From NCBI RefSeq assembly GCF_040438885.1, contig NZ_CP159218.1, positions 4,402,001 to 4,466,000 of the forward strand: a stretch of DNA of 64,000 bases. Direction: 5' to 3'. Origin of the DNA: Nakamurella sp. A5-74. Its GTDB lineage: Bacteria > Actinomycetota > Actinomycetes > Mycobacteriales > Nakamurellaceae. Below are positions 1-64,000 of the stretch, piece after piece (the stretch's first letter is position 1; each line of letters begins with the position of its first letter). A program made the translations under genes and the position numbers. The notes under the pieces are model-generated. The model made no database searches. It was given only the letters and a program-made list of their open reading frames with translations, and was not told the DNA's origin.

Positions 1-2
1 TC

Positions 3-311
3 ATCGGTGCGCTGCAGGTTTTCTCGCACATGACTCACATCGGCGACGTCCGCTCGCTGGTGCTGCACCCGTCGTCCACCACGCACTGGCTGCTCGACGA
101 CGCCGAGCGCACCCGACTCGGCATCCACGCCGGCACCATCCGCGTCTCCGTCGGGACCGAGGATGCCCGAGATCTGTTGGACGATCTGCAGCAGGCGTTC
201 GACTCCGTCGCGCTGACTGAGCTCGGAATCGTTCAGTGGCAGAGCTTTCCAACCACGGATGCCGCGTCCTCGGTGGCGTCCGCGCAGTTCGCCGAGGTCA
301 GCGCCCCGTGA
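3..311 (+). CDS. Cys/Met-metabolism PLP enzyme, C-terminal part (O-acetylhomoserine sulfhydrylase-like)
   Basis: The open frame enters from the left edge of the window, so only about 102 C-terminal residues are visible. They contain FSHMTHIGDVRSLVLHPSST followed by TH and then GTIRVSVGTEDARDLLDDL, which is the classic C-terminal small-domain signature of the gamma-family PLP enzymes (O-acetylhomoserine/O-acetylserine sulfhydrylase, cystathionine gamma-synthase). The FSHxxxIGD form favours the O-acetylhomoserine aminocarboxypropyltransferase branch. The PLP-lysine lies upstream, outside the window. The TGA stop overlaps the GTG start of the next gene, so the two are translationally coupled. 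The exact substrate is an inference. Confidence 0.85.
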   Translation: MGALQVFSHMTHIGDVRSLVLHPSSTTHWLLDDAERTRLGIHAGTIRVSVGTEDARDLLDDLQQAFDSVALTELGIVQWQSFPTTDAASSVASAQFAEVSAP

Positions 312-1627
312 CGCGGCTGCAGCACTTCGGCTGGTTCTTCAGCCGCGGATTCGGACCGCAGGCCTGGGGCCGGGACGACTACCGCTGGAACTACCGGTGG
401 GAGCGCCCGGACATCTACCAGCAGTCGGTCCGGACACTCGAGCAGGCCGGGATGGACCTGGTGATCATCGAGGACGCACCGTCGATCGGTCATCCGGGGA
501 CACTCGACCTGCGGGTCCGCGCGGCGTACGGCGGTCCGAAGCACGACCCGTTGTTGTTGGCGCCCTATCTGTTGGCGGCCACCAGCCACATCGGAGTCGT
601 GCCCACTGTCAACGCCGGCACCGTCCACCCCTACCCGGCGGCGCGGCAGTTCGCGACGTTGGCCCATCTGGCTGCCGGCCGGTTCGGGATCAACGTCGTC
701 ACCGATGTCGGCAGCGCCCACCACTACGGGCTCGAGCGCCTCACCCACGACGGTGCCTACGACCGGGCCGACGAGTGGATGCAGGTGATCAGGGAGCTGT
801 GGCACAGCTGGGACGACGGCGCGTTGATCGCCGACGTCGAGACCGGCCGGTTCGCCGACGGCGCGAAGATCCGGGCCCCCCGGTTCGACGGAGAGTACTT
901 CCGCGCCGAGGGACCGCTCAACGCGCTGCCCTTCGGCGAGCTCGGCGACCCGGTGATCGTCTCTCCTGGCGGATCCCCGCGGGGCCTGCAGTTCGCCGGG
1001 AAGCAGTCGGACGTCCAGCTGGCCCTGGCGCCGATGGACGTCTCCGCCGTCAGGGGGTACCGGGAGAAGGTCCTGCAGGCAGCCACCGAAGCCGGCCGCA
1101 GCGCCGCCGACATCCGGATCCTGTTCGTCATCAAACCGGAGATCGTCGCCGACAGCGAGACCGTCGACCGGGTGGTGGCAGCATCCCGCGAGCCGTCCGA
1201 AGCCGACCTGATCCGGGTACTGGAAGGTCATTCCAGCGATCTGGAGACCAATCTGATCGATGTCGGGCTGGACACCGTCGTCGATCCCGGCTTCTTCGCC
1301 GAGCACGTCTCCCGTGGCAGCATCCGCGCCCTGCTGGGCGACGGCACAGCCGGCTGGCCGACGTTGCGGGAGGCCGGAACCCGTTTGGCGCGCAAGGGGA
1401 AGATCGCAGACCGGGAGGGTCTGGTCGGTACGGCCGACCAGGTGGCGGACTTCATCGAGGAGTTCGGCAAGGTCGCCGACAACGACGGCTTCATCTTCTC
1501 CGGCGACCTGCACCCGACGACGCTGTACCGCATGCTCGGCGACCTGGTGCCGATCTTGCGCCGAAGAGGCTTACTGCGCAACGAGTTCGGCGCCGGCGGC
1601 TTCCGTGCCAACCTGCTCGACTTCTGA
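308..1627 (+). CDS. FMN-dependent monooxygenase, NtaA/SnaA/DszA family (LLM class)
   Basis: A 439-residue luciferase-like (TIM-barrel) flavin monooxygenase. The length and the N-terminal motifs match the NtaA/SnaA/DszA group, which uses FMNH2 supplied by a separate reductase to oxidise organosulfur or amine-carboxylate compounds: a WERPD run around residue 35, MDLVIIEDAP, TVNAGTVHPYPAARQFATL, and GRFGINVVTDVG near residues 125-140. The GTG start at 308 is chosen because it overlaps the upstream stop as GTGA and removes an N-terminal extension with no family resemblance. Coupling to a homocysteine-forming sulfhydrylase suggests sulfur scavenging; the substrate is unknown. Confidence 0.85.
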   Translation: MTRLQHFGWFFSRGFGPQAWGRDDYRWNYRWERPDIYQQSVRTLEQAGMDLVIIEDAPSIGHPGTLDLRVRAAYGGPKHDPLLLAPYLLAATSHIGVVPTVNAGTVHPYPAARQFATLAHLAAGRFGINVVTDVGSAHHYGLERLTHDGAYDRADEWMQVIRELWHSWDDGALIADVETGRFADGAKIRAPRFDGEYFRAEGPLNALPFGELGDPVIVSPGGSPRGLQFAGKQSDVQLALAPMDVSAVRGYREKVLQAATEAGRSAADIRILFVIKPEIVADSETVDRVVAASREPSEADLIRVLEGHSSDLETNLIDVGLDTVVDPGFFAEHVSRGSIRALLGDGTAGWPTLREAGTRLARKGKIADREGLVGTADQVADFIEEFGKVADNDGFIFSGDLHPTTLYRMLGDLVPILRRRGLLRNEFGAGGFRANLLDF

Positions 1628-2273
1628 CCGGCGGCGACGATCTGACAGGGTCTCGACGCGCTCGTTCCTCGCTTGCTCCCTGTCCTGAGCGACGAAGGAG
1701 TCGAAGGGGACCAGCGTGACCTTCGGTGATCGAGCGACGCAGGAGTCGAGATCCCGTTGTGTCACAACCGGCGGGCCGATCTGACGGGGTCTCGACGCGC
1801 TCGTTCCTCGCTTGCTCGACCAGCGGAGCAGACGCTCGCTCGACCAGCGCGGCTCTCGCTGATCGAGCGACGAAGGAGTCGAAGGGGACCAGCGGAGCCG
1901 ACGCAGCCCGCCGGTGATCGAGCGAGGAACGAGTCGAGATCCCGTTGTGTCACAACCGGCGGGCCGATCTGACGGGGTCTCGACGCGCTCGTTCCTCGCT
2001 TGCTCCCTGTCCTGAGCGACGAAGGAGTCGAAGGGGACCAGCGGAATTGGCAGTGATCGAGCGACGCAGGAGTCGAGATCCCGTTGTGCCACAGCCGGCC
2101 CCGATGCAGCCCGTCGATGATCTGACAGGGTCTCGACGCGCTCGTTCCTCGCTTGCTCCCTGTCCTGAGCGACGAAGAAGTCGAAGGGGACCACCGGAGC
2201 CGACGCAGCCCGCCGGTGATCCAGCGAGGAACGAGTCGAGATCCCTGTGTGCCACAGCCGGTCTCGTCCAGCG
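1628..2273. repeat. Array of four composite palindromic intergenic repeats
   Basis: No gene is visible here. Two units alternate four times. Unit R1 contains GGTCTCGACGCGCTCGTTCC and ends CGAAGGAGTCGAAGGGGACC, at about 1641-1716, 1780-1900 (with an inner duplication), 1968-2043 and 2121-2196. Unit R2 contains GGAGTCGAGATCCCGTTGTG plus a GTGTCACAACCGGCGGGCC tail in some copies, at about 1727-1779, 1917-1967, 2054-2099 and 2217-2270. R1 and R2 hold reverse-complementary segments (CTCGTTCCTCGCTTGCTC versus GAGCGAGGAACGAG), so each pair can fold into a hairpin. Related single copies occur at 24.45-24.62, 25.80 and 40.02 kb. It lies between convergent genes, so transcription termination is a plausible side role. 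Confidence 0.85.
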
Positions 2274-4145
2274 TCAGGCCAGTAGCTGGTGCTGAGCCAA
2301 CTGGCGGTAGAGATCGTTGCTGTCGAGCAGTTCGGTATGGGTACCGATGGCAGCCACCCGCCCACGGTCCAGCACGACGATCCGGTCGGCGTGGATCACG
2401 GTCGCCAGTCGATGCGCGACGATCAGCACGGTCCGCCGGGAGGCAACGGACGCGATGGCCGCGGTGAGGGCCTGCTCCGTCCGTGAATCGAGGCTGGCGG
2501 TCGGCTCGTCCAGCAGCAGCAGCGGCGCCTCGGTGATCAAGGCCCTGGCGATGGCCAACCGTTGTCGCTCGCCGCCGGAGAGGCCGGCCCCGTCGTCCCC
2601 GAGTACGGCATCGAGCCCGTCCGGGTACTCCTCCACCCGCGCCAGCAGATCCACCGCTGCCAGCACCTCACGGCAGCGGACGTCGTCGGCCGCCGGCGCT
2701 GCCAGCACGAGGTTGTCGCGGATCGTGCCGGCCAGCACGGGAGCATCCTGTTCGACGTAGCCGATCCGGGACCGCACCACGCTGCGCGGCAGCGCACGCA
2801 GGTCCACGCCGTCCATCCGGATCGAGCCGGCCGTCGGATCGTAGAACCGCTCCACGAGCGCCAGCAGCGTCGACTTGCCCGCTCCGGAAGGTCCGACCAC
2901 GGCGGTCGTCGATCCGCGGGGAACGGTGAAGCTCACCTCCCTGAGCACGCTCCGATCGGCCTGGTAGCGAAAATCGACGCCGGTGAAGGTGATCTCGACA
3001 CCCCCGCTGCGCACCGCGGCCGGCGGAGCGGACCGGCGGTCCGCGGGCTCGTGGTCCTGCTCTGCCGGGACGGCCAGGATCTCGTCGATCCTGGCCAGGG
3101 CGCCCAGTGCCGCCCTGACCGTGGTCACCGCCCCGAAGAACTGTCCGAGTGGCATCAGCATCATGAACAGGTACAGCACGAACTGCACCAGGTCGGCGAC
3201 GCTCAGCACGCCGGCGGCCACCCGGTAGCCACCCAGTCCGAGCACCGCGAGGAACGATCCCTGCACGGCGAGTCCGCTGATCGGCCACAGCAGCGCACCG
3301 ATCCTGGCCACCCTGACCCCGAAGTCGTACGCGCTGGTGGCCTCGGCTCCGACCCGGTCGATTTCCCGTTCGGTGGCTCCGGCCGCGCGGATCGTGCGTA
3401 CCCCCGACACCCCGCGCTCCACCCCGGATGCCAACCGCCCCACCGCGTCCTGCGCCGAGCGGGTCAACCGTTGGATGCGTCCGGACACGACGATCACGCT
3501 GGCCGCTGCGACCGCCACCACGGCGAGCGTGATGCCCAGCAGCACCGGGTCGATGAACACCATGGCCACCAGGGAACCGAGGAAGACCACCCCGCCCCCG
3601 AGCGCGTCGACCAGCCCGCCGGTGAGTGCGGTCCGGACCATTGTGGTGTCCGAGCCGACCCTGGACACCAGGTCCCCCGCCCGACGGGTGTCGTAGACGG
3701 CGATCGGCAGGCGCAGCAGGTGCGACACCAGCCGGCGACGCGCAGACAGCACGACCCCCTCCGCAGTCCGTTCCAACAGGAACTGCTGGATGGCCCCGGC
3801 GACCGCCGCGCCGAGCACGGCAGCCACCAGCCAGGAAGCTGCCGTGCTCAGCGAGCCCGAACCGCCGACGGAGGAGATGATGCGCTGGATCAGGAGCGGT
3901 TGCAGCAGGGTCAGGCCCGCCCCGGCCAGCGACATCACGACGATGACGACGAGCACCCGACGGTGTTCGGCGAGGTATCCGATCAGGCTGCGCAACGGCG
4001 CCGCCGGGATCTCCGGTGTGTCCGGTCGCGCCTCGGCCTCCAGCACCCCGGATCCTCCCGAGGGCTCTCGCGCCCCGGCCCCTCGCGCGCCTGCCGGGGG
4101 CAGCTCCACCACCGGTGTCTCAGCCACGGGAGAATCTCGATCCAC
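2274..4145 (-). CDS. ABC transporter, fused permease and ATP-binding protein (exporter type)
   Basis: A 623-residue half-transporter of the MsbA/LmrA multidrug-exporter type. An acidic/proline-rich N-terminus of about 50 residues is followed by six hydrophobic helices (about 55-330) and a nucleotide-binding domain with Walker A GPSGAGKST (about 417-425), signature LSGGERQRLAIARAL (about 520), Walker B LLLLDEPTASLD and H-loop VAHRLATV. A second half-transporter is not adjacent, so it probably acts as a homodimer. Its start codon lies inside the end of the upstream HTH gene (26-bp overlap, same strand), which implies coupled expression and possible control by that small regulator. The substrate cannot be read from sequence. 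Confidence 0.93.
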   Translation of the reverse strand: MDRDSPVAETPVVELPPAGARGAGAREPSGGSGVLEAEARPDTPEIPAAPLRSLIGYLAEHRRVLVVIVVMSLAGAGLTLLQPLLIQRIISSVGGSGSLSTAASWLVAAVLGAAVAGAIQQFLLERTAEGVVLSARRRLVSHLLRLPIAVYDTRRAGDLVSRVGSDTTMVRTALTGGLVDALGGGVVFLGSLVAMVFIDPVLLGITLAVVAVAAASVIVVSGRIQRLTRSAQDAVGRLASGVERGVSGVRTIRAAGATEREIDRVGAEATSAYDFGVRVARIGALLWPISGLAVQGSFLAVLGLGGYRVAAGVLSVADLVQFVLYLFMMLMPLGQFFGAVTTVRAALGALARIDEILAVPAEQDHEPADRRSAPPAAVRSGGVEITFTGVDFRYQADRSVLREVSFTVPRGSTTAVVGPSGAGKSTLLALVERFYDPTAGSIRMDGVDLRALPRSVVRSRIGYVEQDAPVLAGTIRDNLVLAAPAADDVRCREVLAAVDLLARVEEYPDGLDAVLGDDGAGLSGGERQRLAIARALITEAPLLLLDEPTASLDSRTEQALTAAIASVASRRTVLIVAHRLATVIHADRIVVLDRGRVAAIGTHTELLDSNDLYRQLAQHQLLA

Positions 4146-4350
4146 CGTGCTTGTGGTGGACTGCCTGACGGCTCACTCCGAGAGCGCCGGCGATCTGCGC
4201 CCAGGAGAGGCCGGCGACCCTTGCCCGGCGGACCGCGACCGCCTCCAACCCGGAGATCTCCTGCTGCATCGGCGGGATGGCGCGCAACGCCACCAGCGGA
4301 TCGGGGTTTCCCGCAGCGTCGATGAGTTGCTGCAGCGTCTGACTCTCCAT
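4120..4350 (-). CDS. Small helix-turn-helix protein (76 aa)
   Basis: The 76-residue protein has a helical N-terminus (residues 1-40) and a clear C-terminal HTH, LSWAQIAGALGVSRQAVHHK (about 48-67). Small actinobacterial proteins of this shape are usually annotated only as helix-turn-helix domain proteins. The ATG at 4350 has a strong ribosome site, GGAGG five bases upstream. It overlaps the downstream ABC exporter gene by 26 bp on the same strand, so the two form an operon. Two identical-geometry dyads (GTCAA-N6-TTGAC) lie just upstream, between this gene and the divergent AAA ATPase, and are obvious candidates for its own operators. DNA binding is inferred from the HTH. Confidence 0.75.
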   Translation of the reverse strand: MESQTLQQLIDAAGNPDPLVALRAIPPMQQEISGLEAVAVRRARVAGLSWAQIAGALGVSRQAVHHKHGGSRFSRG

Positions 4351-4368
4351 GGAACCTCCGTCATCGGC

Positions 4369-4413
4369 GTGTCAATTCAGATTGACACCCATCTGACGTC
4401 AACGCAAGTTGAC
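4369..4413. promoter_or_regulatory. Twin GTCAA-N6-TTGAC operator-like dyads
   Basis: The first dyad reads GTGTCAATTCAGATTGACAC (4369-4388), a perfect 8-bp inverted repeat with a 4-base centre. The second reads GTCAACGCAAGTTGAC (4398-4413). Both share the form GTCAA-N6-TTGAC and their starts are 27 bp apart (4371 and 4398), roughly two and a half helical turns. They sit in the 160-bp divergent region between the HTH gene and the AAA ATPase gene, 19 bp upstream of the HTH start codon. Repression of the HTH-exporter operon by the HTH protein itself is the simplest reading; this is inference. Confidence 0.6.
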
Positions 4414-4510
4414 GGGCTGGCGGTCCGTCGCAAGTCCGCATCCCGCCCACTCGATCAGACTCGCTAGCCAAATATCGGACTGACACTAGACGGGCAGATA
4501 CAGTCCGATC

Positions 4511-5719
4511 GTGGATCCCATCAAGAACCCGTACGCCCCCGGCGCCGGCCAACGCCCACCCGAACTCGCTGGACGCGACGACCAGCTCGACGCCTTCGGG
4601 ATCACCCTGCAGCGGGTGGCGCACGGGCGTCCCGAGCGGTCGGTCGTGCTCACCGGACTGCGCGGGGTCGGCAAGACGGTATTGCTGAATGCTCTGCGCT
4701 CGGCTGCGGTCCGCGCCGGCTGGGGTACCGGTAAGTGGGAGGCGCGACCGGACCAACGTCTGCGTCGCCCGTTGGCCGCTGCGCTGCACACGGCGGTGCG
4801 GGAACTGGGCCGGTCGGAGCGCACCGACACCGATCACGTCCTCGGGGTGCTCCGCTCGTTCGCGCAGCGGGATGCCATCGATGCGGGTGGCAAGGTGCGG
4901 GATCGCTGGTCGATCGGCATCGATGTTCCCGCCGTCGCGGGCCGCGCCGATTCCGGTGACATCGAGATCGATCTGGTCGAGTTGCTCACCGAGATCGGCG
5001 GCGCCGCAGCGGATCTCGGACGCGGGGTCGGTCTGTTCGTCGACGAGATGCAGGACCTGCACCCGGACGACGTGTCGGCGCTGTGCGCGGCCTGCCACGA
5101 GATCAGTCAGGCGGGTCTGCCGGTGCTGATCGTCGGTGCGGGGCTCCCCCACCTGCCCGCGGTGCTGAGCGCGGCGAAGTCCTACAGCGAGCGACTGTTC
5201 CGCTATGCCCGCATCGATCGGCTTCCCCGCGAGGCGGCCGACCGAGCGCTGCAATCACCTGCGCTGCAGGAACAAGCAGCGTTCGACGATGCGGCACTGA
5301 CGGCCATGTACGAACTGACCAGCGGCTATCCCTACTTCATCCAGGCCTACGGCAAGGTCGCCTGGGACGCAGCCCCCGGTTCGCCGATCACCGCCGCCGA
5401 CATCGTCGTCGCCGCGCCGAGCGCCGAGGCCGAGCTGGCGGTCGGGTTCTTCGGATCCCGGTACGAGCGGGCCACCCCCGGGGAACGTGAGTACCTGCGG
5501 GCGATGGCCGATGCCGCGGCTGCACTCGAGCCCGCCGAGCTGGACGACGTGCGTTCCGTCCCCACCTCAGCGGTCGCGGACCTGTTGGGTCGCAAGCCAC
5601 AATCACTCTCGCCGGCCCGTGACGCACTGCTCAAGAAAGGCCTCATCTACTCCGGCGAACGCGGGCGGATCGCCTTCACCGTGCCGCACTTCGGCCAGTA
5701 CCTGCTGTCGGTGGGCTGA
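4511..5719 (+). CDS. AAA-family ATPase (Orc1/Cdc6-like fold)
   Basis: The 402-residue protein opens with NPYAPGAGQRPPELAGRDDQ, a typical lead-in for AAA_16/Orc-like ATPases. Walker A GLRGVGKT is at residues 49-56 and Walker B LFVDEMQDL near 177-185. A sensor-like region follows (LPVLIVGAGLPHLP) and then a C-terminal winged-helix-like domain (about 320-402, with VADLLGRKPQSLSPARDALLKKG). There is no membrane segment. Widespread single-gene actinobacterial homologues of this form have no firm function; roles in DNA- or stress-related ATP switching are only guesses. It is divergent from the small HTH gene across the twin dyads, so the two may be co-regulated. Confidence 0.8.
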   Translation: MDPIKNPYAPGAGQRPPELAGRDDQLDAFGITLQRVAHGRPERSVVLTGLRGVGKTVLLNALRSAAVRAGWGTGKWEARPDQRLRRPLAAALHTAVRELGRSERTDTDHVLGVLRSFAQRDAIDAGGKVRDRWSIGIDVPAVAGRADSGDIEIDLVELLTEIGGAAADLGRGVGLFVDEMQDLHPDDVSALCAACHEISQAGLPVLIVGAGLPHLPAVLSAAKSYSERLFRYARIDRLPREAADRALQSPALQEQAAFDDAALTAMYELTSGYPYFIQAYGKVAWDAAPGSPITAADIVVAAPSAEAELAVGFFGSRYERATPGEREYLRAMADAAAALEPAELDDVRSVPTSAVADLLGRKPQSLSPARDALLKKGLIYSGERGRIAFTVPHFGQYLLSVG

Positions 5720-5966
5720 TGACCGCGGACGTGGGCCGAGTCCCGTCATCCGGTGCCGACGCCGTCGCCGGCGGGCACGCGTGGGTACAGACGCCCCGAC
5801 TCGCTCGCAGAACCCGTCCCCAGCGACGATCTTTCGCCGGAGGGTGGCAACTTGCTCGCACTGGCGACCGCTTCTGTGAGCACCCCCGGTCGACCGACCA
5901 GGATCGGCGCGACGATCGATTCCCCGGCAGCGGTGACCGTGACCTGGTGTGGGTAGACCTCAGGTG

Positions 5967-7133
5967 ATGGACGCGCACACCGCTGGCCCGGAGACGCTCT
6001 GGGATGTCGCGATCGTCGGCGCCGGACCTGCGGGTGCGGCGGCAGCGCTCGCCGCCCTGAAGGCGCGTCCCGACGCCTCGGTGCTGCTGCTCGACGCCGC
6101 GGAGTTCCCGCGCGACAAGGTGTGCGGTGACGGCGTCGCACCCCAGGCCCTGGACGTGCTCGGCGCCCTCGGCGTCGATCTCGACGAGCTCGTCGCCGGC
6201 ACCGCACCGATCACCTCGCTGGATCTGGTCTCCCCCAGCGGTGTCCGCGCCTCCGGTGCGTTCGCCCGGCCCGCCCGGGTGATCCCGCGAAAGCTGTTGG
6301 ACGAACGGCTGGTCCGTGCGGCGCTCGCCGCCGGCGCGCAGCTGGCCCGCTGCCGGGTGCGATCGATTGTCCGCCGCGGCGATCACGTCCTGGTCGCCGA
6401 CTCATACCGGGCACGGGTCGTCATCGGCGCCGACGGAGCCGAATCGGTGGTGCGCCGCACGAGCGGAGCGGCACCGGCGCCCGCCGGAACGGTGGCCGTG
6501 GCGGTCCGCGGCTACGTCGCCGCCGATCCGTGGCCGGCCGGCCGGCAACTGCTGCGGATGGCCACCGCGGATTGGCCCGCCTACGCGTGGGCGTTCCCGG
6601 TGGGCGACGGCACCGCCAACGTGGGTTACGGCCAACTGCTCACCGGAACGCCACCCAGTCGCGCCCACCTCACGCAGCGACTGGGTGAGCTGTTGCCCGA
6701 CGCCGCCGGTGCGCAGGTGCGAGGTCACCGGCTGCCGCTGTCGACCGGACGCCCGGACTACGGCCACGACCGGGTGCTGCTGGTCGGGGACGCGGCCTCG
6801 TTGATCAACCCGCTCACCGGCGAGGGCATCTACTACGCGGTCGTGTCAGGCTCGCTCGCCGGCGTCGCGGCGCTGGCCGCAGACCCCGTCGCGCAGTATC
6901 GACGGTCGATGCGGACGGCCCTGGACAAGCACCTGCGCCAGAGCGATCTGGTGAACAAGGCCACCCGACGGTCAGGCTTCGTCGACGTCGCGACCGCAGC
7001 GGCCGGCTCCGACCGGCGGCTGTTCGCCTCCCTCGTCGAGTTCGGCCTCGCCGACGGGCGACTCGGCGCGCGCGATCTGGTCGCACTGCTCAGGGCGTGC
7101 GCCGCTTCCCCCGCTGGGGTCGTGCGGTGCTGA
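5967..7133 (+). CDS. FAD-dependent oxidoreductase, geranylgeranyl reductase family
   Basis: A Rossmann FAD-binding motif VGAGPAGAAAALAAL lies near the N-terminus. DKVCGDGVAP follows about 40 residues later, which is characteristic of geranylgeranyl-reductase/MenJ-type flavoproteins. The second FAD motif, LLVGDAASLINPLTGEGIYY, falls near residue 275. Family members saturate isoprenoid double bonds (menaquinone side chains, archaeal-type lipids, chlorophyll tails). Here partial reduction of menaquinone is the likeliest role, but that is inferred. The ATG at 5967 (preceded by AGGTG) is preferred over an upstream in-frame GTG at 5949. The 247 bp between this gene and the AAA ATPase hold no convincing gene. 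Confidence 0.85.
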   Translation: MDAHTAGPETLWDVAIVGAGPAGAAAALAALKARPDASVLLLDAAEFPRDKVCGDGVAPQALDVLGALGVDLDELVAGTAPITSLDLVSPSGVRASGAFARPARVIPRKLLDERLVRAALAAGAQLARCRVRSIVRRGDHVLVADSYRARVVIGADGAESVVRRTSGAAPAPAGTVAVAVRGYVAADPWPAGRQLLRMATADWPAYAWAFPVGDGTANVGYGQLLTGTPPSRAHLTQRLGELLPDAAGAQVRGHRLPLSTGRPDYGHDRVLLVGDAASLINPLTGEGIYYAVVSGSLAGVAALAADPVAQYRRSMRTALDKHLRQSDLVNKATRRSGFVDVATAAAGSDRRLFASLVEFGLADGRLGARDLVALLRACAASPAGVVRC

Positions 7134-7298
7134 CCGACGCAAGCTACGGAACCGGCCACGGACCGAGCACCACCGGGCGGAAGCCGGCGGGTGGAGGGCG
7201 GCGAGCAGCGTCACCGCGATGATCCCCACCGGGAACGCCATCGGGAACGAGGCGGTGGCGCCCAACAGGCCGACCAGTACATCGACACGGCCGGGCGA

Positions 7299-8114
7299 TC
7301 AACCGGATGTCGCCGCAGACATGAACTCCTGCATGCGCTCCCGGGTTCCCGCCACCGCACCGAAGTGCACTGCCACCGCGTCGGCCCCCGCCTCGCGGTA
7401 GGCATCGACCTGTTCGATCACCGCCCGGACGGGTGACGACCCGTCCCAGGAGATCCGAAGCGCGGCAGCAACCGTCCGCCCGCGGGCGAGCTCGGCCAGC
7501 ACGGCCCGGCGCTCCCGGAAGGCATCCACATCGGCCGGCAGTCCCTGCCAGACGTCACCGAACCGCGCGGCCCGCCGCAGCGCCGCAGTGCTGTTGCCGC
7601 CGACCACGATCGGCACCGGCGTCGTCGGGACCGGGGCGAAAGTGCCCTGCTCGTAGGAGAACCGCCTGCCGGTGTACGGAGCCCCGTCACCCGACCACAG
7701 GTGCCGCAGCAGCGCGAGCGCGTCGTCGGTGACGGCGCCGCGGGAGGAGAATTCGGCGCCAACGGCGGCGAACTCGGGTTCGGCCCAGCCGGCACCCACC
7801 CCGAGGCTCAGCCGGCCCGCCGACAGCTCCTGCACCGTCGCCACCTGCTTGGCGAGCACGAACGGGTTCCGCAGCGGGACGACCACCACCGAGGTGCCGA
7901 AGCGGATCCGCCGGGCGACCGCGGACAGATGGGCGATCGTCACCAGCGGCTCGTAGACACCGCCGAATGCCGATCCGTACTCGCCGGGCGGCAGGATGTG
8001 ATCCGGCAGCCAGGCGGTGCCGAAGCCGAGATCCTCGGCGGCCTGCGCCAGCTCGACCAGCGTGCCGACCCCCATCGAGGGTGATTCGTCCGGTAGCACG
8101 ACCTGTAACTCCAT
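7299..8114 (-). CDS. LLM-class flavin-dependent oxidoreductase (likely F420-dependent)
   Basis: A 271-residue luciferase-like oxidoreductase. It contains AQAAEDLGFGTAWLPDHIL, then GTSVVVVPLRNPFVLAKQVA, then AGRLSLGVGAGW, the set seen in F420-dependent LLM proteins (TIGR03619-type). The start is set at the ATG at 8114 (MELQVVLPDE) because the family begins there. A longer reading frame to 8360 adds 82 residues without family resemblance that lie antisense to the neighbouring hydrolase fragment. The substrate is unknown. It is divergent from the truncated hydrolase at 8184. Confidence 0.85.
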   Translation of the reverse strand: MELQVVLPDESPSMGVGTLVELAQAAEDLGFGTAWLPDHILPPGEYGSAFGGVYEPLVTIAHLSAVARRIRFGTSVVVVPLRNPFVLAKQVATVQELSAGRLSLGVGAGWAEPEFAAVGAEFSSRGAVTDDALALLRHLWSGDGAPYTGRRFSYEQGTFAPVPTTPVPIVVGGNSTAALRRAARFGDVWQGLPADVDAFRERRAVLAELARGRTVAAALRISWDGSSPVRAVIEQVDAYREAGADAVAVHFGAVAGTRERMQEFMSAATSG

Positions 8115-8183
8115 GGTCGGGGCAACTCCGACCCGGGGATCTGCATTCCCCGCGGGAGGGAACCTGGTGACACGATCGAGTCC

Positions 8184-8483
8184 ATGAGCGCCCCGGGTCT
8201 CGATCAGCTCCCACCCGATGACGCGCCGCCGCTGGATGCCAACGGCCGGGAGCAGTCGATCCGCGACATCGTGTTTGCCCGGCCCATCGGCTATCGGCCC
8301 TTGCAGATGGACCTGTTCCTCCCGGCCCCGCAGAACCGGCCCGCTCCGCTCGTCGTGCACCTGTACGGCGGCGGGTTCGCGATGGGCTCACACCAGCGCG
8401 ACCCATTCGGGTCGTATCTCACCGCCGTGCCCTCACTCCCGAGCGGGAAGGAATCCGGGCTGTCAGGCGTGGCAAGGGGATGA
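8184..8483 (+). pseudogene. Alpha/beta-hydrolase (esterase/lipase type), truncated N-terminal fragment
   Basis: The first 80 or so residues read as the start of an alpha/beta hydrolase: DIVFARPIGYRPLQMDLFLP then LVVHLYGGGFAMGS, the HGGG-type oxyanion-hole region (here LYGGG) of the hormone-sensitive-lipase group. After about residue 85 the similarity stops and the frame runs to a TGA at 8483 through unrelated sequence. The nucleophile elbow and catalytic Asp/His are absent, while intact relatives are about 280-320 residues. The next gene starts 7 bp later, so a deletion has probably fused the 5' end of the hydrolase to foreign sequence. Confidence 0.7.
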
Positions 8484-8490
8484 TGCAGGT

Positions 8491-8793
8491 ATGCACGTCC
8501 AACTGCTGTACTTCGACGAGTGCCCCAACTGGCAGCTGGCCGACGCGCGCCTGCGTGAGGCGCTCGAGACCCTCGCCCTGCACCTCGAGGTGGAGAAGGT
8601 CCTCGTGACCACCCCGGAGCAGGCCGACCTCTGGAACTTCCGTGGCTCGCCGACGGTCCTCATCGACGGCCGCGACCCCTTCGCCCAGCCAGGTGAACAG
8701 GTCGGACTGTCGTGTCGGCTGTACCGGACCCCTGACGGAATCGCCGCCTCCCCCACCGTGAACCAGCTGGTCGAAGCCCTGTCCCACCCATAA
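8491..8793 (+). CDS. Thioredoxin-fold family protein (100 aa)
   Basis: The protein begins MHVQLLYFDECPNWQLADAR, a thioredoxin-like beta strand followed by a single-cysteine CP motif (Cys11). WNFRGSPTVLIDGRDPF then provides the cis-proline loop (SPTV) expected of the fold. Proteins of this size and pattern are common in actinobacteria and are often found near mercury or metal-resistance genes, but no such neighbours occur here. A second cysteine sits in the VGLSCRLYRT segment near residue 72. Redox activity is plausible; the target is unknown. The ATG at 8491 is the only start giving the canonical N-terminal strand. Confidence 0.75.
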   Translation: MHVQLLYFDECPNWQLADARLREALETLALHLEVEKVLVTTPEQADLWNFRGSPTVLIDGRDPFAQPGEQVGLSCRLYRTPDGIAASPTVNQLVEALSHP

Positions 8794-8908
8794 CGCTCCG
8801 CACCGAGGAAGGCCCAGCCCGCCTACACCCTGAATTGCGCTGAGCCGGCAGAACCCGGCCACCTGCTGAGTTGCGTCGGAAAGCACCGCCGGTCGGTCAC
8901 CTGTGCCG

Positions 8909-10546
8909 TCAGTTGTGGGCGACGCGCATCTGCCAGACGTGCAGCGCGACGGTGAGATCGGCGCGCAGCCGCGCATCGTCGGTGAACGGTCCGATCAGCC
9001 GCTCCAGCTTGCCGATCCGGTAGCGCAGCGTGTTGTAGTGGAAGTGCAGTCGTCGGGCGGTCTGGGCGACGTTGAGGTTCGTGTCCAGCAGCACCTGCAG
9101 GGTCCGGCGCAGTTCGTCGTTCTCCACGTCGCCCTCCGGGTGGGCCAGCGGGCCCAGGGTGTCGACCAGGAACGAGCGCAACTCGGCGGAATCCGGCACC
9201 AACGACAGCAACCGGTACAGACCCAGGTCGTCGAATCGCGCCACCGATCCCGGGCCGGCCAATCGCCGTCCCACCCGCACCGCCTCCCAGGCCTGGGCAT
9301 AGGCGGTGGCGAGCCCGGCCACCCCGGCCACCACCCGCGACACCCCGAGCACACCGTCGAACGGCAGACCGGGAACCGCGAGTCCGGTACGCAGCTCAGC
9401 CATCCGCTCGACGTCGGGCACGGTGCCGTCGGGCGCGTGCAGCACCGCGACCGCCTCCATCGCGAAGGTCGCCGAGGCGGCCGCCGGATCCATCCGACGA
9501 ACCCGGGACGTCCAGGCGGCGGCAAGCTGGGCCGCCCGGCGGCGCCGATGCTGATCGTCCTCGTTCGCGGCCCCTGCGACCACCACCACCAGCGGCCCCG
9601 TCAGATCCCAGCCGAATCCCTCCGCACCTGAACGTGCCGCCGTCTCTGACTCCCTGCCGGACAACACATCCCGGAGGAAGTCACCGCGATACTTGGTCTC
9701 GACCGCGGCCACCGCGAGCTCGCGGGCCACCACGAGGGCGGCGACCGTTGCGGCCCGCTCCAGCGTGATGACGTCCTGACCGTCCCACTCACCGGCCGTG
9801 CGGATCGCGATCAGGTCACCGTGGTCCTCGGCAGCGACGACGGAAGCAACGAGCGCACGAACCCCGCCCGTGAGCGTGTGCGATCCGTGCGGGTAGCCCG
9901 CGGTACGGAACTGGGCATCATCGTCGAACAGCACGTCCGCGGCGGGTGGGAGTTCGGCTCCGGCGGCCGCTGTCACCCGGCCACTGCGGTCTACGTGGAT
10001 GACCCCGACGCCGTCGGCGGCATCGCCGAGTTGGTCCGGGAGCGCCTGCAGGACCTCCGGCAGACCACCTCCGTGCAACACGATCTCGAGCAACGCCTGG
10101 TGCGCCGCTGCGGCGCGGGACAGCGCAGAAGCCTGGCGTCCCAACACTTCCGACAGCACCTGGTTGAGGATCACGTCGAATCCGACGCCGTCCGGCACCA
10201 GCAGCAGCGGGAATCCCAGGCGGTCGGCCTCGGCGATCATCGCCGGCGGCAACTCCTGCAGGTAGCGACCCGGCTTCACCGCGAACGCGGCCAGCCCGCG
10301 CTCGTGAAGTGCCGCCACCAGGGTCGTCATGGCCCCGGGATCAGAACGCAGCGGATAGCCGGTGGTGAGTAGCAACTCGTCCGCACGCGTCCAGGGCAGG
10401 ACGTCCGGCACCTCCATGATGTTGACGAACCGGATCATCCGGTCCAGACCGGCTGCGCCGGCGACCACCTCGAAGCCGTCCAGCACCGGCAGGCTCAAGG
10501 CTTCGCGCACGGTGATCCCGCGGAGCATCTCGCCGACGGTCGACAC
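8909..10546 (-). CDS. PucR-family transcriptional regulator
   Basis: An N-terminal PucR domain (MLRGITVREALSLPVLDGFE... MEVPDVLPWTRADELLLTTG) is followed by a central GAF/CdaR-like region. The C-terminal PucR HTH_30 domain reads LLDTNLNVAQTARRLHFHYN then TLRYRIGKLE. PucR proteins activate purine/allantoin catabolism in several bacteria. The start is uncertain: GTG at 10546 has AGGA five bases upstream and places the PucR domain at residue 7, while the frame stays open to a GTG at 10720. It is divergent from three genes resembling the allantoin-derived oxamate carbamoyltransferase, so it is very likely their regulator; the 235-bp gap should hold the operators. Confidence 0.88.
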   Translation of the reverse strand: MSTVGEMLRGITVREALSLPVLDGFEVVAGAAGLDRMIRFVNIMEVPDVLPWTRADELLLTTGYPLRSDPGAMTTLVAALHERGLAAFAVKPGRYLQELPPAMIAEADRLGFPLLLVPDGVGFDVILNQVLSEVLGRQASALSRAAAAHQALLEIVLHGGGLPEVLQALPDQLGDAADGVGVIHVDRSGRVTAAAGAELPPAADVLFDDDAQFRTAGYPHGSHTLTGGVRALVASVVAAEDHGDLIAIRTAGEWDGQDVITLERAATVAALVVARELAVAAVETKYRGDFLRDVLSGRESETAARSGAEGFGWDLTGPLVVVVAGAANEDDQHRRRRAAQLAAAWTSRVRRMDPAAASATFAMEAVAVLHAPDGTVPDVERMAELRTGLAVPGLPFDGVLGVSRVVAGVAGLATAYAQAWEAVRVGRRLAGPGSVARFDDLGLYRLLSLVPDSAELRSFLVDTLGPLAHPEGDVENDELRRTLQVLLDTNLNVAQTARRLHFHYNTLRYRIGKLERLIGPFTDDARLRADLTVALHVWQMRVAHN

Positions 10547-10781
10547 GCCGGTCCTGCCGTCCGTCCGGGCAGGGCCGGAGCCGGACGAGCCGCGGCGTGC
10601 GATCGTGCGAGCTGTCGACCGGGGCCGGGCAGGCGTGTCCGAAGTGGTGATGTCGTGCTCCTCGCTGCGCAGCCCCCGCTGGATGAACCCGATGATCTCA
10701 GCAGAAACAACGGGGTCCACGCCAGATGGTCGTCAACAGTTGTCATGAAGGGGCCCTGCGTGCCCGTCTACCGTCGGCCGG

Positions 10782-11678
10782 GTGACGATGGGTGGACGGC
10801 AGCCGCCGATGCCGACGGGAGCGGCCGCAGCCGACTACCTGGCCGAGCTGCTGCGCGGACCCGAGCGCGCGGGCGAGGTGGTGGCGGTCCGCAGCCGCGC
10901 TGCGCTGGCAGCGATCGACACCGGAGGCGGAGCCCGGCTGATCGCCATCACGTCCGCCGCGAATGCGACGCGAACTGCAAACACCCTCCTGCTCACCGAG
11001 GTCGCTCCACCGGAACCAGGCAGCCGGGTGCAGGTCGGTGCCGGGACGCTGTCGGTCGATGGCAGACGGCACCGGATCCTGCGGTACTGGCCGAGCGGGA
11101 CCGCCCCGCAGCCGGTCGATCCGGACGCACCACAGCAGCTGGCGCAGCTGACCTCCACCGCCGTCCGCGGGCTCAGCACCGAGACCGTGTTTCCGCTACT
11201 CACCGCGTTGGCAACCGGCTCGCGTCTCGTCGAGGCGGCCCGATCGTTGGTCGGGCGCGGCCCCGGATCCACCCCCGCGGGTGACGACGTCCTGGCCGGG
11301 GTCGCCCTGGCCCTGCGGATGACCGACCGCCCTGGATTGCTGGGGCAGCTGCGCGGCGCGATCACCCCTGACCTGCACGACCGCACGACGGCGCTGTCCG
11401 CGGACCTGCTGCGTGCCGCACTGGCCGGCCATGCTTCACCCGAGGTCCGCTCGCTGCTGCTCACCCTGCGGCCGGGAGCGAGCCACGAGCACCGCAGGCG
11501 AGCTACCCAGGCCGTACTGGGGTTGGGGAGCACGTCCGGCGCGGACCTGCTGCTGGGACTGACCGGGGCGCTGATTGCTGCGGCACCGGCCGCCGCCCAC
11601 GCCGCGCGCGACATCGGACCCCGGCCCGACCCGACCTCCATGCACCCCAGGCAGACCGGAAGGATGGCCACCCGATGA
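10782..11678 (+). CDS. allH: DUF2877 protein, AllH-like oxamate carbamoyltransferase subunit
   Basis: The 298-residue protein carries the DUF2877 signatures GRGPGSTPAGDDVLAGVAL (about 165-183) and LGLGSTSGADLLLGL (about 245). In Escherichia coli the DUF2877 protein YlbF lies with FdrA and YlbE; the three have been assigned as AllH, AllF and AllG, the oxamate carbamoyltransferase that turns oxalurate into oxamate and carbamoyl phosphate. Here the same three families are contiguous and overlap by 4 bp, supporting one complex. The start is GTG at 10782 or ATG at 10788; neither has a strong ribosome site. The function assignment rests on family and context. Confidence 0.75.
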   Translation: MTMGGRQPPMPTGAAAADYLAELLRGPERAGEVVAVRSRAALAAIDTGGGARLIAITSAANATRTANTLLLTEVAPPEPGSRVQVGAGTLSVDGRRHRILRYWPSGTAPQPVDPDAPQQLAQLTSTAVRGLSTETVFPLLTALATGSRLVEAARSLVGRGPGSTPAGDDVLAGVALALRMTDRPGLLGQLRGAITPDLHDRTTALSADLLRAALAGHASPEVRSLLLTLRPGASHEHRRRATQAVLGLGSTSGADLLLGLTGALIAAAPAAAHAARDIGPRPDPTSMHPRQTGRMATR

Positions 11679-13222
11679 GTTCGACCGAGACCACGGCGAC
11701 GACCTCGCACGAGCGGGTGGAGTTCCGTCCCGGCAGCTACCACGACTCGGTGACGTTGCTGCGGGTCGCCCAGGCGGCGGCGAGCACGGCTGGGGTCAGC
11801 GCAGCCCAGGTGGCCATGGCCACCGAGCTGAACGTCGAGCTCACCCGCGGGCTGGGCTTCACGGTGCCGGAAGAAGTCACGCCGCAACAGCTCATCGTCG
11901 CGATCCGTGCCGTGGACGACGCGGCGCTGACCGCGGCGCTCGAGGCCGTCGACGGTGCCCTGGCAGCTGCCTCCGCACCGGCTCCGGGCGCGCGAGCCGA
12001 TCTCGAACCACCGCGCACCGTGCGGTCCGCGGCCCGCAGCGAACCGGATTCGACGATCACCCTGCTCTCCGTTCCGGGTCAACAGGTGCTGGCCGAGGGA
12101 CTGGATGCGATCGCCGCCGGCAAACACCTGATGATCTTCTCCGACAACGTCCCCGTTGCCGACGAAGTGCTGCTCAAGCGGCGGGCCGCCGAAGCCGGCG
12201 TGCTGGTGATGGGCCCGGACTGCGGAACCGCCATCATCGCCGGAGTGGGCCTCGGGTTCGCGAACGTGTTGGGCGGCAGCACATCCGGTCCCGCTGTCGG
12301 GATCATCGCAGCCTCGGGCACCGGCGCCCAGCAGCTGAGCTGCCTGTTGGATGCGGCGGGCGTCCGGGTCTCGCACGTACTGGGCCTGGGTGGTCGCGAC
12401 CTGTCGGAGGCGGTGGGCGGGGCCAGCGCGCTGACCGCCCTGCAGCTGCTCGAGGACGATCCAGGGACCGACCACATCGTCCTGGTGTCGAAGCCGCCGC
12501 ATCCCGCGACCGCACAGAAGGTGTTGGCCGCGGCTGCCTCGCTGCGCACCCCGGTCAGCACCGTTCTGTTGGGCACGGGCAACCCCGACATCACCAGTGC
12601 CGTCGAGGTGCTGCTGGCCACCCTCGGTGTGCCGACACCGAACTGGACGGAGTGGGGCACCGACCGCAAGATCGCCGCCGACACCGGCGATCTGCGCGGA
12701 CTGTTCGCCGGCGGCACGCTGGCCGACGAGGCGATGATCGTCGCTGCCGCGGCGCTGGGAAGCATTCGTTCGAACATCCCCCTGCGACCCGCGGACGCGC
12801 TGCCGACCGAAGCACTGCAACCCGGACGTCCGGTGCTCACCGGCCAGGGACACGTCGTCGTCGATCTCGGTGACGATGCGTTCACCCTCGGCCGTCCGCA
12901 CCCGATGATCGATCCGTCCGTCCGGCTCGGTCTGATCGCCGATCAGACCGCCGATCCACAGGTACGGGTGATCCTGCTCGACGTGGTGCTGGGCCACTGC
13001 GCAGAACCCGACCCGGCAGCCGGTCTGGCACCTGCGATCCGCGCCGCCGTCGACCGCGATTCCGCGCTCGACGTGGTGGTCTCCTTGTGCGGCACCGAAT
13101 CCGATCCGCAGGATCTACGCCGGCAGGCCGAGGCGCTCGTCGCCGCCGGCGCACGCGTGTACACGTCCAACTCCGCAGCGGCCCGCAACGCTGCCACGAT
13201 CGCCCGAGGAGGCGTCCGATGA
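11675..13222 (+). CDS. fdrA: FdrA (AllF) acyl-CoA-synthetase-fold protein, oxamate carbamoyltransferase subunit
   Basis: The 515-residue protein matches FdrA. Its N-terminal region includes VEFRPGSYHDSVTLLRV. A succinyl-CoA-synthetase-like core follows with LMIFSDNVPVADEVLLKRRA, MGPDCGTAIIAGVGLGFANV, and GIIAASGTGAQQLSCLLDAA and LGLGGRDLSE (about 210-250). The C-terminal half resembles a CoA-ligase flavodoxin-like domain. The ATG overlaps the upstream stop as ATGA and its own stop overlaps the next ATG the same way, so the three subunits are translationally coupled. FdrA homologues lacking ligase chemistry are assigned to oxalurate carbamoyl transfer. A carbamate kinase gene (allK), often adjacent, is absent from this window. 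Confidence 0.8.
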   Translation: MSSTETTATTSHERVEFRPGSYHDSVTLLRVAQAAASTAGVSAAQVAMATELNVELTRGLGFTVPEEVTPQQLIVAIRAVDDAALTAALEAVDGALAAASAPAPGARADLEPPRTVRSAARSEPDSTITLLSVPGQQVLAEGLDAIAAGKHLMIFSDNVPVADEVLLKRRAAEAGVLVMGPDCGTAIIAGVGLGFANVLGGSTSGPAVGIIAASGTGAQQLSCLLDAAGVRVSHVLGLGGRDLSEAVGGASALTALQLLEDDPGTDHIVLVSKPPHPATAQKVLAAAASLRTPVSTVLLGTGNPDITSAVEVLLATLGVPTPNWTEWGTDRKIAADTGDLRGLFAGGTLADEAMIVAAAALGSIRSNIPLRPADALPTEALQPGRPVLTGQGHVVVDLGDDAFTLGRPHPMIDPSVRLGLIADQTADPQVRVILLDVVLGHCAEPDPAAGLAPAIRAAVDRDSALDVVVSLCGTESDPQDLRRQAEALVAAGARVYTSNSAAARNAATIARGGVR

Positions 13223-14646
13223 GTCCTGCCGATCTGCTCGGTACTCCACCGTCCGTGCTGGCCGCCGGGGCACATCTACTCACCGAGGCCCTGCAGAGCC
13301 AGGCTGTTCCGGTGCTCGATGTCGATTTCCGGCCGTCGGAGACGTCGGACGACGTCTCGGCCGCACTGCACACGGTGCTCTCGGATCCGCGCCGCCCCAC
13401 TGCCGATGCCCGTGCCCTCGCAGCGATGATGGGCGTCCGTGCGCTGCTGGTCGACGTGTTGCCGGCATCGGAGGCGTTGGGTCTGCAACCCGGACAGTTC
13501 CTGCACGCCGGGCCGCCGCTGCAGTGGGAGCGGGCATCGGGACCGATGCGAGGCGCCCTGATCGGTGCGATGCTCTTCGAGGGACTCGCCACCTGTGCAG
13601 CAGAGGCTGAGGCGAAACTTGCTGCGGGCGAAGGTGTTTCGTTCTCACCGTGCCACGAGCACCGTACCGTCGGCCCGATGGCCGGGGTGGTCTCACCGTC
13701 GATGTGGATGTTCCGGCTGGTGGACGCGAACGACCCCGAACGCGTGGCCCACTGCTCGCTCAACGAAGGTCTCGGCAAGGTGCTCCGCTACGGCGCCTAC
13801 GGACCCGAGGTGATCACCCGGCTGCGCTGGATGGCCGACATCCTCGGGCCTGCTCTCGCTTCCGCGGTCCGCGGCACGATCGCCGGTGGCCGTGAGATCG
13901 ACATCACGGCCATCGTCGGCCAGATGGTGCAGATGGGCGACGAGGGGCACAACCGCAACCGGGCCGGCACGCTGATGTTCCTGCGCGAGATCCTCCCGGC
14001 GCTCATCGACTCGGGGCTGCCGACCGCAGACGTGGCTCAGGTGGCCGCGTTCGTGTCCCGCAACGACCACTTCGCCCTCAACCTGGTGATGCCGTGCGGC
14101 AAGTTGATGGGTGACGCCGCTGCCGGGATCCCCGGATCTGCGGTGGTGACGGCGATGTGCCGCAACGGAACGGATTTCGGGATCCGGGTCTCCGGCACCG
14201 GGGATGCCTGGTTCGCTGCTCCGGCCAACACACCGCAGGGCCTGTTCCTGGCCGGCTTCGGGCCGGACGACGCCAACCCGGACATCGGTGACTCGGCGAT
14301 CACCGAGACGATGGGGATCGGCGGCATGGTGATGGCCACGGCTCCGGCAATCGTCCGGTTGGTCGGCGGGGCGGTGCCGGATGCGCTGGCCGTCACCCGA
14401 CGGATGTACGAGATCACCCTGGGTGAGAACCCGGCCTTCGCGGTCCCGATCCTCGAGTTCCGCGGCGCTCCGACGGGGATCGACGTCACCCGGGTGCTCC
14501 GGACCGGGATCGCCCCGCAGATCAACACCGGCATGGCCGGCCGGGTTGCCGGCACCGGTCAGGTCGGCGCCGGTCTGGTGACGCCGCCGATGGACTGCTT
14601 CGAGCAGGCGATCATTGCGCTGGCCGCGGCGGTGCCGTCGACCTGA
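13219..14646 (+). CDS. allG: DUF1116 protein, AllG-like oxamate carbamoyltransferase subunit
   Basis: The 475-residue protein belongs to the DUF1116 (YlbE) family. Recognisable blocks are MVQMGDEGHNRNRAGTLMFL (about 235-254), NDHFALNLVMPCGKLMGDAA and TAMCRNGTDFGIRVSGTGDA with W following (about 315-335). It is the third member of the allH-fdrA-allG set and starts at the ATG overlapping the fdrA stop. A longer open frame from 13087 lies out of phase inside fdrA and is not credible. Its role as a subunit of oxamate carbamoyltransferase follows the E. coli assignment and the conserved gene trio. Confidence 0.8.
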   Translation: MSPADLLGTPPSVLAAGAHLLTEALQSQAVPVLDVDFRPSETSDDVSAALHTVLSDPRRPTADARALAAMMGVRALLVDVLPASEALGLQPGQFLHAGPPLQWERASGPMRGALIGAMLFEGLATCAAEAEAKLAAGEGVSFSPCHEHRTVGPMAGVVSPSMWMFRLVDANDPERVAHCSLNEGLGKVLRYGAYGPEVITRLRWMADILGPALASAVRGTIAGGREIDITAIVGQMVQMGDEGHNRNRAGTLMFLREILPALIDSGLPTADVAQVAAFVSRNDHFALNLVMPCGKLMGDAAAGIPGSAVVTAMCRNGTDFGIRVSGTGDAWFAAPANTPQGLFLAGFGPDDANPDIGDSAITETMGIGGMVMATAPAIVRLVGGAVPDALAVTRRMYEITLGENPAFAVPILEFRGAPTGIDVTRVLRTGIAPQINTGMAGRVAGTGQVGAGLVTPPMDCFEQAIIALAAAVPST

Positions 14647-14671
14647 TCCGGTCGCGTCGTCTCGCAGTTCC

Positions 14672-15223
14672 TCACCCCGGGTGGCGGACGGTGGACTTCC
14701 GGCGCACCGCCGCCGCGTTGTCCCCGGACGGCACCGTGGCCCGCTCGTCGGGCCCGGTCGACGCCACCGCCGTTTCGCGGTGCACGTCCGCAGACAGCCC
14801 GCGGGCTGCCGCGATCGTTGCCAGGGTGTCCCCGAGCTGCCGGATCTGATCGGGGGTCAGCGGCGCGACGAAGGCGAGCTCATGACGTTCCGCAACCGCG
14901 CGCAACCGCCCCAGCAGCTCGCGCCCGCGATCGGTCAGCGCGATCTCATGGTTGCGGCGATCGCCGGCGCTCCGTCGACGCTCGACGAGGCCGCCGGACT
15001 CCAACCGATCAAGGACGGCAACCACCCGGCTCGGCCCCACACCCAGCTGAGTGCTGACCGACCGCTGATTCACCACCGGAGCGCGGCCGACGAGACGCAG
15101 CAAACCGGCCTCCGACGGCGAGATCCCCAGTTCCCGTACGGCGCTGTCGAAGGCTGCTGCAGCAGCAGAGCCCAGCTGGGACAGCAGGAAGGCGATCCGG
15201 CGGTGCGGCTGCGGCGCAGTCAT
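14672..15223 (-). CDS. MarR-family transcriptional regulator
   Basis: The 183-residue protein has a winged-helix MarR core: ISPSEAGLLRLVGRAPVVNQ, then STQLGVGPSRVVAVLDRLES and GGLVERRRSAGDRRNHEIAL, the recognition helix and wing. A non-conserved tail of about 35 residues follows. It is divergent from a membrane protein/SDR operon with only 53 bp between the start codons, so it probably represses itself and that operon. The AT-richer gap (around GGAATCATTCACC) is the likely operator, though I cannot define a clean dyad. Confidence 0.85.
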   Translation of the reverse strand: MTAPQPHRRIAFLLSQLGSAAAAAFDSAVRELGISPSEAGLLRLVGRAPVVNQRSVSTQLGVGPSRVVAVLDRLESGGLVERRRSAGDRRNHEIALTDRGRELLGRLRAVAERHELAFVAPLTPDQIRQLGDTLATIAAARGLSADVHRETAVASTGPDERATVPSGDNAAAVRRKSTVRHPG

Positions 15224-15276
15224 GCCACCACGCTATAGCACTTGCGGAATCATTCACCTTGTGTACGGTTCAGGCC

Positions 15277-15969
15277 ATGACGCAAATGAGCACTCCTGCC
15301 TCCCGAGCACCGCTCGGCCCCCACCCCGGTTGGCTGATGACGCTCAGCCTGGCGTTCCTGGTGGCGAGTCTGGCCGTCACGGCGATCCTCACCGGGGGAG
15401 AGTTCATCCCCTCACCGTCCGGTCCGGCCGCGACCGTCAGCGCGTTCTACCTCGAACAACGCGACGCGGTGCGGATCGCAGCACTCCTGCAACTCGCCTC
15501 AGCAGTCCCGCTCGGAATCGGGACGGCGGCCTTCCACGCACGGCAACATCGTCTGGGCATCCGCGTTCCGGGACCGACCATCGGACTGGTCGGCGGCACC
15601 GTCGCGGCCGTCCTGCTGATCATCTCGGCCTGCGTCACCTGGACCTTGGGAAGCTCGGACGGCGGCGCCGTCCCCGGGTCGATCGACACCCTCGCGCACC
15701 TCTCCTTCGCCACCGGCGGTTTCGCCCACGTGATCGGTCTGGGCCTGCTGGTGGCCGGGATCGCCGTTCCCGGGCTGCTGCTCGATCTGATGCCGCGGGC
15801 CCTCTGTCTCGCAGGAATGGCGGTGGCCCTGCTGGCCGAATTGAGCATCCTGTCCATGGTTGCCGATCCCTTGCAGATACTCATTCCGGTGGGCCGGTTC
15901 GGATCCCTCGTCTGGTTGGTGGTCGCCGGCTTCCTGATCCCCCGCCAACGCCAGGACGGCCCGTCGTGA
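15277..15969 (+). CDS. Multi-pass membrane protein of unknown function
   Basis: The 230-residue protein has about six hydrophobic segments: WLMTLSLAFLVASLAVTAIL near the N-terminus, then segments near residues 70, 100, 145, 170 and 205. PSPSGPAATVSAFY follows the first helix, and HLSFATGGFAHVIG lies in the fourth region. The layout resembles small actinobacterial DUF998/DUF4386-like membrane proteins, but I do not recognise the family with certainty. The ATG at 15277 is preferred to upstream TTG/GTG codons in the promoter gap. The stop overlaps the SDR gene start as GTGA, so the pair is translated together under the divergent MarR gene. Confidence 0.7.
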   Translation: MTQMSTPASRAPLGPHPGWLMTLSLAFLVASLAVTAILTGGEFIPSPSGPAATVSAFYLEQRDAVRIAALLQLASAVPLGIGTAAFHARQHRLGIRVPGPTIGLVGGTVAAVLLIISACVTWTLGSSDGGAVPGSIDTLAHLSFATGGFAHVIGLGLLVAGIAVPGLLLDLMPRALCLAGMAVALLAELSILSMVADPLQILIPVGRFGSLVWLVVAGFLIPRQRQDGPS

Positions 15970-16724
15970 CGACACCCGGGCCCTCCGACCTGCGGGGGCG
16001 TTCGGCCCTCGTCATCGGAGCCAACGGCGGGATCGGTGCTGCCATCGCCCATGAGCTCGGTGCGGCCGGCGCCAGGCTCACCATTGCCTCGCGCGATCGC
16101 GGCCGGCTCGAGGACCTGCGGAGCGAGCTCGTCGGCGCCGGCTACGTGTGCCGCGCCGTGCCCGTCGACGTCACGCAGGACGACCAGGTCGCGGCGTTGG
16201 TCCGCATCGCAGCGGAAGACGGTCTTGACGTCGCGGTCAACAACGTCGGGGTCGCCCACCCGCCGGCACCGCTGCAGCACCTCGACCTGGATGTGGTGGA
16301 CCAGGTTCTCGCCGTCACTCTCCGCGGGGTGTTGGTGTCGATGAAGTACCAACTCGGTGCGCTGCAGGACGGCGGCTCACTTGTCAACGTGGTCTCCACC
16401 GCCGGCCTGACCGGCGCCCCGGGGATGTCTGCCTACGTCGCCGCGAAGCACGGGGTCGTCGGCCTCACCAGAACTGCGGCGCTCGACCACGCCGACCGCG
16501 GGGTCCGCGTCAACGCGGTGGCACCTGGCGCGATCGACTCCGGACCCATCACCGCACTGGACGAGACGGTCCGGAACCGGGTCGGAGCATCCGCACCTCT
16601 CGGCCGACTGGGTCTGGCACGGGAAGTGGCCGCCGCGGTCACCTGGCTCGCTTCGCCGCTCGCTTCCTTCACCACCGGCGCCATCCTCTCGGTGGACGGC
16701 GGTAAGGGTGCCCGCGGCGCATGA
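15966..16724 (+). CDS. SDR-family NAD(P)-dependent oxidoreductase
   Basis: A 252-residue classical short-chain dehydrogenase with cofactor motif GANGGIGA (about residues 18-25), NNVG, catalytic Ser in VVSTAG, YVAAKHG supplying the Tyr/Lys pair, and the C-terminal INVDGG-equivalent LSVDGG. RDRGRL after the second beta strand suggests an NADP preference. The GTG at 15966 overlaps the upstream membrane-protein stop. A longer frame from 15222 runs antisense-like through that gene and is rejected. The substrate is unknown. Confidence 0.88.
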   Translation: MTTPGPSDLRGRSALVIGANGGIGAAIAHELGAAGARLTIASRDRGRLEDLRSELVGAGYVCRAVPVDVTQDDQVAALVRIAAEDGLDVAVNNVGVAHPPAPLQHLDLDVVDQVLAVTLRGVLVSMKYQLGALQDGGSLVNVVSTAGLTGAPGMSAYVAAKHGVVGLTRTAALDHADRGVRVNAVAPGAIDSGPITALDETVRNRVGASAPLGRLGLAREVAAAVTWLASPLASFTTGAILSVDGGKGARGA

Positions 16725-16796
16725 GGGTCCGCGGGCCGGGATCCATTTCTCCGAACGGCCAGGACAGGACGGCAACAATTGCTGGCGTCCTGCTCC

Positions 16797-17471
16797 GTGA
16801 ACACGAAGCTGAAGACCGCCACCCCTGCCCTCCTCGCCGCCGCGACCCTGTTCCTGGCCGCCTGCGGCTCGGACGAGAAGCCCGCCCAGGCGACACCGCC
16901 GGCCACCACGGCCCCCGCCGTCGCATCCTCGACGGCTGATTCCACCACCTCCGGCTCTCCGACGACCGAATCGTCCACGACCGAATAGTCCACCTCCGAG
17001 CCGACGGCATCGTCGGAGTCGCCCACCTCGTCCGAGTCCTCCACGACCGAGTCCTCCACGAACGAGTACTCCGCCCCTGGGTCTTCCGCGCCCACCGCTT
17101 CATCGTCAGCCGCCGCTTCCGCCGGCTCCGGCAAGCAGGTCGTCATCAAGGCCGGCGCCGGAAAGTCGTTCCCCGCCAAGGTCGCTGGCTGGGTCAAGAC
17201 ACCGGGGTCCGGGTCGGAATCGATCTCCGACCAGGGCAGCGACTCGGTCGTCATCTCGTTCCTGGTGGGGTCGGACCATGCGGGGATCTCCGCCGCCGTC
17301 AAGACCGAGAAGACCCCGGTCTCCTCTGGGCTGTGTGACGGGACCGGCGTCGAGGGCAGCTACACCTGTTACCTGAAGACCGCCGACGGCGTGATCAACG
17401 TCGCCGGCGACGACCTGAAGCCGGTGGTGGACTTCTCGAACGAGTTGGCCAAGACCCTCGGCGCCTCCTGA
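16797..17471 (+). pseudogene. Secreted lipoprotein gene interrupted by an in-frame TAG
   Basis: GTG at 16797 opens a lipoprotein signal peptide (VNTKLKTATPALLAAATLFL then AAC, lipobox cysteine near residue 23). A Ser/Thr/Pro/Glu-rich linker follows. After 63 codons the frame meets TAG at 16986-16988, within a run of ACC GAA TCG TCC-type codons. Beyond the stop the same frame stays open to 17471, continuing the linker and then a compact domain: VVIKAGAGKSFPAKVAGWVK, SDSVVISFLVGSDHAG, SSGLCDGTGVEGSYTCYLKT. No downstream start has a good ribosome site. It is therefore one gene with a premature amber codon or a single-base sequencing error. Confidence 0.75.
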
Positions 17472-17480
17472 CCAGACGTC

Positions 17481-18203
17481 CTACCGGAACGCTTGCGTCG
17501 CCGGATCTCTCCCGTCCGCGCAGGCGACGCCGGGCCCCGCCAACAGGGACCGCAGGACGCGACTCAATGGCGCCGTGAGCTCCTCGGCGGTGGCGGTGGC
17601 CATCGGCCGGACATCGGTCGAGGCCCGCAACATCACCACCCCCAGCATGGTGGCGATGGCGATCTGGGCACTCAGCAGCAGGTCGTCGGTCGTGGGATCG
17701 TCGGCGCGCCAGCCTGCGCGGTTCGCCAGCCGTTCGGTGAAGGACTCGAGCGTCCGGCGTCGGATGGCGTCCGCGTTCTCGTCACCCGATGACCGCAGCA
17801 GCAGCAGCAACTGCAGGGGATCGTCGGCGTTCGGCGAGTCGAGCACGTGTGCGACGACGCGAGCGATCACTGCGTCGAGATCGGCGGGCTCGGTGCCCGC
17901 CTGCGGGTCCAGTTCGTCGGCACTACGGCTCATGCACGCTTGGAACAGACCCTCCTTGGAACCGAAGTAGCGGCTGATCAGCGAGACGTTCACACCGGCG
18001 TCCGCCGCAATGTGTCGGACGGTGGCAGCACGGTAACCCTCGGTGGCGAACCGCCGGCGGGCTGCCCGCAGCAGCGCGCGACGGGTGCCGGCAGCGTCCT
18101 TGCCGAGTCGGATCAACTCGGCGTCCGGCAGCGAACCGTCGCCCGCTGGGGGTGGGTCGACTGCGGGGGGTGGGTCGACTGCGGCATCGCTCGTACTGGC
18201 CAT
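17481..18203 (-). CDS. TetR-family regulator
   Basis: The 240-residue protein has an N-terminal linker carrying a duplicated PPPAVDPPPA segment (a short tandem DNA duplication near 18145-18180). The TetR HTH follows: RALLRAARRRFATEGYRAAT, VRHIAADAGVNVSLISRYFG, SKEGLF. The C-terminal ligand domain matches the TetR_C_17-like group only loosely. It is divergent from an MFS exporter gene with GTAAAC-type half-sites in the gap, the usual arrangement for a local repressor of an efflux pump. Confidence 0.88.
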   Translation of the reverse strand: MASTSDAAVDPPPAVDPPPAGDGSLPDAELIRLGKDAAGTRRALLRAARRRFATEGYRAATVRHIAADAGVNVSLISRYFGSKEGLFQACMSRSADELDPQAGTEPADLDAVIARVVAHVLDSPNADDPLQLLLLLRSSGDENADAIRRRTLESFTERLANRAGWRADDPTTDDLLLSAQIAIATMLGVVMLRASTDVRPMATATAEELTAPLSRVLRSLLAGPGVACADGRDPATQAFR

Positions 18204-18240
18204 GTGGGCGCTCCTGTCCGTGCGATGTCCGACACAAGGA

Positions 18241-18303
18241 AGTAAACCATCGTTGACATCGGCCGCGCGAGGCCTACAGTGGCGAAGTCAGCAAACGTTT
18301 ACA
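18241..18303. promoter_or_regulatory. MFS promoter with GTAAAC/GTTTAC half-sites
   Basis: TTGACA (18253-18258) and TACAGT (18275-18280) are separated by 16 bp on the + strand, a good vegetative-type promoter for the MFS gene. Flanking it are AGTAAAC (18241-18247) and AAACGTTTAC (18294-18303), whose GTAAAC/GTTTAC arms are inverted. The second site carries an 8-bp palindromic core, AAACGTTT. Their position around the promoter and next to a tetR gene suggests repressor binding. This is read from sequence; binding is inferred. Confidence 0.5.
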
Positions 18304-18321
18304 CACCTCAGGAGTGCCCTC

Positions 18322-19803
18322 GTGTCGTCCCCAGCACTGTCGAAGACCGTCCCGAGCCCCGGGGAGCACACGACGCGCTCCGGCGCCCTCATCGCGTACC
18401 TGTCGTTGGGTGGCCTGTCGTTCGCGGTGCTGCAGTCGCTCGTCGCGCCGGCCCTGGGCACGATCGGCCGCGACCTGGGCGCATCCACCGGCAGCACCAG
18501 CTGGATCCTGACGGCCTACCTGCTCTCGGCCTCCGTGCTGACCCCCATCCTCGGCCGTCTGGGCGACATGGTCGGCAAACGCAAGATCATGATCGTGGTG
18601 CTCTCCCTGCTGCTGGCCGGCACGATCCTCGCCGCTCTGGCGCCCAACCTCCTGGTGCTGGTGCTCGCGCGGGTGTTGCAGGGTGCAGCCGGTGCGGTGC
18701 TGCCGCTGTCCATCGGCATCGTGCGGGACGAGCTGCCCCGCGAGCGGGTGAGCGTCACCATCGGGTTGCTGTCGGCGATCTTCGGCATCGGCGCCGGCGT
18801 GGGCATCGTCGCGGCGGGCCCGATCGTGGAGGGACTCGGTTGGCCCTGGCTGTTCTGGCTGCCGGCCGTGCTGGTGGCGATCGCGTTGCTGGGCACCATC
18901 TTCGGCATGCCCGAATCCCCGGTCCGCACGCCCGGCAAGCTCGATCTGCTGGGAACGGGCATCCTGTCCGTCGGCCTCGTGGCGTCGTTGCTCGCCATCA
19001 GCGAGGGCGGGACCTGGGGCTGGGGCGACGTCCGGACGATCGTGCTGTTGCTGATCGGTGTCGCCGCGCTCGTCGTGTTCGTGCGGGTCGAACTGCGGGT
19101 GGCGGAACCGTTGATCGACGTCCGACTGTTCCGCAACCCCGGCGTGTGGAGCGCGCATCTGGTGGCGCTCAGCTTCGGGTTCGCGATGTTCGGAACGTTC
19201 ATCCTGATCCCCACGCTGCTGCAGCTCCCGCCGGTCCTCGGGTACGGGTTCGGCAAGACCGTCAGCGAGTCCGGATTGTTCCTGCTGCCCACCGTCATCG
19301 CCATGGTCATCACCGGCGTGGTGGCCGGCGCACTGATCCGCAAGGCGGGTCCGAAGATCCCGATGGTCGTCGGCGCGGTCGCGGTGGTCGTCGCCTTCGC
19401 GGTCCCGGCTCTCGGCCACGGGCAGCTCTGGCAGATCGTGTTCTCCGGTGTGCTCACCGGTGTCGCCATCGGGATGGCCCTGGCGGCCATGTCGAACGCC
19501 ATCGTGGAGAGCGTCCCCGCGGCCCAGACCGGCGAGGCCATCAGTGCCAACACCGTGGTGCGGACCGTCGGCAGCAGCATCGGCACGGCCGTCATCGCAG
19601 CGCTGATCTCCTCGAACGTCACTCCCCAGGGAGCGCCGACGGATCACGCCTTCACCCTCGGATTCTGGGCCTGTGCCGTGGTCGGCGTGCTCGCGTTGCT
19701 GGCCGCGCTCGCCGCTCCGTCGGCTCGCGTCCGCCGCCGGCATGCGGCCGACTCCCACATCGACGACTTCGCCGAGGCGCCGACCTTGACCGGGTCCGTC
19801 TGA
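18322..19803 (+). CDS. MFS drug transporter (EmrB/QacA type)
   Basis: The 493-residue protein has 12-14 predicted membrane helices. Family motifs include LGTIGRDLGASTGSTSWILT followed by AYLLSASVLTPILGRLGDMV and GKRK (motif A), LVLARVLQGAAGAVLPLSIG (motif B/C region) and a late VVRTVGSSIGTAVIAALIS. It is a drug:H+ antiporter relative; the substrate is unknown. GTG at 18322 has CAGGAG 7 bases upstream. Control by the divergent TetR protein is likely. Confidence 0.9.
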   Translation: MSSPALSKTVPSPGEHTTRSGALIAYLSLGGLSFAVLQSLVAPALGTIGRDLGASTGSTSWILTAYLLSASVLTPILGRLGDMVGKRKIMIVVLSLLLAGTILAALAPNLLVLVLARVLQGAAGAVLPLSIGIVRDELPRERVSVTIGLLSAIFGIGAGVGIVAAGPIVEGLGWPWLFWLPAVLVAIALLGTIFGMPESPVRTPGKLDLLGTGILSVGLVASLLAISEGGTWGWGDVRTIVLLLIGVAALVVFVRVELRVAEPLIDVRLFRNPGVWSAHLVALSFGFAMFGTFILIPTLLQLPPVLGYGFGKTVSESGLFLLPTVIAMVITGVVAGALIRKAGPKIPMVVGAVAVVVAFAVPALGHGQLWQIVFSGVLTGVAIGMALAAMSNAIVESVPAAQTGEAISANTVVRTVGSSIGTAVIAALISSNVTPQGAPTDHAFTLGFWACAVVGVLALLAALAAPSARVRRRHAADSHIDDFAEAPTLTGSV

Positions 19804-19853
19804 CCGGTCGGCTCGCCACTTCGAGGAATGCCCGCGGTTCAGACCGGTCTCGG

Positions 19854-20495
19854 TCAGTCGAGCTCGATGTTGAAGTCCCACACGGCAACCACGCGGCCGT
19901 CGTGGCGCCAGGTCACCTGCGCAGCACCGCCGTCATAAGTCCCGCGGACGACGACCCGAGCGGGGTGCCCGGGGGTCGCCGTGACCGACCGCGCCGATCG
20001 GGGCTGCAGGGTCACCACCCTGCCGGTCTCATCGCGTGAGCTGAAGTCACCGGCCGCAACCGTCAGCGTTCCTTGCTCGGTGACGACGTCAACGGTGATG
20101 ATCCCGGGAGTGCTCGGTGTGCCGGGCGCCGGTGTCAGCTCGACCGGGCCCAGCGCGGTGACGACCGCCCGGACCGACCCAGGCAGCGAAACCCTGACGG
20201 GAGCGCCCATCTCGAGGATCGTCGGATGTCCTTCCGACGCCGACGCGATGGGCTGCGCCGACGGTGCGGTCGGGATCGGTACCGACCCGTAGACCCGCGC
20301 GACGTCGGCGGGGGACCCGGCCTGGGAGGCCGGCGCGCTCACCACGGCAGGGGAGGCGATCCCTCCTGCGCCGCTGCTTGACGGCGCCGCCGTGCTCGCC
20401 CCGCTGGTCGCACTGCCGGTGCACGCCGCGAGACCGACGGACAGGCACACCGCGCCGGCTGTCTGGATCGCGCGGCAGGCGCGAGGGTGCCGCTC
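19854..20495 (-). CDS. Putative lipoprotein, start codon not resolved
   Basis: The frame encodes a lipoprotein-type N-terminus (AIQTAGAVCLSVGLAACTGS, lipobox LAAC) and an Ala/Ser/Pro-rich linker. A beta-rich domain follows, including PVRVSLPGSVRAVVTALGPV, TLTVAAGDFSSRDETGR and a C-terminal WRHDGRVVAVWDFNIELD. No ATG, GTG or TTG occurs in frame between the stop of the upstream phosphoesterase gene (20494) and the signal peptide, so the left boundary of translation is unclear. A non-canonical start or a sequence error is possible. It follows the phosphoesterase gene on the same strand, probably co-transcribed. No family recognised. Confidence 0.6.
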   Translation of the reverse strand, partial: ERHPRACRAIQTAGAVCLSVGLAACTGSATSGASTAAPSSSGAGGIASPAVVSAPASQAGSPADVARVYGSVPIPTAPSAQPIASASEGHPTILEMGAPVRVSLPGSVRAVVTALGPVELTPAPGTPSTPGIITVDVVTEQGTLTVAAGDFSSRDETGRVVTLQPRSARSVTATPGHPARVVVRGTYDGGAAQVTWRHDGRVVAVWDFNIELD

Positions 20496-22047
20496 AGTGT
20501 CCGGCCACCCGGACCGCGCGGCGCACGACCTTCGGGTGGACGGCCTCGGCCGCACTCGCCGTGGCCGGGTACACCGAGCTGCCCGAGGGTGCCGGCCGCA
20601 GCGCCCAACCCTGCGGGTTGTTGTAGACATCAGCGCCGAACGTCCGGAGTCCGTCCATGCCGGCGTATCCCAGGTGCCCCTTGCCGTCGATACCACCGGT
20701 ATGGATTCCGAATGTGTCCTCGGTACTGCGCAACCAGCTGTAGTGGTTGTACGGCTGCTTGCTGATGGAACCTGGGGTGATGAAACGGCTGATGAAGACG
20801 GCGCCGGTGATACCGCCACCGGGAGTCGTGTCCTGGTTGAACGCCAGGTCACCGGGCTGGTCGGTGTTCGGGCCAGGCAGCTCGTTGCAGCAGGCGACGA
20901 CCGACTGCGCCGTGTTGGCCTCGGCCTGCACGGGCTTGCCCGTCGCGCTGTCGGTGCCTAAGGCGGCGTCGCCTGCGTAAGCCTTGTCAGCCACGGAGTT
21001 TCCGTACATCTGATAGGGCGGGAATGCCTCGTCGAAGATGACCTGGATGACGCCGTCCTGCTGGAACGCGGGCGAGGCCATGATCATCGGGACGTACTTC
21101 TCCAGGAAAAGGTCTGCTGCGTACAGACCGCCCTGGTGGTTGGCCGGGTCGCCGGAGAGGTTGTCGCCCTTGCAGGTCGCGTCGTGAGCGTCCGAGCAGT
21201 TGTTCGGCGAGATCCAGGAGAAGGCCGGTGTCGTCCTGACCGATTTCAGATCCTGCTCGATCGACGGCACCGTCGCGTGCCCGCCGGCCGCCGGCAGACC
21301 CTCCAGCGGCACCACTCGGGCGCAGTCCTTCGGGTTGTCGATCAGCGCGTGGAACCACGGCGCCGGGTTGTGTTTGGGCACGTACTGGTCGGTCGGCGTG
21401 GCGCCGCCGGGATCCACCACACCGGCGCCGGCGGGGCTGCCCGGTATGCCGCACTGGTAGGCGTTTTCCCGGGTCGAATCGTTGCCCATGTCCTGTGCAT
21501 AGATCTTCCAGCTCTTCCCGACCTGGTCGAGCTGGTTGAAGATCGTCGAGACCTGCTTCGGATAAACGCAGCCGGTGGCCGCATAGGTCTGGCCGTCGGC
21601 GGCGGGGAAACCGGGTGCCACATCGGTGTACTGCGGGCAGTCGGCCTGGTTGGCGGGCGCCGGCGCCTGTCCGGCCACGGCGCTGATGTAGTTGTCCAGC
21701 GAGTAGTGCCCGGTGCCGTAGTACTGCGTCAGCAATTCGCCGTAGCTGGGCAGCGTCTTCCACAGGTAGCTGTTCTGGTTCAAGCCGGTGAAGGTCGCCT
21801 CGTACGATTTGTTCTCGAGGATGATCGTCCAGACGTGCCCGATCTTGGGGGTCGGCGCTCGGTGGGACTGGGTGCCCGGGTGGGACTGGTCTACCGGGTG
21901 GGACTGATCTACCGGGTGGGACCGGCCCACCGGGTGGGACTGTGCCGCGGCTGGCGCCTGCGCGGCCGGTAGGAGGCCCGTGGCCAGCGCCACGACGCCT
22001 GCGAGGAGGGGGATGGCGAACCGACTGTGCATCGTTCTGACGAGCAT
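20494..22047 (-). CDS. Secreted phosphoesterase (phospholipase C/acid phosphatase-like, PF04185 type)
   Basis: A signal peptide (MLVRTMHSRFAIPLLAGVVA...) is followed by four short SHPV-type repeats (SHPVGR/SHPVDQ/SHPVDQ/SHPGTQ), encoded by tandem DNA at about 21860-21950. The phosphoesterase domain then starts HVWTIILENKSYEATF, the metal-binding/nucleophile region with the ENK(S/T) pattern. Further blocks are ISPNNCSDAHDATC and VIQVIFDEAF. Such enzymes cleave phosphate esters outside the cell. ATG at 22047 has GGAGA nine bases upstream and gives a proper signal peptide; a longer frame to 22200 is not credible. The linker repeat is a potential cell-wall spacer. Confidence 0.85.
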   Translation of the reverse strand: MLVRTMHSRFAIPLLAGVVALATGLLPAAQAPAAAQSHPVGRSHPVDQSHPVDQSHPGTQSHRAPTPKIGHVWTIILENKSYEATFTGLNQNSYLWKTLPSYGELLTQYYGTGHYSLDNYISAVAGQAPAPANQADCPQYTDVAPGFPAADGQTYAATGCVYPKQVSTIFNQLDQVGKSWKIYAQDMGNDSTRENAYQCGIPGSPAGAGVVDPGGATPTDQYVPKHNPAPWFHALIDNPKDCARVVPLEGLPAAGGHATVPSIEQDLKSVRTTPAFSWISPNNCSDAHDATCKGDNLSGDPANHQGGLYAADLFLEKYVPMIMASPAFQQDGVIQVIFDEAFPPYQMYGNSVADKAYAGDAALGTDSATGKPVQAEANTAQSVVACCNELPGPNTDQPGDLAFNQDTTPGGGITGAVFISRFITPGSISKQPYNHYSWLRSTEDTFGIHTGGIDGKGHLGYAGMDGLRTFGADVYNNPQGWALRPAPSGSSVYPATASAAEAVHPKVVRRAVRVAGH

Positions 22048-22312
22048 GCTGTCTCCGAGGTCTCGGCCGGGATCATGGTGCCCCGACACTTGCCAGATCG
22101 TTTCTCCGGGCAACGACTGCGGGGATCGCGCCGGGTGTCCTGGAAATGGCTGGTGGGTGAACATCCGCCGATGTGCTGCGGGTCGGCGACGGGCTCCCAC
22201 GGCGAACTCGTGCCCTCAGACCGATCCTCGAGCCGTGCGACTTGCCTTCGAGTGCACTCACAGTCCTAGCGTGGAGAGCGGGCCGCAGGTGCGGCCCGGA
22301 GAAGAGGATCTG

Positions 22313-23329
22313 ATGACCACCACGAAGCTCGGGGACACGCTCGCCGTGAGCCCACTCGGATTCGGCTGCATGGCGCTCAGTCACGTCTACGGCGGGACCG
22401 TCGACGACGACGCCGCGCGCACCACGCTGATCGAGACCATCGACGCCGGCGTCACCTTCCTGGACACCGCCAACGTCTACGGCGCGCCACGCGAGGGGGT
22501 GTCGGGGCCTGCCGGAACCAACGAGGAGCTGGTCGGCAGCATCCTGCCCGGCCGGCGTGATCAGGTGCAGCTGGCCACCAAGTTCGGCATCACCGGCGAT
22601 CCGACCGCTGGCGCAGCCACCCGCGGTGACGCGGCCTATGCCCGCCAGTGCTGCGAGGAGTCGCTGCGGCGCTTGGGAACTGACGTCATCGACCTGTACT
22701 ACCTGCACCGCCGCGATCCGCAGATCCCGGTCGAGGAGACCGTCGGTGCGATGGCGGAGCTGGTGACCGCCGGCAAGGTCCGCCACCTCGGACTGTCGGA
22801 GGTGACCGCAGACGAACTGCGCGCTGCGCACGCCGTGCATCCGATCGCCGCCGTGCAGAGCGAGTGGAGCATCTGGTCGCGCGACGTCGAGGCGCAGGTG
22901 GTGCCTGCCGCCGCCGAACTGGGGATCGGCTTTGTGCCCTATTCCCCGCTGGGGCGTGGGTTCCTGACCGGGACGCTGACCCGCGAGACGGTCAAATCGG
23001 GCATGCTCGCCGGCCGGGCGCGGTTCGACGACAACTTCGATGCCAACCAGGCCGTGGTGGACGTGGTGCGAGGGGTGGCCGACGAGCTCGACGCGACGCC
23101 CGCCCAGGTCGCCCTCGCCTGGCTCTTCGCCCAGGGAAAGGCACTGGGGCTCAGCGTGGTTCCGATCCCCGGCACCCGACGTGTGGAGCGGGTGCGGGAG
23201 AACCTGGGCTCGATCGACCTGTCGTTCACCGACGACCAGCTCGCCCGGCTGGGATCCGCAGCCGATCTGGTGGTCGGCGACCGGAACATCAACGGCGATC
23301 CGCGATGGATCTCCTCGGGTCGCGAATGA
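22313..23329 (+). CDS. Aldo/keto reductase (AKR, Tas/YajO-like)
   Basis: The 338-residue AKR barrel carries GFGCMALSHVYGG at the N-terminus, the catalytic Asp-Tyr region FLDTANVYG, Lys in LATKFG, the His-bearing DVIDLYYLHRRDPQIPVEET and GLSEVTADEL. The C-terminal NADPH site reads IPGTRRVERVREN. It reduces carbonyl compounds using NADPH; the substrate is unknown. ATG at 22313 follows GAAGAGGATCTG, an acceptable ribosome site. The 265 bp upstream hold no gene. Confidence 0.9.
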   Translation: MTTTKLGDTLAVSPLGFGCMALSHVYGGTVDDDAARTTLIETIDAGVTFLDTANVYGAPREGVSGPAGTNEELVGSILPGRRDQVQLATKFGITGDPTAGAATRGDAAYARQCCEESLRRLGTDVIDLYYLHRRDPQIPVEETVGAMAELVTAGKVRHLGLSEVTADELRAAHAVHPIAAVQSEWSIWSRDVEAQVVPAAAELGIGFVPYSPLGRGFLTGTLTRETVKSGMLAGRARFDDNFDANQAVVDVVRGVADELDATPAQVALAWLFAQGKALGLSVVPIPGTRRVERVRENLGSIDLSFTDDQLARLGSAADLVVGDRNINGDPRWISSGRE

Positions 23330-23420
23330 GCACACCCCGCACCACGGCGGTCGAGTGACTCAGAAGGCGAGACCAATGCCGCGGTGATCGGGGCAGCACG
23401 CACCGCTAGGGTCGGCACTC

Positions 23421-24401
23421 ATGCGCATCGCAGTGATCGGCGGCAGCGGCCACATCGGCACCTTCCTGATGCCCCGACTCGTCCGGGCCGGCCACGACGC
23501 ACTGAACCTCTCCCGCGGCACCAGCCGGCCCTATCGCGACGACCCCGCGTGGACGGACGTCACCGCGCTCACCGTCGACCGCGAGGCCGAGGACGCCGCA
23601 GGAACCTTCGGCTCGCGGGTGGCCGCACTGGGAGCGGACGTCGTGGTGGATCTGATCTGCTTCACGCCCGCATCGGCCACCGCGCTGGTTCAGGCGATCC
23701 GCGGCGCCACCGGGCAGCTGCTGCACTGCGGATCCATCTGGCGGTACGGCAACAGCCGAAAACTGCCCGTGCGCGAGGATGACACCTCACCACCGTTCGG
23801 TGAGTACGGGATCCAGAAAGCTGCCATCGCCGACCTGCTGGCGGCCGAGACGAGCGGCGGCGGCCTGGCCACCACCGTCCTGCACCCCGGTCACATCAGC
23901 GGCCCCGGCTGGACGCCGATCGGTCCGCTCGGGAACCTGGATCCACAGGTCTGGCACGCGATCTCGGCCGGTGAGGAGATCGCGATCCCCGGCCTGGGGA
24001 CCGAGTTGATGCACCACGTGCACGCCGATGACGTGGCCCAGGCGTTCGCCCTCGCTGTCGAGCACCCACAGGAGTCGGCCGGCGAGGCCTTCAACGTGGT
24101 CGCGCCGTCGGCCCTGACCGTCCGCGGTTACCTCGAGCTGGCGTCGCACTGGTTCGGTCGACCGCTGCGCACCCGCTCCGTCAGCTGGACGGAGTTCCAG
24201 GACGGGACCACCCCAGAGTTCGCGGACACCAGCTGGCAACACCTCAGGCGCAGTCAGTACGCCTCGATCGACAAGGCCCGCACCCTGCTGGGGTTCGCCC
24301 CGGCCTTCGAACCCGAGGATGCGATCCTCGATGCCGTCCGATGGCTCATCGACCACGGGCAGCTCGATGTCGCCCGGCCTCTCCGGTCCGAGATCGACTG
24401 A
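23421..24401 (+). CDS. NAD-dependent epimerase/dehydratase family protein
   Basis: The 326-residue extended-SDR protein starts MRIAVIGGSGHIGTFLMPRL, a GGSGxxG cofactor loop. It continues with VVVDLICFTPASATAL and a catalytic-region segment LLHCGSIWRYGNSR; the Tyr of the usual YxxxK is seen as YGIQKAAI. LHPGHISGPGW and HHVHADDVAQAFALAVEHP are further typical blocks. Comparable proteins act on nucleotide sugars or small metabolites; nothing indicates which. It lies 91 bp after the aldo/keto reductase on the same strand and could share its transcript. A related gene lies at 24739-25737 on the other strand. Confidence 0.85.
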   Translation: MRIAVIGGSGHIGTFLMPRLVRAGHDALNLSRGTSRPYRDDPAWTDVTALTVDREAEDAAGTFGSRVAALGADVVVDLICFTPASATALVQAIRGATGQLLHCGSIWRYGNSRKLPVREDDTSPPFGEYGIQKAAIADLLAAETSGGGLATTVLHPGHISGPGWTPIGPLGNLDPQVWHAISAGEEIAIPGLGTELMHHVHADDVAQAFALAVEHPQESAGEAFNVVAPSALTVRGYLELASHWFGRPLRTRSVSWTEFQDGTTPEFADTSWQHLRRSQYASIDKARTLLGFAPAFEPEDAILDAVRWLIDHGQLDVARPLRSEID

Positions 24402-24439
24402 GCGCGAGCGACTTCCGCGTCAAGCGATCGGCGGACTGA

Positions 24440-24705
24440 GACCTCTTGCGAAACAACAGGATCTCGACTCACTCCGTTCGCTCGATCGGCGGAAGTGATG
24501 AGACCGGCGGACAGTCAGGGGATCTCGCCGCACTCGTTCCTCGCTTGCTCGATCAGAGGAGCTGACGAGACCGGCTGCACGACAACGGGATCTCGACTCA
24601 CTCCGTTCGCTCGATCAGCGGGGGTGGGTCGATGAGCTGGGGCCGCGGGGGTGGGGCGATGAGCTGGGGCCGGGGAGGGTGGGCCGATGAGCTGGGGCCG
24701 CGGAG
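24440..24705. repeat. Dispersed palindromic repeats plus a 27-bp tandem repeat
   Basis: Three members of the dispersed repeat family (GGATCTCGACTCACTCCGTT then CGCTCGATC, or the GCACTCGTTCCTCGCTTGCT variant) lie at about 24455-24495, 24529-24566 and 24580-24620. They are followed by three tandem copies of a roughly 27-bp unit containing GATGAGCTGGGGCCG (about 24619-24702). The block fills the gap between two convergent epimerase genes. No gene is visible in it. Confidence 0.8.
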
Positions 24706-24738
24706 CAGCGCCCCACCCGCGGTCACGGACCCGCCGGT

Positions 24739-25737
24739 TCAGAGTGCGCGGGGGCGGTAGGCCTCGATGAGCCGGTCCATCCGGATGTCCAGCTCGTGGT
24801 CGACAACGCGGCGGCTCGCATCCGCGTCGAACCAGTCGATGATCTCGCGGGCCCCGCGATCGAAGGGGATGGAAGGCCGGAAGTCCGGGACGATCGCGCG
24901 CACCTTGCTGTTGTCGAACACCACCGAGTGCGCCTTGTCGCCGAGCAGACCGGCCCCCCACTTCGGGTCGACGGCTGCGATCGCGTCGGAGACGACGTGC
25001 ACGATCCTGGCCTCGACACCGGCTGCCGTCGCGATGGTCCGGAAGATGCGGTCCCAGGTCAGTGCCTCGTCCGAAGTGATGTGGAAGCTGTCGCCAATGG
25101 TCCGCTGATCGCCCAGCAACCCGACGAATCCCTGCGCGAAATCGTCGTGGTGCGTCAGTGTCCACAGCGACGTCCCGTCCCCGTGCACGACGACCTCCTT
25201 GCCGGCACGCATCCGCTCGACCACCGTCCAGCCGCCTTCGCACGGGAGCTTGGTCCGGTCGTAGGTGTGCGACGGCCGCACGATGGTCACCGGGAATGCG
25301 ATGTCACGGTATGCCCTGACCAACAGGTCCTCGCAGGCGATCTTCTCCTGTGAGTACGTCCAGTAGGGGTTCCGCAGCGGCGTGGACTCGGTGATAGGCA
25401 AGCGGGACAACGGCTTCTGGTAGGCCGACGCCGAGCTGATGAACACGTACTGACCGACCCGGCCGCCGAACAGGTCGACGTCGACCTGCACGTGCTCCGG
25501 GGTGAACGCCAGCCAGTTCACCACCACGTCGAACTCCTGGGTGCCGATCGCCGACCGCACGGCCGCTGCGTCCCGCACATCGGCGCGCAGCACACGGACA
25601 TCTTCGGGCAGTGGGCGGAGCGTCGTCTCGCCCCGGTTGAGCACGGTCAGGTCCAGACCGAGCTCGACGGCCCGGCGGGAACACGCGGAGCTGATGACCC
25701 CGCTCCCCCCGATGAACAGGACTCGGAGTGCGCTCAC
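24739..25737 (-). CDS. NAD-dependent epimerase/dehydratase family protein
   Basis: The 332-residue extended SDR has an N-terminus VSALRVLFIGGSGVISSACS with a GGSGxxS variant of the dinucleotide loop. It also shows NRGETTLRPLPEDV, VVVNWLAFTPEHV, YVFISSASAYQKP (Ser/Tyr region), YWTYSQEKIACEDLL supplying the YxxxK catalytic pair (YSQEK) and RPSHTYD. The GTG start at 25737 removes about 95 upstream residues of low-quality sequence that run into the dispersed repeat. Convergent with the related gene at 23421 and possibly a distant paralogue. Function is unknown beyond the family. Confidence 0.85.
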   Translation of the reverse strand: MSALRVLFIGGSGVISSACSRRAVELGLDLTVLNRGETTLRPLPEDVRVLRADVRDAAAVRSAIGTQEFDVVVNWLAFTPEHVQVDVDLFGGRVGQYVFISSASAYQKPLSRLPITESTPLRNPYWTYSQEKIACEDLLVRAYRDIAFPVTIVRPSHTYDRTKLPCEGGWTVVERMRAGKEVVVHGDGTSLWTLTHHDDFAQGFVGLLGDQRTIGDSFHITSDEALTWDRIFRTIATAAGVEARIVHVVSDAIAAVDPKWGAGLLGDKAHSVVFDNSKVRAIVPDFRPSIPFDRGAREIIDWFDADASRRVVDHELDIRMDRLIEAYRPRAL

Positions 25738-25762
25738 GGCTGCTGTGCCACTGGTCTCGGCG

Positions 25763-26143
25763 TCATGCGCCGATCGTAGGGCCGGTCGCGGAGGTGACGG
25801 GATCTCGACTCGTTCGTTCCTCTCTGCTCGATCGTGGAAGAAGCCGGCCAGAGCAGATCTGGCGGGCCGCGCAACTCGATCTGGCGCCTCGTTGATGTCG
25901 CAGGAACTCCGCGGCGCCCAACGACCGGTGCATCGCCCTGATGAGCTGGGTCCACGGCCAGAGTTCGGGGGCGGCGTCGGAGTCCCAGCAGGTACCGGCA
26001 AGGGCGAGGAAACCGGCCGCACGCGCCTGCTCCATCGCCGTACCGATCAGTGCCGACTTGCCGATGCCGACCTCTCCGGCGACGATCACCAGCCCCCCAT
26101 GGCTGGTGAGTGAACTGTCCACCTCGGCGCGCAGCAGGGTCAC
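25763..26143 (-). pseudogene. AAA_16/LuxR-type ATPase, truncated N-terminal fragment
   Basis: The frame begins VTLLRAEVDSSLTSHGGLVI and continues with a Walker A site VAGEVGIGKSALI and a block ALAGTCWDSDAAPELWPWTQ, then LIRAMHRS. This is the standard start of large AAA_16 regulators (often about 900 residues, LuxR-type HTH at the C-terminus). Similarity ends after about 90 residues at roughly 25880, and the frame then runs into a copy of the dispersed palindromic repeat (25798-25836). Everything after the P-loop is missing, so this is a remnant. The repeat at the junction suggests recombination there. Confidence 0.7.
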
Positions 26144-26210
26144 CTGGTGTCGGCGTGCGGGGCATCGGGTTGATGGTGGACCATCGGAGTGACGGCCGGA
26201 CAGCGGCTGC

Positions 26211-26852
26211 TCAGCCCACCGGGTGGTGCTCGATGATCACCTCGGACCCGATGGGTGCGAATCCAGAGGCCAGGAACGCACGCAGCGACCGTGCGTTGCC
26301 GGGTGCGACCGCGGCGAACACGGGCTGCTGATCGGGGATCAGCCGCAGCGCCTCGTCGATCAGCCGCCGGCCCGTTCCCGGGGGCTGATCGCCGAACAGC
26401 TCGATCGAGATCTCCCGTCGACCGCCCAGACCGGTTCCGACGGTGACCAGTCCGTGGTCGTCGGCACCTTCCGGTGCGCCGTGCACCGTGACGTCGTCCC
26501 TGATGGCGCGCGCGTAGACGACCCGCGGGTGGTCGTCGAGATCCGTCCGCACCACGAGCTCAGCGGATCCCCCACCCCGGCCTCGGCCGCCGAGGGTCGC
26601 GTCGGCGACGCCGATCCGTGCCGGGTAGCGGGCCAGGGTCGCCAGCACGCCGGGATGCAGCGCCGCGCCGTAGGCGTCGGGTCGCACGTCCTTGAGCACC
26701 TCGGGGGTGTCGGTGGCGATGATCGTGTGGGCGGTGAACGACACCACCGCCGAGAGACCCGCCCGCCACGACGGGATCACCGAGACGGTGCCGTCGGCAG
26801 GTGGGAACCGGCCGTCCGCGGCGTCGAGGAACAACTCCAGCAGGGTGCTCAC
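26211..26852 (-). CDS. GNAT-like N-acetyltransferase (putative)
   Basis: The 213-residue protein has a variable N-terminal half (VSTLLELFLDAADGRFPPAD...) and a C-terminal half resembling an acetyltransferase fold: GLVTVGTGLGGRREISIELF, GDQPPGTGRRLIDEALRLIP (the acetyl-CoA loop region) and AVAPGNARSLRAFLASGFAP, then GSEVII. The final block is the typical GNAT alpha4-beta6 arrangement. The GTG at 26852 is chosen because upstream sequence shows no conservation. It lies just downstream of selO on the same strand (69-bp gap), so co-transcription is possible. The substrate is unknown. Confidence 0.65.
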   Translation of the reverse strand: MSTLLELFLDAADGRFPPADGTVSVIPSWRAGLSAVVSFTAHTIIATDTPEVLKDVRPDAYGAALHPGVLATLARYPARIGVADATLGGRGRGGGSAELVVRTDLDDHPRVVYARAIRDDVTVHGAPEGADDHGLVTVGTGLGGRREISIELFGDQPPGTGRRLIDEALRLIPDQQPVFAAVAPGNARSLRAFLASGFAPIGSEVIIEHHPVG

Positions 26853-26921
26853 GCAGGTCAGCCTCTCAGACCGGACAACCCCACTCCAGGTCGCCTGGCT
26901 GACCACCCTCCGCGGGCCACC

Positions 26922-28415
26922 TCAAGTGCCGCAGAAGGTCTGGAAATCCGCCGCGAAGTCGGCGTCCGCCGGGAGGGCGTAGCGGTCGAGACCCGGACGC
27001 TCGACGAACGGGTCCCGGAGCACGTCGACCAGGGTGGTGAACGGTGCGAGATCCCCGGCGGTGGCGGCGTCGAGGGCTTCCTGGACGAGATGGTTGCGGG
27101 GGATGTACACCGGGTTGACCGCCGCCATCGCGGCCGCATCGATGCTGTCCGCGCCGACCCGTCGCCACTGCCCGAGCCAGGTCTGCAGCTCCACCTCCGG
27201 GGCGCCGAGGCCACTGAGCATCGCGTCATCCCCGGACGCCGCGGCGGTCAGGGCTCGAAAGAAGCCGGTGAAGTCCACCCTCCCCTGCTTGAGCAGTGTC
27301 AGCAGCTGCTCGATGAGGGGATCCGTCTCGTCAGCCGTAACCGCCTGCGGCAGGCCGAGTTTCGCCAGGTAGCGCGCTCTGCGCGCGGCGCGATACAGGG
27401 CGCCGAACGAGGTGAGCGCACCGGTCGCCCAGGCGACCGCGGTGTCCAGGTCGTCAGAGACCTCCGGGTCGTCACCCAGGAGCGGCAACATGGCCTCCCC
27501 CAGACGCGCGAGATCCCATTCGGCGATCGCCGGCTGGCGGCCGTAGGCGTAGCGACCCAGCTCATCGATCGAGGAGAACCAGGTGGTCGGATCGTAGGCA
27601 TCCAGGAACGCGCACGGCCCGTAGTCGATCGTCTCGCCGGACAGTGTCATGTTGTCCGTGTTCATCACGCCGTGGATGAAGCCCACCGCCATCCATTGCG
27701 CGATCAGCTGGGCCTGGGCGGCAACAACGGCCTCGAACAGGGCACGGTAGGGGTGGGCAGCATCGGCGGCGGTCGGGTGGTGCCGGGCGATCGCATGGTC
27801 CGCGACCCGGCGCAGCAGCGCGACATCGCCGGTGGCGCGGGCGTATTCGACGCTACCGACGCGCAGATGGCCGGCCGCGACCCGCACCAGGATCGCACCC
27901 GGCAGTGCCCGTTCTCGCCGGACGACGGCCCCGGTGGCGACGACGGCGAGCGCCCGGGTGGTCGGAATGCCCAACGCCGCCATCGATTCGCTGAGCACGT
28001 ACTCGCGCAACATCGGGCCGACGGCGGCGTAGCCGTCACCACCGCGGGCGAACGGGGTGCGGCCGGATCCCTTCAGGTGCAGGTCGAATCGCGCCCCGGA
28101 CGGTGCCGTGAGGTCGCCCAGCAGCAACGCCCGGCCGTCACCCATGCGCGGGTTCCAGGAGCCGAACTGGTGCCCCGCATACAGCTGGGCGACCGGGCGC
28201 GCACCCGGTGGCGGCCTGGTTCCGGTGAGCACGCCGAGCCCTTCCGGGCTACGCAGCTCGGCAGGGTCCAAGCCGAGCTGACGCGCGAGGGACTCGTTGA
28301 GCACCAGCAGTTCTGGCGCGGGCAGTTCCGCTGCCTGCCAGTCCAGGGTCAGCTCCGGCAGCTCATCGGCGAAGGTGTGCGCGAGCTGCACCGTCGAGGT
28401 CGGGGTGCTGGTCAT
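26922..28415 (-). CDS. selO: Protein adenylyltransferase SelO (YdiU family)
   Basis: The 497-residue pseudokinase-fold enzyme transfers AMP from ATP to Ser/Thr/Tyr of target proteins, a redox-linked activity described for SelO/YdiU. Seen here: [20 protein letters not shown] then [26 protein letters not shown] (ATP-binding Lys), GVMNTDNM (catalytic-loop region) and [12 protein letters not shown] (metal-binding DYG). The C-terminus ends ADFQTFCGT. The Cys is third from the end, the position occupied by selenocysteine in animal SelO, so the redox residue is kept as cysteine. ATG at 28415. Confidence 0.93.
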
Positions 28416-28439
28416 CCCTCGAGGCTACGTTCTCCGGCC

Positions 28440-28525
28440 GGCACGGCTCTCCCACAAGCACGGTTCTCGACAGGCACGGTTCTTCGACAGGCACGGTTCT
28501 CGACAGGCAAGGTTCTCGGCCAGTG
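28440..28525. repeat. Short tandem repeat upstream of selO
   Basis: About four to five imperfect copies of a 15-16-bp unit, GGCACGGTTCTCGACA, run through this stretch just upstream of the selO start codon. The arrangement could influence the selO promoter region. The copies differ by one or two bases. Confidence 0.7.
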
Positions 28526-28959
28526 CCCTCGTCGACGTGATGTGGAAGCGCACCGCGTATGTCGCATCCCCGACGTGACGCAGCGCCCCGGCGACGATCC
28601 GCTCCTCCAGGACGAGATCGCCGTCGTGCGCAGCTGGGCGGCGGCGACCCGGCGGTCGATGAAGGCGATGACACACCCGGTCGGCGCCGGAGGTCTTGTC
28701 GATGCGATCGCGGTCCGGTCCACAACCGTGGCAGCGCGGCACCTCTCGCCGGACCAGCGATCACACTGGGAGCGGGCGCAGTCGTCCTGCGTAGCGCGGA
28801 CGGGACTGCCGACCTGCGGTCCCACTTCACCCGACCATTCGGATCGAGCGGCTCCGGGACGTGATGGCGTGGAGGAGTTCGCGGCGGTCCGACCCCGGAA
28901 CCCGTGACACGACACCGTCCTCGGACGTACGCTGCGGCCTCCGGTGGGAAAGGGACGAA
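28526..28959. other. Gap without a convincing gene
   Basis: Roughly 430 bases between the tandem repeat upstream of selO and the RidA-family gene. Several open frames cross it on both strands. One minus-strand stretch (VLEERIVAGALRHVGDATYA, about 28565-28625) looks protein-like but has no start, is short and switches frame, so it may be a decayed gene. The end, AAAGGGACGAA, is the ribosome site of the RidA gene. Confidence 0.4.
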
Positions 28960-29346
28960 ATGACGCGACAGGCAGTGACGAGTGGCCGGGCCCCTGCCGC
29001 GCTCGGACCGTACAGCCAGGCAATCGTCGCCGGCGGCTTCATCTTCTGCTCGGGCATGGCCGGGATCAACCCCGCCACCGGTGCTGTCCCGGAGGGCATC
29101 GAGGCGCAGACGGAGCAGGCGCTCATCAACCTTGCCGCCGTGCTGGCCGCGGCCGGCGCTTCCATGGACGACGTCGTCAAGACGACGATCTTCTACGCGG
29201 ACGTGGAGGACTTCGGGCGGCTCAACGATGTCTATGCCCGGCACATGCCTGATCCGCCACCGGCTCGATCGGCTCCCGCACATGTGCGCCTGCCCCGGGG
29301 GCTGCTCGTCTCCATCGAGGCCATTGCGGTTGCCCCGGCTGACTGA
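28960..29346 (+). CDS. RidA-family (YjgF/YER057c/UK114) protein
   Basis: The 128-residue protein has the Rid-family pattern PAALGPYSQAIVAGGFIFCS, GMAGINPATGAVPEGIEAQT, EQALINLAAVLAAAGASMDD and VVKTTIFYADVEDF. True RidA enzymes hydrolyse reactive enamines/imines and carry an Arg at the active site (R105 in E. coli). Here the C-terminal region reads RSAPAHVRLPRGLLVSIEAI with VRLPRG in place of the usual R-x-A-V-x-V-x-x-LP. An Arg is present near the expected place, so activity is possible. ATG at 28960 has AAAGGGA as ribosome site. Confidence 0.85.
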   Translation: MTRQAVTSGRAPAALGPYSQAIVAGGFIFCSGMAGINPATGAVPEGIEAQTEQALINLAAVLAAAGASMDDVVKTTIFYADVEDFGRLNDVYARHMPDPPPARSAPAHVRLPRGLLVSIEAIAVAPAD

Positions 29347-29419
29347 ACGCCGTCCGCCCGCGCGGTGATGAGGAACCGGGGACGACACCCGGACGCATGG
29401 GGCGCGAGACGGCTCGAGG

Positions 29420-29602
29420 TCAGGGCACACCGAAGACCAGTGCCAGTTGGGCGTCGAGCGCTGCCTGTGCGTCCACCGACGCCAGGCCACTGCTCACCAG
29501 TTGAACTCCCAGACCCTCCGCCGCCCCCAGCAAAGCGGTCGCGGCGATGAGCGGATCGATGCCGCCGACGGCGCCGCCCACCCCCTGCGCCTGCCGGGCG
29601 GC
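29420..29602 (-). pseudogene. TetR-family regulator, C-terminal fragment
   Basis: The last 50 or so residues of the frame read GGIDPLIAATALLGAAEGLG, VQLVSSGLASVDAQAALDAQ, LALVFGVP. This is typical of the C-terminal ligand-domain end of TetR regulators (the DPxxAAxxLLAxxEGLxxQ pattern). No HTH is present upstream: beyond about 29602 the frame passes into sequence antisense to nothing recognisable and then the neighbouring oxidoreductase. The 5' part has been lost. The remaining ~100 bp to the next gene at 29701 show nothing else. Confidence 0.6.
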
Positions 29603-29700
29603 ACCTGAGCGAATCGGCAGAAATGCGTGTTCCCAGCACCGATTCGGCGTTTTCACGCCGAACGGATTCACGCCCCGGCCCCGGGTGGCCCCCGGACCGG

Positions 29701-31311
29701 TCAGCGGGGCAGGATCCGACCCCACGCAGTCCGGGTCAGGCGCTTGCGTACCTGCCCCCACGGTCCCGCGTCCCGGATCGCCGACAGCGCCGCGTTCCAG
29801 CCGCTGGCGCCGTGTACGCCGCCTCCGGGATGCGCTGCGGCGGATGCCAGATAGAGCCCGGCGATCGGCGTTTCGGCCCGTCCGAGGCCGACCGTCGGCC
29901 GGAAGAACAGCTGCTGGTGCAGATACGCTGTGCCACCGTTCACGCTGCCGCCCAACAGATTCGCATCGGCCGACTCGAGATCGGCGGGACTCTGCACCAG
30001 ACGGCCGAGCACGGAACCGCCGAATCCCGGTGCCAGCTCCTCCAGTTGCTCCTCGACCCGCGCCACCTGGCGCGCGACCACCGCCGGATCGTCGGCGACC
30101 GCGGACGGCAGGTGGGTGTATGCCCACGCCGATTCGGTCCCGGCCGGCGAGCGCGAGGAGTCCGCGGTGGTCATCTGGCCGAACAGCACGAACGGATTCC
30201 GGGGAGCGCGGCCGACGGTGAGATCCGCGCCGTAGTCGACGAACCCGTCGACGTCCACCCCGAAGTGCACGGTCCCCGCGCCGCGGGCCCCGCGCGCCGA
30301 CCAGGGAACCGGCCGGTCGAGCGCCCAGTTCAGCTTCAGCGTCGGGGTGTCCGGCCGGAACTGTCGCAGGTCGGCCAGCAGTCGCGGCGGCACAACGGCC
30401 CTGTCCAGCAGCGAACGGTACAGCGATGGCGCACTGACGTCGGCCAGCACTGCCCTCGCACCGATCGTCGACCCGCCTGCCGTGCGAACACCGATCGCGC
30501 GGCCCCCTGTCACCAGGATGTCGGTGACCCGCGTCCCAGTACGCACCTGTCCCCCGAGGGACTCGAACCGCCGACGGAGCGCCTGGGCCAGTTGCCCGGC
30601 CCCGCCGACCGGCACCGGGAACCCGACGTCCTGCGCCAGCATGCTGAGCAGCCAGCCGAAGATGCCGCTGCCGGCTGCTTCAGCGGGTACGTCCGAGTGC
30701 AAGGCGTTGCCCGTCAACAACAACGGCCCACCGTCGCCGGTGAACCGTTCCTGCGCGAAGTGCCTGATCGGCATCACCGCCAGGCGCGCCAGGTCGAGGG
30801 TGCCCCTGACCCGCGCACGCTGCAGCACCCTGGTGGCCGCCCGGATCGGTGGGAACGGGGTGAACAGTGCATCCAGCAGCGGGTCACGCAGGTCAGCCCA
30901 CTGTGCGACCAGTTCGGTCCACGCGGCTCCGTCGCCGGCGGCGAAGGAATCCAGTCCCGCAGCGGTGTCGTCGGCGGAGTGCTCCAGCACCGCCACCCGG
31001 CCGTCCGCCAATGGATGCGCGAGCACTACCGGTGCCTGGCTCCACTGCAGTCCGTGGTCCTGCAGATCGAGCCCGCGGATCACCGGCGATGCGGCAGCCA
31101 GCGGGTAGAACGCACTGAACAGGTCCGTGGTGAATCCCGGTGCCGTGACGTCATCAGCACTCCGCACGGCACCGCCGACGGTGTCCTCGGTCTCGACCAG
31201 GATCACCGACCAGCCGGCATCGACGAGTGCGTTCGCCGCCACCAGACCGTTCGGTCCGCTGCCGATCACCACTGCGTCGACCCGCTCCGTCGGCCCGCCC
31301 CGCCGACTCAT
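29701..31311 (-). CDS. NAD(P)/FAD-dependent oxidoreductase, phytoene desaturase-like
   Basis: The 536-residue protein has the dinucleotide site VDAVVIGSGPNGLVAANALV with DAGWSVILVE (acidic end of the Rossmann motif). FGWLLSMLAQDVGFPVPVGG, the central VGGAGQLAQALRRRFESLGG and a C-terminal GLYLASAAAHPGGGVHGASG, which is the CrtI-type FAD-binding end, follow. This matches the CrtI/COG1233 group (carotenoid desaturases and uncharacterised relatives such as PYROXD2). No other carotenoid genes are nearby, so the substrate is unknown. Its ATG overlaps the stop of the upstream SDR gene (ATGA), so the two are coupled. Confidence 0.88.
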   Translation of the reverse strand: MSRRGGPTERVDAVVIGSGPNGLVAANALVDAGWSVILVETEDTVGGAVRSADDVTAPGFTTDLFSAFYPLAAASPVIRGLDLQDHGLQWSQAPVVLAHPLADGRVAVLEHSADDTAAGLDSFAAGDGAAWTELVAQWADLRDPLLDALFTPFPPIRAATRVLQRARVRGTLDLARLAVMPIRHFAQERFTGDGGPLLLTGNALHSDVPAEAAGSGIFGWLLSMLAQDVGFPVPVGGAGQLAQALRRRFESLGGQVRTGTRVTDILVTGGRAIGVRTAGGSTIGARAVLADVSAPSLYRSLLDRAVVPPRLLADLRQFRPDTPTLKLNWALDRPVPWSARGARGAGTVHFGVDVDGFVDYGADLTVGRAPRNPFVLFGQMTTADSSRSPAGTESAWAYTHLPSAVADDPAVVARQVARVEEQLEELAPGFGGSVLGRLVQSPADLESADANLLGGSVNGGTAYLHQQLFFRPTVGLGRAETPIAGLYLASAAAHPGGGVHGASGWNAALSAIRDAGPWGQVRKRLTRTAWGRILPR

Positions 31312-32252
31312 GACGGCGGCTCCTGCTCGCGCCGCAGACCCGCCCGGTTCCACACACCGTGGGTGGTGTCGCTGCCGGGGAGCGCTTCGAAGACGTTGCC
31401 GGAGTGCGGTGCCATCGAGCGACGGGACAGCGCAGCCACCTTCACCAGCGGGGTCACCGCCAGGTCGAAGACAGCGGGCAGGAACCGGAAACCGGTCACG
31501 ATCGCGCCGTTGGCGATCCCGACCGAGCGGTCCCGACGCGGGTGGTCCATCAGCCTCACCACTGCGCGCGCCACCTTCTCCGGCGGATCGACCGGCGGCG
31601 GGGGGCGGCCTTCGCGTCCGGCGCGGTTGGCGGCATGGAGGTACGCAGGGGTGTCGACACCGCCGGGACTGACCAGACTCACGTCGATGTCCTTCGCGTC
31701 TCTCGTCTCGATCTGCAGTGTCCGCGCCAGTGCCTGGACCCCCCACTTCCCCACGACGTACGGGCTCATGAAGGGCACCGCAATCTTGCCGAGCAGGGAT
31801 CCGAACAGCACGAGGTGCCCACGGCCCGCAGTGCGGAACACCGCGAGCGTCGCCCGGGCGACAGTGGCGCTGCCCAGCAGGTTTGTCACGACAGCCCGCT
31901 CGAACTCGGCAGCGGGCACGTCCTCGAACTTCCCGTACCCGATGACAGCGGCCGTGTGCACCACCGCGTCGACGTGCCCGTGCCGGGCGATCGCGTCGTC
32001 GAGGAGAGCCTGCACGGTCGGCGGATCGGTGACGTCCATCTCGAACACCGAGAACTCACCGAGAGGTGCAGCAGACCGGCACTCCGCAGCCGCGGACTCG
32101 AGCGACTGCCGGGACCGTGCGGCGAGGACGACGGACCACCCTTCCGCGGCGAGAGCGATGGCGGTCGCGCGACCGATGCCACTGGAGGCACCGATCACCA
32201 CGGCAGTCCGTGTCGCGGAACCCGCGGACGAGCCGCGCCCGTCGGGGCTCAC
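31308..32252 (-). CDS. SDR-family oxidoreductase
   Basis: The 314-residue classical SDR has cofactor loop GASSGIGRATAIALAAEGWS, VVHTAA in place of NNAG, catalytic Ser in LVLFGSLLGK and the pair SPYVVGKWG, giving YxxxK. A C-terminal extension of about 70 residues follows, ending EPPS. SDRs with this extension are often membrane-associated. GTG at 32252 has CAGGGA six bases upstream; the frame is open farther but without family match. It overlaps the downstream FAD oxidoreductase start by 4 bp, suggesting the two act on a shared substrate. Confidence 0.85.
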   Translation of the reverse strand: MSPDGRGSSAGSATRTAVVIGASSGIGRATAIALAAEGWSVVLAARSRQSLESAAAECRSAAPLGEFSVFEMDVTDPPTVQALLDDAIARHGHVDAVVHTAAVIGYGKFEDVPAAEFERAVVTNLLGSATVARATLAVFRTAGRGHLVLFGSLLGKIAVPFMSPYVVGKWGVQALARTLQIETRDAKDIDVSLVSPGGVDTPAYLHAANRAGREGRPPPPVDPPEKVARAVVRLMDHPRRDRSVGIANGAIVTGFRFLPAVFDLAVTPLVKVAALSRRSMAPHSGNVFEALPGSDTTHGVWNRAGLRREQEPPS

Positions 32253-32393
32253 CGGGCGATCCCTGGTGCGGACCAGCGGGCGTCGGTCGCAGATGACGTC
32301 ATCCCTCGACGGTGCCCCAGCGGTCCCGGCCTCAACCCCTCCCCGCAGCGCCACGAATCGTTTGGCGCGCGATCGAACGGGCAACAGACTCCC

Positions 32394-32900
32394 ATGGCAA
32401 CAACGCATCGGGACATGCCCTGTGGATCCGGCGCGGTCAGCGAAGTGCTGGCCGACGGCTGGCTGTTCGGCCTCTGGGTCGTCGGGTCGTCCCGCATCCG
32501 GGACGTCGACGCCGGCTGGCCCGCCGAGGGAGCGAAGATCCACCACTCCTTCGGTGTCTGGCCGCTGCTCATCGACGACGTCACGGAATGTCTTGGCTGG
32601 CAACCGGATCAGCGCATCGAGCTGTTGGCCCGCGGCTGGCCGGCCGGCGAGGCGTCGGTCGTGCTCACCATCGAGGACCGGGCAGCTGGTTGCCGGGTGA
32701 CCATCGTCGAGGACGCCGTCAAGGGCCCCGGCACGTTGGTCCCGCGTCCGCTGCGGTCGGCGATGCTGCACTGGCGCAACGTCGAATCGCTACGACGCCT
32801 CGAGTATCTCGCCGTCGGTCAGGCCGCCCGACCCACGGTGCACCACCGGTCTTCCCATTCCCTCGACGAGGGTCCAGCAGAGCGCGAGGAGAAGTCATGA
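32394..32900 (+). CDS. SRPBCC-fold family protein
   Basis: The 168-residue protein looks like a START/SRPBCC hydrophobic-ligand fold: EVLADGWLFGLWVVGSSRIR, HHSFGVWPLLIDDVTECLGW, VVLTIEDRAAGCRVTIVEDA and a C-terminal helix LRSAMLHWRNVESLRRLEYL. The opening part of this family (VLADGWxxxxWVVGxxHIR) is common in polyketide-cyclase-like proteins. Enzymatic role unknown. Its stop overlaps the alcohol dehydrogenase start (ATGA); the divergent SDR/FAD operon starts 141 bp away, and all four may form one redox locus. Confidence 0.75.
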   Translation: MATTHRDMPCGSGAVSEVLADGWLFGLWVVGSSRIRDVDAGWPAEGAKIHHSFGVWPLLIDDVTECLGWQPDQRIELLARGWPAGEASVVLTIEDRAAGCRVTIVEDAVKGPGTLVPRPLRSAMLHWRNVESLRRLEYLAVGQAARPTVHHRSSHSLDEGPAEREEKS

Positions 32901-34081
32901 GGGCACTGACCTGGCACGGCAAACGGGACGTACGTGTCGAGGACGTCCCGGATCCGCGGATCGAGAAGCCCAACGACGTGATCATCAAGGTGACGTCGAC
33001 CGCGATCTGCGGCTCCGATCTGCATCTGTACGAGGTGTTGGCGCCCTACCTGGCCCCCGGAGACATCCTCGGACACGAGCCGATGGGCATCGTGGAGGAG
33101 GTCGGCTCGGACATCACCCACCTGGCCAAGGGCGACCGGGTCGTCATCCCGTTCAACATCTCCTGCGGTCACTGCACGATGTGCGGTGAGGGACTGCAGT
33201 CGCAGTGCGAGACGACCCAGGTCCGCGACCAGGGGAAGGGCGCCTCGCTGTTCGGCTACACCTCGCTGTACGGCTCGGTCCCCGGCGGTCAGGCCGAGTA
33301 CCTGCGGGTGCCCGAGGCGCAGTACGGACCGATCAAGATCTCGCCGGAGGGCCCGGACGACAAGTACCTGTTCCTGTCGGACATCCTGCCCACCGCATGG
33401 CAGGCCGTGCAGTACGCGGCCACCCCGGAGAGCGGCACCCTTGCGGTGCTCGGACTCGGTCCCGTCGGCCAGTTCGCCGCCCGGATCGGCCGGCACCTGG
33501 GCCATCGGGTGATCGGGGTCGATCCGGTGCCGGAGCGTCGCGCGCTCGCCGAGCGCCACGGGATCGAGGTCTTCGACACCGCGGAGGACGTCGCCGGCAC
33601 GCTGCGCGAGGCGACCGGTGGGTATGGACCGCATGCCGTCATCGACGCCGTCGGCATGGAAGCCCACGGCGGCGCCGGCGCAACGGTCGGCAAGATCGCC
33701 CAGGCAGCCGTCGGTCTGCTCCCGGACACGCTGGCGCAGAAACTGATCGAGAAGGTCGGCGTCGATCGCCTCACTGCGCTGCACACCGCGATCGGAGCCG
33801 TCCGGCGCGGTGGCACCGTCTCCGTCAGTGGCGTGTACGGCGGCACCGCCGACCCGATGCCGATGATGGACATGTTCGACAAGCAGCTGCAGCTGCGAAT
33901 GGGGCAGTGCAACGTCAAGCGCTGGATCGACGACCTGCTGCCGCTCGTCAATGACCCATCGGACCCTCTCGGCACACTCGACCTGACGACCCACAGCGTC
34001 CCGCTCACCGAGGCGCCACAGGCCTACGAGACGTTCCAGAAGAAGTCCGACGGCTGCATCAAGGTCGTCCTCAAGCCCTGA
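32897..34081 (+). CDS. Zinc-dependent alcohol dehydrogenase
   Basis: A 394-residue medium-chain dehydrogenase. Catalytic zinc ligands: Cys in STAICGSDLHLYE, His in GDILGHEPMGIVEEVG, with the four-Cys structural zinc lobe read as SCGHCTMCGEGLQSQCE. The Rossmann motif LGLGPVGQFAARIGRHLGHR is near residue 190. It belongs to the glutathione-independent formaldehyde dehydrogenase-like group (long insertion PGGQAEYLRVPEAQYGPIKI and a late HTAIGAVRRGGTVSVSGVYG). The physiological substrate is unknown. Coupled to the SRPBCC gene by a 4-bp overlap; a terminator-like hairpin follows 10 bases after the stop. Confidence 0.9.
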   Translation: MRALTWHGKRDVRVEDVPDPRIEKPNDVIIKVTSTAICGSDLHLYEVLAPYLAPGDILGHEPMGIVEEVGSDITHLAKGDRVVIPFNISCGHCTMCGEGLQSQCETTQVRDQGKGASLFGYTSLYGSVPGGQAEYLRVPEAQYGPIKISPEGPDDKYLFLSDILPTAWQAVQYAATPESGTLAVLGLGPVGQFAARIGRHLGHRVIGVDPVPERRALAERHGIEVFDTAEDVAGTLREATGGYGPHAVIDAVGMEAHGGAGATVGKIAQAAVGLLPDTLAQKLIEKVGVDRLTALHTAIGAVRRGGTVSVSGVYGGTADPMPMMDMFDKQLQLRMGQCNVKRWIDDLLPLVNDPSDPLGTLDLTTHSVPLTEAPQAYETFQKKSDGCIKVVLKP

Positions 34082-34090
34082 CGCGGGATG

Positions 34091-34119
34091 GTCGGGTGAG
34101 CTGCTCGGGCTCGCCCGAC
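34091..34119 (+). terminator. GC-rich hairpin after the alcohol dehydrogenase gene
   Basis: GTCGGGTGAGC (34091-34101) pairs with GCTCGCCCGAC (34109-34119) with one G-T/C mismatch position and a seven-base loop, starting ten bases after the stop codon. No T-tract follows, which is normal for high-GC actinobacterial terminators. Confidence 0.5.
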
Positions 34120-34230
34120 CGCGGTGGGGTGGTGGGAACAAGATCCGCCGATGGTGCAAGAAGCGCGCGGCCCGTTCGTGGGGTAGGTGATCGCCCCGGA
34201 GGACCGGGGCCGACACCGACGGAGACCTCC

Positions 34231-34947
34231 ATGACAACCACCACCCGCAACCACCGGATCCCCACCCGCGCCGGGACCGTCTCGACCGCCGCCGCACTGA
34301 CCGCCGACCGCGTCACCAAGTCGTTGCTCGGGTACGGCGTCATCGCCGGCCCGGTCTACCTCCTCACCTCACTCCTCCAGGCCGCCACCCGCGACGGGTT
34401 CGACGTCCGGCGGCACGCCTGGAGCCAACTGTCCCTCGGCGACCGGGGCTGGATTCAGACCACCAACTTCGTGCTCAGCGGCCTCATGGTCATCGCTTTC
34501 GCAGCGGGCCTGCGGCGTGCGCTGTCCGGCGGCGCCGCCGTCACCTGGGCCCCCCGGCTGATCGCAGTGTTCGGTCTGAGCCTGGTCACGGCCGGGGTCT
34601 TCCGGGTCGACCCGGCAGCCGGCTTCCCGGTCGGCACACCACAGACCGGTGTGATGAGCACCAGTGCTCTGGTGCACTTCGCGGCTGGTGGTGTGGGTTT
34701 CACCGCCCTGGCCGTCGCCCTGCTCGTGTTGGCCGGCCGGCTGTCCGGCGAGGGCTTCGAGGGACTCGCCCTCGCCTGCCGCATCGTTGCTCCGCTGTTC
34801 CTGCTGACGTTCGTCGGGATGGCCTCGGGTCTGCTCGGCGCCGCCGGCATCCCCGCCTTCACCCTCGGTGTGGTCGGCGTGCTGATCCTGCTCAGTGCGC
34901 TGGCCGTGCATCGATACCGGCAGATGCCGGACACCGCGGGACGCTGA
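34231..34947 (+). CDS. DUF998 family membrane protein
   Basis: The 238-residue protein has about six hydrophobic segments and family blocks KSLLGYGVIAGPVYLLTSLL, RDGFDVRRHAWSQLSLGDRG, WIQTTNFVLSGLMVIAFAAG and VFRVDPAAGFPVGTPQTGVM. These are typical of DUF998 proteins, which are of unknown function. ATG at 34231 follows GGAGACCTCC. It sits 77 bp upstream of the DGPF gene on the same strand and may be part of the DGPF-ECF42 transcription unit. Confidence 0.8.
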   Translation: MTTTTRNHRIPTRAGTVSTAAALTADRVTKSLLGYGVIAGPVYLLTSLLQAATRDGFDVRRHAWSQLSLGDRGWIQTTNFVLSGLMVIAFAAGLRRALSGGAAVTWAPRLIAVFGLSLVTAGVFRVDPAAGFPVGTPQTGVMSTSALVHFAAGGVGFTALAVALLVLAGRLSGEGFEGLALACRIVAPLFLLTFVGMASGLLGAAGIPAFTLGVVGVLILLSALAVHRYRQMPDTAGR

Positions 34948-35024
34948 GCGGGCCCCGCACTGCTGGACCCACCGCACGCGATTCACGACGATCACCCGAG
35001 CACCATCCATCGGAAGGAAAACCC

Positions 35025-35417
35025 ATGCGCCACCTCGTCCTGCTCGAAGGCACCGCCCCCGCCACCCCGCCACCCACCGAGCTGATGGCCGGCATCATGC
35101 AACTCGGCGAGGAGGCCACCCGCGCCGGCGTCCTGCTGGACAACGCCGGCCTGGCCCCGAGCGCTGCCGGCTCCAGGCTCGCCGTCGACAGCTCCGGTCT
35201 CACCGTCACCGACGGCCCGTTCGCCGAGTCGAAGGAGATGATCAGCTACGCCGTCTACGAGACCAGCACGAAACAGGAAGCGGTGGAGTGGACCTCCCGT
35301 TTCCTGCGGCTACATCTCGACCTCTGGCCCGGTTGGGTCGGTGAAGCCCGGGTACTCAAGGTCTTCGGTTCGGAGGACATGCCGTCGTCGGACACCCACG
35401 GCTCGCCACAGTCCTGA
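35025..35417 (+). CDS. YCII-related DGPF-domain protein, partner of ECF42 sigma factor
   Basis: The 130-residue protein has the YCII/DGPF fold with the family-naming motif TVTDGPFAESKEMISYAVYE (residues about 64-83). DGPF proteins lie next to ECF42 sigma factors and are reported as their targets. Some relatives act as small enzymes or ligand-binding proteins, none clearly established. Here the ECF42 gene follows directly on the same strand (start 43 bp after this stop). A second DGPF/ECF42 pair lies at 47587-49276. ATG has AAGGAAAA as ribosome site. Confidence 0.9.
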   Translation: MRHLVLLEGTAPATPPPTELMAGIMQLGEEATRAGVLLDNAGLAPSAAGSRLAVDSSGLTVTDGPFAESKEMISYAVYETSTKQEAVEWTSRFLRLHLDLWPGWVGEARVLKVFGSEDMPSSDTHGSPQS

Positions 35418-35459
35418 CCGCTCACGCCGCCGATGTCTGTGGGTCTGCATGATGGATCG

Positions 35460-36767
35460 ATGACGACCCCGACCCACGACCCACCCGCCGGAAGGGTCGA
35501 GGCGGTCTGGCGGATCGAGGCGGCACGACTGGTGGCCGGCCTCGCCCGCATCACCGGCGATCTCGGCACGGCCGAGGATCTCGCCCAGGATGCGCTGGTC
35601 GCGGCGTTGGAGCACTGGCCGACCTCCGGTGTCCCACCCAACCCGGGTGGTTGGCTGATGACGACGGCGAAGAACCGTGCCGTCGACGGGTTTCGACGGG
35701 ACGCACGCCACCGTGCTGCTGTCGAGACGATCGGCCGCGGGACCCCTGGTGCCATCGACGACCAGGACGCCGTGGACGATGCGCTCGACGATCCGATCGG
35801 CGACGACGTACTGCGACTGCTGTTCACCGCCTGCCATCCGGTGCTGACCCGCGAGTACCGGGTGGCCCTGACCTTGCGCTGCCTGACCGGTCTGCGCACC
35901 GATGAGATCGGCAGGGCCTTCCTCATCCCGGAGTCCGTTGCCGGGCAGCGGATCTCCCGGGCGAAGAAGACGTTGCGGGACAAGGGTGTTCGGTTCGAGA
36001 TGCCCGGGGGCGAGGAGATTTCCACCCGTCTGGCCACCGTGCTGGAGGTCATCTATCTCGTCTTCAACGAGGGCTACAGCGCCACCGCGGGCGACGACTG
36101 GATGCGTCCCGCACTGAGCATCGAGGCGCTCCGGTTGGCCCGTCTGACCGCGGCACTGATGCCCTCGGAGGCCGAAGCCCACGGGTTGACCGCACTGCTC
36201 GAGCTGACCCAGTCGAGAGCGTCCGCCAGAACAGGACCGGACGGCCGCCCGGTGCTGCTGCAGCACCAGGACCGCCGACGCTGGGACCCGCTGCTGATCC
36301 GTCGCGGTCTCTCGGCGCTCGCCGAGGCTCACGGTTGCCACGGTCCGTTCGGCAGGTACACCCTGCAGGCCGAGATCGCCGCCGCACATACGACAGCGCT
36401 GACCGCGGACGAGACGGACTGGCCGCGGATCGCTGCACTGTACGACGCACTCGCAGTGGTCTGGCCGACGCCTGTCGTCCAACTCAACCGCGCGATGGCG
36501 CACGGTCGCGCCGTCGGGCCGGACGCCGGGCTGGCGCTGCTCGACACCGTGGACACAGCCGCGCTCCAGGGCTATCCACAACTGCCGGGTGTCCGCGGCG
36601 AGCTGCTCGACCTGGCGGGCCGGCGGGACCAAGCGGCCGCTGCGTTCGACCAGGCCGCCGCCCTGACCCGCAATGTGCAGGAGCGGGAGCTGTTCGCAGG
36701 GCGCGCCGCGGAGATCCGCGCACAGCGGCCGCCAGTTCCGGCGGTGAAATCGGGTCCCGATCCATGA
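35460..36767 (+). CDS. ECF42-type RNA polymerase sigma factor with C-terminal TPR-like extension
   Basis: The 435-residue protein has sigma region 2 (RIEAARLVAGLARITGDLGT, AEDLAQDALVAALEHW, NPGGWLMTTAKNRAVDGFRR) and region 4 (VALTLRCLTGLRTDEIGRAF, VAGQRISRAKKTLRDKGV). A long DUF6596/TPR-like C-terminal domain (about 190-435) includes VYLVFNEGYSATAGDDW and WPTPVVQLNRAMAHGRAVGP. This architecture without an anti-sigma factor defines group ECF42, where the C-terminal part is needed for activity. ATG at 35460 is chosen over an ATG at 35433. No TGTCGA-type ECF42 promoter is apparent upstream of this pair, unlike the second pair. Confidence 0.9.
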   Translation: MTTPTHDPPAGRVEAVWRIEAARLVAGLARITGDLGTAEDLAQDALVAALEHWPTSGVPPNPGGWLMTTAKNRAVDGFRRDARHRAAVETIGRGTPGAIDDQDAVDDALDDPIGDDVLRLLFTACHPVLTREYRVALTLRCLTGLRTDEIGRAFLIPESVAGQRISRAKKTLRDKGVRFEMPGGEEISTRLATVLEVIYLVFNEGYSATAGDDWMRPALSIEALRLARLTAALMPSEAEAHGLTALLELTQSRASARTGPDGRPVLLQHQDRRRWDPLLIRRGLSALAEAHGCHGPFGRYTLQAEIAAAHTTALTADETDWPRIAALYDALAVVWPTPVVQLNRAMAHGRAVGPDAGLALLDTVDTAALQGYPQLPGVRGELLDLAGRRDQAAAAFDQAAALTRNVQERELFAGRAAEIRAQRPPVPAVKSGPDP

Positions 36768-36777
36768 CACCTCGGTC

Positions 36778-37272
36778 CTAGCCGACCGCCGGCTTCTGCG
36801 CCGCCCCGGACGTTCCGTCCGAACCGCCGCTGCCCTGTCGGGCGAAGAACGAGATCTGACCGTTGGCCTCGAGCACCGCCAGTCGGATTCCGGTCAGGGC
36901 CTCGAATCCCTGCTGACGCGCCGCGGCCTTGAGATCGTCGATGGACAGTTGTTCCCGCCGCAGCACTGCGGGGTCGGTGGCGCCGTTCTCCAAGACCACC
37001 ACCGGTACGCCGTGGGTGATCTTCCTGATCCCCGGCCAACGCGCGTTCGCCCATGACAGTCCCATCGTCAGCACGGTGAACACCGAGATCGCCAGGATGC
37101 CGGCGGTGACCGAGTAGTCCTGCTGCGTGACCGCCTGCTGGACCATGTCGCCCATGGTGATGAACAGGATCAACTGGAAGGTGCTCAACTCGCCGACGGT
37201 CGAGCGACCGACCAGCCGGGTGATCATCCACAGGAACAGATAGATGACGGCGGCACGGACGACGATCTCCAT
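36778..37272 (-). CDS. DUF421 (YetF-type) membrane protein
   Basis: The 164-residue protein has two or three N-terminal helices (EIVVRAAVIYLFLWMITRLV, STFQLILFITMGDMVQQAVT, VTAGILAISVFTVLTMGLSW). The DUF421 cytoplasmic domain contains GVPVVVLENGATDPAVLRRE and LSIDDLKAAARQQGF, ending ISFFARQ. DUF421 proteins are of uncertain function (some link to spore or envelope biology in Bacillus). It lies 29 bp downstream of a single-helix protein gene on the same strand and is convergent with the ECF42 gene. Confidence 0.85.
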   Translation of the reverse strand: MEIVVRAAVIYLFLWMITRLVGRSTVGELSTFQLILFITMGDMVQQAVTQQDYSVTAGILAISVFTVLTMGLSWANARWPGIRKITHGVPVVVLENGATDPAVLRREQLSIDDLKAAARQQGFEALTGIRLAVLEANGQISFFARQGSGGSDGTSGAAQKPAVG

Positions 37273-37301
37273 CAGGGGCCTCTATTCGGTTCAGCAGTCG
37301 G

Positions 37302-37832
37302 TCAGGGAAACAGCGCGGTCCGGAACTCGACCTGCACCAGCCGCTCGGTGCCGTCGAGGACGGCGACCGTGCCGCGGGCGCCCTGCTGCGCGGCGGGCTG
37401 CACGTACGCGTCGAAGTCGACGACGAAGGTGTCACCCTCAGGCGGTGCGTCGAAGGTGAGCAGGACGTCATCGCCGAGGGACGTGCTTGCGGACGCATCG
37501 GGATAGAACCCCTGCTGCTCGAACAGCAACAGGTAGTCGCGGTTGATCGCCAGGTCGATCTCGTCGGCGAATCCACCGGTGTGCTGGACCGTGATCTGCA
37601 ACGGGACGTCCAACCCGGCGCGGGCCACCCCTGCGTACTCCACCGTCAGGGTCCACGCGCCCCGGGTCGCCGCGACGGACGTGCTGTGCACACCCAGCAG
37701 ACCGGTTGCGGCAACGGCCACGACCAACGCGACCAGACCGAGCGTGATCCGACGGAGCACCAGCCCCGGCCGACCGCGGCCGGCGCGCGGGATGTCGGAC
37801 AGAGTCGACGCAGCTTCATCGGAGGGCGACAC
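37302..37832 (-). CDS. Membrane-anchored protein of unknown function
   Basis: About 176 residues: a basic cytoplasmic N-terminus, one membrane helix (ITLGLVALVVAVAATGLLGV), and an extracytoplasmic domain of likely beta structure (WTLTVEYAGVARAGLDVPLQ, FADEIDLAINRDYLLLFEQQ, GTVAVLDGTERLVQVEFRTA). I do not recognise the family. The GTG at 37832 is preferred (GGAGA upstream), although the frame stays open to 37892. Located just upstream of the DUF421 gene and probably co-transcribed. Confidence 0.7.
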   Translation of the reverse strand: MSPSDEAASTLSDIPRAGRGRPGLVLRRITLGLVALVVAVAATGLLGVHSTSVAATRGAWTLTVEYAGVARAGLDVPLQITVQHTGGFADEIDLAINRDYLLLFEQQGFYPDASASTSLGDDVLLTFDAPPEGDTFVVDFDAYVQPAAQQGARGTVAVLDGTERLVQVEFRTALFP

Positions 37833-37928
37833 GGATCGAGTGTTCTCCGCGCAGGATCGATCGCGCCGACGGCGCGCCGCAGGCAAAAGCACTGCGGCCC
37901 AGGAGGGTGCGTCACCGGACCCAGGTCG

Positions 37929-38840
37929 TCAGTCCCGTTCCGGATGCAGGAACTCGGCCAACACGGCCGCCAAGGCGTCGGGAGCTTCCTCGGCCATGTG
38001 ATGACCGGACGGGATCCGGACGCCGGTGACGTCATCGGCCCAGCCGTGCCAGATCCGCACGGGGTCCCCGAACAGCTCCTCCAGGTCGTCGTGCTGCGAC
38101 CAGGCGATCAGGGTCGGCATCCGCAGTCGCCGGCCGGCGAACCGATCGTCGCGTTCGTCCTGCGCGTCGATGCCCAGCCCGGCGCGGTAGTCCTCGAGCA
38201 TGGCCCTGACGACCCGGGGATCGCGCGTCGCCGCCCGCCATTCGGCGTAGTTCTGCTCACCCATCACGGCTGGATCTCCGCGGTACCAGGCATCCGGGTC
38301 GGCACTGATGACCCGCTCCGGCACATCGGGTTGGGCGAAGAAGAACCAGTGCCACCACCGGGTGGCGAACTGTGTGGTGATGCGTTCGAGGTGCTCGATG
38401 ATGGGAATGCAGTCCAGCAACGCCACCCTGGTCACCACCGCGGGCGCATCGAGCGCCATCCGGAAGGCGACATAGCTTCCCCGATCGTGTCCGACCACGG
38501 CAAAAGTACTGTGCCCCAACTGATCCATCGCAGCCCGCAGATCACCCGCAACCACCCGTTTGGAGTGCGCAGAATGATCGGGGGTCGGTTCCGGACCGAT
38601 CGACCTGCCGTACCCGCGCAGATCCGCGCAGACCACAGTGTGTCCAGCGGCCACCAGTTGCGGCGCGACCCGGTGCCAGGTCCCCGAGGTCCTGGGGTGT
38701 CCGTGCACCAGCAGCACCGCGGGGCCCTCACCCGCGCTCCTGGTGAAGATCCGGGCCTCGCCGACATCGATCAGACGCTCGGTGAAACCCTCGAAGTACC
38801 CTCGGTCCGCATGACCAGCGGCCAGCGCGTCGTTCATCAT
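37929..38840 (-). CDS. Alpha/beta hydrolase, haloacetate dehalogenase-like
   Basis: A 303-residue hydrolase with oxyanion/entry region LLVHGHPRTSGTWHRVAP, nucleophile elbow VVGHDRGSYVAFRM (Asp nucleophile in GHDRG), cap region RWWHWFFFAQPDVPERVI with the His-Trp pair of fluoroacetate dehalogenases, and terminal SGHHMAEEAPD giving the catalytic His. In fluoroacetate dehalogenase two Arg residues after the nucleophile (DRGxR) bind the substrate carboxylate; here the second is replaced by Tyr (DRGSY), so the substrate may differ. Start ATG at 38840 or GTG at 38855; neither has an obvious ribosome site. Divergent from the AlkZ-like gene across about 30 bp. Confidence 0.85.
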   Translation of the reverse strand: MMNDALAAGHADRGYFEGFTERLIDVGEARIFTRSAGEGPAVLLVHGHPRTSGTWHRVAPQLVAAGHTVVCADLRGYGRSIGPEPTPDHSAHSKRVVAGDLRAAMDQLGHSTFAVVGHDRGSYVAFRMALDAPAVVTRVALLDCIPIIEHLERITTQFATRWWHWFFFAQPDVPERVISADPDAWYRGDPAVMGEQNYAEWRAATRDPRVVRAMLEDYRAGLGIDAQDERDDRFAGRRLRMPTLIAWSQHDDLEELFGDPVRIWHGWADDVTGVRIPSGHHMAEEAPDALAAVLAEFLHPERD

Positions 38841-38872
38841 GGCGTGATCATGCACTCGTGGGGAGGTGGCGG

Positions 38873-39994
38873 ATGAACTCGGACCAGGTGCTGACCGCCC
38901 GCGCGCTCAACCGCGCCTATCTCGCGCGACAGGGACTGCTCGAGCGGGTCCTGGTCGATCCGGTGACGCTCGTCCGGCGGTTGATCGCAGTGCAGGGGCA
39001 GGCGACCCACCCGCCCTACACGGCGCTGTGGAGCCGGATCCAGGACATCAGCACCCGCGACATCGACACCGCGTTCACGGACGGCCGACTGGTGCGGCTC
39101 GCGCTGTTCCGCTCGACGATCCACGTGATCGCCGGCGACGAGGTGCACCCACTGAGGACCCTCACCGTGCCGTTGCTGGAGAGGGACTTCCCGCCGCACA
39201 TGAGAGCGGCGATGGCCGAGGTCGACAGGTCTGCGGCGATCGCCCGGATGCGGGCGGTTTCCGAGTCCGGGCCGATCTCCTGGAGCGCACTCGGGCAGGC
39301 GGTCCTGTCGGAGTTCCCGGTCGGCGACGCGGCCGGAGAGAGCGACGTCCGGATGCTCTCGCGACTGGCCCGGAACTTCATGCCGATGATCGCCGTCCCG
39401 CCGAGCATGCTCTGGGGCGACAACTCCCCCGGCCGGTACCGACCGCATCCCAGCATCGACCACCTGCCGCTGGACGAGGACGAGATCGCTGCTGCCAGAA
39501 CAGATCTCGCCCGTCGCTACGTCGCCGCCTACGGCCCGACCTCGGCGGCAGCTCTCACCGCGTTCACCGGCGTCAGCGGATGGCCCCGGACGTTCCGCGC
39601 GCTCGACGACGAGTTCGTCCATCTCGAGGGCCCCGCCGGCGATCTGGTCGACCTCCCCGACGCGCCCCGTCCCGGCGGCGACATCCCGGTGCCGGTGCGG
39701 ATGATGGCCGAATGGGACTCGGCGCTGCACTCCCGCACGGACGACGCTCGACTGGTGCCGACCGCGCGGAAACCGTTGGTGTACACCAAGAACGGAATCA
39801 TGCCGGCCACAGTGCTCGTCGATGGACTCGTGGACGGGACGTGGCGGTTCCGCGTCACACCGAAGCGGGCGACGCTGACCGTCGCGCCCACCTCCCGGTG
39901 GTCGCAGCGAATCCGCCGGGAGGTGGAGCAGGAGGCGTTGCGCTACCTGGAGTTCGCCGCTCCCAGTGTCCCGGCAGTGGTCCAGATCGACTGA
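38873..39994 (+). CDS. AlkZ/YcaQ-like winged-helix DNA-binding domain protein (HTH_42)
   Basis: The 373-residue protein has tandem winged-helix architecture of the HTH_42 family: LTARALNRAYLARQGLLERV, VRRLIAVQGQATHPPYTALW, ARTDLARRYVAAYGPTSAAA and a C-terminal TPKRATLTVAPTSRWS block. Streptomyces AlkZ and E. coli YcaQ are glycosylases that unhook DNA crosslinks or remove alkylated bases using a Q-x-Q catalytic motif; here QGQ occupies the equivalent place. Whether it is a glycosylase is unproven. ATG at 38873 has GGGAGG seven bases upstream. No DNA-alkylating antibiotic cluster is evident nearby. Confidence 0.8.
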   Translation: MNSDQVLTARALNRAYLARQGLLERVLVDPVTLVRRLIAVQGQATHPPYTALWSRIQDISTRDIDTAFTDGRLVRLALFRSTIHVIAGDEVHPLRTLTVPLLERDFPPHMRAAMAEVDRSAAIARMRAVSESGPISWSALGQAVLSEFPVGDAAGESDVRMLSRLARNFMPMIAVPPSMLWGDNSPGRYRPHPSIDHLPLDEDEIAAARTDLARRYVAAYGPTSAAALTAFTGVSGWPRTFRALDDEFVHLEGPAGDLVDLPDAPRPGGDIPVPVRMMAEWDSALHSRTDDARLVPTARKPLVYTKNGIMPATVLVDGLVDGTWRFRVTPKRATLTVAPTSRWSQRIRREVEQEALRYLEFAAPSVPAVVQID

Positions 39995-40017
39995 CCCACC
40001 GCGGCCTGCTGGGAGGA

Positions 40018-40059
40018 GATCGAGCGAACGGGATCTCGACTCACTCTGTTCGCTCGATC
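40018..40059. repeat. Dispersed palindromic repeat copy between convergent genes
   Basis: GATCGAGCGAAC (40018-40029) and GTTCGCTCGATC (40048-40059) form a perfect 12-bp inverted repeat around an 18-base loop. It is a single member of the family seen at 1.6-2.3, 24.4-24.6 and 25.8 kb. It sits between two convergent genes and could act as a bidirectional terminator. Confidence 0.75.
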
Positions 40060-40069
40060 ACCGAGTGGA

Positions 40070-40915
<846 letters not shown>

Positions 40916-41055
40916 CTACCAAACGAGCAGCGGGATGCTGCACGCGCATCTGCGTAGCCGGATCGTTACCATTGCGGACGTCGCAGCGACAGACGCTGCT
41001 GCAGTTCGTCGACGGATGCCCACCCGCCCGTCCTGGACCGAGCCGAGAGGTGAGC

Positions 41056-41919
41056 GTGCGCGCGTACACCGTCTCGGCCGTCGGACGCAGTGACATCGGG
41101 CTGGTGAAGCCGAACAACGAGGACGCGTTCCACGTCGGATCCGGGCTGGCCGTCGTCGCCGACGGAGTGGGCGGGAGCGCGGCCGGTGAGGTCGCGTCCC
41201 GGACGGTCGTCGAGGTGTTCGCCGCCCTCGACCACGTCGATGCCGACGCGGACGTCTACGAGCTGATCACCGGGGCGGTCCGCCGGGCGACCGACTCACT
41301 GTTGGACCAGGTGGAGGCCGACCCGAGCCTGGAAGGAATGGGCACGACGGTGACGGCGATGATCTGGTCGGGCACCCGGTTGGTGTTCGCCCAGATCGGC
41401 GATTCCCGCGCATACTTCCTGGAGCAGGGCGCCGAGCAGGCCGAGCGGCATCCCGACCTGAGCACGGACCTGATCCAGATCACCAAGGACGACTCCTTCG
41501 TCCAGTACCTCGTCGACCAGGGCCTGCTGGCACCGGAGGAAGCCGCTCACCACCCGCGGCGCAACGTGATCCTCAAGGCGCTCAACGGCACCACCGTGTC
41601 ACCGGCGTACACCACCTTCGCGCCGCGGATCGGCGATCGGTACCTGCTCTGCTCGGACGGCCTGACCGACTACGTCGACATCGACTCGATCTGCGAGACC
41701 ATCGACGGCACCGACGCCGAGGACGCCGCCGAACGGCTCATCGAGCTCAGCCTGGCGGCCGGCGCCCCCGACAACGTCACGGCGATCATCGCCGACGTCG
41801 TTGCCGACCCGAACTCGGCTGACCCGACCTCGGCCCACCTGACGGAGCCCCCGGCCCGGTCGTCGGCAGACGACTCACCCACGATGCGCATCCCGGCCGT
41901 CGAGGACACCCGCTCCTGA
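41056..41919 (+). CDS. PP2C-family serine/threonine phosphatase
   Basis: The 287-residue phosphatase has GRSDIGLVKPNNEDAFHV, metal-binding LAVVADGVGGSAAGEVASRT, GMGTTVTAMIW, FAQIGDSRAYFL, LLCSDGLTDYV and APDNVTAIIADVV. These match bacterial PPM phosphatases (PstP/Stp type), which reverse Ser/Thr kinase phosphorylation. Unlike PstP there is no C-terminal membrane helix; the tail of about 35 residues is Ser/Thr/Pro-rich and ends PAVEDTRS. GTG at 41056 has GAGAGG five bases upstream; GTG at 41050 is an alternative. No kinase gene is adjacent. Confidence 0.9.
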   Translation: MRAYTVSAVGRSDIGLVKPNNEDAFHVGSGLAVVADGVGGSAAGEVASRTVVEVFAALDHVDADADVYELITGAVRRATDSLLDQVEADPSLEGMGTTVTAMIWSGTRLVFAQIGDSRAYFLEQGAEQAERHPDLSTDLIQITKDDSFVQYLVDQGLLAPEEAAHHPRRNVILKALNGTTVSPAYTTFAPRIGDRYLLCSDGLTDYVDIDSICETIDGTDAEDAAERLIELSLAAGAPDNVTAIIADVVADPNSADPTSAHLTEPPARSSADDSPTMRIPAVEDTRS

Positions 41920-41948
41920 GTGTCGGGGCCCGAGCCCACGATCGGCGC

Positions 41949-44345
41949 TCAGCTCGGAGTCGGGTCCTGGGCTGTCGATCCGATCGTGCCCAACCTGCGG
42001 AGTCCCGGAGCCGGCCGGTCGTAGAGATAGCCCTGCGCGGACGGACACCCGAGTTCCATCAGCAGATCGGCCTGGTCCTGCCGTTCCACGCCCTCGGCCA
42101 CCATGGTGAGCCCCAGGTCGTTGCCGAGTGCGATGACGTGCTGGACGACCAACCGGTCGGCGCGGCTCTCCACGATCCTGGCGACGAAGCTCAGGTCCAG
42201 CTTGATGGTCTCCACCGGCAGATTCGTCAGGTACTGCAGGCTGGCGTACTGGGTGCCGAAATCGTCGATGACGACATGGAAGCCGGCGTCGACCAGCCTG
42301 TTCAGACCGTCGATGGCACCAGGTCCGGCGATCTCGGACTCGGTGATCTCGAGCCGCAGGGCCTCGGCCAACCACCGGTCGTCGCCGACCGCCCGCTGCA
42401 GGTCACCGACCAGGTCGCCGGAGTCCAGTTGACGGGCGGAGACGTTGATCGACAGCAGGAAATCGGTCGGCAGCGCGTCACGCGCGGAACGCAGATCGTC
42501 GAGCGCGCGGTGCAGGACCCATTGACCGACCCCGATGATCTGCCCGGTGCGCACCGCGATCGGGATGAACTCCGACGGCGGGACCGAACCCAGAGCCGGT
42601 GTCTTCAGGCGGAGCAGCGCCTCCGCGCCGATGACCGTTCGGGTGTTCATGTCGACGATTGCCTGGTAATGCAGGTCCAAGCACCGCGAATCGCCCAGCC
42701 CGTCCTGGACGGCGCTCTCCCGCACGGCGCGCAGGTCTAGATCGGCGCTGTAGCGCACGACGCGGTTGCCACCCTGGTCCTTCGCCGCCCGCAGCGCCAG
42801 GCCCGCCTCCCGCAGCAGTTCGGTGAAGCCCTCGAGGCCGGGTGGTTCCGCGTGACGTGAGGTGACGGTGCCGATGCTGACCGTCATCGCCACGGTGCGG
42901 GTCCCGGTCGCCAACGGTTCGGCGAGGGCCACCCTGATCTGTTCTGCGGCCTGCGCGATGAGCAGGGCCGACAGGGGGCCGGGGAGCACGACCGCGAACT
43001 CGTCCCCGCCCAGCCGGCCGACGAATGCCGCTGGTGGCACCACGCGTCGGAGGCGGTCGGCGGCTGTGCGGAGGATCAGGTCGCCCACTCGGTGCCCGTC
43101 CGCGGTGTTGACGCGACTGAACCCGTCGAGGTCGCACGAGAGCACGGCGCAGCGCGGGTGCTCCAGCGAGGCCACCGCCTCGTGGAGGCCTCTCCGGTTG
43201 GCCAGCGAGGTCAGCGGATCGGTGACCGCCAACCGGCTCATCGAATCCGTGGCGGTCGCCCACCAGCGGACGGCAAGCCGCGAACGGAGCACGACCAGCA
43301 CGATGACCATCACCTGGATGGCGGCGACCACCCAGGCCTGCGGGGCGCTGTCGGGCGGCAGGATCAGCGCTCCGATGCAGGGCAGCGCGGTGGCAGCCAC
43401 CATCACGACGAACCGCCAGCCGCCGCCGAACTCATCAGTGGGGCAGCGACCTGGCTCGGTGAGGTCGACCATCGACGGATCGACGGCAGCCGCGCCCAGC
43501 AGCAACACGAACGGAACGGTCGACAGCGCAAGCACAAGAATCGGCTCGGAGACCACGCCGAGACCGCTGACCGTGATCGGCGCGGCGGCGAAGAGATATC
43601 CGACGAGCAGGTAACGGAAGCTCCGCGAGTGGGCGGGCCGGTGGAACTGCAGGTGGGCGACGGAGACCAGGCTGATCGCCATCCCGATCGGCGTGACGAT
43701 GCCGTAGAGCCAGGCGTCCAGGTCGCCGTACTGCGCGAACGCGGGCAGGGTCCGGCTGTGCAGCTGCAGCCCCAGATAGCCGATCCCGATGACGGCACTG
43801 TCCAGCGCGGACGCGAGGGTGAACGGGTGCCCGCGGGCGTACACCATGGCCACCCCCGACGCGCCCAGCAGCAGGGCGCAGCCGGCCACCACGAAGGCGG
43901 TGAAATCGGCGGACGGCACCCCGGTGCCCAACGCCCTGGCCGGCCAGCTGGTGAACAACCCGACCGTCGCCGCGGTCAGCAGCCAGGGCCAGGCCCGCCG
44001 TGGCCGATGGACCCAGATGCCCATCAGGATCAGCGCCATGGTCAGCACTCCCGTGATCAGCCAGATCCACAGGTAGCGGTGGGTCGCGACGGCCGCGGGT
44101 TCGCCGGCGGCGAGCACGATGTGGCCCGCGTAGCCGACGACAGATGCACCGGCGACGGCGACAGCCGCCCATCGCCACGTTCTCGGCTGTCCACCGGGTC
44201 GGGCCGCGCGGTGATGCGCACCGGCATGATCGGCGTGGGCACCGGGTTCGACGATGCGCCCCCCTGGTCCGGAGACCACGGCAGCCAGCACACGCTGGGC
44301 GCCCGGGAGGTTTCCGGGGGTGACCGCCGGGCCGACTCTCGCCAC
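41949..44345 (-). CDS. Membrane GGDEF-EAL protein (c-di-GMP cyclase/phosphodiesterase)
   Basis: About 798 residues: an N-terminal region with roughly eight to ten hydrophobic helices (about 35-340), a GGDEF domain (LTDPLTSLANRRGLHEAV-like start; RLGGDEFAVV near residue 445) and an EAL domain (GAEALLRL near 574, FLLSINVSARQL, VVIDDFGTQYASLQYLTNLP, IKLDLSFV, MVAEGVE). Both GGDEF and EAL motifs look intact, so synthesis and hydrolysis of c-di-GMP are both possible. The open frame continues far upstream through the antisense of the repeat gene at 44493; that part is not credible, and GTG at 44345 is proposed. Divergent from the sigma-stalk gene, sharing a 147-bp promoter region. Confidence 0.88.
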   Translation of the reverse strand: MARVGPAVTPGNLPGAQRVLAAVVSGPGGRIVEPGAHADHAGAHHRAARPGGQPRTWRWAAVAVAGASVVGYAGHIVLAAGEPAAVATHRYLWIWLITGVLTMALILMGIWVHRPRRAWPWLLTAATVGLFTSWPARALGTGVPSADFTAFVVAGCALLLGASGVAMVYARGHPFTLASALDSAVIGIGYLGLQLHSRTLPAFAQYGDLDAWLYGIVTPIGMAISLVSVAHLQFHRPAHSRSFRYLLVGYLFAAAPITVSGLGVVSEPILVLALSTVPFVLLLGAAAVDPSMVDLTEPGRCPTDEFGGGWRFVVMVAATALPCIGALILPPDSAPQAWVVAAIQVMVIVLVVLRSRLAVRWWATATDSMSRLAVTDPLTSLANRRGLHEAVASLEHPRCAVLSCDLDGFSRVNTADGHRVGDLILRTAADRLRRVVPPAAFVGRLGGDEFAVVLPGPLSALLIAQAAEQIRVALAEPLATGTRTVAMTVSIGTVTSRHAEPPGLEGFTELLREAGLALRAAKDQGGNRVVRYSADLDLRAVRESAVQDGLGDSRCLDLHYQAIVDMNTRTVIGAEALLRLKTPALGSVPPSEFIPIAVRTGQIIGVGQWVLHRALDDLRSARDALPTDFLLSINVSARQLDSGDLVGDLQRAVGDDRWLAEALRLEITESEIAGPGAIDGLNRLVDAGFHVVIDDFGTQYASLQYLTNLPVETIKLDLSFVARIVESRADRLVVQHVIALGNDLGLTMVAEGVERQDQADLLMELGCPSAQGYLYDRPAPGLRRLGTIGSTAQDPTPS

Positions 44346-44492
44346 CCGTTCAGCGTACAATCGGACCGCTGGATCCGGGTCGTGCCTGCGCTCCGGGGAC
44401 CAGATTGTGCCCCGAGACCCGCCGGAACGCCGGGCAGGGTGTCCGTCTGGCCACGTCCGCTCCGGGAGCGGAAGTGAGGAGGCTCGTCGATC

Positions 44493-46523
44493 GTGGCTCC
44501 ACCCACATCCAGTGACGCCGAGCTCATCCGGGCGTTGCGCGCCGGAGACCTCGCGGCCAGGGACGCCCTCGATGCCCGCTACCGTTCCCTCCTCCGACGG
44601 CTGGCGCTGGCCTCCCGGATCGCGCCGGACCTGATCGACGAGGTCGTCGATCGGACGTTCGACGCGGCGGTCGCAGCAGTGACGGCGCCCGGTCCCGCTG
44701 GAGTGAACTTCGGCGCGTCGCTCTCGCTGGCACTCCGTGACGAGCTGGCCGACGACTCCGACGGCGCGCCTGACGCCGCACGGACGCCGGCAGGACCACG
44801 TGCCGCGTCGGAAGCGATGATGCACGATGCCTCGCTGGCGAGTGCTGAGCTGATCGCCTCGTGGCAGATGCTGTTGTGGGCGGTGCATGTCGAGGAGGTC
44901 GAGCTCGCCAGGGCCGCTCAGGTCGCCGGCATCCCGACCGAGGAGGCGACGGCTGTGCTCCGCCGCGCCGAGGAGGCCATCGCGAACGGAGTGGTGGCAC
45001 GTGCGCTGGCCCGCGCAGACGGCTCGCATGCGCCCTTCCTCCGCCTGCTGGAACACCGCACCGTCGGCGAGTTGGACCAGGACGCCGCTGATCTCCTCGC
45101 CGCCCACACCGCGCGCTGTGAAGGATGCAGCGCAACGGGTGCCTGGTTGGCGTCGTTCCGCTCCGCACCGGGCGTGATCCTGGCCGCGGTCGTGCTCGGG
45201 AGCGCCGCACAGCCCTATCTGCGGTCCGCGCCCACGCCGGCGAGCAGTTCGACTCCCCGGCCGGCACGCATCGCAACGCTGCAGGCCGAACACTCCCGGG
45301 GTCTGCTGGTGACGACGACCGCTGTCCTGGCAGCCTTCGGCCTCCTGGTGGTTGCGGTCACTGTCCCCGGCGTCAGCACGCTGAGGGCCCAGCTGTTGCA
45401 GAACCCCGTTCCGACCACCGCTGATGGCGCGGCGACGCAGACCTCGCCGTCCGCAACCCGGCTCACCCTGCTGTACCCGACCCCGTCCGGACTGTCGACC
45501 GCTGGGACCGGTCCGCGAACCACCGATCCCGAGACGTCCCAGGGCGACGGCGCGGGAGCGGTGACCGAAGGCGCGGTCACCAGCCGGAGGGCTCGGACCG
45601 CCGCTGCGAGCTCCACGGTCACTTCCTGGACGTCCCCAGCACTCTCGACCACCGACCCGGCCATCCCTGGCACCTCCGTCGCCCGGACGACGGCCTCCAC
45701 TCCGACGACGGCCACCACCTCGACAACGGCGCCCACTCCGACAACGGCGCCCACTCCGACAACGGCGCCCACTCCGACAACGGCGCCCACTCCGACAACG
45801 GCGCCCACTCCAACGACGGCGCCCACTCCAACGACGGCGCCCACTCCAACGAAGGTGCCCACTCCAACGACGGCGCCCACTCCAACGACGGCGCCCACTC
45901 CAACGACGGCGCCCACTCCAACGACGGCGCCCACTCCAACGACGGCGCCCACTCCAACGACGGCGCCCACTCCGACAACGGCGCCCACAAAGACGACGGC
46001 GCCCACTCCGACAACGTTGCCGACGTCGGGCGTCGCGATGCCGCCCGCTCTCACGGCGCCGCCCGTACCGCGTCCGAGTCCGACACCTCCGGCCCCCACC
46101 GGAACCAGCATCGAGCCGCCCGTCACGTCGGCATCGTCGTCGGCCCGACCGCCCACCACCACGACCACGGTCACCAGCAGGACCGTCACCGAACCGGCAT
46201 CCCCGCTCGTCGTCCAACTGGGGGACGACTGGTCCGACCTGGAGATCACGCCAGGCCTGGGCTTCAGCCGGACCACCAGGCTGCTCAACGAGTCCGGTCG
46301 GACGAGCGCGCCGATGGTCATCGTCGCCAGGAGCTCCGTCTCCCTGCTGATGACTCTCGCAGCGGACGGCCGTCCGTGCGGCCCGATCGGCGTGCTGGCC
46401 AAATCGGTCTCCTGCACCATCGGCCCGCTCGCGCCGGGGGAATCGGTGCGGATCACCTTCTCGGCAGCACTGCCGCTCAGCATCGAGAACCAGACGGTGT
46501 CCGTGGAGCTCATCCCGGAATGA
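44493..46523 (+). CDS. Sigma-like/zinc-finger membrane protein with (APTPTT)n extracellular stalk
   Basis: The 676-residue protein has an ECF-sigma-like N-terminus with weak region 2 (SDAELIRALRAGDLAARDAL, then YRSLLRRLALASRIAPDLID) and region 4-like HTH (EELARAAQVAGIPTEEATAV-type helix, residues about 134-165). A zf-HC2-like motif HTARCEGC (H205, C209, C212) follows. A hydrophobic helix near 271-291 is succeeded by about 16 repeats of APTPTT (about 411-507). A C-terminal domain (about 570-676: VVQLGDDWSDLEITPGLGFS, MTLAADGRPCGPIGVLAKSV) has two cysteines. Sigma and anti-sigma-like parts are thus joined to an outside sensor through a long stalk. Related fused sigma factors (groups such as ECF52/53) are known in actinobacteria. 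GTG start. Confidence 0.75.
   Translation: MAPPTSSDAELIRALRAGDLAARDALDARYRSLLRRLALASRIAPDLIDEVVDRTFDAAVAAVTAPGPAGVNFGASLSLALRDELADDSDGAPDAARTPAGPRAASEAMMHDASLASAELIASWQMLLWAVHVEEVELARAAQVAGIPTEEATAVLRRAEEAIANGVVARALARADGSHAPFLRLLEHRTVGELDQDAADLLAAHTARCEGCSATGAWLASFRSAPGVILAAVVLGSAAQPYLRSAPTPASSSTPRPARIATLQAEHSRGLLVTTTAVLAAFGLLVVAVTVPGVSTLRAQLLQNPVPTTADGAATQTSPSATRLTLLYPTPSGLSTAGTGPRTTDPETSQGDGAGAVTEGAVTSRRARTAAASSTVTSWTSPALSTTDPAIPGTSVARTTASTPTTATTSTTAPTPTTAPTPTTAPTPTTAPTPTTAPTPTTAPTPTTAPTPTKVPTPTTAPTPTTAPTPTTAPTPTTAPTPTTAPTPTTAPTPTTAPTKTTAPTPTTLPTSGVAMPPALTAPPVPRPSPTPPAPTGTSIEPPVTSASSSARPPTTTTTVTSRTVTEPASPLVVQLGDDWSDLEITPGLGFSRTTRLLNESGRTSAPMVIVARSSVSLLMTLAADGRPCGPIGVLAKSVSCTIGPLAPGESVRITFSAALPLSIENQTVSVELIPE
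45722..46015 (+). repeat. 18-bp tandem repeat encoding APTPTT
   Basis: About 16 copies of an 18-bp unit (ACGGCGCCCACTCC(A/G)AC and so on) form a tandem array inside the sigma-like gene. Two units vary (KVPTPT and APTKTT). Copies near each end use ACAACG, those in the middle ACGACG, consistent with expansion by slippage. Copy number is likely to vary between strains. Confidence 0.9.
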
Positions 46524-46556
46524 CCGGCCGCCGGGGCGGCGGGTCGCACCAGCGCG

Positions 46557-47195
46557 TCAGTCGGCGAAATCCCAGTTGGCGGTGACGGTCACGGCAACAT
46601 CGCGGTCGCCGGCGGCCACCGGCATCGTCGCGTCCTTCGCAGACCGGAGCGCGAACGCCGCGGCCGTCGGACGTGGACCTGCGGCACCGGCTCCCTCCGT
46701 GAGCCACTGCAGCGCACCGAGCGACCGGGAGGCGAGTGCGGCAAAGTGCCGAGCCTTCGACAACGCCTGTGCCACAGCGGCTTCGCGGGCATCGGTGAGC
46801 GCCTGCTCCGGTTCGGCTGCCGTCAGCTCGACGCTGTTGATCCGCACCCCTGCACCCCCGTGCGCAGCCACCTCGGACAGCACCTTCTCGACCGAAGCGA
46901 GGTCGGTGAGCGTCGCCAGCAGCTGCTGCGACGCGGCGTATCCGAGGAGAACCTCGCGATCGGCCTGCCAGTTGGTGCGAGGCCCGAAGCTCAGGTCGCG
47001 GGTGCGGACCGAACGTGAATCGACGCCGTTGTCCGCCAGGATCGACAGCACCCGCTCCACGGCGGTCGCCGTCGCGCGGAACGCCTCTCCCGCATCCGGT
47101 CGCAGCGTCTCGATGCCCAGATCGATCACGATCCGGTCGACGGGGGCGGCAACCACGGCGGTGGCGCTGACGGTGATACCCGATGGCTCGCTCAT
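46557..47195 (-). CDS. SIMPL-domain (DUF541) protein
   Basis: The 212-residue protein shows the SIMPL/BP26 pattern ITVSATAVVAAPVDRIVIDL, FRATATAVERVLSILADNGV, SRSVRTRDLSFGPRTNWQAD, LLGYAASQQLLATLTDLASV and a C-terminal strand VAVTVTANWDF. Family members form oligomeric channels or chaperone-like assemblies in the envelope; this one has no signal peptide, which is common in actinobacteria. ATG at 47195 gives the canonical N-terminus. Convergent with the sigma-stalk gene, with a short GC-rich inverted repeat between. Confidence 0.85.
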   Translation of the reverse strand: MSEPSGITVSATAVVAAPVDRIVIDLGIETLRPDAGEAFRATATAVERVLSILADNGVDSRSVRTRDLSFGPRTNWQADREVLLGYAASQQLLATLTDLASVEKVLSEVAAHGGAGVRINSVELTAAEPEQALTDAREAAVAQALSKARHFAALASRSLGALQWLTEGAGAAGPRPTAAAFALRSAKDATMPVAAGDRDVAVTVTANWDFAD

Positions 47196-47586
47196 GCCGT
47201 CCAGTCTGCCCCCTGCCACCGGCGACCGGTCGGCCTGCAGCGCAGTTCGGTCGTCTGGCGCGGTCCTGACCGCGCTGACAGGATCAGTCGATGACGACCC
47301 GCTCACAGTCCGGCGGTCCATCGCATCCGCCGTAGCTCCCTGCTGAGCGGAGCACTGGTGATATCGGACGGCCGGCGCGGGGCGGTGGGTGTCGGCAGCC
47401 AACGGCACCTTCGTCGCGCACGGGAATCTTCCTGTCCCCCTGCACGGCCGGAGACGCCCTCCGCTGACCCGGACGTCCGCGGAACTCGTCCGAGCCGGGT
47501 GTCGATCGGAGCCGATGCCGTTCGTCATCCCGATGACAGCAACCATGCGGCGGCCCCAGGGCCGTCGCCGATGATGGGAGTACCCG
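47196..47586. promoter_or_regulatory. Divergent gap with a candidate ECF42 promoter
   Basis: No gene is visible in these 391 bases. TGTCGA at 47500-47505 and CGTC at 47523-47526 are separated by 17 bp and precede the DGPF start by 61 bases. TGTCGA (-35) with CGA/TC (-10) is the motif reported for ECF42 target promoters, so this is likely autoregulated expression of the DGPF/ECF42 pair. The ribosome site of the DGPF gene is GGGAG six bases before ATG. Confidence 0.6.
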
Positions 47587-47955
47587 ATGCCGACGTACAT
47601 GTTCCTGCTGCACGACGACGAGTCCTGGTTCGACACCGTCAGCCCGGAGACGTGGGCCGAGGAGATGACCAAGCACCGAGCCTTCTCCGATGCGGTGCGA
47701 GCGGCCGGTGGTTCCGTGCTGGACGGTGCGGCGCTGGAGCGCTCTTCGCTGGCCACCACCGTCGACAACACGGGCGACGAGCCGACCGTCACCGACGGTC
47801 CGTTCATCGAGACCAAGGAGGTGTTCGGCGGCTACTACGTCGTGGACGTCGCGGACCTGGACGTGGCCATCGCACTGGCCGAGCAGTGCCCGAGCGGACA
47901 CGTGGAGATTCGGCCGGTGATGAGCACGGACGATGACTCGGCTCCCCCGGTCTGA
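47587..47955 (+). CDS. YCII-related DGPF-domain protein (second copy)
   Basis: The 122-residue DGPF protein starts MPTYMFLLHDDESWFDTVSP and has TVTDGPFIETKEVFGGYYVV DGPF block at about residues 62-81, then VAIALAEQCPSGHVEIRPVM. The ECF42 gene overlaps its end by 23 bp in another frame, so they are translationally coupled. It is only distantly similar to the DGPF protein at 35025, so it is not a recent duplicate. A matching ECF42 promoter lies upstream. Confidence 0.9.
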   Translation: MPTYMFLLHDDESWFDTVSPETWAEEMTKHRAFSDAVRAAGGSVLDGAALERSSLATTVDNTGDEPTVTDGPFIETKEVFGGYYVVDVADLDVAIALAEQCPSGHVEIRPVMSTDDDSAPPV

Positions 47956-49276
47956 ACCGACCGACCCGGGGGGCCCGATCCGTCCCGGCGGCGACGAGGT
48001 CACCCGGCTCGTCGAGCGAGCCCACCGCGACCACTGGTCGCAGGTCCTGGCCAGCACCGTGCGGGTCACCCGGGATCTCGACCTGGCCCAGGAGTGCGCG
48101 CAGGAGGCCTACCTCCGCGCACTCCGGGCGTGGCCCGGCGCTGTACCGGACGTTCCGGTCGCCTGGCTCACGACGGCCGCGCGGCGGATCGCCCTGGACG
48201 GCCTCAGGCGGGCAGATCTGTTGCGGCGCAAGCTCCCGCTGCTGATGGAGCCGGGTCCGCCGCTGGGCGCAGCTGCCTCGGACAGCGCCGACGCATCAGA
48301 CGAGCCGACGGACGTCCTGCGGCTGATGTTCATCTGCTGTCACCCGGCGCTGGCTCCGGACTCACGGGTCGCGTTGACGCTGCGGCTGGTCGGCGGCCTG
48401 AGCACCGAAGAGGTCGCCGCCGGGCTGTTGGTACCGGTTGCGACGGCGGCTGCTCGGATCACCCGCGCGAAGAAGAAGATCGCCCGTGCCGGGATCCCGT
48501 TCCGAGTGCCTTCCCCCACCGAGCTTCCGGAGCGCCTGGACACGCTGCTCACCGTGCTCCAGGTGATGTCGGCGGCCGGACACACGTCGGTGGCCGGCAC
48601 CCTGCAGCGCTCCGACCTGACGGAACGCGCTGTCCGGGCAGCGCGACTGCTCGTCGCCGCACTGCCCGACCCGGTGGTGGACGATGCCAGGGCACTGCTC
48701 GCCCATCTGTTGCTCACCAGGGCCAGGGGCGATTCCCGCATCGATGGCGATGGGCGGTTGGTGTTGATGGCCGACCAGGACCGGACTCGCTGGCAGGGTG
48801 CCGATCTCGACGAGGGTCTCGACCTGATCACCGCCGTACTCACCAGCATCACGACCGGCGGTCGCAGTCCCGGTCGATTCACCGTGCAGGCGGTGATCGC
48901 GGGCCTGCACATGAATGCCCCGAGCTTCTCCGAGACCGACTGGCCGGAGCTCGTGCGCTGGTACGAGGCCCTGCTGCGGCGCTGGCCGACCCCGGTCGTC
49001 CGGCTCAACGCGTTGGTGGCCAGGAGCCACCTCTCCGGCGCTCGACGCCCCGAACTGCGCGCGGAACTGGCGGCACTGGAGCGCGAACCGCAGCTGGCTC
49101 GCTACCCCTACCTGCCGGCCGCAGTGGCCGAGCTGCTGGCCCGGTGGGGCGACCTCGACGGTGCGGCGGTCGCCTACGACCGCGCCATCGAGCTGTCCCG
49201 CAACGACGTGGAGCGACAGCACCTGCGCGCACGGCGCGACGGATTGGGCGGTGCCGGTCGGCGGCACGGTGCCTGA
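47933..49276 (+). CDS. ECF42-type RNA polymerase sigma factor (second copy)
   Basis: The 447-residue protein has sigma region 2 (DHWSQVLASTVRVTRDLDLA, QECAQEAYLRALRAWPGAVP, AWLTTAARRIALDGLRRADL), region 4 (VALTLRLVGGLSTEEVAAGL, TAAARITRAKKKIARAGIPF) and the ECF42 C-terminal extension (LLTRARGDSRIDGDGRLVLM, WPTPVVRLNALVARSHLSGA, WGDLDGAAVAYDRAIELSRN). No anti-sigma factor is adjacent. The start at 47933 overlaps the DGPF gene; an in-frame start farther in is possible. The two ECF42 proteins in this window diverge in regions 2 and 4, so they probably recognise different promoters. Confidence 0.88.
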   Translation: MTRLPRSEPTDPGGPIRPGGDEVTRLVERAHRDHWSQVLASTVRVTRDLDLAQECAQEAYLRALRAWPGAVPDVPVAWLTTAARRIALDGLRRADLLRRKLPLLMEPGPPLGAAASDSADASDEPTDVLRLMFICCHPALAPDSRVALTLRLVGGLSTEEVAAGLLVPVATAAARITRAKKKIARAGIPFRVPSPTELPERLDTLLTVLQVMSAAGHTSVAGTLQRSDLTERAVRAARLLVAALPDPVVDDARALLAHLLLTRARGDSRIDGDGRLVLMADQDRTRWQGADLDEGLDLITAVLTSITTGGRSPGRFTVQAVIAGLHMNAPSFSETDWPELVRWYEALLRRWPTPVVRLNALVARSHLSGARRPELRAELAALEREPQLARYPYLPAAVAELLARWGDLDGAAVAYDRAIELSRNDVERQHLRARRDGLGGAGRRHGA

Positions 49277-49628
49277 GGGTCTCGGATCGGCGCTCTCCAC
49301 GGCTCGAGCCATCCGGCACACCCGTCGTGTCGGCCGGGGTGGCAGCCCGAACTTTCTTCGATCGGAGCTTGTTCCATGCATCAGTCCCCGCTGCGATGGG
49401 AAACGGAACACCAGGTCGCTCGTTCAACAGCGCAGCGGTGACCCAGGCCCGTCGGCTGTTCTGGACGGTAGCGGCCGGCGGGCCGCCCCCGGCGCCGCTC
49501 TGCTGACCGGGTACCCAGTGCAGCACTCGTCCTGACTGCGATCGCACAGGTGCGCGGGTTCCTCGACCGCACTGACGCTGGACGAGTTGCGGCCGCTCCT
49601 GGGCGCGCGAGCGTGATCTGCTCGACCT
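49277..49628. other. Gap without a recognisable gene
   Basis: About 350 bases between the second ECF42 gene and the TetR gene (convergent). Small frames exist on both strands but none has a start, ribosome site or family resemblance. The composition drops slightly in GC compared with flanking genes around 49340-49420. I see no repeat from the families described elsewhere. Confidence 0.5.
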
Positions 49629-50255
49629 CTACGGACGGCTCGCTCGGCCAGCTGCCACCCGGCCCGGCTGGATGAGCGAGCGCACTTCAGCGTCCCAGAG
49701 CTCAGCGGGGTCGAAATTCATGGTGGTGAAGTGGCCGGCCAACTCGAGGCTGAGCACGCCGTGCAATCGGGTCCAGAAGGTTACCGCCGTCGTGCCGTCG
49801 GTTCCGGGCAGTGCGTCGAACGCCGTGGTGATCGGCGCGAAGATCCGGCGGGCCAGTTCGGTGGCCTCGTCCGGTGCCCGGTAGCCGGGGACTGGAGTGC
49901 CGTACAGCAGCAGGTATCGCTGCGGGTGGGCGAGGGCCCATTGCCGGAGAGCACCGGCGATGGCGATCAGGCATTGCGGTGCTACGGCGGAAATGGCCGC
50001 CGCCTCGGCGAGCTCGGCCAGGTCCCGGTAGGCGCTGACGATCAGCTGGGTGAGCAGTTCGTCCCGGCCGGTGTAGTAGCGGTACAGCGCGGGTGCGGTC
50101 ATCCCCATGCCGGTGGCGATCGCCTTCAGCGACAGTGCTGATGCGCCGGCCGACTCGATCTGCTGCCAGGCCTGTTGCTGGATCTCCTCGCGAACCTGTT
50201 GCCGGTACCGAGCTCGGGGCCCTTCCGAGGTCATGCGTTCCGGCTCTGTGATCAT
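49629..50255 (-). CDS. TetR-family regulator (WHG-domain type)
   Basis: The 208-residue protein has HTH EEIQQQAWQQIESAGASALS, LKAIATGMGMTAPALYRYYT with GRDELL, and a C-terminal domain containing WTRLHGVLSLELAGHF, the WHG-type (TetR_C_33) signature. It is divergent from a quinone-oxidoreductase-like pseudogene, and a perfect palindrome, CTGTAATTACAG, lies in the gap. Its likely target is therefore no longer functional in this strain. No ligand can be predicted. Confidence 0.9.
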   Translation of the reverse strand: MITEPERMTSEGPRARYRQQVREEIQQQAWQQIESAGASALSLKAIATGMGMTAPALYRYYTGRDELLTQLIVSAYRDLAELAEAAAISAVAPQCLIAIAGALRQWALAHPQRYLLLYGTPVPGYRAPDEATELARRIFAPITTAFDALPGTDGTTAVTFWTRLHGVLSLELAGHFTTMNFDPAELWDAEVRSLIQPGRVAAGRASRP

Positions 50256-50289
50256 CCTGTTGTTATACCTCCTCTCCTGCGGTTATAGT

Positions 50290-50301
50290 CTGTAATTACA
50301 G
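50290..50301. promoter_or_regulatory. Perfect 12-bp palindrome, probable TetR operator
   Basis: CTGTAATTACAG is a perfect palindrome lying in an AT-rich 72-bp divergent region (other elements: TTGTTATACC and GGTTATAG). It is 35 bp upstream of the TetR start and 26 bp upstream of the oxidoreductase start, the usual place for a shared operator. Confidence 0.6.
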
Positions 50302-50327
50302 CGACTGCCCATCACGAAGAGCTCCAC

Positions 50328-50854
50328 ATGACCACCGAAATTGTTGCCACCGACGTCGTTCTTCCCGGAATCGTCGAGCCGGACGGATTGCAGATCCGCA
50401 CCCGCCGTGTTGCGCCACCGACCCGCCGAGAGGTCCTCGTCCGCGTCGAGGCGACCGGCGTGTCGTTCGCCGAGCAGGGCATGCGTCGGGGGCGCTATCC
50501 GGGCCAGCCGCCTACGGCACCGCGACCAGCCTGAACGACGACGACTCGATGCTGGGGCTGTTCGCGCGAATGATGGGTCGGATCGTCTACTGGAAGCTGA
50601 TGCCGAACCGCCGGGGCGCCACCTTCTACAACTTCTGGGCGGGACACACCGTGGCCCGCAGGTGATTTCGTCGGCGTCTGAACTCCGACCTCACCGCCGT
50701 TCTGGCCCTGTTGGCATCGGGAACCCTGACCGCACACATCGCCGCGCGATTCCCGCTCACCGCAGCAGCGGAGGCGCTGACACTGGCCGAATCACGCACC
50801 ACCACCGGCAAAGTGATCCTGGAACCCAACCCCGGTGGATCGGCTGGCTGTTGA
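50328..50854 (+). pseudogene. Quinone/zinc-type oxidoreductase, internally deleted and frameshifted
   Basis: The 5' end encodes an MDR-family N-terminus (MTTEIVATDVVLPGIVEPDG, then REVLVRVEATGVSFAEQGMR) that stops at 50534. In another frame from about 50505 the middle of such a protein appears (YGTATSLNDDDSMLGLFARM, NRRGATFYNFWAGHTVARR), then in a third frame the C-terminus (LNSDLTAVLALLASGTLTAH, ALTLAESRTTTGKVILEP). The nucleotide-binding core is missing. A large internal deletion and at least one frameshift have inactivated it. It is divergent from an intact TetR gene. Confidence 0.8.
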
Positions 50855-50960
50855 ATCCAACAGGACCGCTACATCCTGGATTCTGTCCCCGACTTCACCC
50901 GACCACGCCGACGTGGAGCCTGAGCGGTGGTGATCAAGTGTTACCGGAGACGATCTCCGT

Positions 50961-51318
50961 TCAGTCCACGGCGCCGGCCAGTGCCGCAACTCCGGAGGTC
51001 GCCGCTCTCGTGGCCACCCAGAAGGTGACGGCCATGGGGTGCGACGTGAGCATCACCAGGATGTGACTCCGGCTGTCCCCGATCACTCCGTTGGTGTTGA
51101 TGATCCGGCGTTCGCGCGCGCTACCCCAGCCCTGTTCGATCCACCAGGTGCTGCCGGGCAGCGCATCCGGGATTCCGAAGAACTGATCGACGCCATCGGC
51201 GGCGATCTCCTGGGCGTCGCGGTGCCGGCCAGGTTGGGCGGCGGACGTCCTGCGGTGCGACATCCAGCAGCCACCGCCAGATGCGGGCCACGTCGACGGC
51301 GTCGAACCGCATCGAGCC
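50961..51318 (-). pseudogene. Serine-hydrolase (beta-lactamase-like) C-terminal remnant
   Basis: On the minus strand one frame ends FFGIPDALPGSTWWIEQGWG, RRIINTNGVIGDSRSHILVM, LTSHPMAVTFWVATRAATSG, then VAALAGAVD and stop. This is the pattern of the C-terminal part of secreted serine hydrolases (K-x-G-W and T-x-G box regions). The preceding piece (MRFDAVDVARIWRWLLDVAP) lies in another frame, so a frameshift separates them. The active-site Ser-x-x-Lys part is absent. Confidence 0.55.
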
Positions 51319-51373
51319 GCCCGAAGAGGGGCACCTCCACCTCGTGCCGCAGGGCAACCTGGAGTCCTCCAGG

Positions 51374-51810
51374 GAGCCCGACGTGCTCGCCCTTGCCGCG
51401 CGTGCGTCCGCGAACCTCCGGGACAGCGATCTCCGCGCCCCGGGCGCGACTCAGGGTGAACTGTGGTCTGCCGTGCTCGGAGAAGCCCTGTTCGGGGCCG
51501 GTACGGCGCGCATGGTGCAGGCCCATGCTCGGACCTCGGACGGCCGCACATACGTCTACTCCTTCAAGTACCGTTCGACGGCCCTGAACGGGTGACTTGG
51601 CGCCGGCCATACTGTCGAGCTGCTCTTCGTCTTCGACATCGCCGACAGGCCGTGGCTGCACGGAGACACAGGCCTACTCGGCCCCGACCCGCACAGGCCG
51701 GCCTCGCGGCTCGGGTGCACATCGCCCGGGTCGCGTTCGCCACCACCGGGGACCCGGGTCGGGCCGCGTACCACCCGCAACGACCCGTAGCGGAGACACT
51801 CGGGGGCTGA
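51374..51810 (+). pseudogene. Type-B carboxylesterase C-terminal remnant with frameshifts
   Basis: Three frames in succession give parts of a carboxylesterase C-terminus. The first is LWSAVLGEALFGAGTARMVQ with HARTSDGRTYVYSFKYRSTA; after a frameshift near 51592, LGAGHTVELLFVFDIADRPW (the His-bearing block GAxHxxExxFVF); after another, RVAFATTGDPGRAAYHPQRP. The nucleophile region is missing. Together with its neighbours it shows that this stretch has been decaying. Confidence 0.7.
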
Positions 51811-51954
51811 GCCTTTCCACCGGACAGGGACGCAGCTAATTGTCCACACCCCGACAACCAGCTCTGAGAACGTCCGCATGTCCGGGCTCAGCGCGGTTTG
51901 CGTCTCGTGGCTGCAACGGTCTGCCAAGCGGCGCTCGCTGCCACCGGCGAACGT

Positions 51955-52050
51955 GAACGATCGTTTCCGTTTCAGATGGAAAGGAACTCGTGTCCGGATG
52001 CTGAAAGAGGTTGCATTACAGCGCAAAGCGGACACGGCAATCGAGACACC
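51955..52050. repeat. Interspersed ~100-bp repeat, copy A
   Basis: Contains GATCGTTTCCGTTTCAGATG, arms GTGTCCG (51990-51996) and CGGACAC (52029-52035) separated by 32 bases, and GAGGTTGCATTACAGCG between them. It is nearly identical to copy B at 57358-57455 over about 95 bp. The flanking part of 51811-52202 holds no gene I can support. Confidence 0.8.
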
Positions 52051-52202
52051 TTCACTTCCGTCACCTCGGTCCCATCAGGTGAACGAGAGTCGGATGCTCT
52101 AGGTCTGCTGATCCGGAAGACAGGAACGACGGCCCCGAGCGCCTCCGGGGTCATCGCCCGGACAGGCACCCGCCGTGACACGTCGACAGTCCACCGAGGC
52201 TG

Positions 52203-52970
52203 CTATCGCTCGGATGTGGAGCTGACCGCTTCGGATGCCTCAGCCCACTCGATCAACCGCGGCCCCGGTTGGCGTGACCAGGTGCGCAGGTCAACACCTG
52301 CGGCGATCAAGGCTCCTTGGTCGGCCCATTTCCCTCGCGGTGTGGTGATCGCCAGGGATCGGTCCAGCAACATCCACAGGTGCGCCTGCGGTGCGTCCAG
52401 CGTGCAGTACCCCCAGTAGTGGATCGCCGGCCGCCCACCCAAAGCCACCGAGGTGTCAACCTGGACGTACTTGCCGTCGCCCGGTGCGCAGTTGTCACCG
52501 AACACCGGGAAGTCGAAAGAGTTCGGCAGGGTCGGGCCGCCGGGCACGGTGATCGTGACGGTGACACCCGCGCAGTCGGCGGAGGGTGCGGCGGCGACGC
52601 ACGCAACGACCACATCGTCCCGTGGGTAGGCGGCCACGGACCATCCTGCGGGAACCGGGAACCGCACACCTCCGACATCCGCGACACCGTCGCTGACGGA
52701 CACCGCAGCCGCGGCGGTGCGGCGTTCCGCAGTTCGCTGACGGTCCGCGACGATGGCCACCACCCCGACGATCGTGGCGATGACGGCGGCAGCAGCGATC
52801 AGCGGCACCGGCCATCGCCGGCGTCCGAGAAGAGGCAAACCCTGACCTGCCGGCCGCGGCGTTGCATCTCGTCCATCGCCGGACCGCACTCCCGCTGCCA
52901 GCAGATCGTCCAACGCGGCATCCAGCTCGGCGTCCTTCCAGATCGCAAAGTCTTCGTGCTGGGAACTCAT
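52203..52970 (-). CDS. Membrane-anchored partner of the adjacent ECF sigma factor
   Basis: The 255-residue protein has a cytoplasmic N-terminus of about 50 residues, one membrane helix (VPLIAAAAVIATIVGVVAIV) and an extracytoplasmic domain with several cysteines (VACVAAAPSADCAG, DNCAPGDG, WGYCTLDAP). The start overlaps the sigma-factor stop (ATGA), so it is its cognate partner in the operon. It lacks a zf-HC2 zinc motif, so it is either an atypical anti-sigma factor or a target membrane protein. No family recognised. Confidence 0.7.
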   Translation of the reverse strand: MSSQHEDFAIWKDAELDAALDDLLAAGVRSGDGRDATPRPAGQGLPLLGRRRWPVPLIAAAAVIATIVGVVAIVADRQRTAERRTAAAAVSVSDGVADVGGVRFPVPAGWSVAAYPRDDVVVACVAAAPSADCAGVTVTITVPGGPTLPNSFDFPVFGDNCAPGDGKYVQVDTSVALGGRPAIHYWGYCTLDAPQAHLWMLLDRSLAITTPRGKWADQGALIAAGVDLRTWSRQPGPRLIEWAEASEAVSSTSER

Positions 52971-53518
52971 AGGGTTTCGCCTTTCTCGGCGGTGACAGGT
53001 TGGAGTTCTTCGGCGCGGCGTAGCCGCCGGCGGGCTCGATGCAGTCGGGAGCGGACGGTGGCCGGAAGCAGCTCGAGGGCCTCACCGACCTGGGTCGGTG
53101 ATAGGCCAGCCCAAGCGATGAGCAGCAAAATGTCCCGATCGGTGTCATCGAGTTGCAGCAGATCGGGGATGAGACGCTGCAACCGCCGGTGCGCATCGAC
53201 CTGATCGATGCTCTGATCGGCCGGCGGCTCGTCCACACCCGCTGACGCGATCGCCTGCATGCGTCTGAGATGACGCAGCTCATCGCGTCGATGACTGTGC
53301 ACCGCTCTCGTGGCAATGCCGAACAACCATGCGATCGGCGGGCCCTGCTCCGGGTCGTAGGTGTGCCACCGGCGGTGTCCAGCCAGGAACGTCTCCGCAG
53401 CCAGATCATCCGCGTGAGCGGAACCGACCCGGCCGGCCAGATACCGCCAGATCGCCGCGTGATGCTGCTCGAACAGCAACCCCACGCCACTGTCGTCACT
53501 GCCGCGCCGTCTGCCCAT
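52967..53518 (-). CDS. ECF sigma factor (SigE/ECF39-like)
   Basis: A 183-residue sigma factor with region 2 (FEQHHAAIWRYLAGRVGSAH, ADDLAAETFLAGHRRWHTYD, PIAWLFGIATRAVHSHRRDE) and region 4 (DRDILLLIAWAGLSPTQVGE, ALELLPATVRSRLHRARRRL). The ATG at 53518 is used; the frame extends to 53554 without added similarity. Its stop overlaps the downstream membrane protein start. It is a transferable sigma/partner module in the repeat-rich zone. Confidence 0.88.
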   Translation of the reverse strand: MGRRRGSDDSGVGLLFEQHHAAIWRYLAGRVGSAHADDLAAETFLAGHRRWHTYDPEQGPPIAWLFGIATRAVHSHRRDELRHLRRMQAIASAGVDEPPADQSIDQVDAHRRLQRLIPDLLQLDDTDRDILLLIAWAGLSPTQVGEALELLPATVRSRLHRARRRLRRAEELQPVTAEKGETL

Positions 53519-53664
53519 ATCCACTCTCGGTCGCCAGACCCCGCAGCGTTGCACACCAGTGAGAAGGGCGGGTCTGAGCTGGTCACTTCGTCGTCTTGAC
53601 GGTCAGTCGCACCGATCGGGTGACGCCGGTTGGTAATAACTGGAGATGACGAAAGACTGCCGAA

Positions 53665-53868
53665 GTGGAGAAGCCCCGCTACGTGATGATCGTTCTCGCG
53701 CCTATCAACATCCTGCTCCAGCTCTTCTTGCTCGTTGTTGCGCCGGATCCGCCGATCTGGCTGGTGCTACTGGTCTGCCTCAGCATCAGCGGCTTCATCG
53801 TTTCCTTCGTCGCCGAGGTTCGGCGCAACGCGAAGATCTCGCGAGGCGCCTCGTACCTCGAGCGGTAG
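53665..53868 (+). CDS. Small two-helix membrane protein
   Basis: The 67-residue protein begins (GTG) MEKPRYVMIVLAPINILLQL and has two hydrophobic helices (YVMIVLAPINILLQLFLLVV and WLVLLVCLSISGFIVSFVAE) with a basic C-terminal tail (RRNAKISRG). The codon use is not strongly biased and GC is lower than in flanking genes. No family is recognised. It is a plausible small gene but short. Confidence 0.5.
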   Translation: MEKPRYVMIVLAPINILLQLFLLVVAPDPPIWLVLLVCLSISGFIVSFVAEVRRNAKISRGASYLER

Positions 53869-53881
53869 CAGCAGTCTGCTG

Positions 53882-54121
53882 TCAGCCACCGGCAAGCAGT
53901 GAATGACACGCAGCGGCCCGCTCGGCGTCACTGACCTGCCCGCGAGTGCGCAGCTCGTCGAGCTGGGCGAGGCAGTCACCGAGCGGTAGAACCGACCCAC
54001 TCGCTGGCGGCTGCGAGGCGATCCGCTGCAGCCGTAGCTGACGGTCAGGAGGCGGACAGCGACTGCCCGACCCTGCCCGGCAGGAATCGGAACCTTCACC
54101 GCTCGTCAGTCGTCGTCCCAC
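53882..54121 (-). CDS. Small SHOCT-like protein (doubtful)
   Basis: The 79-residue frame ends CLAQLDELRTRGQVSDAERA and AACHSLLAG, resembling the C-terminal SHOCT helix pair (LxxLxxLRxxGxIxxxEYxxxKxxLL). The first 45 residues show no homology I recognise. It overlaps the upstream gene by 16 bp on the same strand. It could be a small gene or only a remnant. Confidence 0.4.
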   Translation of the reverse strand: MGRRLTSGEGSDSCRAGSGSRCPPPDRQLRLQRIASQPPASGSVLPLGDCLAQLDELRTRGQVSDAERAAACHSLLAGG

Positions 54122-54396
54122 TCATCTCGAAGTTCCTTGCGCAGAACGTCCACCTGGACCGTCAAGGCCCCAAGCAGTTCCTCCCGATTCAAGCGCGTCG
54201 ACGTTCTGTACGACCAGCTCGGCAAGCCATCGGCATCCAACGTCTTGATCAGAACGAACGCTTCCAGCGGAGTCTCCGCCGGTCCCAGGGCGTGGATTTC
54301 CAAACCTGGCAGGGCTTGGCCGACCGGAACTCGGACTTCGTCTGGACCAGCTCTTCCTGCATGGCTACCCATGGCTCGCATCCTGCCACCAACCAC
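54106..54396 (-). CDS. Hypothetical protein (96 aa)
   Basis: The frame gives PDEVRVPVGQALPGLEIHAL, LEAFVLIKTLDADGLPSWSY, RTSTRLNREELLGALTVQVD and an acidic tail RDEWDDD. The alternation of hydrophobic and charged residues and end at a clear stop suggest a real cytosolic protein. There is no recognised domain. The start is uncertain among three in-frame Met/Val near 54396, just upstream of repeat copy C. Confidence 0.5.
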   Translation of the reverse strand: MVGGRMRAMGSHAGRAGPDEVRVPVGQALPGLEIHALGPAETPLEAFVLIKTLDADGLPSWSYRTSTRLNREELLGALTVQVDVLRKELRDEWDDD

Positions 54397-54413
54397 CGCA
54401 GCTCATGTTCGCG

Positions 54414-54540
54414 AGACGATCGTTTCCTTGTCATCTGCACAGAGTTGTAAAGCTTCCCGTGTCCGCGCCAAGTCCGAGGTTGTGAGACGTTGTAAAGCGG
54501 ACACGACCTCGGCGACACTTTCACTCCTGTCACTCCCCGT
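54414..54540. repeat. Interspersed ~100-bp repeat, copy C
   Basis: Contains ACGATCGTTTCC at its left end, arms GTGTCCG (54459-54465) and CGGACAC (54498-54504) again 32 bases apart, with AGGTTGTGAGACGTTGTAAA between and TTTCACTCCTGTCACTCC at the right end. It lies upstream of the 96-residue gene. Confidence 0.75.
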
Positions 54541-54632
54541 CATCGGCCCAGGTCGAGGACGGCACCTGACAGTCAGCGGCAGAGCGTCGCACTGATCATC
54601 GCGGAGGAGCACAAGCAGGAACCGGTTAGCGC

Positions 54633-55463
54633 CTATGTTCTCCAGAGCCAGCGCAGAGCATCTGGAAGAATGACACCCCCGTGGTTGGCGTTGTGGGCAC
54701 CGTCGCCAAGCTCGATGCGATGGTCGTAGCCGTTCTCAGCAAGAGCGGCTGCGACCAGAAGGTTGTTGCTGTACCAGTTCAGGTCAGAATGATCGAAGTT
54801 CAGATCCCACCGGTTCGCCTGCAAGAACACCCGTAACGGTTTCGGTGAAGTGCGGCGGATCAGTTCTGGGTATGGATTGCCTCCCGGGATCTGCGCAAAG
54901 CTCGACACGAATCCCAGCACCAGGCCGAACCGGTCAGGGCGTTGCCAAGCGACCGTGAACGCGCAGTTGCCGCCACTGGATCCTCCGCAGATCGCCCGAA
55001 GGTCCGGATCCTCGGTGATGTTCAGTCCCAGCTGGTCTCGTACCGCGGGAATGATCTCGGTGATCAGGAATTCCGCGTACCGATCATCGGCCGGGTCGTA
55101 TTCGGCATTGCGGTTTCCGAGCTGTCCCGGATCGACGAACACTCCAATAGTGGTGGGCATCGACCCATCGTGGATGAGGTTGTCGAAGACAATGCCCGCG
55201 CGCATCTCGAGGTCCGGATCCAGGTACATCTGGCCGTCCTGGAACACCATCAGCGCGGCCAACTCGCCGCCCGAGTACTGCGCGGGGATGTACACCTGGA
55301 CGATCCTGGTGGTGCCCGGGAACACCGCACTGTCGTTCCAGGCGAAGCCTTCGATGCGACCCCGTGGCACTCCGTCGCGTCTGGATGAATCAGGTCCGTG
55401 CGGGTAGTTCCGCGGTATGCCGGGCTCGGCGGCGGCATCGTTCGGCTCGGTCACGGTGTCCAA
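54633..55463 (-). CDS. Enterochelin-esterase-like (Fes/esterase D-fold) hydrolase
   Basis: The 276-residue protein has an N-terminal EFAWNDSAVFPGT-like approach, TRIVQVYIPAQYSGGELAAL and MVFQDGQMY, the nucleophile elbow CGGSSGGNCAFTVA (Ser in GGSSGG, about residue 164), LRVFLQANRWDLNF and the His-bearing DGAHNANHGG. This is the esterase D/Fes superfamily; substrates include siderophore or acyl esters, unknown here. No signal peptide. It lies between repeat copies C and F. Confidence 0.85.
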   Translation of the reverse strand: MDTVTEPNDAAAEPGIPRNYPHGPDSSRRDGVPRGRIEGFAWNDSAVFPGTTRIVQVYIPAQYSGGELAALMVFQDGQMYLDPDLEMRAGIVFDNLIHDGSMPTTIGVFVDPGQLGNRNAEYDPADDRYAEFLITEIIPAVRDQLGLNITEDPDLRAICGGSSGGNCAFTVAWQRPDRFGLVLGFVSSFAQIPGGNPYPELIRRTSPKPLRVFLQANRWDLNFDHSDLNWYSNNLLVAAALAENGYDHRIELGDGAHNANHGGVILPDALRWLWRT

Positions 55464-55511
55464 CGTACTGAACTCCTGCAGCGAAACGCCGCTGCCGTCG
55501 GACCCTCCGAC

Positions 55512-55555
55512 ACACCGGACACGACTTCCGCGACACCTGACTCTCTGTCACTCCG
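55512..55555. repeat. Interspersed repeat, right-end fragment (copy F)
   Basis: CGGACACGACTTCCGCGACA followed by CCTGACTCTCTGTCACTCC matches the right end of copies C and D; the left arm is missing or diverged. It sits between the esterase and the TlpA-like gene. Confidence 0.55.
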
Positions 55556-55610
55556 TCCCCACGCGCCGGACTGCATCGTTGCGCAAGAAATGGGCTCCCG
55601 CACCGGCTGG

Positions 55611-56204
55611 TCACGATTCGGCGGCGACTATCTTGACCACTGACTGCAGCTCAGAGGGGGATGCGAAGGCTCGGATCCACACGTGTGCCACCCGATGCTG
55701 CCGGTCGAGCACGATCGTGGAGGGGATCCCGGTGATCGGGAACCCGGGGATCGACGCCAGTACCTGGACCTGCTTGTCGTAGATGGAGGGGTACGGCGTT
55801 CCGCGCACCGAGTCGTAGTCCGCTCCGTTCTGCCGATCGGACTCGCGAACATTGACGCCGACGAACTGGACGCCGTCCGATGCCAACTCCCGCGCTGCCG
55901 CTGCCAGCAGGGGCGCTTCAGCCCGGCACGCGGTGCACCAAGAACCCCAGAAGTTCAACACCACCACCTTGTCGGGATAGTCAGCAACGGACACCCGGCC
56001 GTCACCGGTCAGGGTCGGACCGGAGATCTCACCCAGAGGCTTGCGTTGTGCTGCGGGATAGTCGAACTCACTCAGTCCGCCCGGGGAGACGAGCTCGAAT
56101 CCCCCACCCTGGGGCACGCTGACGTCGGTGCCGCTGGAACATGCAGACAGCGAACACGCAAGTGCCAGCAGGGCGGCAGCGACGCGACGAAAATTGCCGA
56201 TCAC
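55611..56204 (-). CDS. TlpA/ResA-like thioredoxin-fold lipoprotein
   Basis: A lipoprotein signal peptide (VIGNFRRVAAALLALACSLS then ACSS) is followed by a thioredoxin-fold domain: SVADYPDKVVVLNFWGSWCT with active-site CTAC (WCTACRAEAP), QFVGVNVRES and the cis-Pro loop GIPSTIVLDR. It probably reduces or oxidises exported protein disulfides, for example in cytochrome c maturation. GTG at 56204 has GGAGGGG six bases upstream, an excellent site. No cytochrome biogenesis genes are adjacent. Confidence 0.88.
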   Translation of the reverse strand: MIGNFRRVAAALLALACSLSACSSGTDVSVPQGGGFELVSPGGLSEFDYPAAQRKPLGEISGPTLTGDGRVSVADYPDKVVVLNFWGSWCTACRAEAPLLAAAARELASDGVQFVGVNVRESDRQNGADYDSVRGTPYPSIYDKQVQVLASIPGFPITGIPSTIVLDRQHRVAHVWIRAFASPSELQSVVKIVAAES

Positions 56205-56340
56205 TCGATTCCCCTCCAGTGCGCGACGCGAATACTGCTCGCGGGGGTGTGATCCCCGTGCCCACCCGTCACAGGTCGGATCCGATGCTACCCACCGAGC
56301 AGCAGATCTGAACGGCTGCGGCGTGACCGGAGCCTCATGT

Positions 56341-56465
56341 GCGTGACAAACGATCGTTTCTTTGCCATCGGCTCCAAGTTGTTTAGGTTGCCGTGTCCGC
56401 ACCATGTCCGAGGTTGTGAGACGTGTAACGCGGACGAGTTCCGCGACACATTTACTCCTGTCTCC
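56341..56465. repeat. Interspersed ~100-bp repeat, copy D
   Basis: A perfect AAACGATCGTTT palindrome (56348-56359), left arm GTGTCCG (56393-56399), AGGTTGTGAGACG in the centre and a degenerate right arm (CGGACGAG). It ends TTTACTCCTGTCTCC. It falls in a 535-base gap between the TlpA-like gene and the 2H phosphoesterase gene; the rest of that gap holds no gene. Confidence 0.7.
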
Positions 56466-56739
56466 CGTCGCTCCCGCTATCGGGATGGCCAGGGTCGGGG
56501 ACTGTCTCGTGATGGGCCGGAAGCCCCCGAAGCGGCCATGCGCGCGGGGATGTAGAACAGGCGTTGTCATCCAGGGACAACTTCCGCCTGCCGCGATCAG
56601 CGAGGCCCGAACCGGCCCCGCCGTACCACGGTCCCGACGGGTGGTGATCGGCTGAAGCGATCTGGCAGTGTCGCACCATGACCCGCACGCTGACCGTCAC
56701 CCTCGATGACCACGCCAGCCCGGTCTCGCAGAAACCGCG

Positions 56740-57240
56740 ATGACCGTCGGCATTGTGGCGTGGCCCGACGCCGAACTGTCGCAGGCCGTGACCGCGATCT
56801 GGCGCGCGGTGGCCGACGCTGGCTGCCCGTCCCTGATCGGAACATTGCAGATCCCCCACCTCTCGTTCGTGGTGGCCGACTCGTTCGACGACGACGCGGT
56901 AGCCAGAGCGTGCGGCGCCGTCCCCCGCGAGCCAATCCAGATCGACGCCGTCACCATCGGTGTCTTCCCCGGCGGAGTCGTCCATCTGGGCATCCGCCCG
57001 ATGACCGCCCTGCTCGAAGAGCATCGCCGCGTCCAGGCCGCCGCCGCGCCGTACCTCGTCGAACCGCGGCCGTATTTCGCACCCGACGAGTGGAGCCCGC
57101 ACATCACCATCGCCATGGGCCTGGACACCGACCAGGTAAGCCGCGCCGTCAGTGCCGCCCTGACGTCGCTCCCTCTCAGCGGCCACCTGGTTCGTGGCGG
57201 CATCGAGGACGGCGATACCGGTCACCGGATCCCGCTCTAG
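56740..57240 (+). CDS. 2H phosphoesterase / 2'-5' RNA ligase family protein
   Basis: The 166-residue protein carries two His motifs typical of the superfamily: PHLSFVVADS (about residue 39) and PHITIAMGLD (about 128), giving HxS and HxT. These enzymes hydrolyse 2',3'-cyclic or 2'-5' phosphodiester bonds in RNA or nucleotides; substrate not known here. ATG at 56740 directly precedes GIVAWPD. It lies between repeat copies D and B. Confidence 0.8.
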   Translation: MTVGIVAWPDAELSQAVTAIWRAVADAGCPSLIGTLQIPHLSFVVADSFDDDAVARACGAVPREPIQIDAVTIGVFPGGVVHLGIRPMTALLEEHRRVQAAAAPYLVEPRPYFAPDEWSPHITIAMGLDTDQVSRAVSAALTSLPLSGHLVRGGIEDGDTGHRIPL

Positions 57241-57357
57241 TGAGCGTGCGAGCAGCAGGCATACAACCACGCGTTGGACCGCTTGGACCCCGTGTACACG
57301 CACCAGCGCGACGCGCCGACCGACCCTTCGGACATCGCACCTACACACCGACAGCAA

Positions 57358-57455
57358 AGAAATGATCGTTTCCGTTTCAGATGTAAAGGAACTCGTGTCC
57401 GGATGCTGAAAGAGGTTGCATTACAACGTAAAGCGGACACGGCAATCGCAACATA
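57358..57455. repeat. Interspersed ~100-bp repeat, copy B
   Basis: Contains GATCGTTTCCGTTTCAGATG, arms GTGTCCG (57395-57401) and CGGACAC (57434-57440) with a 32-base spacer, and GAGGTTGCATTACAACG between. It is nearly identical to copy A, 5.4 kb away in the same orientation. No gene is seen in 57241-57544. Confidence 0.8.
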
Positions 57456-57544
57456 GTCCCACAGGCATCGCTGGCCCCAGCGATCACTCGCGCTATCGCA
57501 GGTGACCATGTGGCAGGTCGAGCTCTGCGTGACAAGCGTCGCTC

Positions 57545-58417
57545 TCAGACAGCGGCGATGTCGTCCAGCTTGTTCAGTTCGCTGTCGGTCAGCTCGATCG
57601 ACGCGGCTGCGATGTTCGCTCGCAGATGCCGGATGCTGGTAGCTCCCGGCAGCGGAACAATGGGCTGAGCGTGCCTGCTCTGCTGGTGGTGCACCCAGGC
57701 CAAAGCGACCTGTTCGGGCGTCGCACCGAGCCGCACTGCGGGTCCCATCAGCGCTTCCCGGACACCGCTGGGCGCATCCTTGCCGGTGAGTTGGCCGTGG
57801 CTCAGTGGTGAGTGCGCGACGAGGGCGATGCCCAGCTCGGCCAGCATCGGCAGGAACCCCTCAGCCGCGTTCGCGGCCAGCGACCACTGCTCCTGCAGCG
57901 CCGTCACAGGATGCACGGCGTGGGCGCGGCGAACATCGTCGATCCTGACGTTGGACAACCCGATCGCCTGGATCTTTCCCGCCTCGACGAGGCCCGCCAT
58001 TGCGGTAACGGTCTCCTCGATCGGCGTCTGCTCACAGCGGTGGTGCAAGTAGTACAGGTCGATTACATCCACACCCAGCCGGCGCAGGCTCGCCTCGCAG
58101 GACCTGACCACCGTGGCGGCATCGGCATGAACGCTCCAGTCGTCGAAGCGACCGGACGTGCCCCACACAACCCCGAACTTCGAGCACAGCACCACCTCGT
58201 CGCGTCGTCCGGCGATCGCGCGCCCGACCAGCGCCTCGTTGCCGTACATCTCCGCGGTGTCGAGCATTGTGACGCCCTGGTCCAGCGCGGCATGCACGAG
58301 CCCCACCGGGTCACGATCCGGGTCGGGCGCCGAGCCCGGCTCCGGATCGCGCAGGCGCATCAGGCCCAGGCCCTGCCGGGGTCCACCACTGACTGACCAC
58401 AGAGATGACGTTGTCAT
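57545..58417 (-). CDS. Aldo/keto reductase (third AKR in window)
   Basis: The 290-residue AKR has GLGLMRLRDPEPGSA, catalytic MLDTAEMYGNEALVGRAI, LCSKFG (Lys), DVIDLYYLHHRCEQTPIEET (His), GLSNVRIDDVRRAHAVHP and the C-terminal IVPLPGATSIRHLRANI. It resembles the AKR at 22313 in layout but not closely. NADPH-dependent carbonyl reduction is expected; the substrate is unknown. It has a MarR-like pseudogene just upstream on the other strand. Confidence 0.88.
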   Translation of the reverse strand: MTTSSLWSVSGGPRQGLGLMRLRDPEPGSAPDPDRDPVGLVHAALDQGVTMLDTAEMYGNEALVGRAIAGRRDEVVLCSKFGVVWGTSGRFDDWSVHADAATVVRSCEASLRRLGVDVIDLYYLHHRCEQTPIEETVTAMAGLVEAGKIQAIGLSNVRIDDVRRAHAVHPVTALQEQWSLAANAAEGFLPMLAELGIALVAHSPLSHGQLTGKDAPSGVREALMGPAVRLGATPEQVALAWVHHQQSRHAQPIVPLPGATSIRHLRANIAAASIELTDSELNKLDDIAAV

Positions 58418-58536
58418 GCCGGGAAGGCTAGAACCTCATCCCCGCTTGAGCTCAAATCCGCCCGGTTTGCGGACCAGTACGTGACTCATTCGCTCGAGGC
58501 ACCCACCACGTCGGATCCCCGGGCCCGACACAGCCC

Positions 58537-58705
58537 TTCGGGCTCATCGTGCCCCAGTACGCCGCACTGTTCGTCCTCGGCACCACCCCCAAAGCTTCCG
58601 CAGCGCAGCTCGCCAGAGCATGCCTGGTCCACCCCGCAGACCATGGCCACCGTCCATCAGCAACCTCGAAGCCAAAGGCCTCTTCGAGCCACGCACCTCC
58701 CCATG
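58537..58705 (+). pseudogene. MarR-family regulator remnant with two frameshifts
   Basis: The three frames carry consecutive pieces of a MarR HTH: QYAALFVLGTTPKASAAQLA with RACLV (frame of 58549), TPQTMATV (next frame) and ISNLEAKGLFEPRTSP (third frame, stop at 58703-58705). Put together they match the conserved LARxxxVTPQTMxxxVxNLEAKGLxxR pattern of MarR recognition helix and wing. Only about 55 residues remain, and the N- and C-terminal dimerisation helices are absent. It sits between the AKR and GlxA-like genes, which are convergent with it or antisense. Confidence 0.75.
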
Positions 58706-58741
58706 AATCAGCGACTGAAGGAGACCCGCTTGACCGACGGA

Positions 58742-59743
58742 TCAGCCGACCGTTGAGAACCTCGAGCGGTACTCGCTGGGCGGGATCCCGATGTTGTTGG
58801 CGAAGTGGGTGCGGAGGTTGGCGGCGCTGCCGAGTCCGGTCCGTGCGGCGATCGCTGCGATGGTCAGGGTGGTGCTCTCCAGTAGTTCTTGAGCGGCGTG
58901 GGTGCGTTCGCGGAGCAGCCATTCCTGTGGCGAGTTCCCGGTGAGGCGGGTGATGGTCCGGTGCAGGGTGCGGGCGCTGGCCCCGGCGTGGTCTGCGATG
59001 GCGGTGATCGTGACGGTGGCGAGATTGCTGCGTGCCCAGTCCAATGTCTCGGCGAGATCGGATCCGATCGATGTCGGTCGCGGACGCAGGTACTGGGCTT
59101 GGCCACCACTGCGATGGGGCGGCACCACGATGCGGCGGGCAACTTCGTTGGCTACAGCGGCGCCGTGGTCCAGGCGGACGAGTTCCAGGCACATGTCCAG
59201 CGCCGCTGCACTGCCAGCGGACGTCCAGAGGCCGTCATGGATGTAGAGGACGGTGGCGTCGACCGTCACCGATGGGTAGCGCGCAGCGAGTTCGTCGGCG
59301 TGCATCCAATGTGTCGTTGCGCGCCGGCCAGCGAGGAGGCCGGCCTCTGCCAGGACGAAGGCGCCGGAGCACACCGACGCGATCCGTGTGCCGCGCCCGT
59401 TCGCCGCCACCAACGCGGCCAGCAGCTCGGGTGGCGCTGCGGTGTGGATGCTGCTGCAGGCCGGGACGATGATCGTGTCCGCGTCTTCGAGTGCCGCGAG
59501 GCCTCGCCCGGCAGGGACCGTCAGTCCTCGGCTCGTGGTGGTCCCGGTCGTGCCTGCGACCAGCTCGAATTCGTACCAGTCCGGGGTCAGATCTGTGCGG
59601 TCGACACCGAAGATCTCGCAGGGGATCGCCAGCTCGAACAGAGGCACGTCTTGGGTTGCGATGACGACGACGCGATGCGGGTCCGTCTGCCGACTGCGCG
59701 ACTTCTGCCGCGTCCGGTCTCGGGTGGCCGATTCCTTGCGCAT
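58742..59743 (-). CDS. GlxA-family transcriptional regulator (DJ-1/PfpI domain plus AraC HTH)
   Basis: The 333-residue protein has a DJ-1/PfpI-like N-terminal domain (PHRVVVIATQDVPLFELAIP, CEIFGVDR; elbow GTRIASVCSGAFVLAEAGLL with Cys) and a C-terminal AraC HTH (TITAIADHAGASARTLHRTI, NSPQEWLLRERTHAAQELLE, IAAIAARTGLGSAANLRTHF). GlxA-type regulators often sense small metabolites. It is divergent from an APC permease gene with 52 bp between, so the permease is its probable target. ATG at 59743; a longer frame to 59908 has no support. Confidence 0.88.
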   Translation of the reverse strand: MRKESATRDRTRQKSRSRQTDPHRVVVIATQDVPLFELAIPCEIFGVDRTDLTPDWYEFELVAGTTGTTTSRGLTVPAGRGLAALEDADTIIVPACSSIHTAAPPELLAALVAANGRGTRIASVCSGAFVLAEAGLLAGRRATTHWMHADELAARYPSVTVDATVLYIHDGLWTSAGSAAALDMCLELVRLDHGAAVANEVARRIVVPPHRSGGQAQYLRPRPTSIGSDLAETLDWARSNLATVTITAIADHAGASARTLHRTITRLTGNSPQEWLLRERTHAAQELLESTTLTIAAIAARTGLGSAANLRTHFANNIGIPPSEYRSRFSTVG

Positions 59744-59795
59744 GGTGGCGAGTCTGCCACTTCCGTGGCGTTGTCGGGTGATCCATGGTCGGCGC

Positions 59796-61085
59796 ATGGC
59801 AGGAAACGGTTTCGTCAAGCACATCGGCGTGGGGCAGGGGATCGCTCTGTACGTATCGGCGATCCTGGGTGCAGGGGTACTCGTCCTGCCCGGGCAGGTC
59901 GCCTCCATGGCGGGGCCCGCATCGCTGGTGTCCTGGGCGATCGCGAGCCTGTTGGGTGTTCCGCTGGCGGTGATGTTCGCGGCTCTCGCGCGCCGCTTTC
60001 CTGATGCCGGGGGCGTCGCGTCCTACGCGCGGGCGGGGTTCGGACCGACGGCCGGTGGGATCACCGGATGGCTGTTCTTCGTCGCCGGCTCTGTCGGTCA
60101 GACGATCGTGCCGCTGACCGGCGGCTACTACGTTGCTGACGCCTGCGATCTGGGTGGGGGCGCGGCGATCGGGGTGGCTGTCCTGATCCTGCTGGTGGCG
60201 ACCGGCGCGAACCTGCTCGGGGTGCGGGTGAGTGCGCGCACACAGCTGTGGCTGGCAGGGTCGGTCGGTCTTGCTCTCGCCCTGATCATCGCGGTGACGG
60301 TGCCGCGCATGCGACTCGAAGAGCTGACACCCTTTGCCCCACAGGGAGTTGCGCCCATCGGGTCGGCGGTGGTTGTGCTGTTCTTCGCCTTCGCCGGATG
60401 GGAAGCCATCTCACACCTGGTGGGAGAGTTCCGGGATCCGGATCGTGACGTGCCCCGAGCGGTCGCAGCCACGGTTGTCATCGTCAGCGTCCTGTACCTC
60501 GGGACGGCCTGCGCTGTCGTCCTGACCGGCACCTACGGTGATCCCGCGACGGACCGCGTCGCGATCGGCATCCTGCTGCAGGAGGCGCTCGGGGCGGCGG
60601 CCGGCCCTGTCGCAGCCGTGATCGCTGTGGTCATCAGCCTCGGCACCACCAACGCGTTCATCGCCGGCGTCTCCCGGCTCGGTCACTCCCTCGCGGCCGA
60701 CCGTTGGCTACCGACCCCGATCGCCACCATCAACCGCAACGGAGTGCCGGTGGGTGGGGTTCTGGCGGTGTCCGGCATCGCCGCCGCCGGCCTTGCCATT
60801 GCCGCCTGGCGCGATTGGGGCACCGACACCCTCGTCGTGATCCCGTCGACCCTGGTCGTCGCCGTCTACGTCATTGCCGCAGCGGCCGCTGTGCGGGTAC
60901 TCACCGGTGGGGGCCGGGTCGCGGCAATCAGCACCCTCGTGATCACTGTGTTGGTGGTGCCGACCGCGGCCCAGCACGCGCTCATCCCGGTGGCGGTCGT
61001 CGTGCTGGCACTCCTGAGTCGGCTCCTCTCCCGGTCCCTGAGCAACCCATCCAACAAGAAGCAGACGAGCCCGCACTCGACATGA
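59796..61085 (+). CDS. APC-family amino acid permease
   Basis: The 429-residue protein has 12 hydrophobic helices and starts FVKHIGVGQGIALYVSAILG with AGVLVLPGQVASMAGPASLV (GxG(I/V)xxLP substrate-site motif). Further typical pieces are FVAGSVGQTIVPLTGGYYVA, VVLFFAFAGWEAISHLVGEF and TNAFIAGVSRLGHSLAADRW. It probably imports an amino acid or related compound. The GlxA-like gene is divergent and likely regulates it. ATG at 59796. Confidence 0.9.
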   Translation: MAGNGFVKHIGVGQGIALYVSAILGAGVLVLPGQVASMAGPASLVSWAIASLLGVPLAVMFAALARRFPDAGGVASYARAGFGPTAGGITGWLFFVAGSVGQTIVPLTGGYYVADACDLGGGAAIGVAVLILLVATGANLLGVRVSARTQLWLAGSVGLALALIIAVTVPRMRLEELTPFAPQGVAPIGSAVVVLFFAFAGWEAISHLVGEFRDPDRDVPRAVAATVVIVSVLYLGTACAVVLTGTYGDPATDRVAIGILLQEALGAAAGPVAAVIAVVISLGTTNAFIAGVSRLGHSLAADRWLPTPIATINRNGVPVGGVLAVSGIAAAGLAIAAWRDWGTDTLVVIPSTLVVAVYVIAAAAAVRVLTGGGRVAAISTLVITVLVVPTAAQHALIPVAVVVLALLSRLLSRSLSNPSNKKQTSPHST

Positions 61086-61404
61086 GGACAGCTTGCCGAC
61101 GCTCGCTGTCACAGCTCTCGGTTCATCGGCAACGTGCGCGCTCCTCGACAAATGGCCGGGCAGGCAGCAGATGTTTTTCAGGGCTGTGTGCGAGCACCCC
61201 GACAGCGCTCCACTGGCCGTGTGCCAGTGCGTCCTGATTGCCCCTCCGGAGCAGGACGAAGACACCCGTACGGTCGCCACCGTGGTCGCTCGCGTTCGGC
61301 GGTGGATCGAGTTCGACGCACAGCTTCCCGGACGCTCGACGCCGTCCCGGACAACTCCGATCTCAGGATCGAATAGCCCCGGACACCACTTTCCAACTGC
61401 TACC
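61086..61404. other. Gap without a convincing gene
   Basis: About 320 bases after the permease. A + frame gives FRAVCEHPDSAPLAVCQCVL IAPPEQ but has no start with a ribosome site and no homology I recognise. It may be a decayed gene. The right edge is repeat copy E. Confidence 0.4.
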
Positions 61405-61510
61405 TGTGTCCGCGAACGATTGTTTGCGAGACGTTGTAACGGTTCCCGTGTCCGGATGCGATTCGAGGTTGTGAGACGTTGTAAACCGGACACGGCAAGC
61501 GGACATCGTC
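61405..61510. repeat. Interspersed ~100-bp repeat, copy E
   Basis: Arms GTGTCCG (61448-61454) and CGGACAC (61487-61493) are 32 bases apart, the centre is GAGGTTGTGAGACGTTGTAA, and the left part carries GCGAACGATTGTTTGCGAGA and GACGTTGTAACGG. It sits upstream of the broken kup gene. The 260 bases between this repeat and 61771 hold nothing I can identify. Confidence 0.75.
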
Positions 61511-61770
61511 ACTCTGGTCCCAGTCGATGTTGTCGCTGCGGGTCGCGGTCTACTGCCACGGCACAGTCTCGGGACGTCGACTATGCCGGATCGAATCTGG
61601 CAGCGAGGCCGCTCATCCGGTCTTGTCGGACTGAGCGGTCCAGCGCGTCGATCCATCGCAGGAGGCGCTGTCACCGACGCTGATGTATGTGCCGTATCTC
61701 CAGGATCTCTCAGGTCTGACCTGGTAGGTGGGTGTCTGGGTAGCGCTGGTGGTCGGGCACACTGCGTGTT

Positions 61771-62517
61771 ATGACCGGCGCTGATGACCGCAAACCACCT
61801 TCCGAGGCCGCAGGCCGGGTTTTGAGCGAAGCTGGGACCGAGACGTCCAGTGACGTCGAACTGACTGCAGATGCGGATGCTGGGCCGCGGGCGGAGCGGG
61901 GAAATCCGGATCATCCGGCGGTGCACAGCGGCTGACTGTTCGGGCTCGCCCTGGGCGCGATCGGAGTGGTGTTCGGCGATATCGGGACCAGCCCGTTGTA
62001 TGCGATGCAGACCGTCTTTTCGATCGATGGCAACGCGGTCCAGCCCACCGCGGAGGATGTGTACGGCGTTGTGTCGCTGGTCTTCTGGTCGGTCACGGTG
62101 ATCGTGTCGATCAAGTACGTGGCCTACATTCTGCGGGCTGACAACGACGGCGAGGGCGGGATTATGGCGTTGGCCGCGCTGATCCGGGAGAAGTTGCGGG
62201 CCCGGAGCCGCCGAGTCGCCCTGGCCATGGTGTTGGGGGTGGTCGGCGCGTCGCTGTTCTACGGTGACAGCCTGATCACGCCGGCGATCTCGGTGCTCTC
62301 GGCTATCGAAGGTGTCGAGGTGGTCGCCCCGGGCGCGCACGGTGTGGTGCTGCCGATCGGTATCGCCATCGTCACCGGGTTGTTTCTGGTGCAGCGCCTG
62401 GGCACCCACCGCATCGGGCGGCTGTTCGGGCCGGTGATGGTGCTCTGGTTCGTGGTGCTGGCGGCGACCGGTCTGCCGCATATTGTGGCCCGACCCGGGA
62501 TCCTGCGCGGACTCTAA
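61771..62517 (+). pseudogene. kup: Kup potassium transporter, broken by an in-frame TGA and truncated
   Basis: ATG at 61771 opens a hydrophilic N-terminus. The frame meets TGA at 61933-61935, then continues LFGLALGAIGVVFGDIGTSP, LYAMQTVF, DNDGEGGIMALAALIREKLR and SLFYGDSLITPAISVLSAIE. These are the canonical first four helices of Kup (GxxVYGDIGTSPLY, DNxGEGGxxAL, GDGxITPAxSVLSAxEG). It stops at ILRGL plus TAA at 62517, where intact Kup would continue for about 400 more residues. So there is a nonsense mutation and a 3' truncation, the latter where a phage/plasmid-type element begins. Confidence 0.85.
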
Positions 62518-62536
62518 CTTCCTGGCCCGCCACTGA

Positions 62537-63553
62537 TCACACGGTCAGCAGGTCGAACGCCCGGACCTTCACGCTCTCGACGGTCGAGGACGTCAGCGCC
62601 CGTTCCGCGCGGGCAGCGTCGGCGGCGCTGCGGCCGACGGACTTGGACACCGGGGCCGTGTGGTCCAGGTACTCGGTGACGGACTGGTACGCCGCCCACC
62701 GGGTGCCCCGGATGTTCTCGTTCGTGTCGGCGGTCCACATCAGGCGGCGCAGCTCCCGGCTGCGGTCGGCCTGGATGGTGCGGGCCCGCTTGCTGCCGGA
62801 GTCCGCCGCATCGGAGGACCACACCGCGCCGATCAACGCGTCGAACTCGTCGCGGCTGATCTGCTCGCTGATCATGGCGTCGGCCTTGGCCTGGAACGCC
62901 TCCGCGAACTTGAACGTGAGACCCAGCGCGTTACGGGCCTCCGCCACGTACCCGGCGGCACCGGAGGTGTGCCGGATCGAATACGACGACTTCGCGGACT
63001 GGATCGCGGCGGCCTGCGTGTTGGCGCACACCACCCGCACCGGCGACACCAGCAACCGGAACGCGCTGCTGCCGTCGTGGCTGTTGAGGGCCACCAGGTA
63101 CAGATCGACCGCGTCGCGGCCACCGACCATCAGCGTGTTAGGGACCTTCATGGTGATGAACACCTGACGGCCGGCCTTGAGGCTGCCGGCGGTCTCGAAG
63201 TGCGCCCCGGACTCGGAAACCAGCGTATTGAGCAGGTCCGCGTGTTCCTCGTTCTGGATCGGCCGGTACCCGTTGCCCACCACGCCCAGGGCCTCCGGGG
63301 TGCCGGTCTTCGGGTTTGTCCGGAGGGTGGCGAACTGGTCCGGCACCTCCACTGTGGTCACACCCTCGGCCGACAGGACCGACGTGGTGAGCGGCGACTT
63401 CCGCACGTTCCACCCGCCCAGATGCGCGTACTGCATCGCCTCGGCAGCGGTGAACTCCTGCGGCACGACCGTGCCCAGCCGGTGCCACGCGTGCTCCCGC
63501 GCCGACACGAACGCGCTGCTGCCATCCGCGAACTGCTCGATGTTGTGAGCCAT
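62537..63553 (-). CDS. DUF932 phage/plasmid-like protein
   Basis: The 338-residue protein belongs to the DUF932/TIGR03299 family found in phages and plasmids: MAHNIEQFADGSSAFVSARE, HAWHRLGTVVPQEFTAAEAM, LGVVGNGYRPIQNEEHADLL, FRLLVSPVRVVCANTQAAAI and a C-terminal EYLDHTAPVSKSVGRSAADA. Function is unknown; roles in plasmid or phage DNA metabolism are suspected. ATG at 63553 has GGGGAGAG six bases upstream. It is divergent from the HTH gene at 63705. Confidence 0.9.
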   Translation of the reverse strand: MAHNIEQFADGSSAFVSAREHAWHRLGTVVPQEFTAAEAMQYAHLGGWNVRKSPLTTSVLSAEGVTTVEVPDQFATLRTNPKTGTPEALGVVGNGYRPIQNEEHADLLNTLVSESGAHFETAGSLKAGRQVFITMKVPNTLMVGGRDAVDLYLVALNSHDGSSAFRLLVSPVRVVCANTQAAAIQSAKSSYSIRHTSGAAGYVAEARNALGLTFKFAEAFQAKADAMISEQISRDEFDALIGAVWSSDAADSGSKRARTIQADRSRELRRLMWTADTNENIRGTRWAAYQSVTEYLDHTAPVSKSVGRSAADAARAERALTSSTVESVKVRAFDLLTV

Positions 63554-63608
63554 TGGAAGCTCTCCCCTTCGGTCTGCCTCGGCCGGTCGATCCGGCCTCA
63601 TCGGCATA

Positions 63609-63680
63609 CCTCAATAGTACTACCCATCTGCCTAGTCTGCAACTACCTACCGCTAGGTATTTTGAGGCTAGGCAGATAGG
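63609..63680. promoter_or_regulatory. Palindrome-rich operator between the DUF932 and HTH genes
   Basis: Outer inverted repeat ATCTGCCTAG (63626-63635) and CTAGGCAGAT (63668-63677) encloses an inner hairpin TACCTA-N4-TAGGTA (63644-63659). The repeated CCTA/TAGG core appears four times. CCTCAA (63609-63614) and TTGAGG (63662-63667) form a further pair. The region is AT-rich relative to the surroundings. Such a cluster fits binding by the neighbouring HTH protein to control both divergent promoters. Confidence 0.65.
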
Positions 63681-63704
63681 GACTATGCGGGTTAGCATCT
63701 GCGC

Positions 63705-63971
63705 ATGGCTACTATCAACACCGTGCGATTACTCGGAGCAGCGGAACTTGGTGCACTCCTGGGCGTGAGTCGAGCGCGGGTCACGCAACTGATGGCGAAG
63801 ACGTGGTTTCCTGAGCCCGTCGCTCGGCTCAAACTCGGCGGGATCTACGAGCTCGCGGACATCGAGCGGATGGCATCTGAGACCGGACGGACACTGAACT
63901 ACGACGCCCTGGACAAGCTCAGCGCGAACGACGACGACGAAGGCGGCACCACCCCTCGTCCTGGCCAGTAG
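63705..63971 (+). CDS. Excisionase/MerR-like helix-turn-helix protein
   Basis: The 88-residue protein has VRLLGAAELGALLGVSRARV and TQLMAKTWFPEPVARLKLGG with YELADIERMA, the layout of small winged-HTH (MerR/Xis-like, HTH_17) regulators: recognition helix SRARVTQLM and a wing ending in an Arg/Tyr-rich loop. A Gly/Pro/acidic tail follows (NDDDEGGTTPRPG). It is divergent from the DUF932 gene; the shared operator suggests it is the local switch, though the true excisionase activity is unproven. Confidence 0.8.
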   Translation: MATINTVRLLGAAELGALLGVSRARVTQLMAKTWFPEPVARLKLGGIYELADIERMASETGRTLNYDALDKLSANDDDEGGTTPRPGQ

Positions 63972-64000
63972 TTCGCGCGGCAGGGCTGGGACCGCAGTGC

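Follow-up and report, generated by a model that had tools for sequence, protein, structure and literature searches.

A probable membrane-bound pseudo-sigma derived from an ECF52/53-type fusion sigma factor in Nakamurella sp. A5-74

The gene, its parts and its neighbours

The window analysed is a stretch of 64,000 nucleotides of the Nakamurella sp. A5-74 genome, and the gene under study lies at nt 44493–46523 on its plus strand. The open reading frame begins with GTG, has GAGGAGG 10 nt 5′ of this codon, and encodes 676 residues. As a sequence-only reading had claimed, this single gene joins a sigma-like part, a zinc motif, a membrane helix, a stalk and a cysteine-bearing domain, and the sigma, anti-sigma and external parts thus lie in one polypeptide. 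The features of the locus are as follows.

44493..46523, plus strand: whole gene, 676 aa; putative pseudo-sigma, zinc anti-sigma-like domain, membrane helix, Thr-Pro stalk and beta domain
44514..44756, plus strand: sigma2-like fold in an AlphaFold2 model, aa 8–88
44757..44795, plus strand: aa 89–101, where the basic 2.4 helix has been lost; about 11 residues missing, no Lys or Arg in the 2.4 core, mean pLDDT 52 for aa 91–100
44796..45014, plus strand: sigma4-like fold in the model, aa 102–174, recognition-helix consensus lost
45027..45164, plus strand: predicted zinc-binding anti-sigma-like domain, aa 179–224; ligands H205, C209 and C212, candidate ligand H179
45303..45359, plus strand: predicted transmembrane helix, aa 271–289; hydropathy 2.5, modelled as helix 256–290 at low pLDDT
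45363..46199, plus strand: Thr/Pro/Ala-rich stalk, aa 291–569; 33% T and 21% P over aa 291–570
45729..46016, plus strand: 16 hexads [A/V]PT[P/K]T[T/K], aa 413–508, 13 of them exactly APTPTT
46200..46520, plus strand: predicted C-terminal beta-sandwich domain, aa 570–676, with C629 and C641 (possible disulfide); all-beta model, pLDDT 85.5
41949..44345, minus strand: GGDEF-EAL gene, about nine hydrophobic peaks, both motifs intact; start uncertain, 44345 being one candidate

The GC3 of the gene is 0.81 versus 0.82–0.91 in five neighbouring genes. A frameshift or wrong frame was rejected, since the profile of the relatives fits the annotated frame in a six-frame search (65.8 bits, E 1.1e-21) and scores the two other listed frames below zero. 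Very long open reading frames run antisense across the gene on the minus strand (nt 41949–46217 and 45215–46549), best explained as an effect of the high G+C content (about 70%). Neither Sigma70-type promoters nor terminators were found within nt 44200–46700. A GGAAC-N15-CGT site at nt 44424 was considered as a shared ECF promoter; the idea was dropped because the same site stands 5′ of 3 of 40 family genes versus 2.4 expected.

The zinc triad HxxxCxxC (H205, C209, C212), read correctly from the sequence, is invariant in all 37 aligned rows and complete in 118 of 119 family members; the one exception, an ORF of 238 aa, stops short of the motif. Despite the exact triad, Pfam zf-HC2 does not match the window copy. 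The membrane helix also stood up, at about residues 271–289. The stalk that follows, about 280 residues long, could span the Gram-positive wall. Some 16 APTPTT repeats had been counted in it; the number of hexads holds, whereas the uniform sequence does not. At nt 45686–46016 TRF detects an 18-bp unit repeated 18.4 times, and no second strain was found for a comparison of repeat number. The cysteine-bearing C-terminal domain, likewise borne out, is 13–23% identical to the outer domains of six relatives. Each of the seven domains contains two cysteines, in columns that are not all shared. The window domain belongs to no Pfam family, and its structural matches are generic beta folds at Z about 8, some of them sugar-binding. 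A sugar-binding role was considered, and the matches were to generic beta sandwiches only.

The GGDEF-EAL gene is divergent from the window gene, as had been noted, and its layout is RmdB-like. GGDEF/EAL matches at E≤1e-20 occur in 17 of 17 genomes of the genus, and the ten best genus relatives of the window GGDEF-EAL protein, besides itself, are distant, at 36–42% identity, mostly over GGDEF-EAL alone. Only one other EAL gene and 12 GGDEF matches occur in the host genome; the chance of such a neighbour is about 0.3%, a post hoc figure based on an estimate of about 4300 genes. A SIMPL gene lies directly downstream of the window gene in convergent orientation, and there is therefore no co-directional downstream gene. 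The window also holds a sigma gene at nt 47587–49276 (plus strand) with Sigma70_r2, r4_2 and DUF6596. We take it to be ECF42-like, and the small gene directly before it is presumably the usual DGPF/YCII partner.

The sigma-like part and its promoter-reading regions

Structure prediction of the sigma part yields a sigma2/sigma4 fold, and that of residues 570–676 a beta sandwich. The AlphaFold2 model (mean pLDDT 82.1, pTM 0.61) comprises sigma2 (8–88), sigma4 (102–174), a helical zinc domain (180–224) and, where the membrane segment lies, a long helix; its input was an alignment of sigma-type relatives, which biases it toward a sigma fold. Foldseek against the PDB gave nothing at E≤0.001 for either model, that of the sigma part or that of the outer domain, and the fold call for the sigma part rests on a second look with VIA-align, whose top rows are sigma factors. 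The sigma2 part matches sigma-E region 2 (4lup) with Z 11.7 and rmsd 3.5 over 91 residues and CnrH (4cxf) with Z 11.4 and rmsd 2.4 over 85 residues, and the sigma4 part matches sigma-E region 4 (2h27) with Z 8.8 and rmsd 2.0 over 69 residues, values to be read with the caution that Z below about 13 may be chance for helical bundles.

The sigma regions had been described as weak, and they are: the full protein has no Pfam match at E≤1, and the best of several weak NCBIfam matches on the N-terminus has E 1.7e-5 at residues 4–67, the region of 2.1–2.2. The sigma-like N-terminus itself was recovered, with 63.8 bits for the window protein from a profile of 35 intact relatives. In 46 of 58 core columns its residue is hydrophobic (Ala included), and none of 2000 shuffles scored as high. 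By sequence and model, the window protein keeps both region 2 and region 4 of the ECF sigma fold.

Regions 2.4 and 4.2 of sigma factors read promoters. Region 2.4 of the intact family resembles YDRTRRDKRL, and the window gene is short by about 11 residues there. From the order-level sample 120 of 127 family places were fetched, and 119 could be scored for Lys and Arg in the 2.4 core: zero were found in 2 members, one in 1, two in 12, three in 14, four in 21 and five in 69. The two with zero are the window gene and its paralogue L016; the remaining 117 have 1–5, and the 35 intact rows of the 37-row alignment have 3–5. In region 4, LPERW has become LIASW, and the recognition helix is strongly unlike the 36 other aligned rows. 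Scored against the leave-one-out mean of 35 relatives, the window protein is lowest in region 4.2 (−12.8 sd) and 4.1 (−10.5 sd), followed by 2.2 (−10.2), 2.1 (−4.3), the zinc domain (−4.3) and the linker (−3.2). The loss is therefore not confined to the DNA-reading parts, and region 2.3–2.4 as a whole, at −4.5 sd, is no lower than some of these. On the whole profile the window protein is the lowest of the 119 at 63.8 bits, L016 scores 146.4, and the other 117, among which are the 35 sequences that built the profile, score at least 165.5.

A different replacement was seen in a subfamily of fusion sigmas (L118–L120, L122, L128, L129, L138, L139 and L144, like L100), where WEW..ARRD[VI]-like residues stand in place of the 2.4 core. 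Several of these are second copies within their own genome.

With the 2.4 core absent and 4.2 this far from the family, the promoter-recognition elements are missing, and the window protein is therefore filed as a degenerate derivative rather than as a member with sigma activity. It appears no longer to recognise promoters, and we regard a pseudo-sigma as quite likely in place of a promoter-specific sigma. The sequence-only reading had allowed for a membrane regulator of sigma-factor origin, and this option fits best. A working, very divergent ECF sigma with altered promoter specificity, freed by proteolysis as proposed for ECF52, could account for the retained sigma2 and sigma4 folds and for regions 2.1–2.2, which still match a sigma model; it shares the ECF52 architecture, and the ECF52 sigma domain alone can modulate development (PMC5826349). 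The deletion of the 2.4 helix with its basic residues and the altered recognition helix speak against such a sigma, which we judge very unlikely.

Paralogues, relatives and the degenerate-GGDEF partner

Of the 17 genus genomes, 13 contain family matches; the figures are 88 of 298 for the order (127 places) and 142 of 394 for the class (profile search, E≤1e-25). Pfam at E≤0.01 finds sigma region 2 in 35 of the 37 aligned rows, Sigma70_r4_2 in 34 and zf-HC2 in 34; none of these domains is matched in the window copy, and the full L016 protein is likewise without match. Besides the window gene, the host genome has two full-length members.

C1:1249860 (L043:7439–9799, minus strand of L043): L016, second putative pseudo-sigma copy, 787 aa, no basic 2.4 residues
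C1:3405561: L017, intact paralogue, 1233 aa

All three have Thr/Pro-rich stalks, each with different repeats, that of L016 being TVPGTT plus poly-Thr. L016 lies between a decarboxylase-like gene and a menA-like gene, both named by eye.

No orthologue of the window gene was found in the 17 genus genomes, the 298 order genomes or the genome contig collection, which may omit very near records; the 169 pattern matches of the window protein in that collection include no relative. The gene may therefore be a decaying relic. Among the 17 genus genomes the degenerate copies are confined to the host genome. The window copy sits on an extreme terminal branch (10 changes per column versus a median of 0.088). 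In a tree of 21 of the 37 rows it groups with L016 at support 63/53, which does not establish the grouping. Grouping with the intact copies of the genus is not rejected, with p-AU of 0.288 for both, 0.485 for L016 alone and 0.154 for the window copy alone. Such a test is unsafe because of the long branches, and an origin of the pseudo-sigma copies by duplication within the genus is not demonstrated by this tree.

The restriction to one genome, the presence of two such copies there, the extreme end branch and the disappearance of most family-conserved positions in several regions would all be expected of a decaying copy without function, whose sigma part drifts and whose frame stays open by chance. 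Plain decay is opposed by the hydrophobic core, the GC3 and the lack of a better alternative frame; a 676-aa open frame, an exact zinc triad, a membrane segment and a beta domain modelled with confidence also count against it, and we consider it unlikely. The reading we prefer is that the window protein is probably a fast-evolving degenerate copy of an actinobacterial ECF52/53-type fusion, a membrane pseudo-sigma that may serve as a decoy. The degenerate derivative is, judged by sequence, so far genome-specific, and the architecture itself is known.

The intact paralogue L017 is head-to-head with a small gene encoding a GGDEF-like domain, which opens with DPLTGL but has no GGDEF motif. Among 27 neighbours of this kind a DPLTG-like start is present in all 27 and GG[D/E]EF in none, 26 of them covering the site. 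Alignment of this partner family to GGDEF domains by hhalign gives 94.6% probability (E 6.6e-8), with 0.2% for a control against the sigma family; Pfam GGDEF had no match in the two members tried. Of 40 family loci, most of them covered with some 1.5 kb of flank, 27 have the degenerate-GGDEF gene alongside, divergent in every case. By group, all 13 intact genus loci have it, as do 11 of 12 in family f14 and 0 of 7 in f15. It is absent beside the window gene and beside L016.

The order sample of 298 genomes contains 76 degenerate-GGDEF places in 74 genomes, 70 of which have a fusion-sigma place in divergent orientation no more than 1.5 kb away; conversely, 69 of the 127 fusion-sigma places have the partner and 58 are without. 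From 284 confirmed relatives the best 80, as chosen by conserved sigma motifs, were examined as named loci; the partner occurs in 61, all 61 divergent: 16 of 17 in Nocardioidaceae, 13 of 13 in Lentzea, 8 of 9 in Amycolatopsis, 7 of 12 in Saccharothrix, 0 of 10 in Glycomyces and 17 of 19 in others. The head-to-head pairing was met in Nakamurella, Lentzea, Amycolatopsis, Saccharothrix, Nocardioides and others; one example is the degenerate-GGDEF gene at L044:7335–8126 (minus strand) beside a fusion sigma at L044:8517–12218 (plus strand). A limited literature search, with the main ECF classification outside it, found no published account of this pairing. The coupling of envelope signals to c-di-GMP that had been proposed for the window gene and its neighbour thus finds backing at the level of the family only, where intact members are paired with the degenerate-GGDEF gene.

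Known systems and a possible role

ECF52 SCO4117 of Streptomyces coelicolor combines a sigma domain with a zinc finger, a membrane segment, a proline-rich extension and, at the C-terminus, a carbohydrate-binding module (PMC5826349), and release by proteolysis has been proposed for it (PMC5826349, PMC8999054). The window protein similarly unites a sigma part, zinc finger, membrane segment, Pro-rich extension and C-terminal domain. Since this plan is already published, the stalk and layout are not new; the sequence-only reading had taken the repeat stalk to be so. Unlike ECF52, the window protein is without the promoter-reading parts, a comparison made with SCO4117 by layout and not letter by letter. 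Its outer part, predicted as a single beta sandwich that falls into no recognised sugar-binding family, and its GGDEF-EAL neighbour are further differences.

PhyR of Alphaproteobacteria, in which the promoter- and core-binding regions appear degenerate, titrates the anti-sigma factor NepR (PMC8103513). The window protein resembles it in that its sigma-like domain, too, has degenerate promoter regions. As a response regulator, PhyR contains a receiver domain, whereas the window protein has a membrane segment and its own zinc domain, and Pfam at E≤1 detects no receiver domain in it. IutY of Pseudomonas putida (ECF243) likewise fuses a sigma and a membrane-bound anti-sigma; it differs as an active, aerobactin-responsive sigma, freed by Prc and RseP (PMC8999054).

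RmdB uses its GGDEF domain to bind sigma-WhiG (PMC13232838). There, a membrane GGDEF-EAL protein is tied to a sigma factor, as a hypothetical contact at the window locus would have it; unlike the window protein, WhiG is not a membrane fusion. The pseudo-sigma might accordingly be a membrane dock: by binding the neighbour's GGDEF domain it would link a signal from the envelope to the turnover of c-di-GMP, not to transcription. The intact divergent GGDEF-EAL gene with its RmdB-like layout, the scarcity of GGDEF/EAL genes in the genome that makes this neighbour improbable by chance (post hoc), and the pairing of many intact relatives with a degenerate-GGDEF gene point this way. On the other side, L016 has no such neighbour, the 58 partnerless places show the pairing to be incomplete in the family, and the GGDEF-EAL neighbour is not the degenerate-GGDEF partner. 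A dock seems to us quite unlikely.

Because the DNA-reading part is lost, the protein is probably a decoy or a dock, if functional at all. For the pseudo-sigma reading that we prefer, we propose that the pseudo-sigma would sit in the membrane while the stalk and beta domain sense the envelope. It would act through protein contact, most likely as a decoy competing for the partners of the intact paralogue, which may be core RNA polymerase, anti-sigma fragments set free by release, or regulators of the GGDEF type. Release might occur by regulated proteolysis, after the ECF52 proposal; M50 (site-2-protease-type) genes are present in the host genome, which makes putative proteolytic release feasible. 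The decoy role in particular is tentative. A broader scheme, which we find doubtful, is that the membrane-spanning ECF52/53-type fusion sigmas of Actinobacteria and the divergent, catalytically dead GGDEF protein form an unrecognised two-part envelope-to-c-di-GMP module. In the host, copying of the sigma half would have given rise to the two wall-anchored, promoter-blind pseudo-sigmas, which would tune the module by competing for its GGDEF-type or anti-sigma partners.

A more testable lead than the role of the window copy is the degenerate-GGDEF gene that recurs beside the intact relatives, which offers a little-understood ECF group a concrete partner open to testing. The principle of PhyR is a broken sigma used as bait. 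If the proposal is true, a membrane-held sigma mimic with its own anti-sigma domain would extend this principle to Gram-positive transmembrane signalling.
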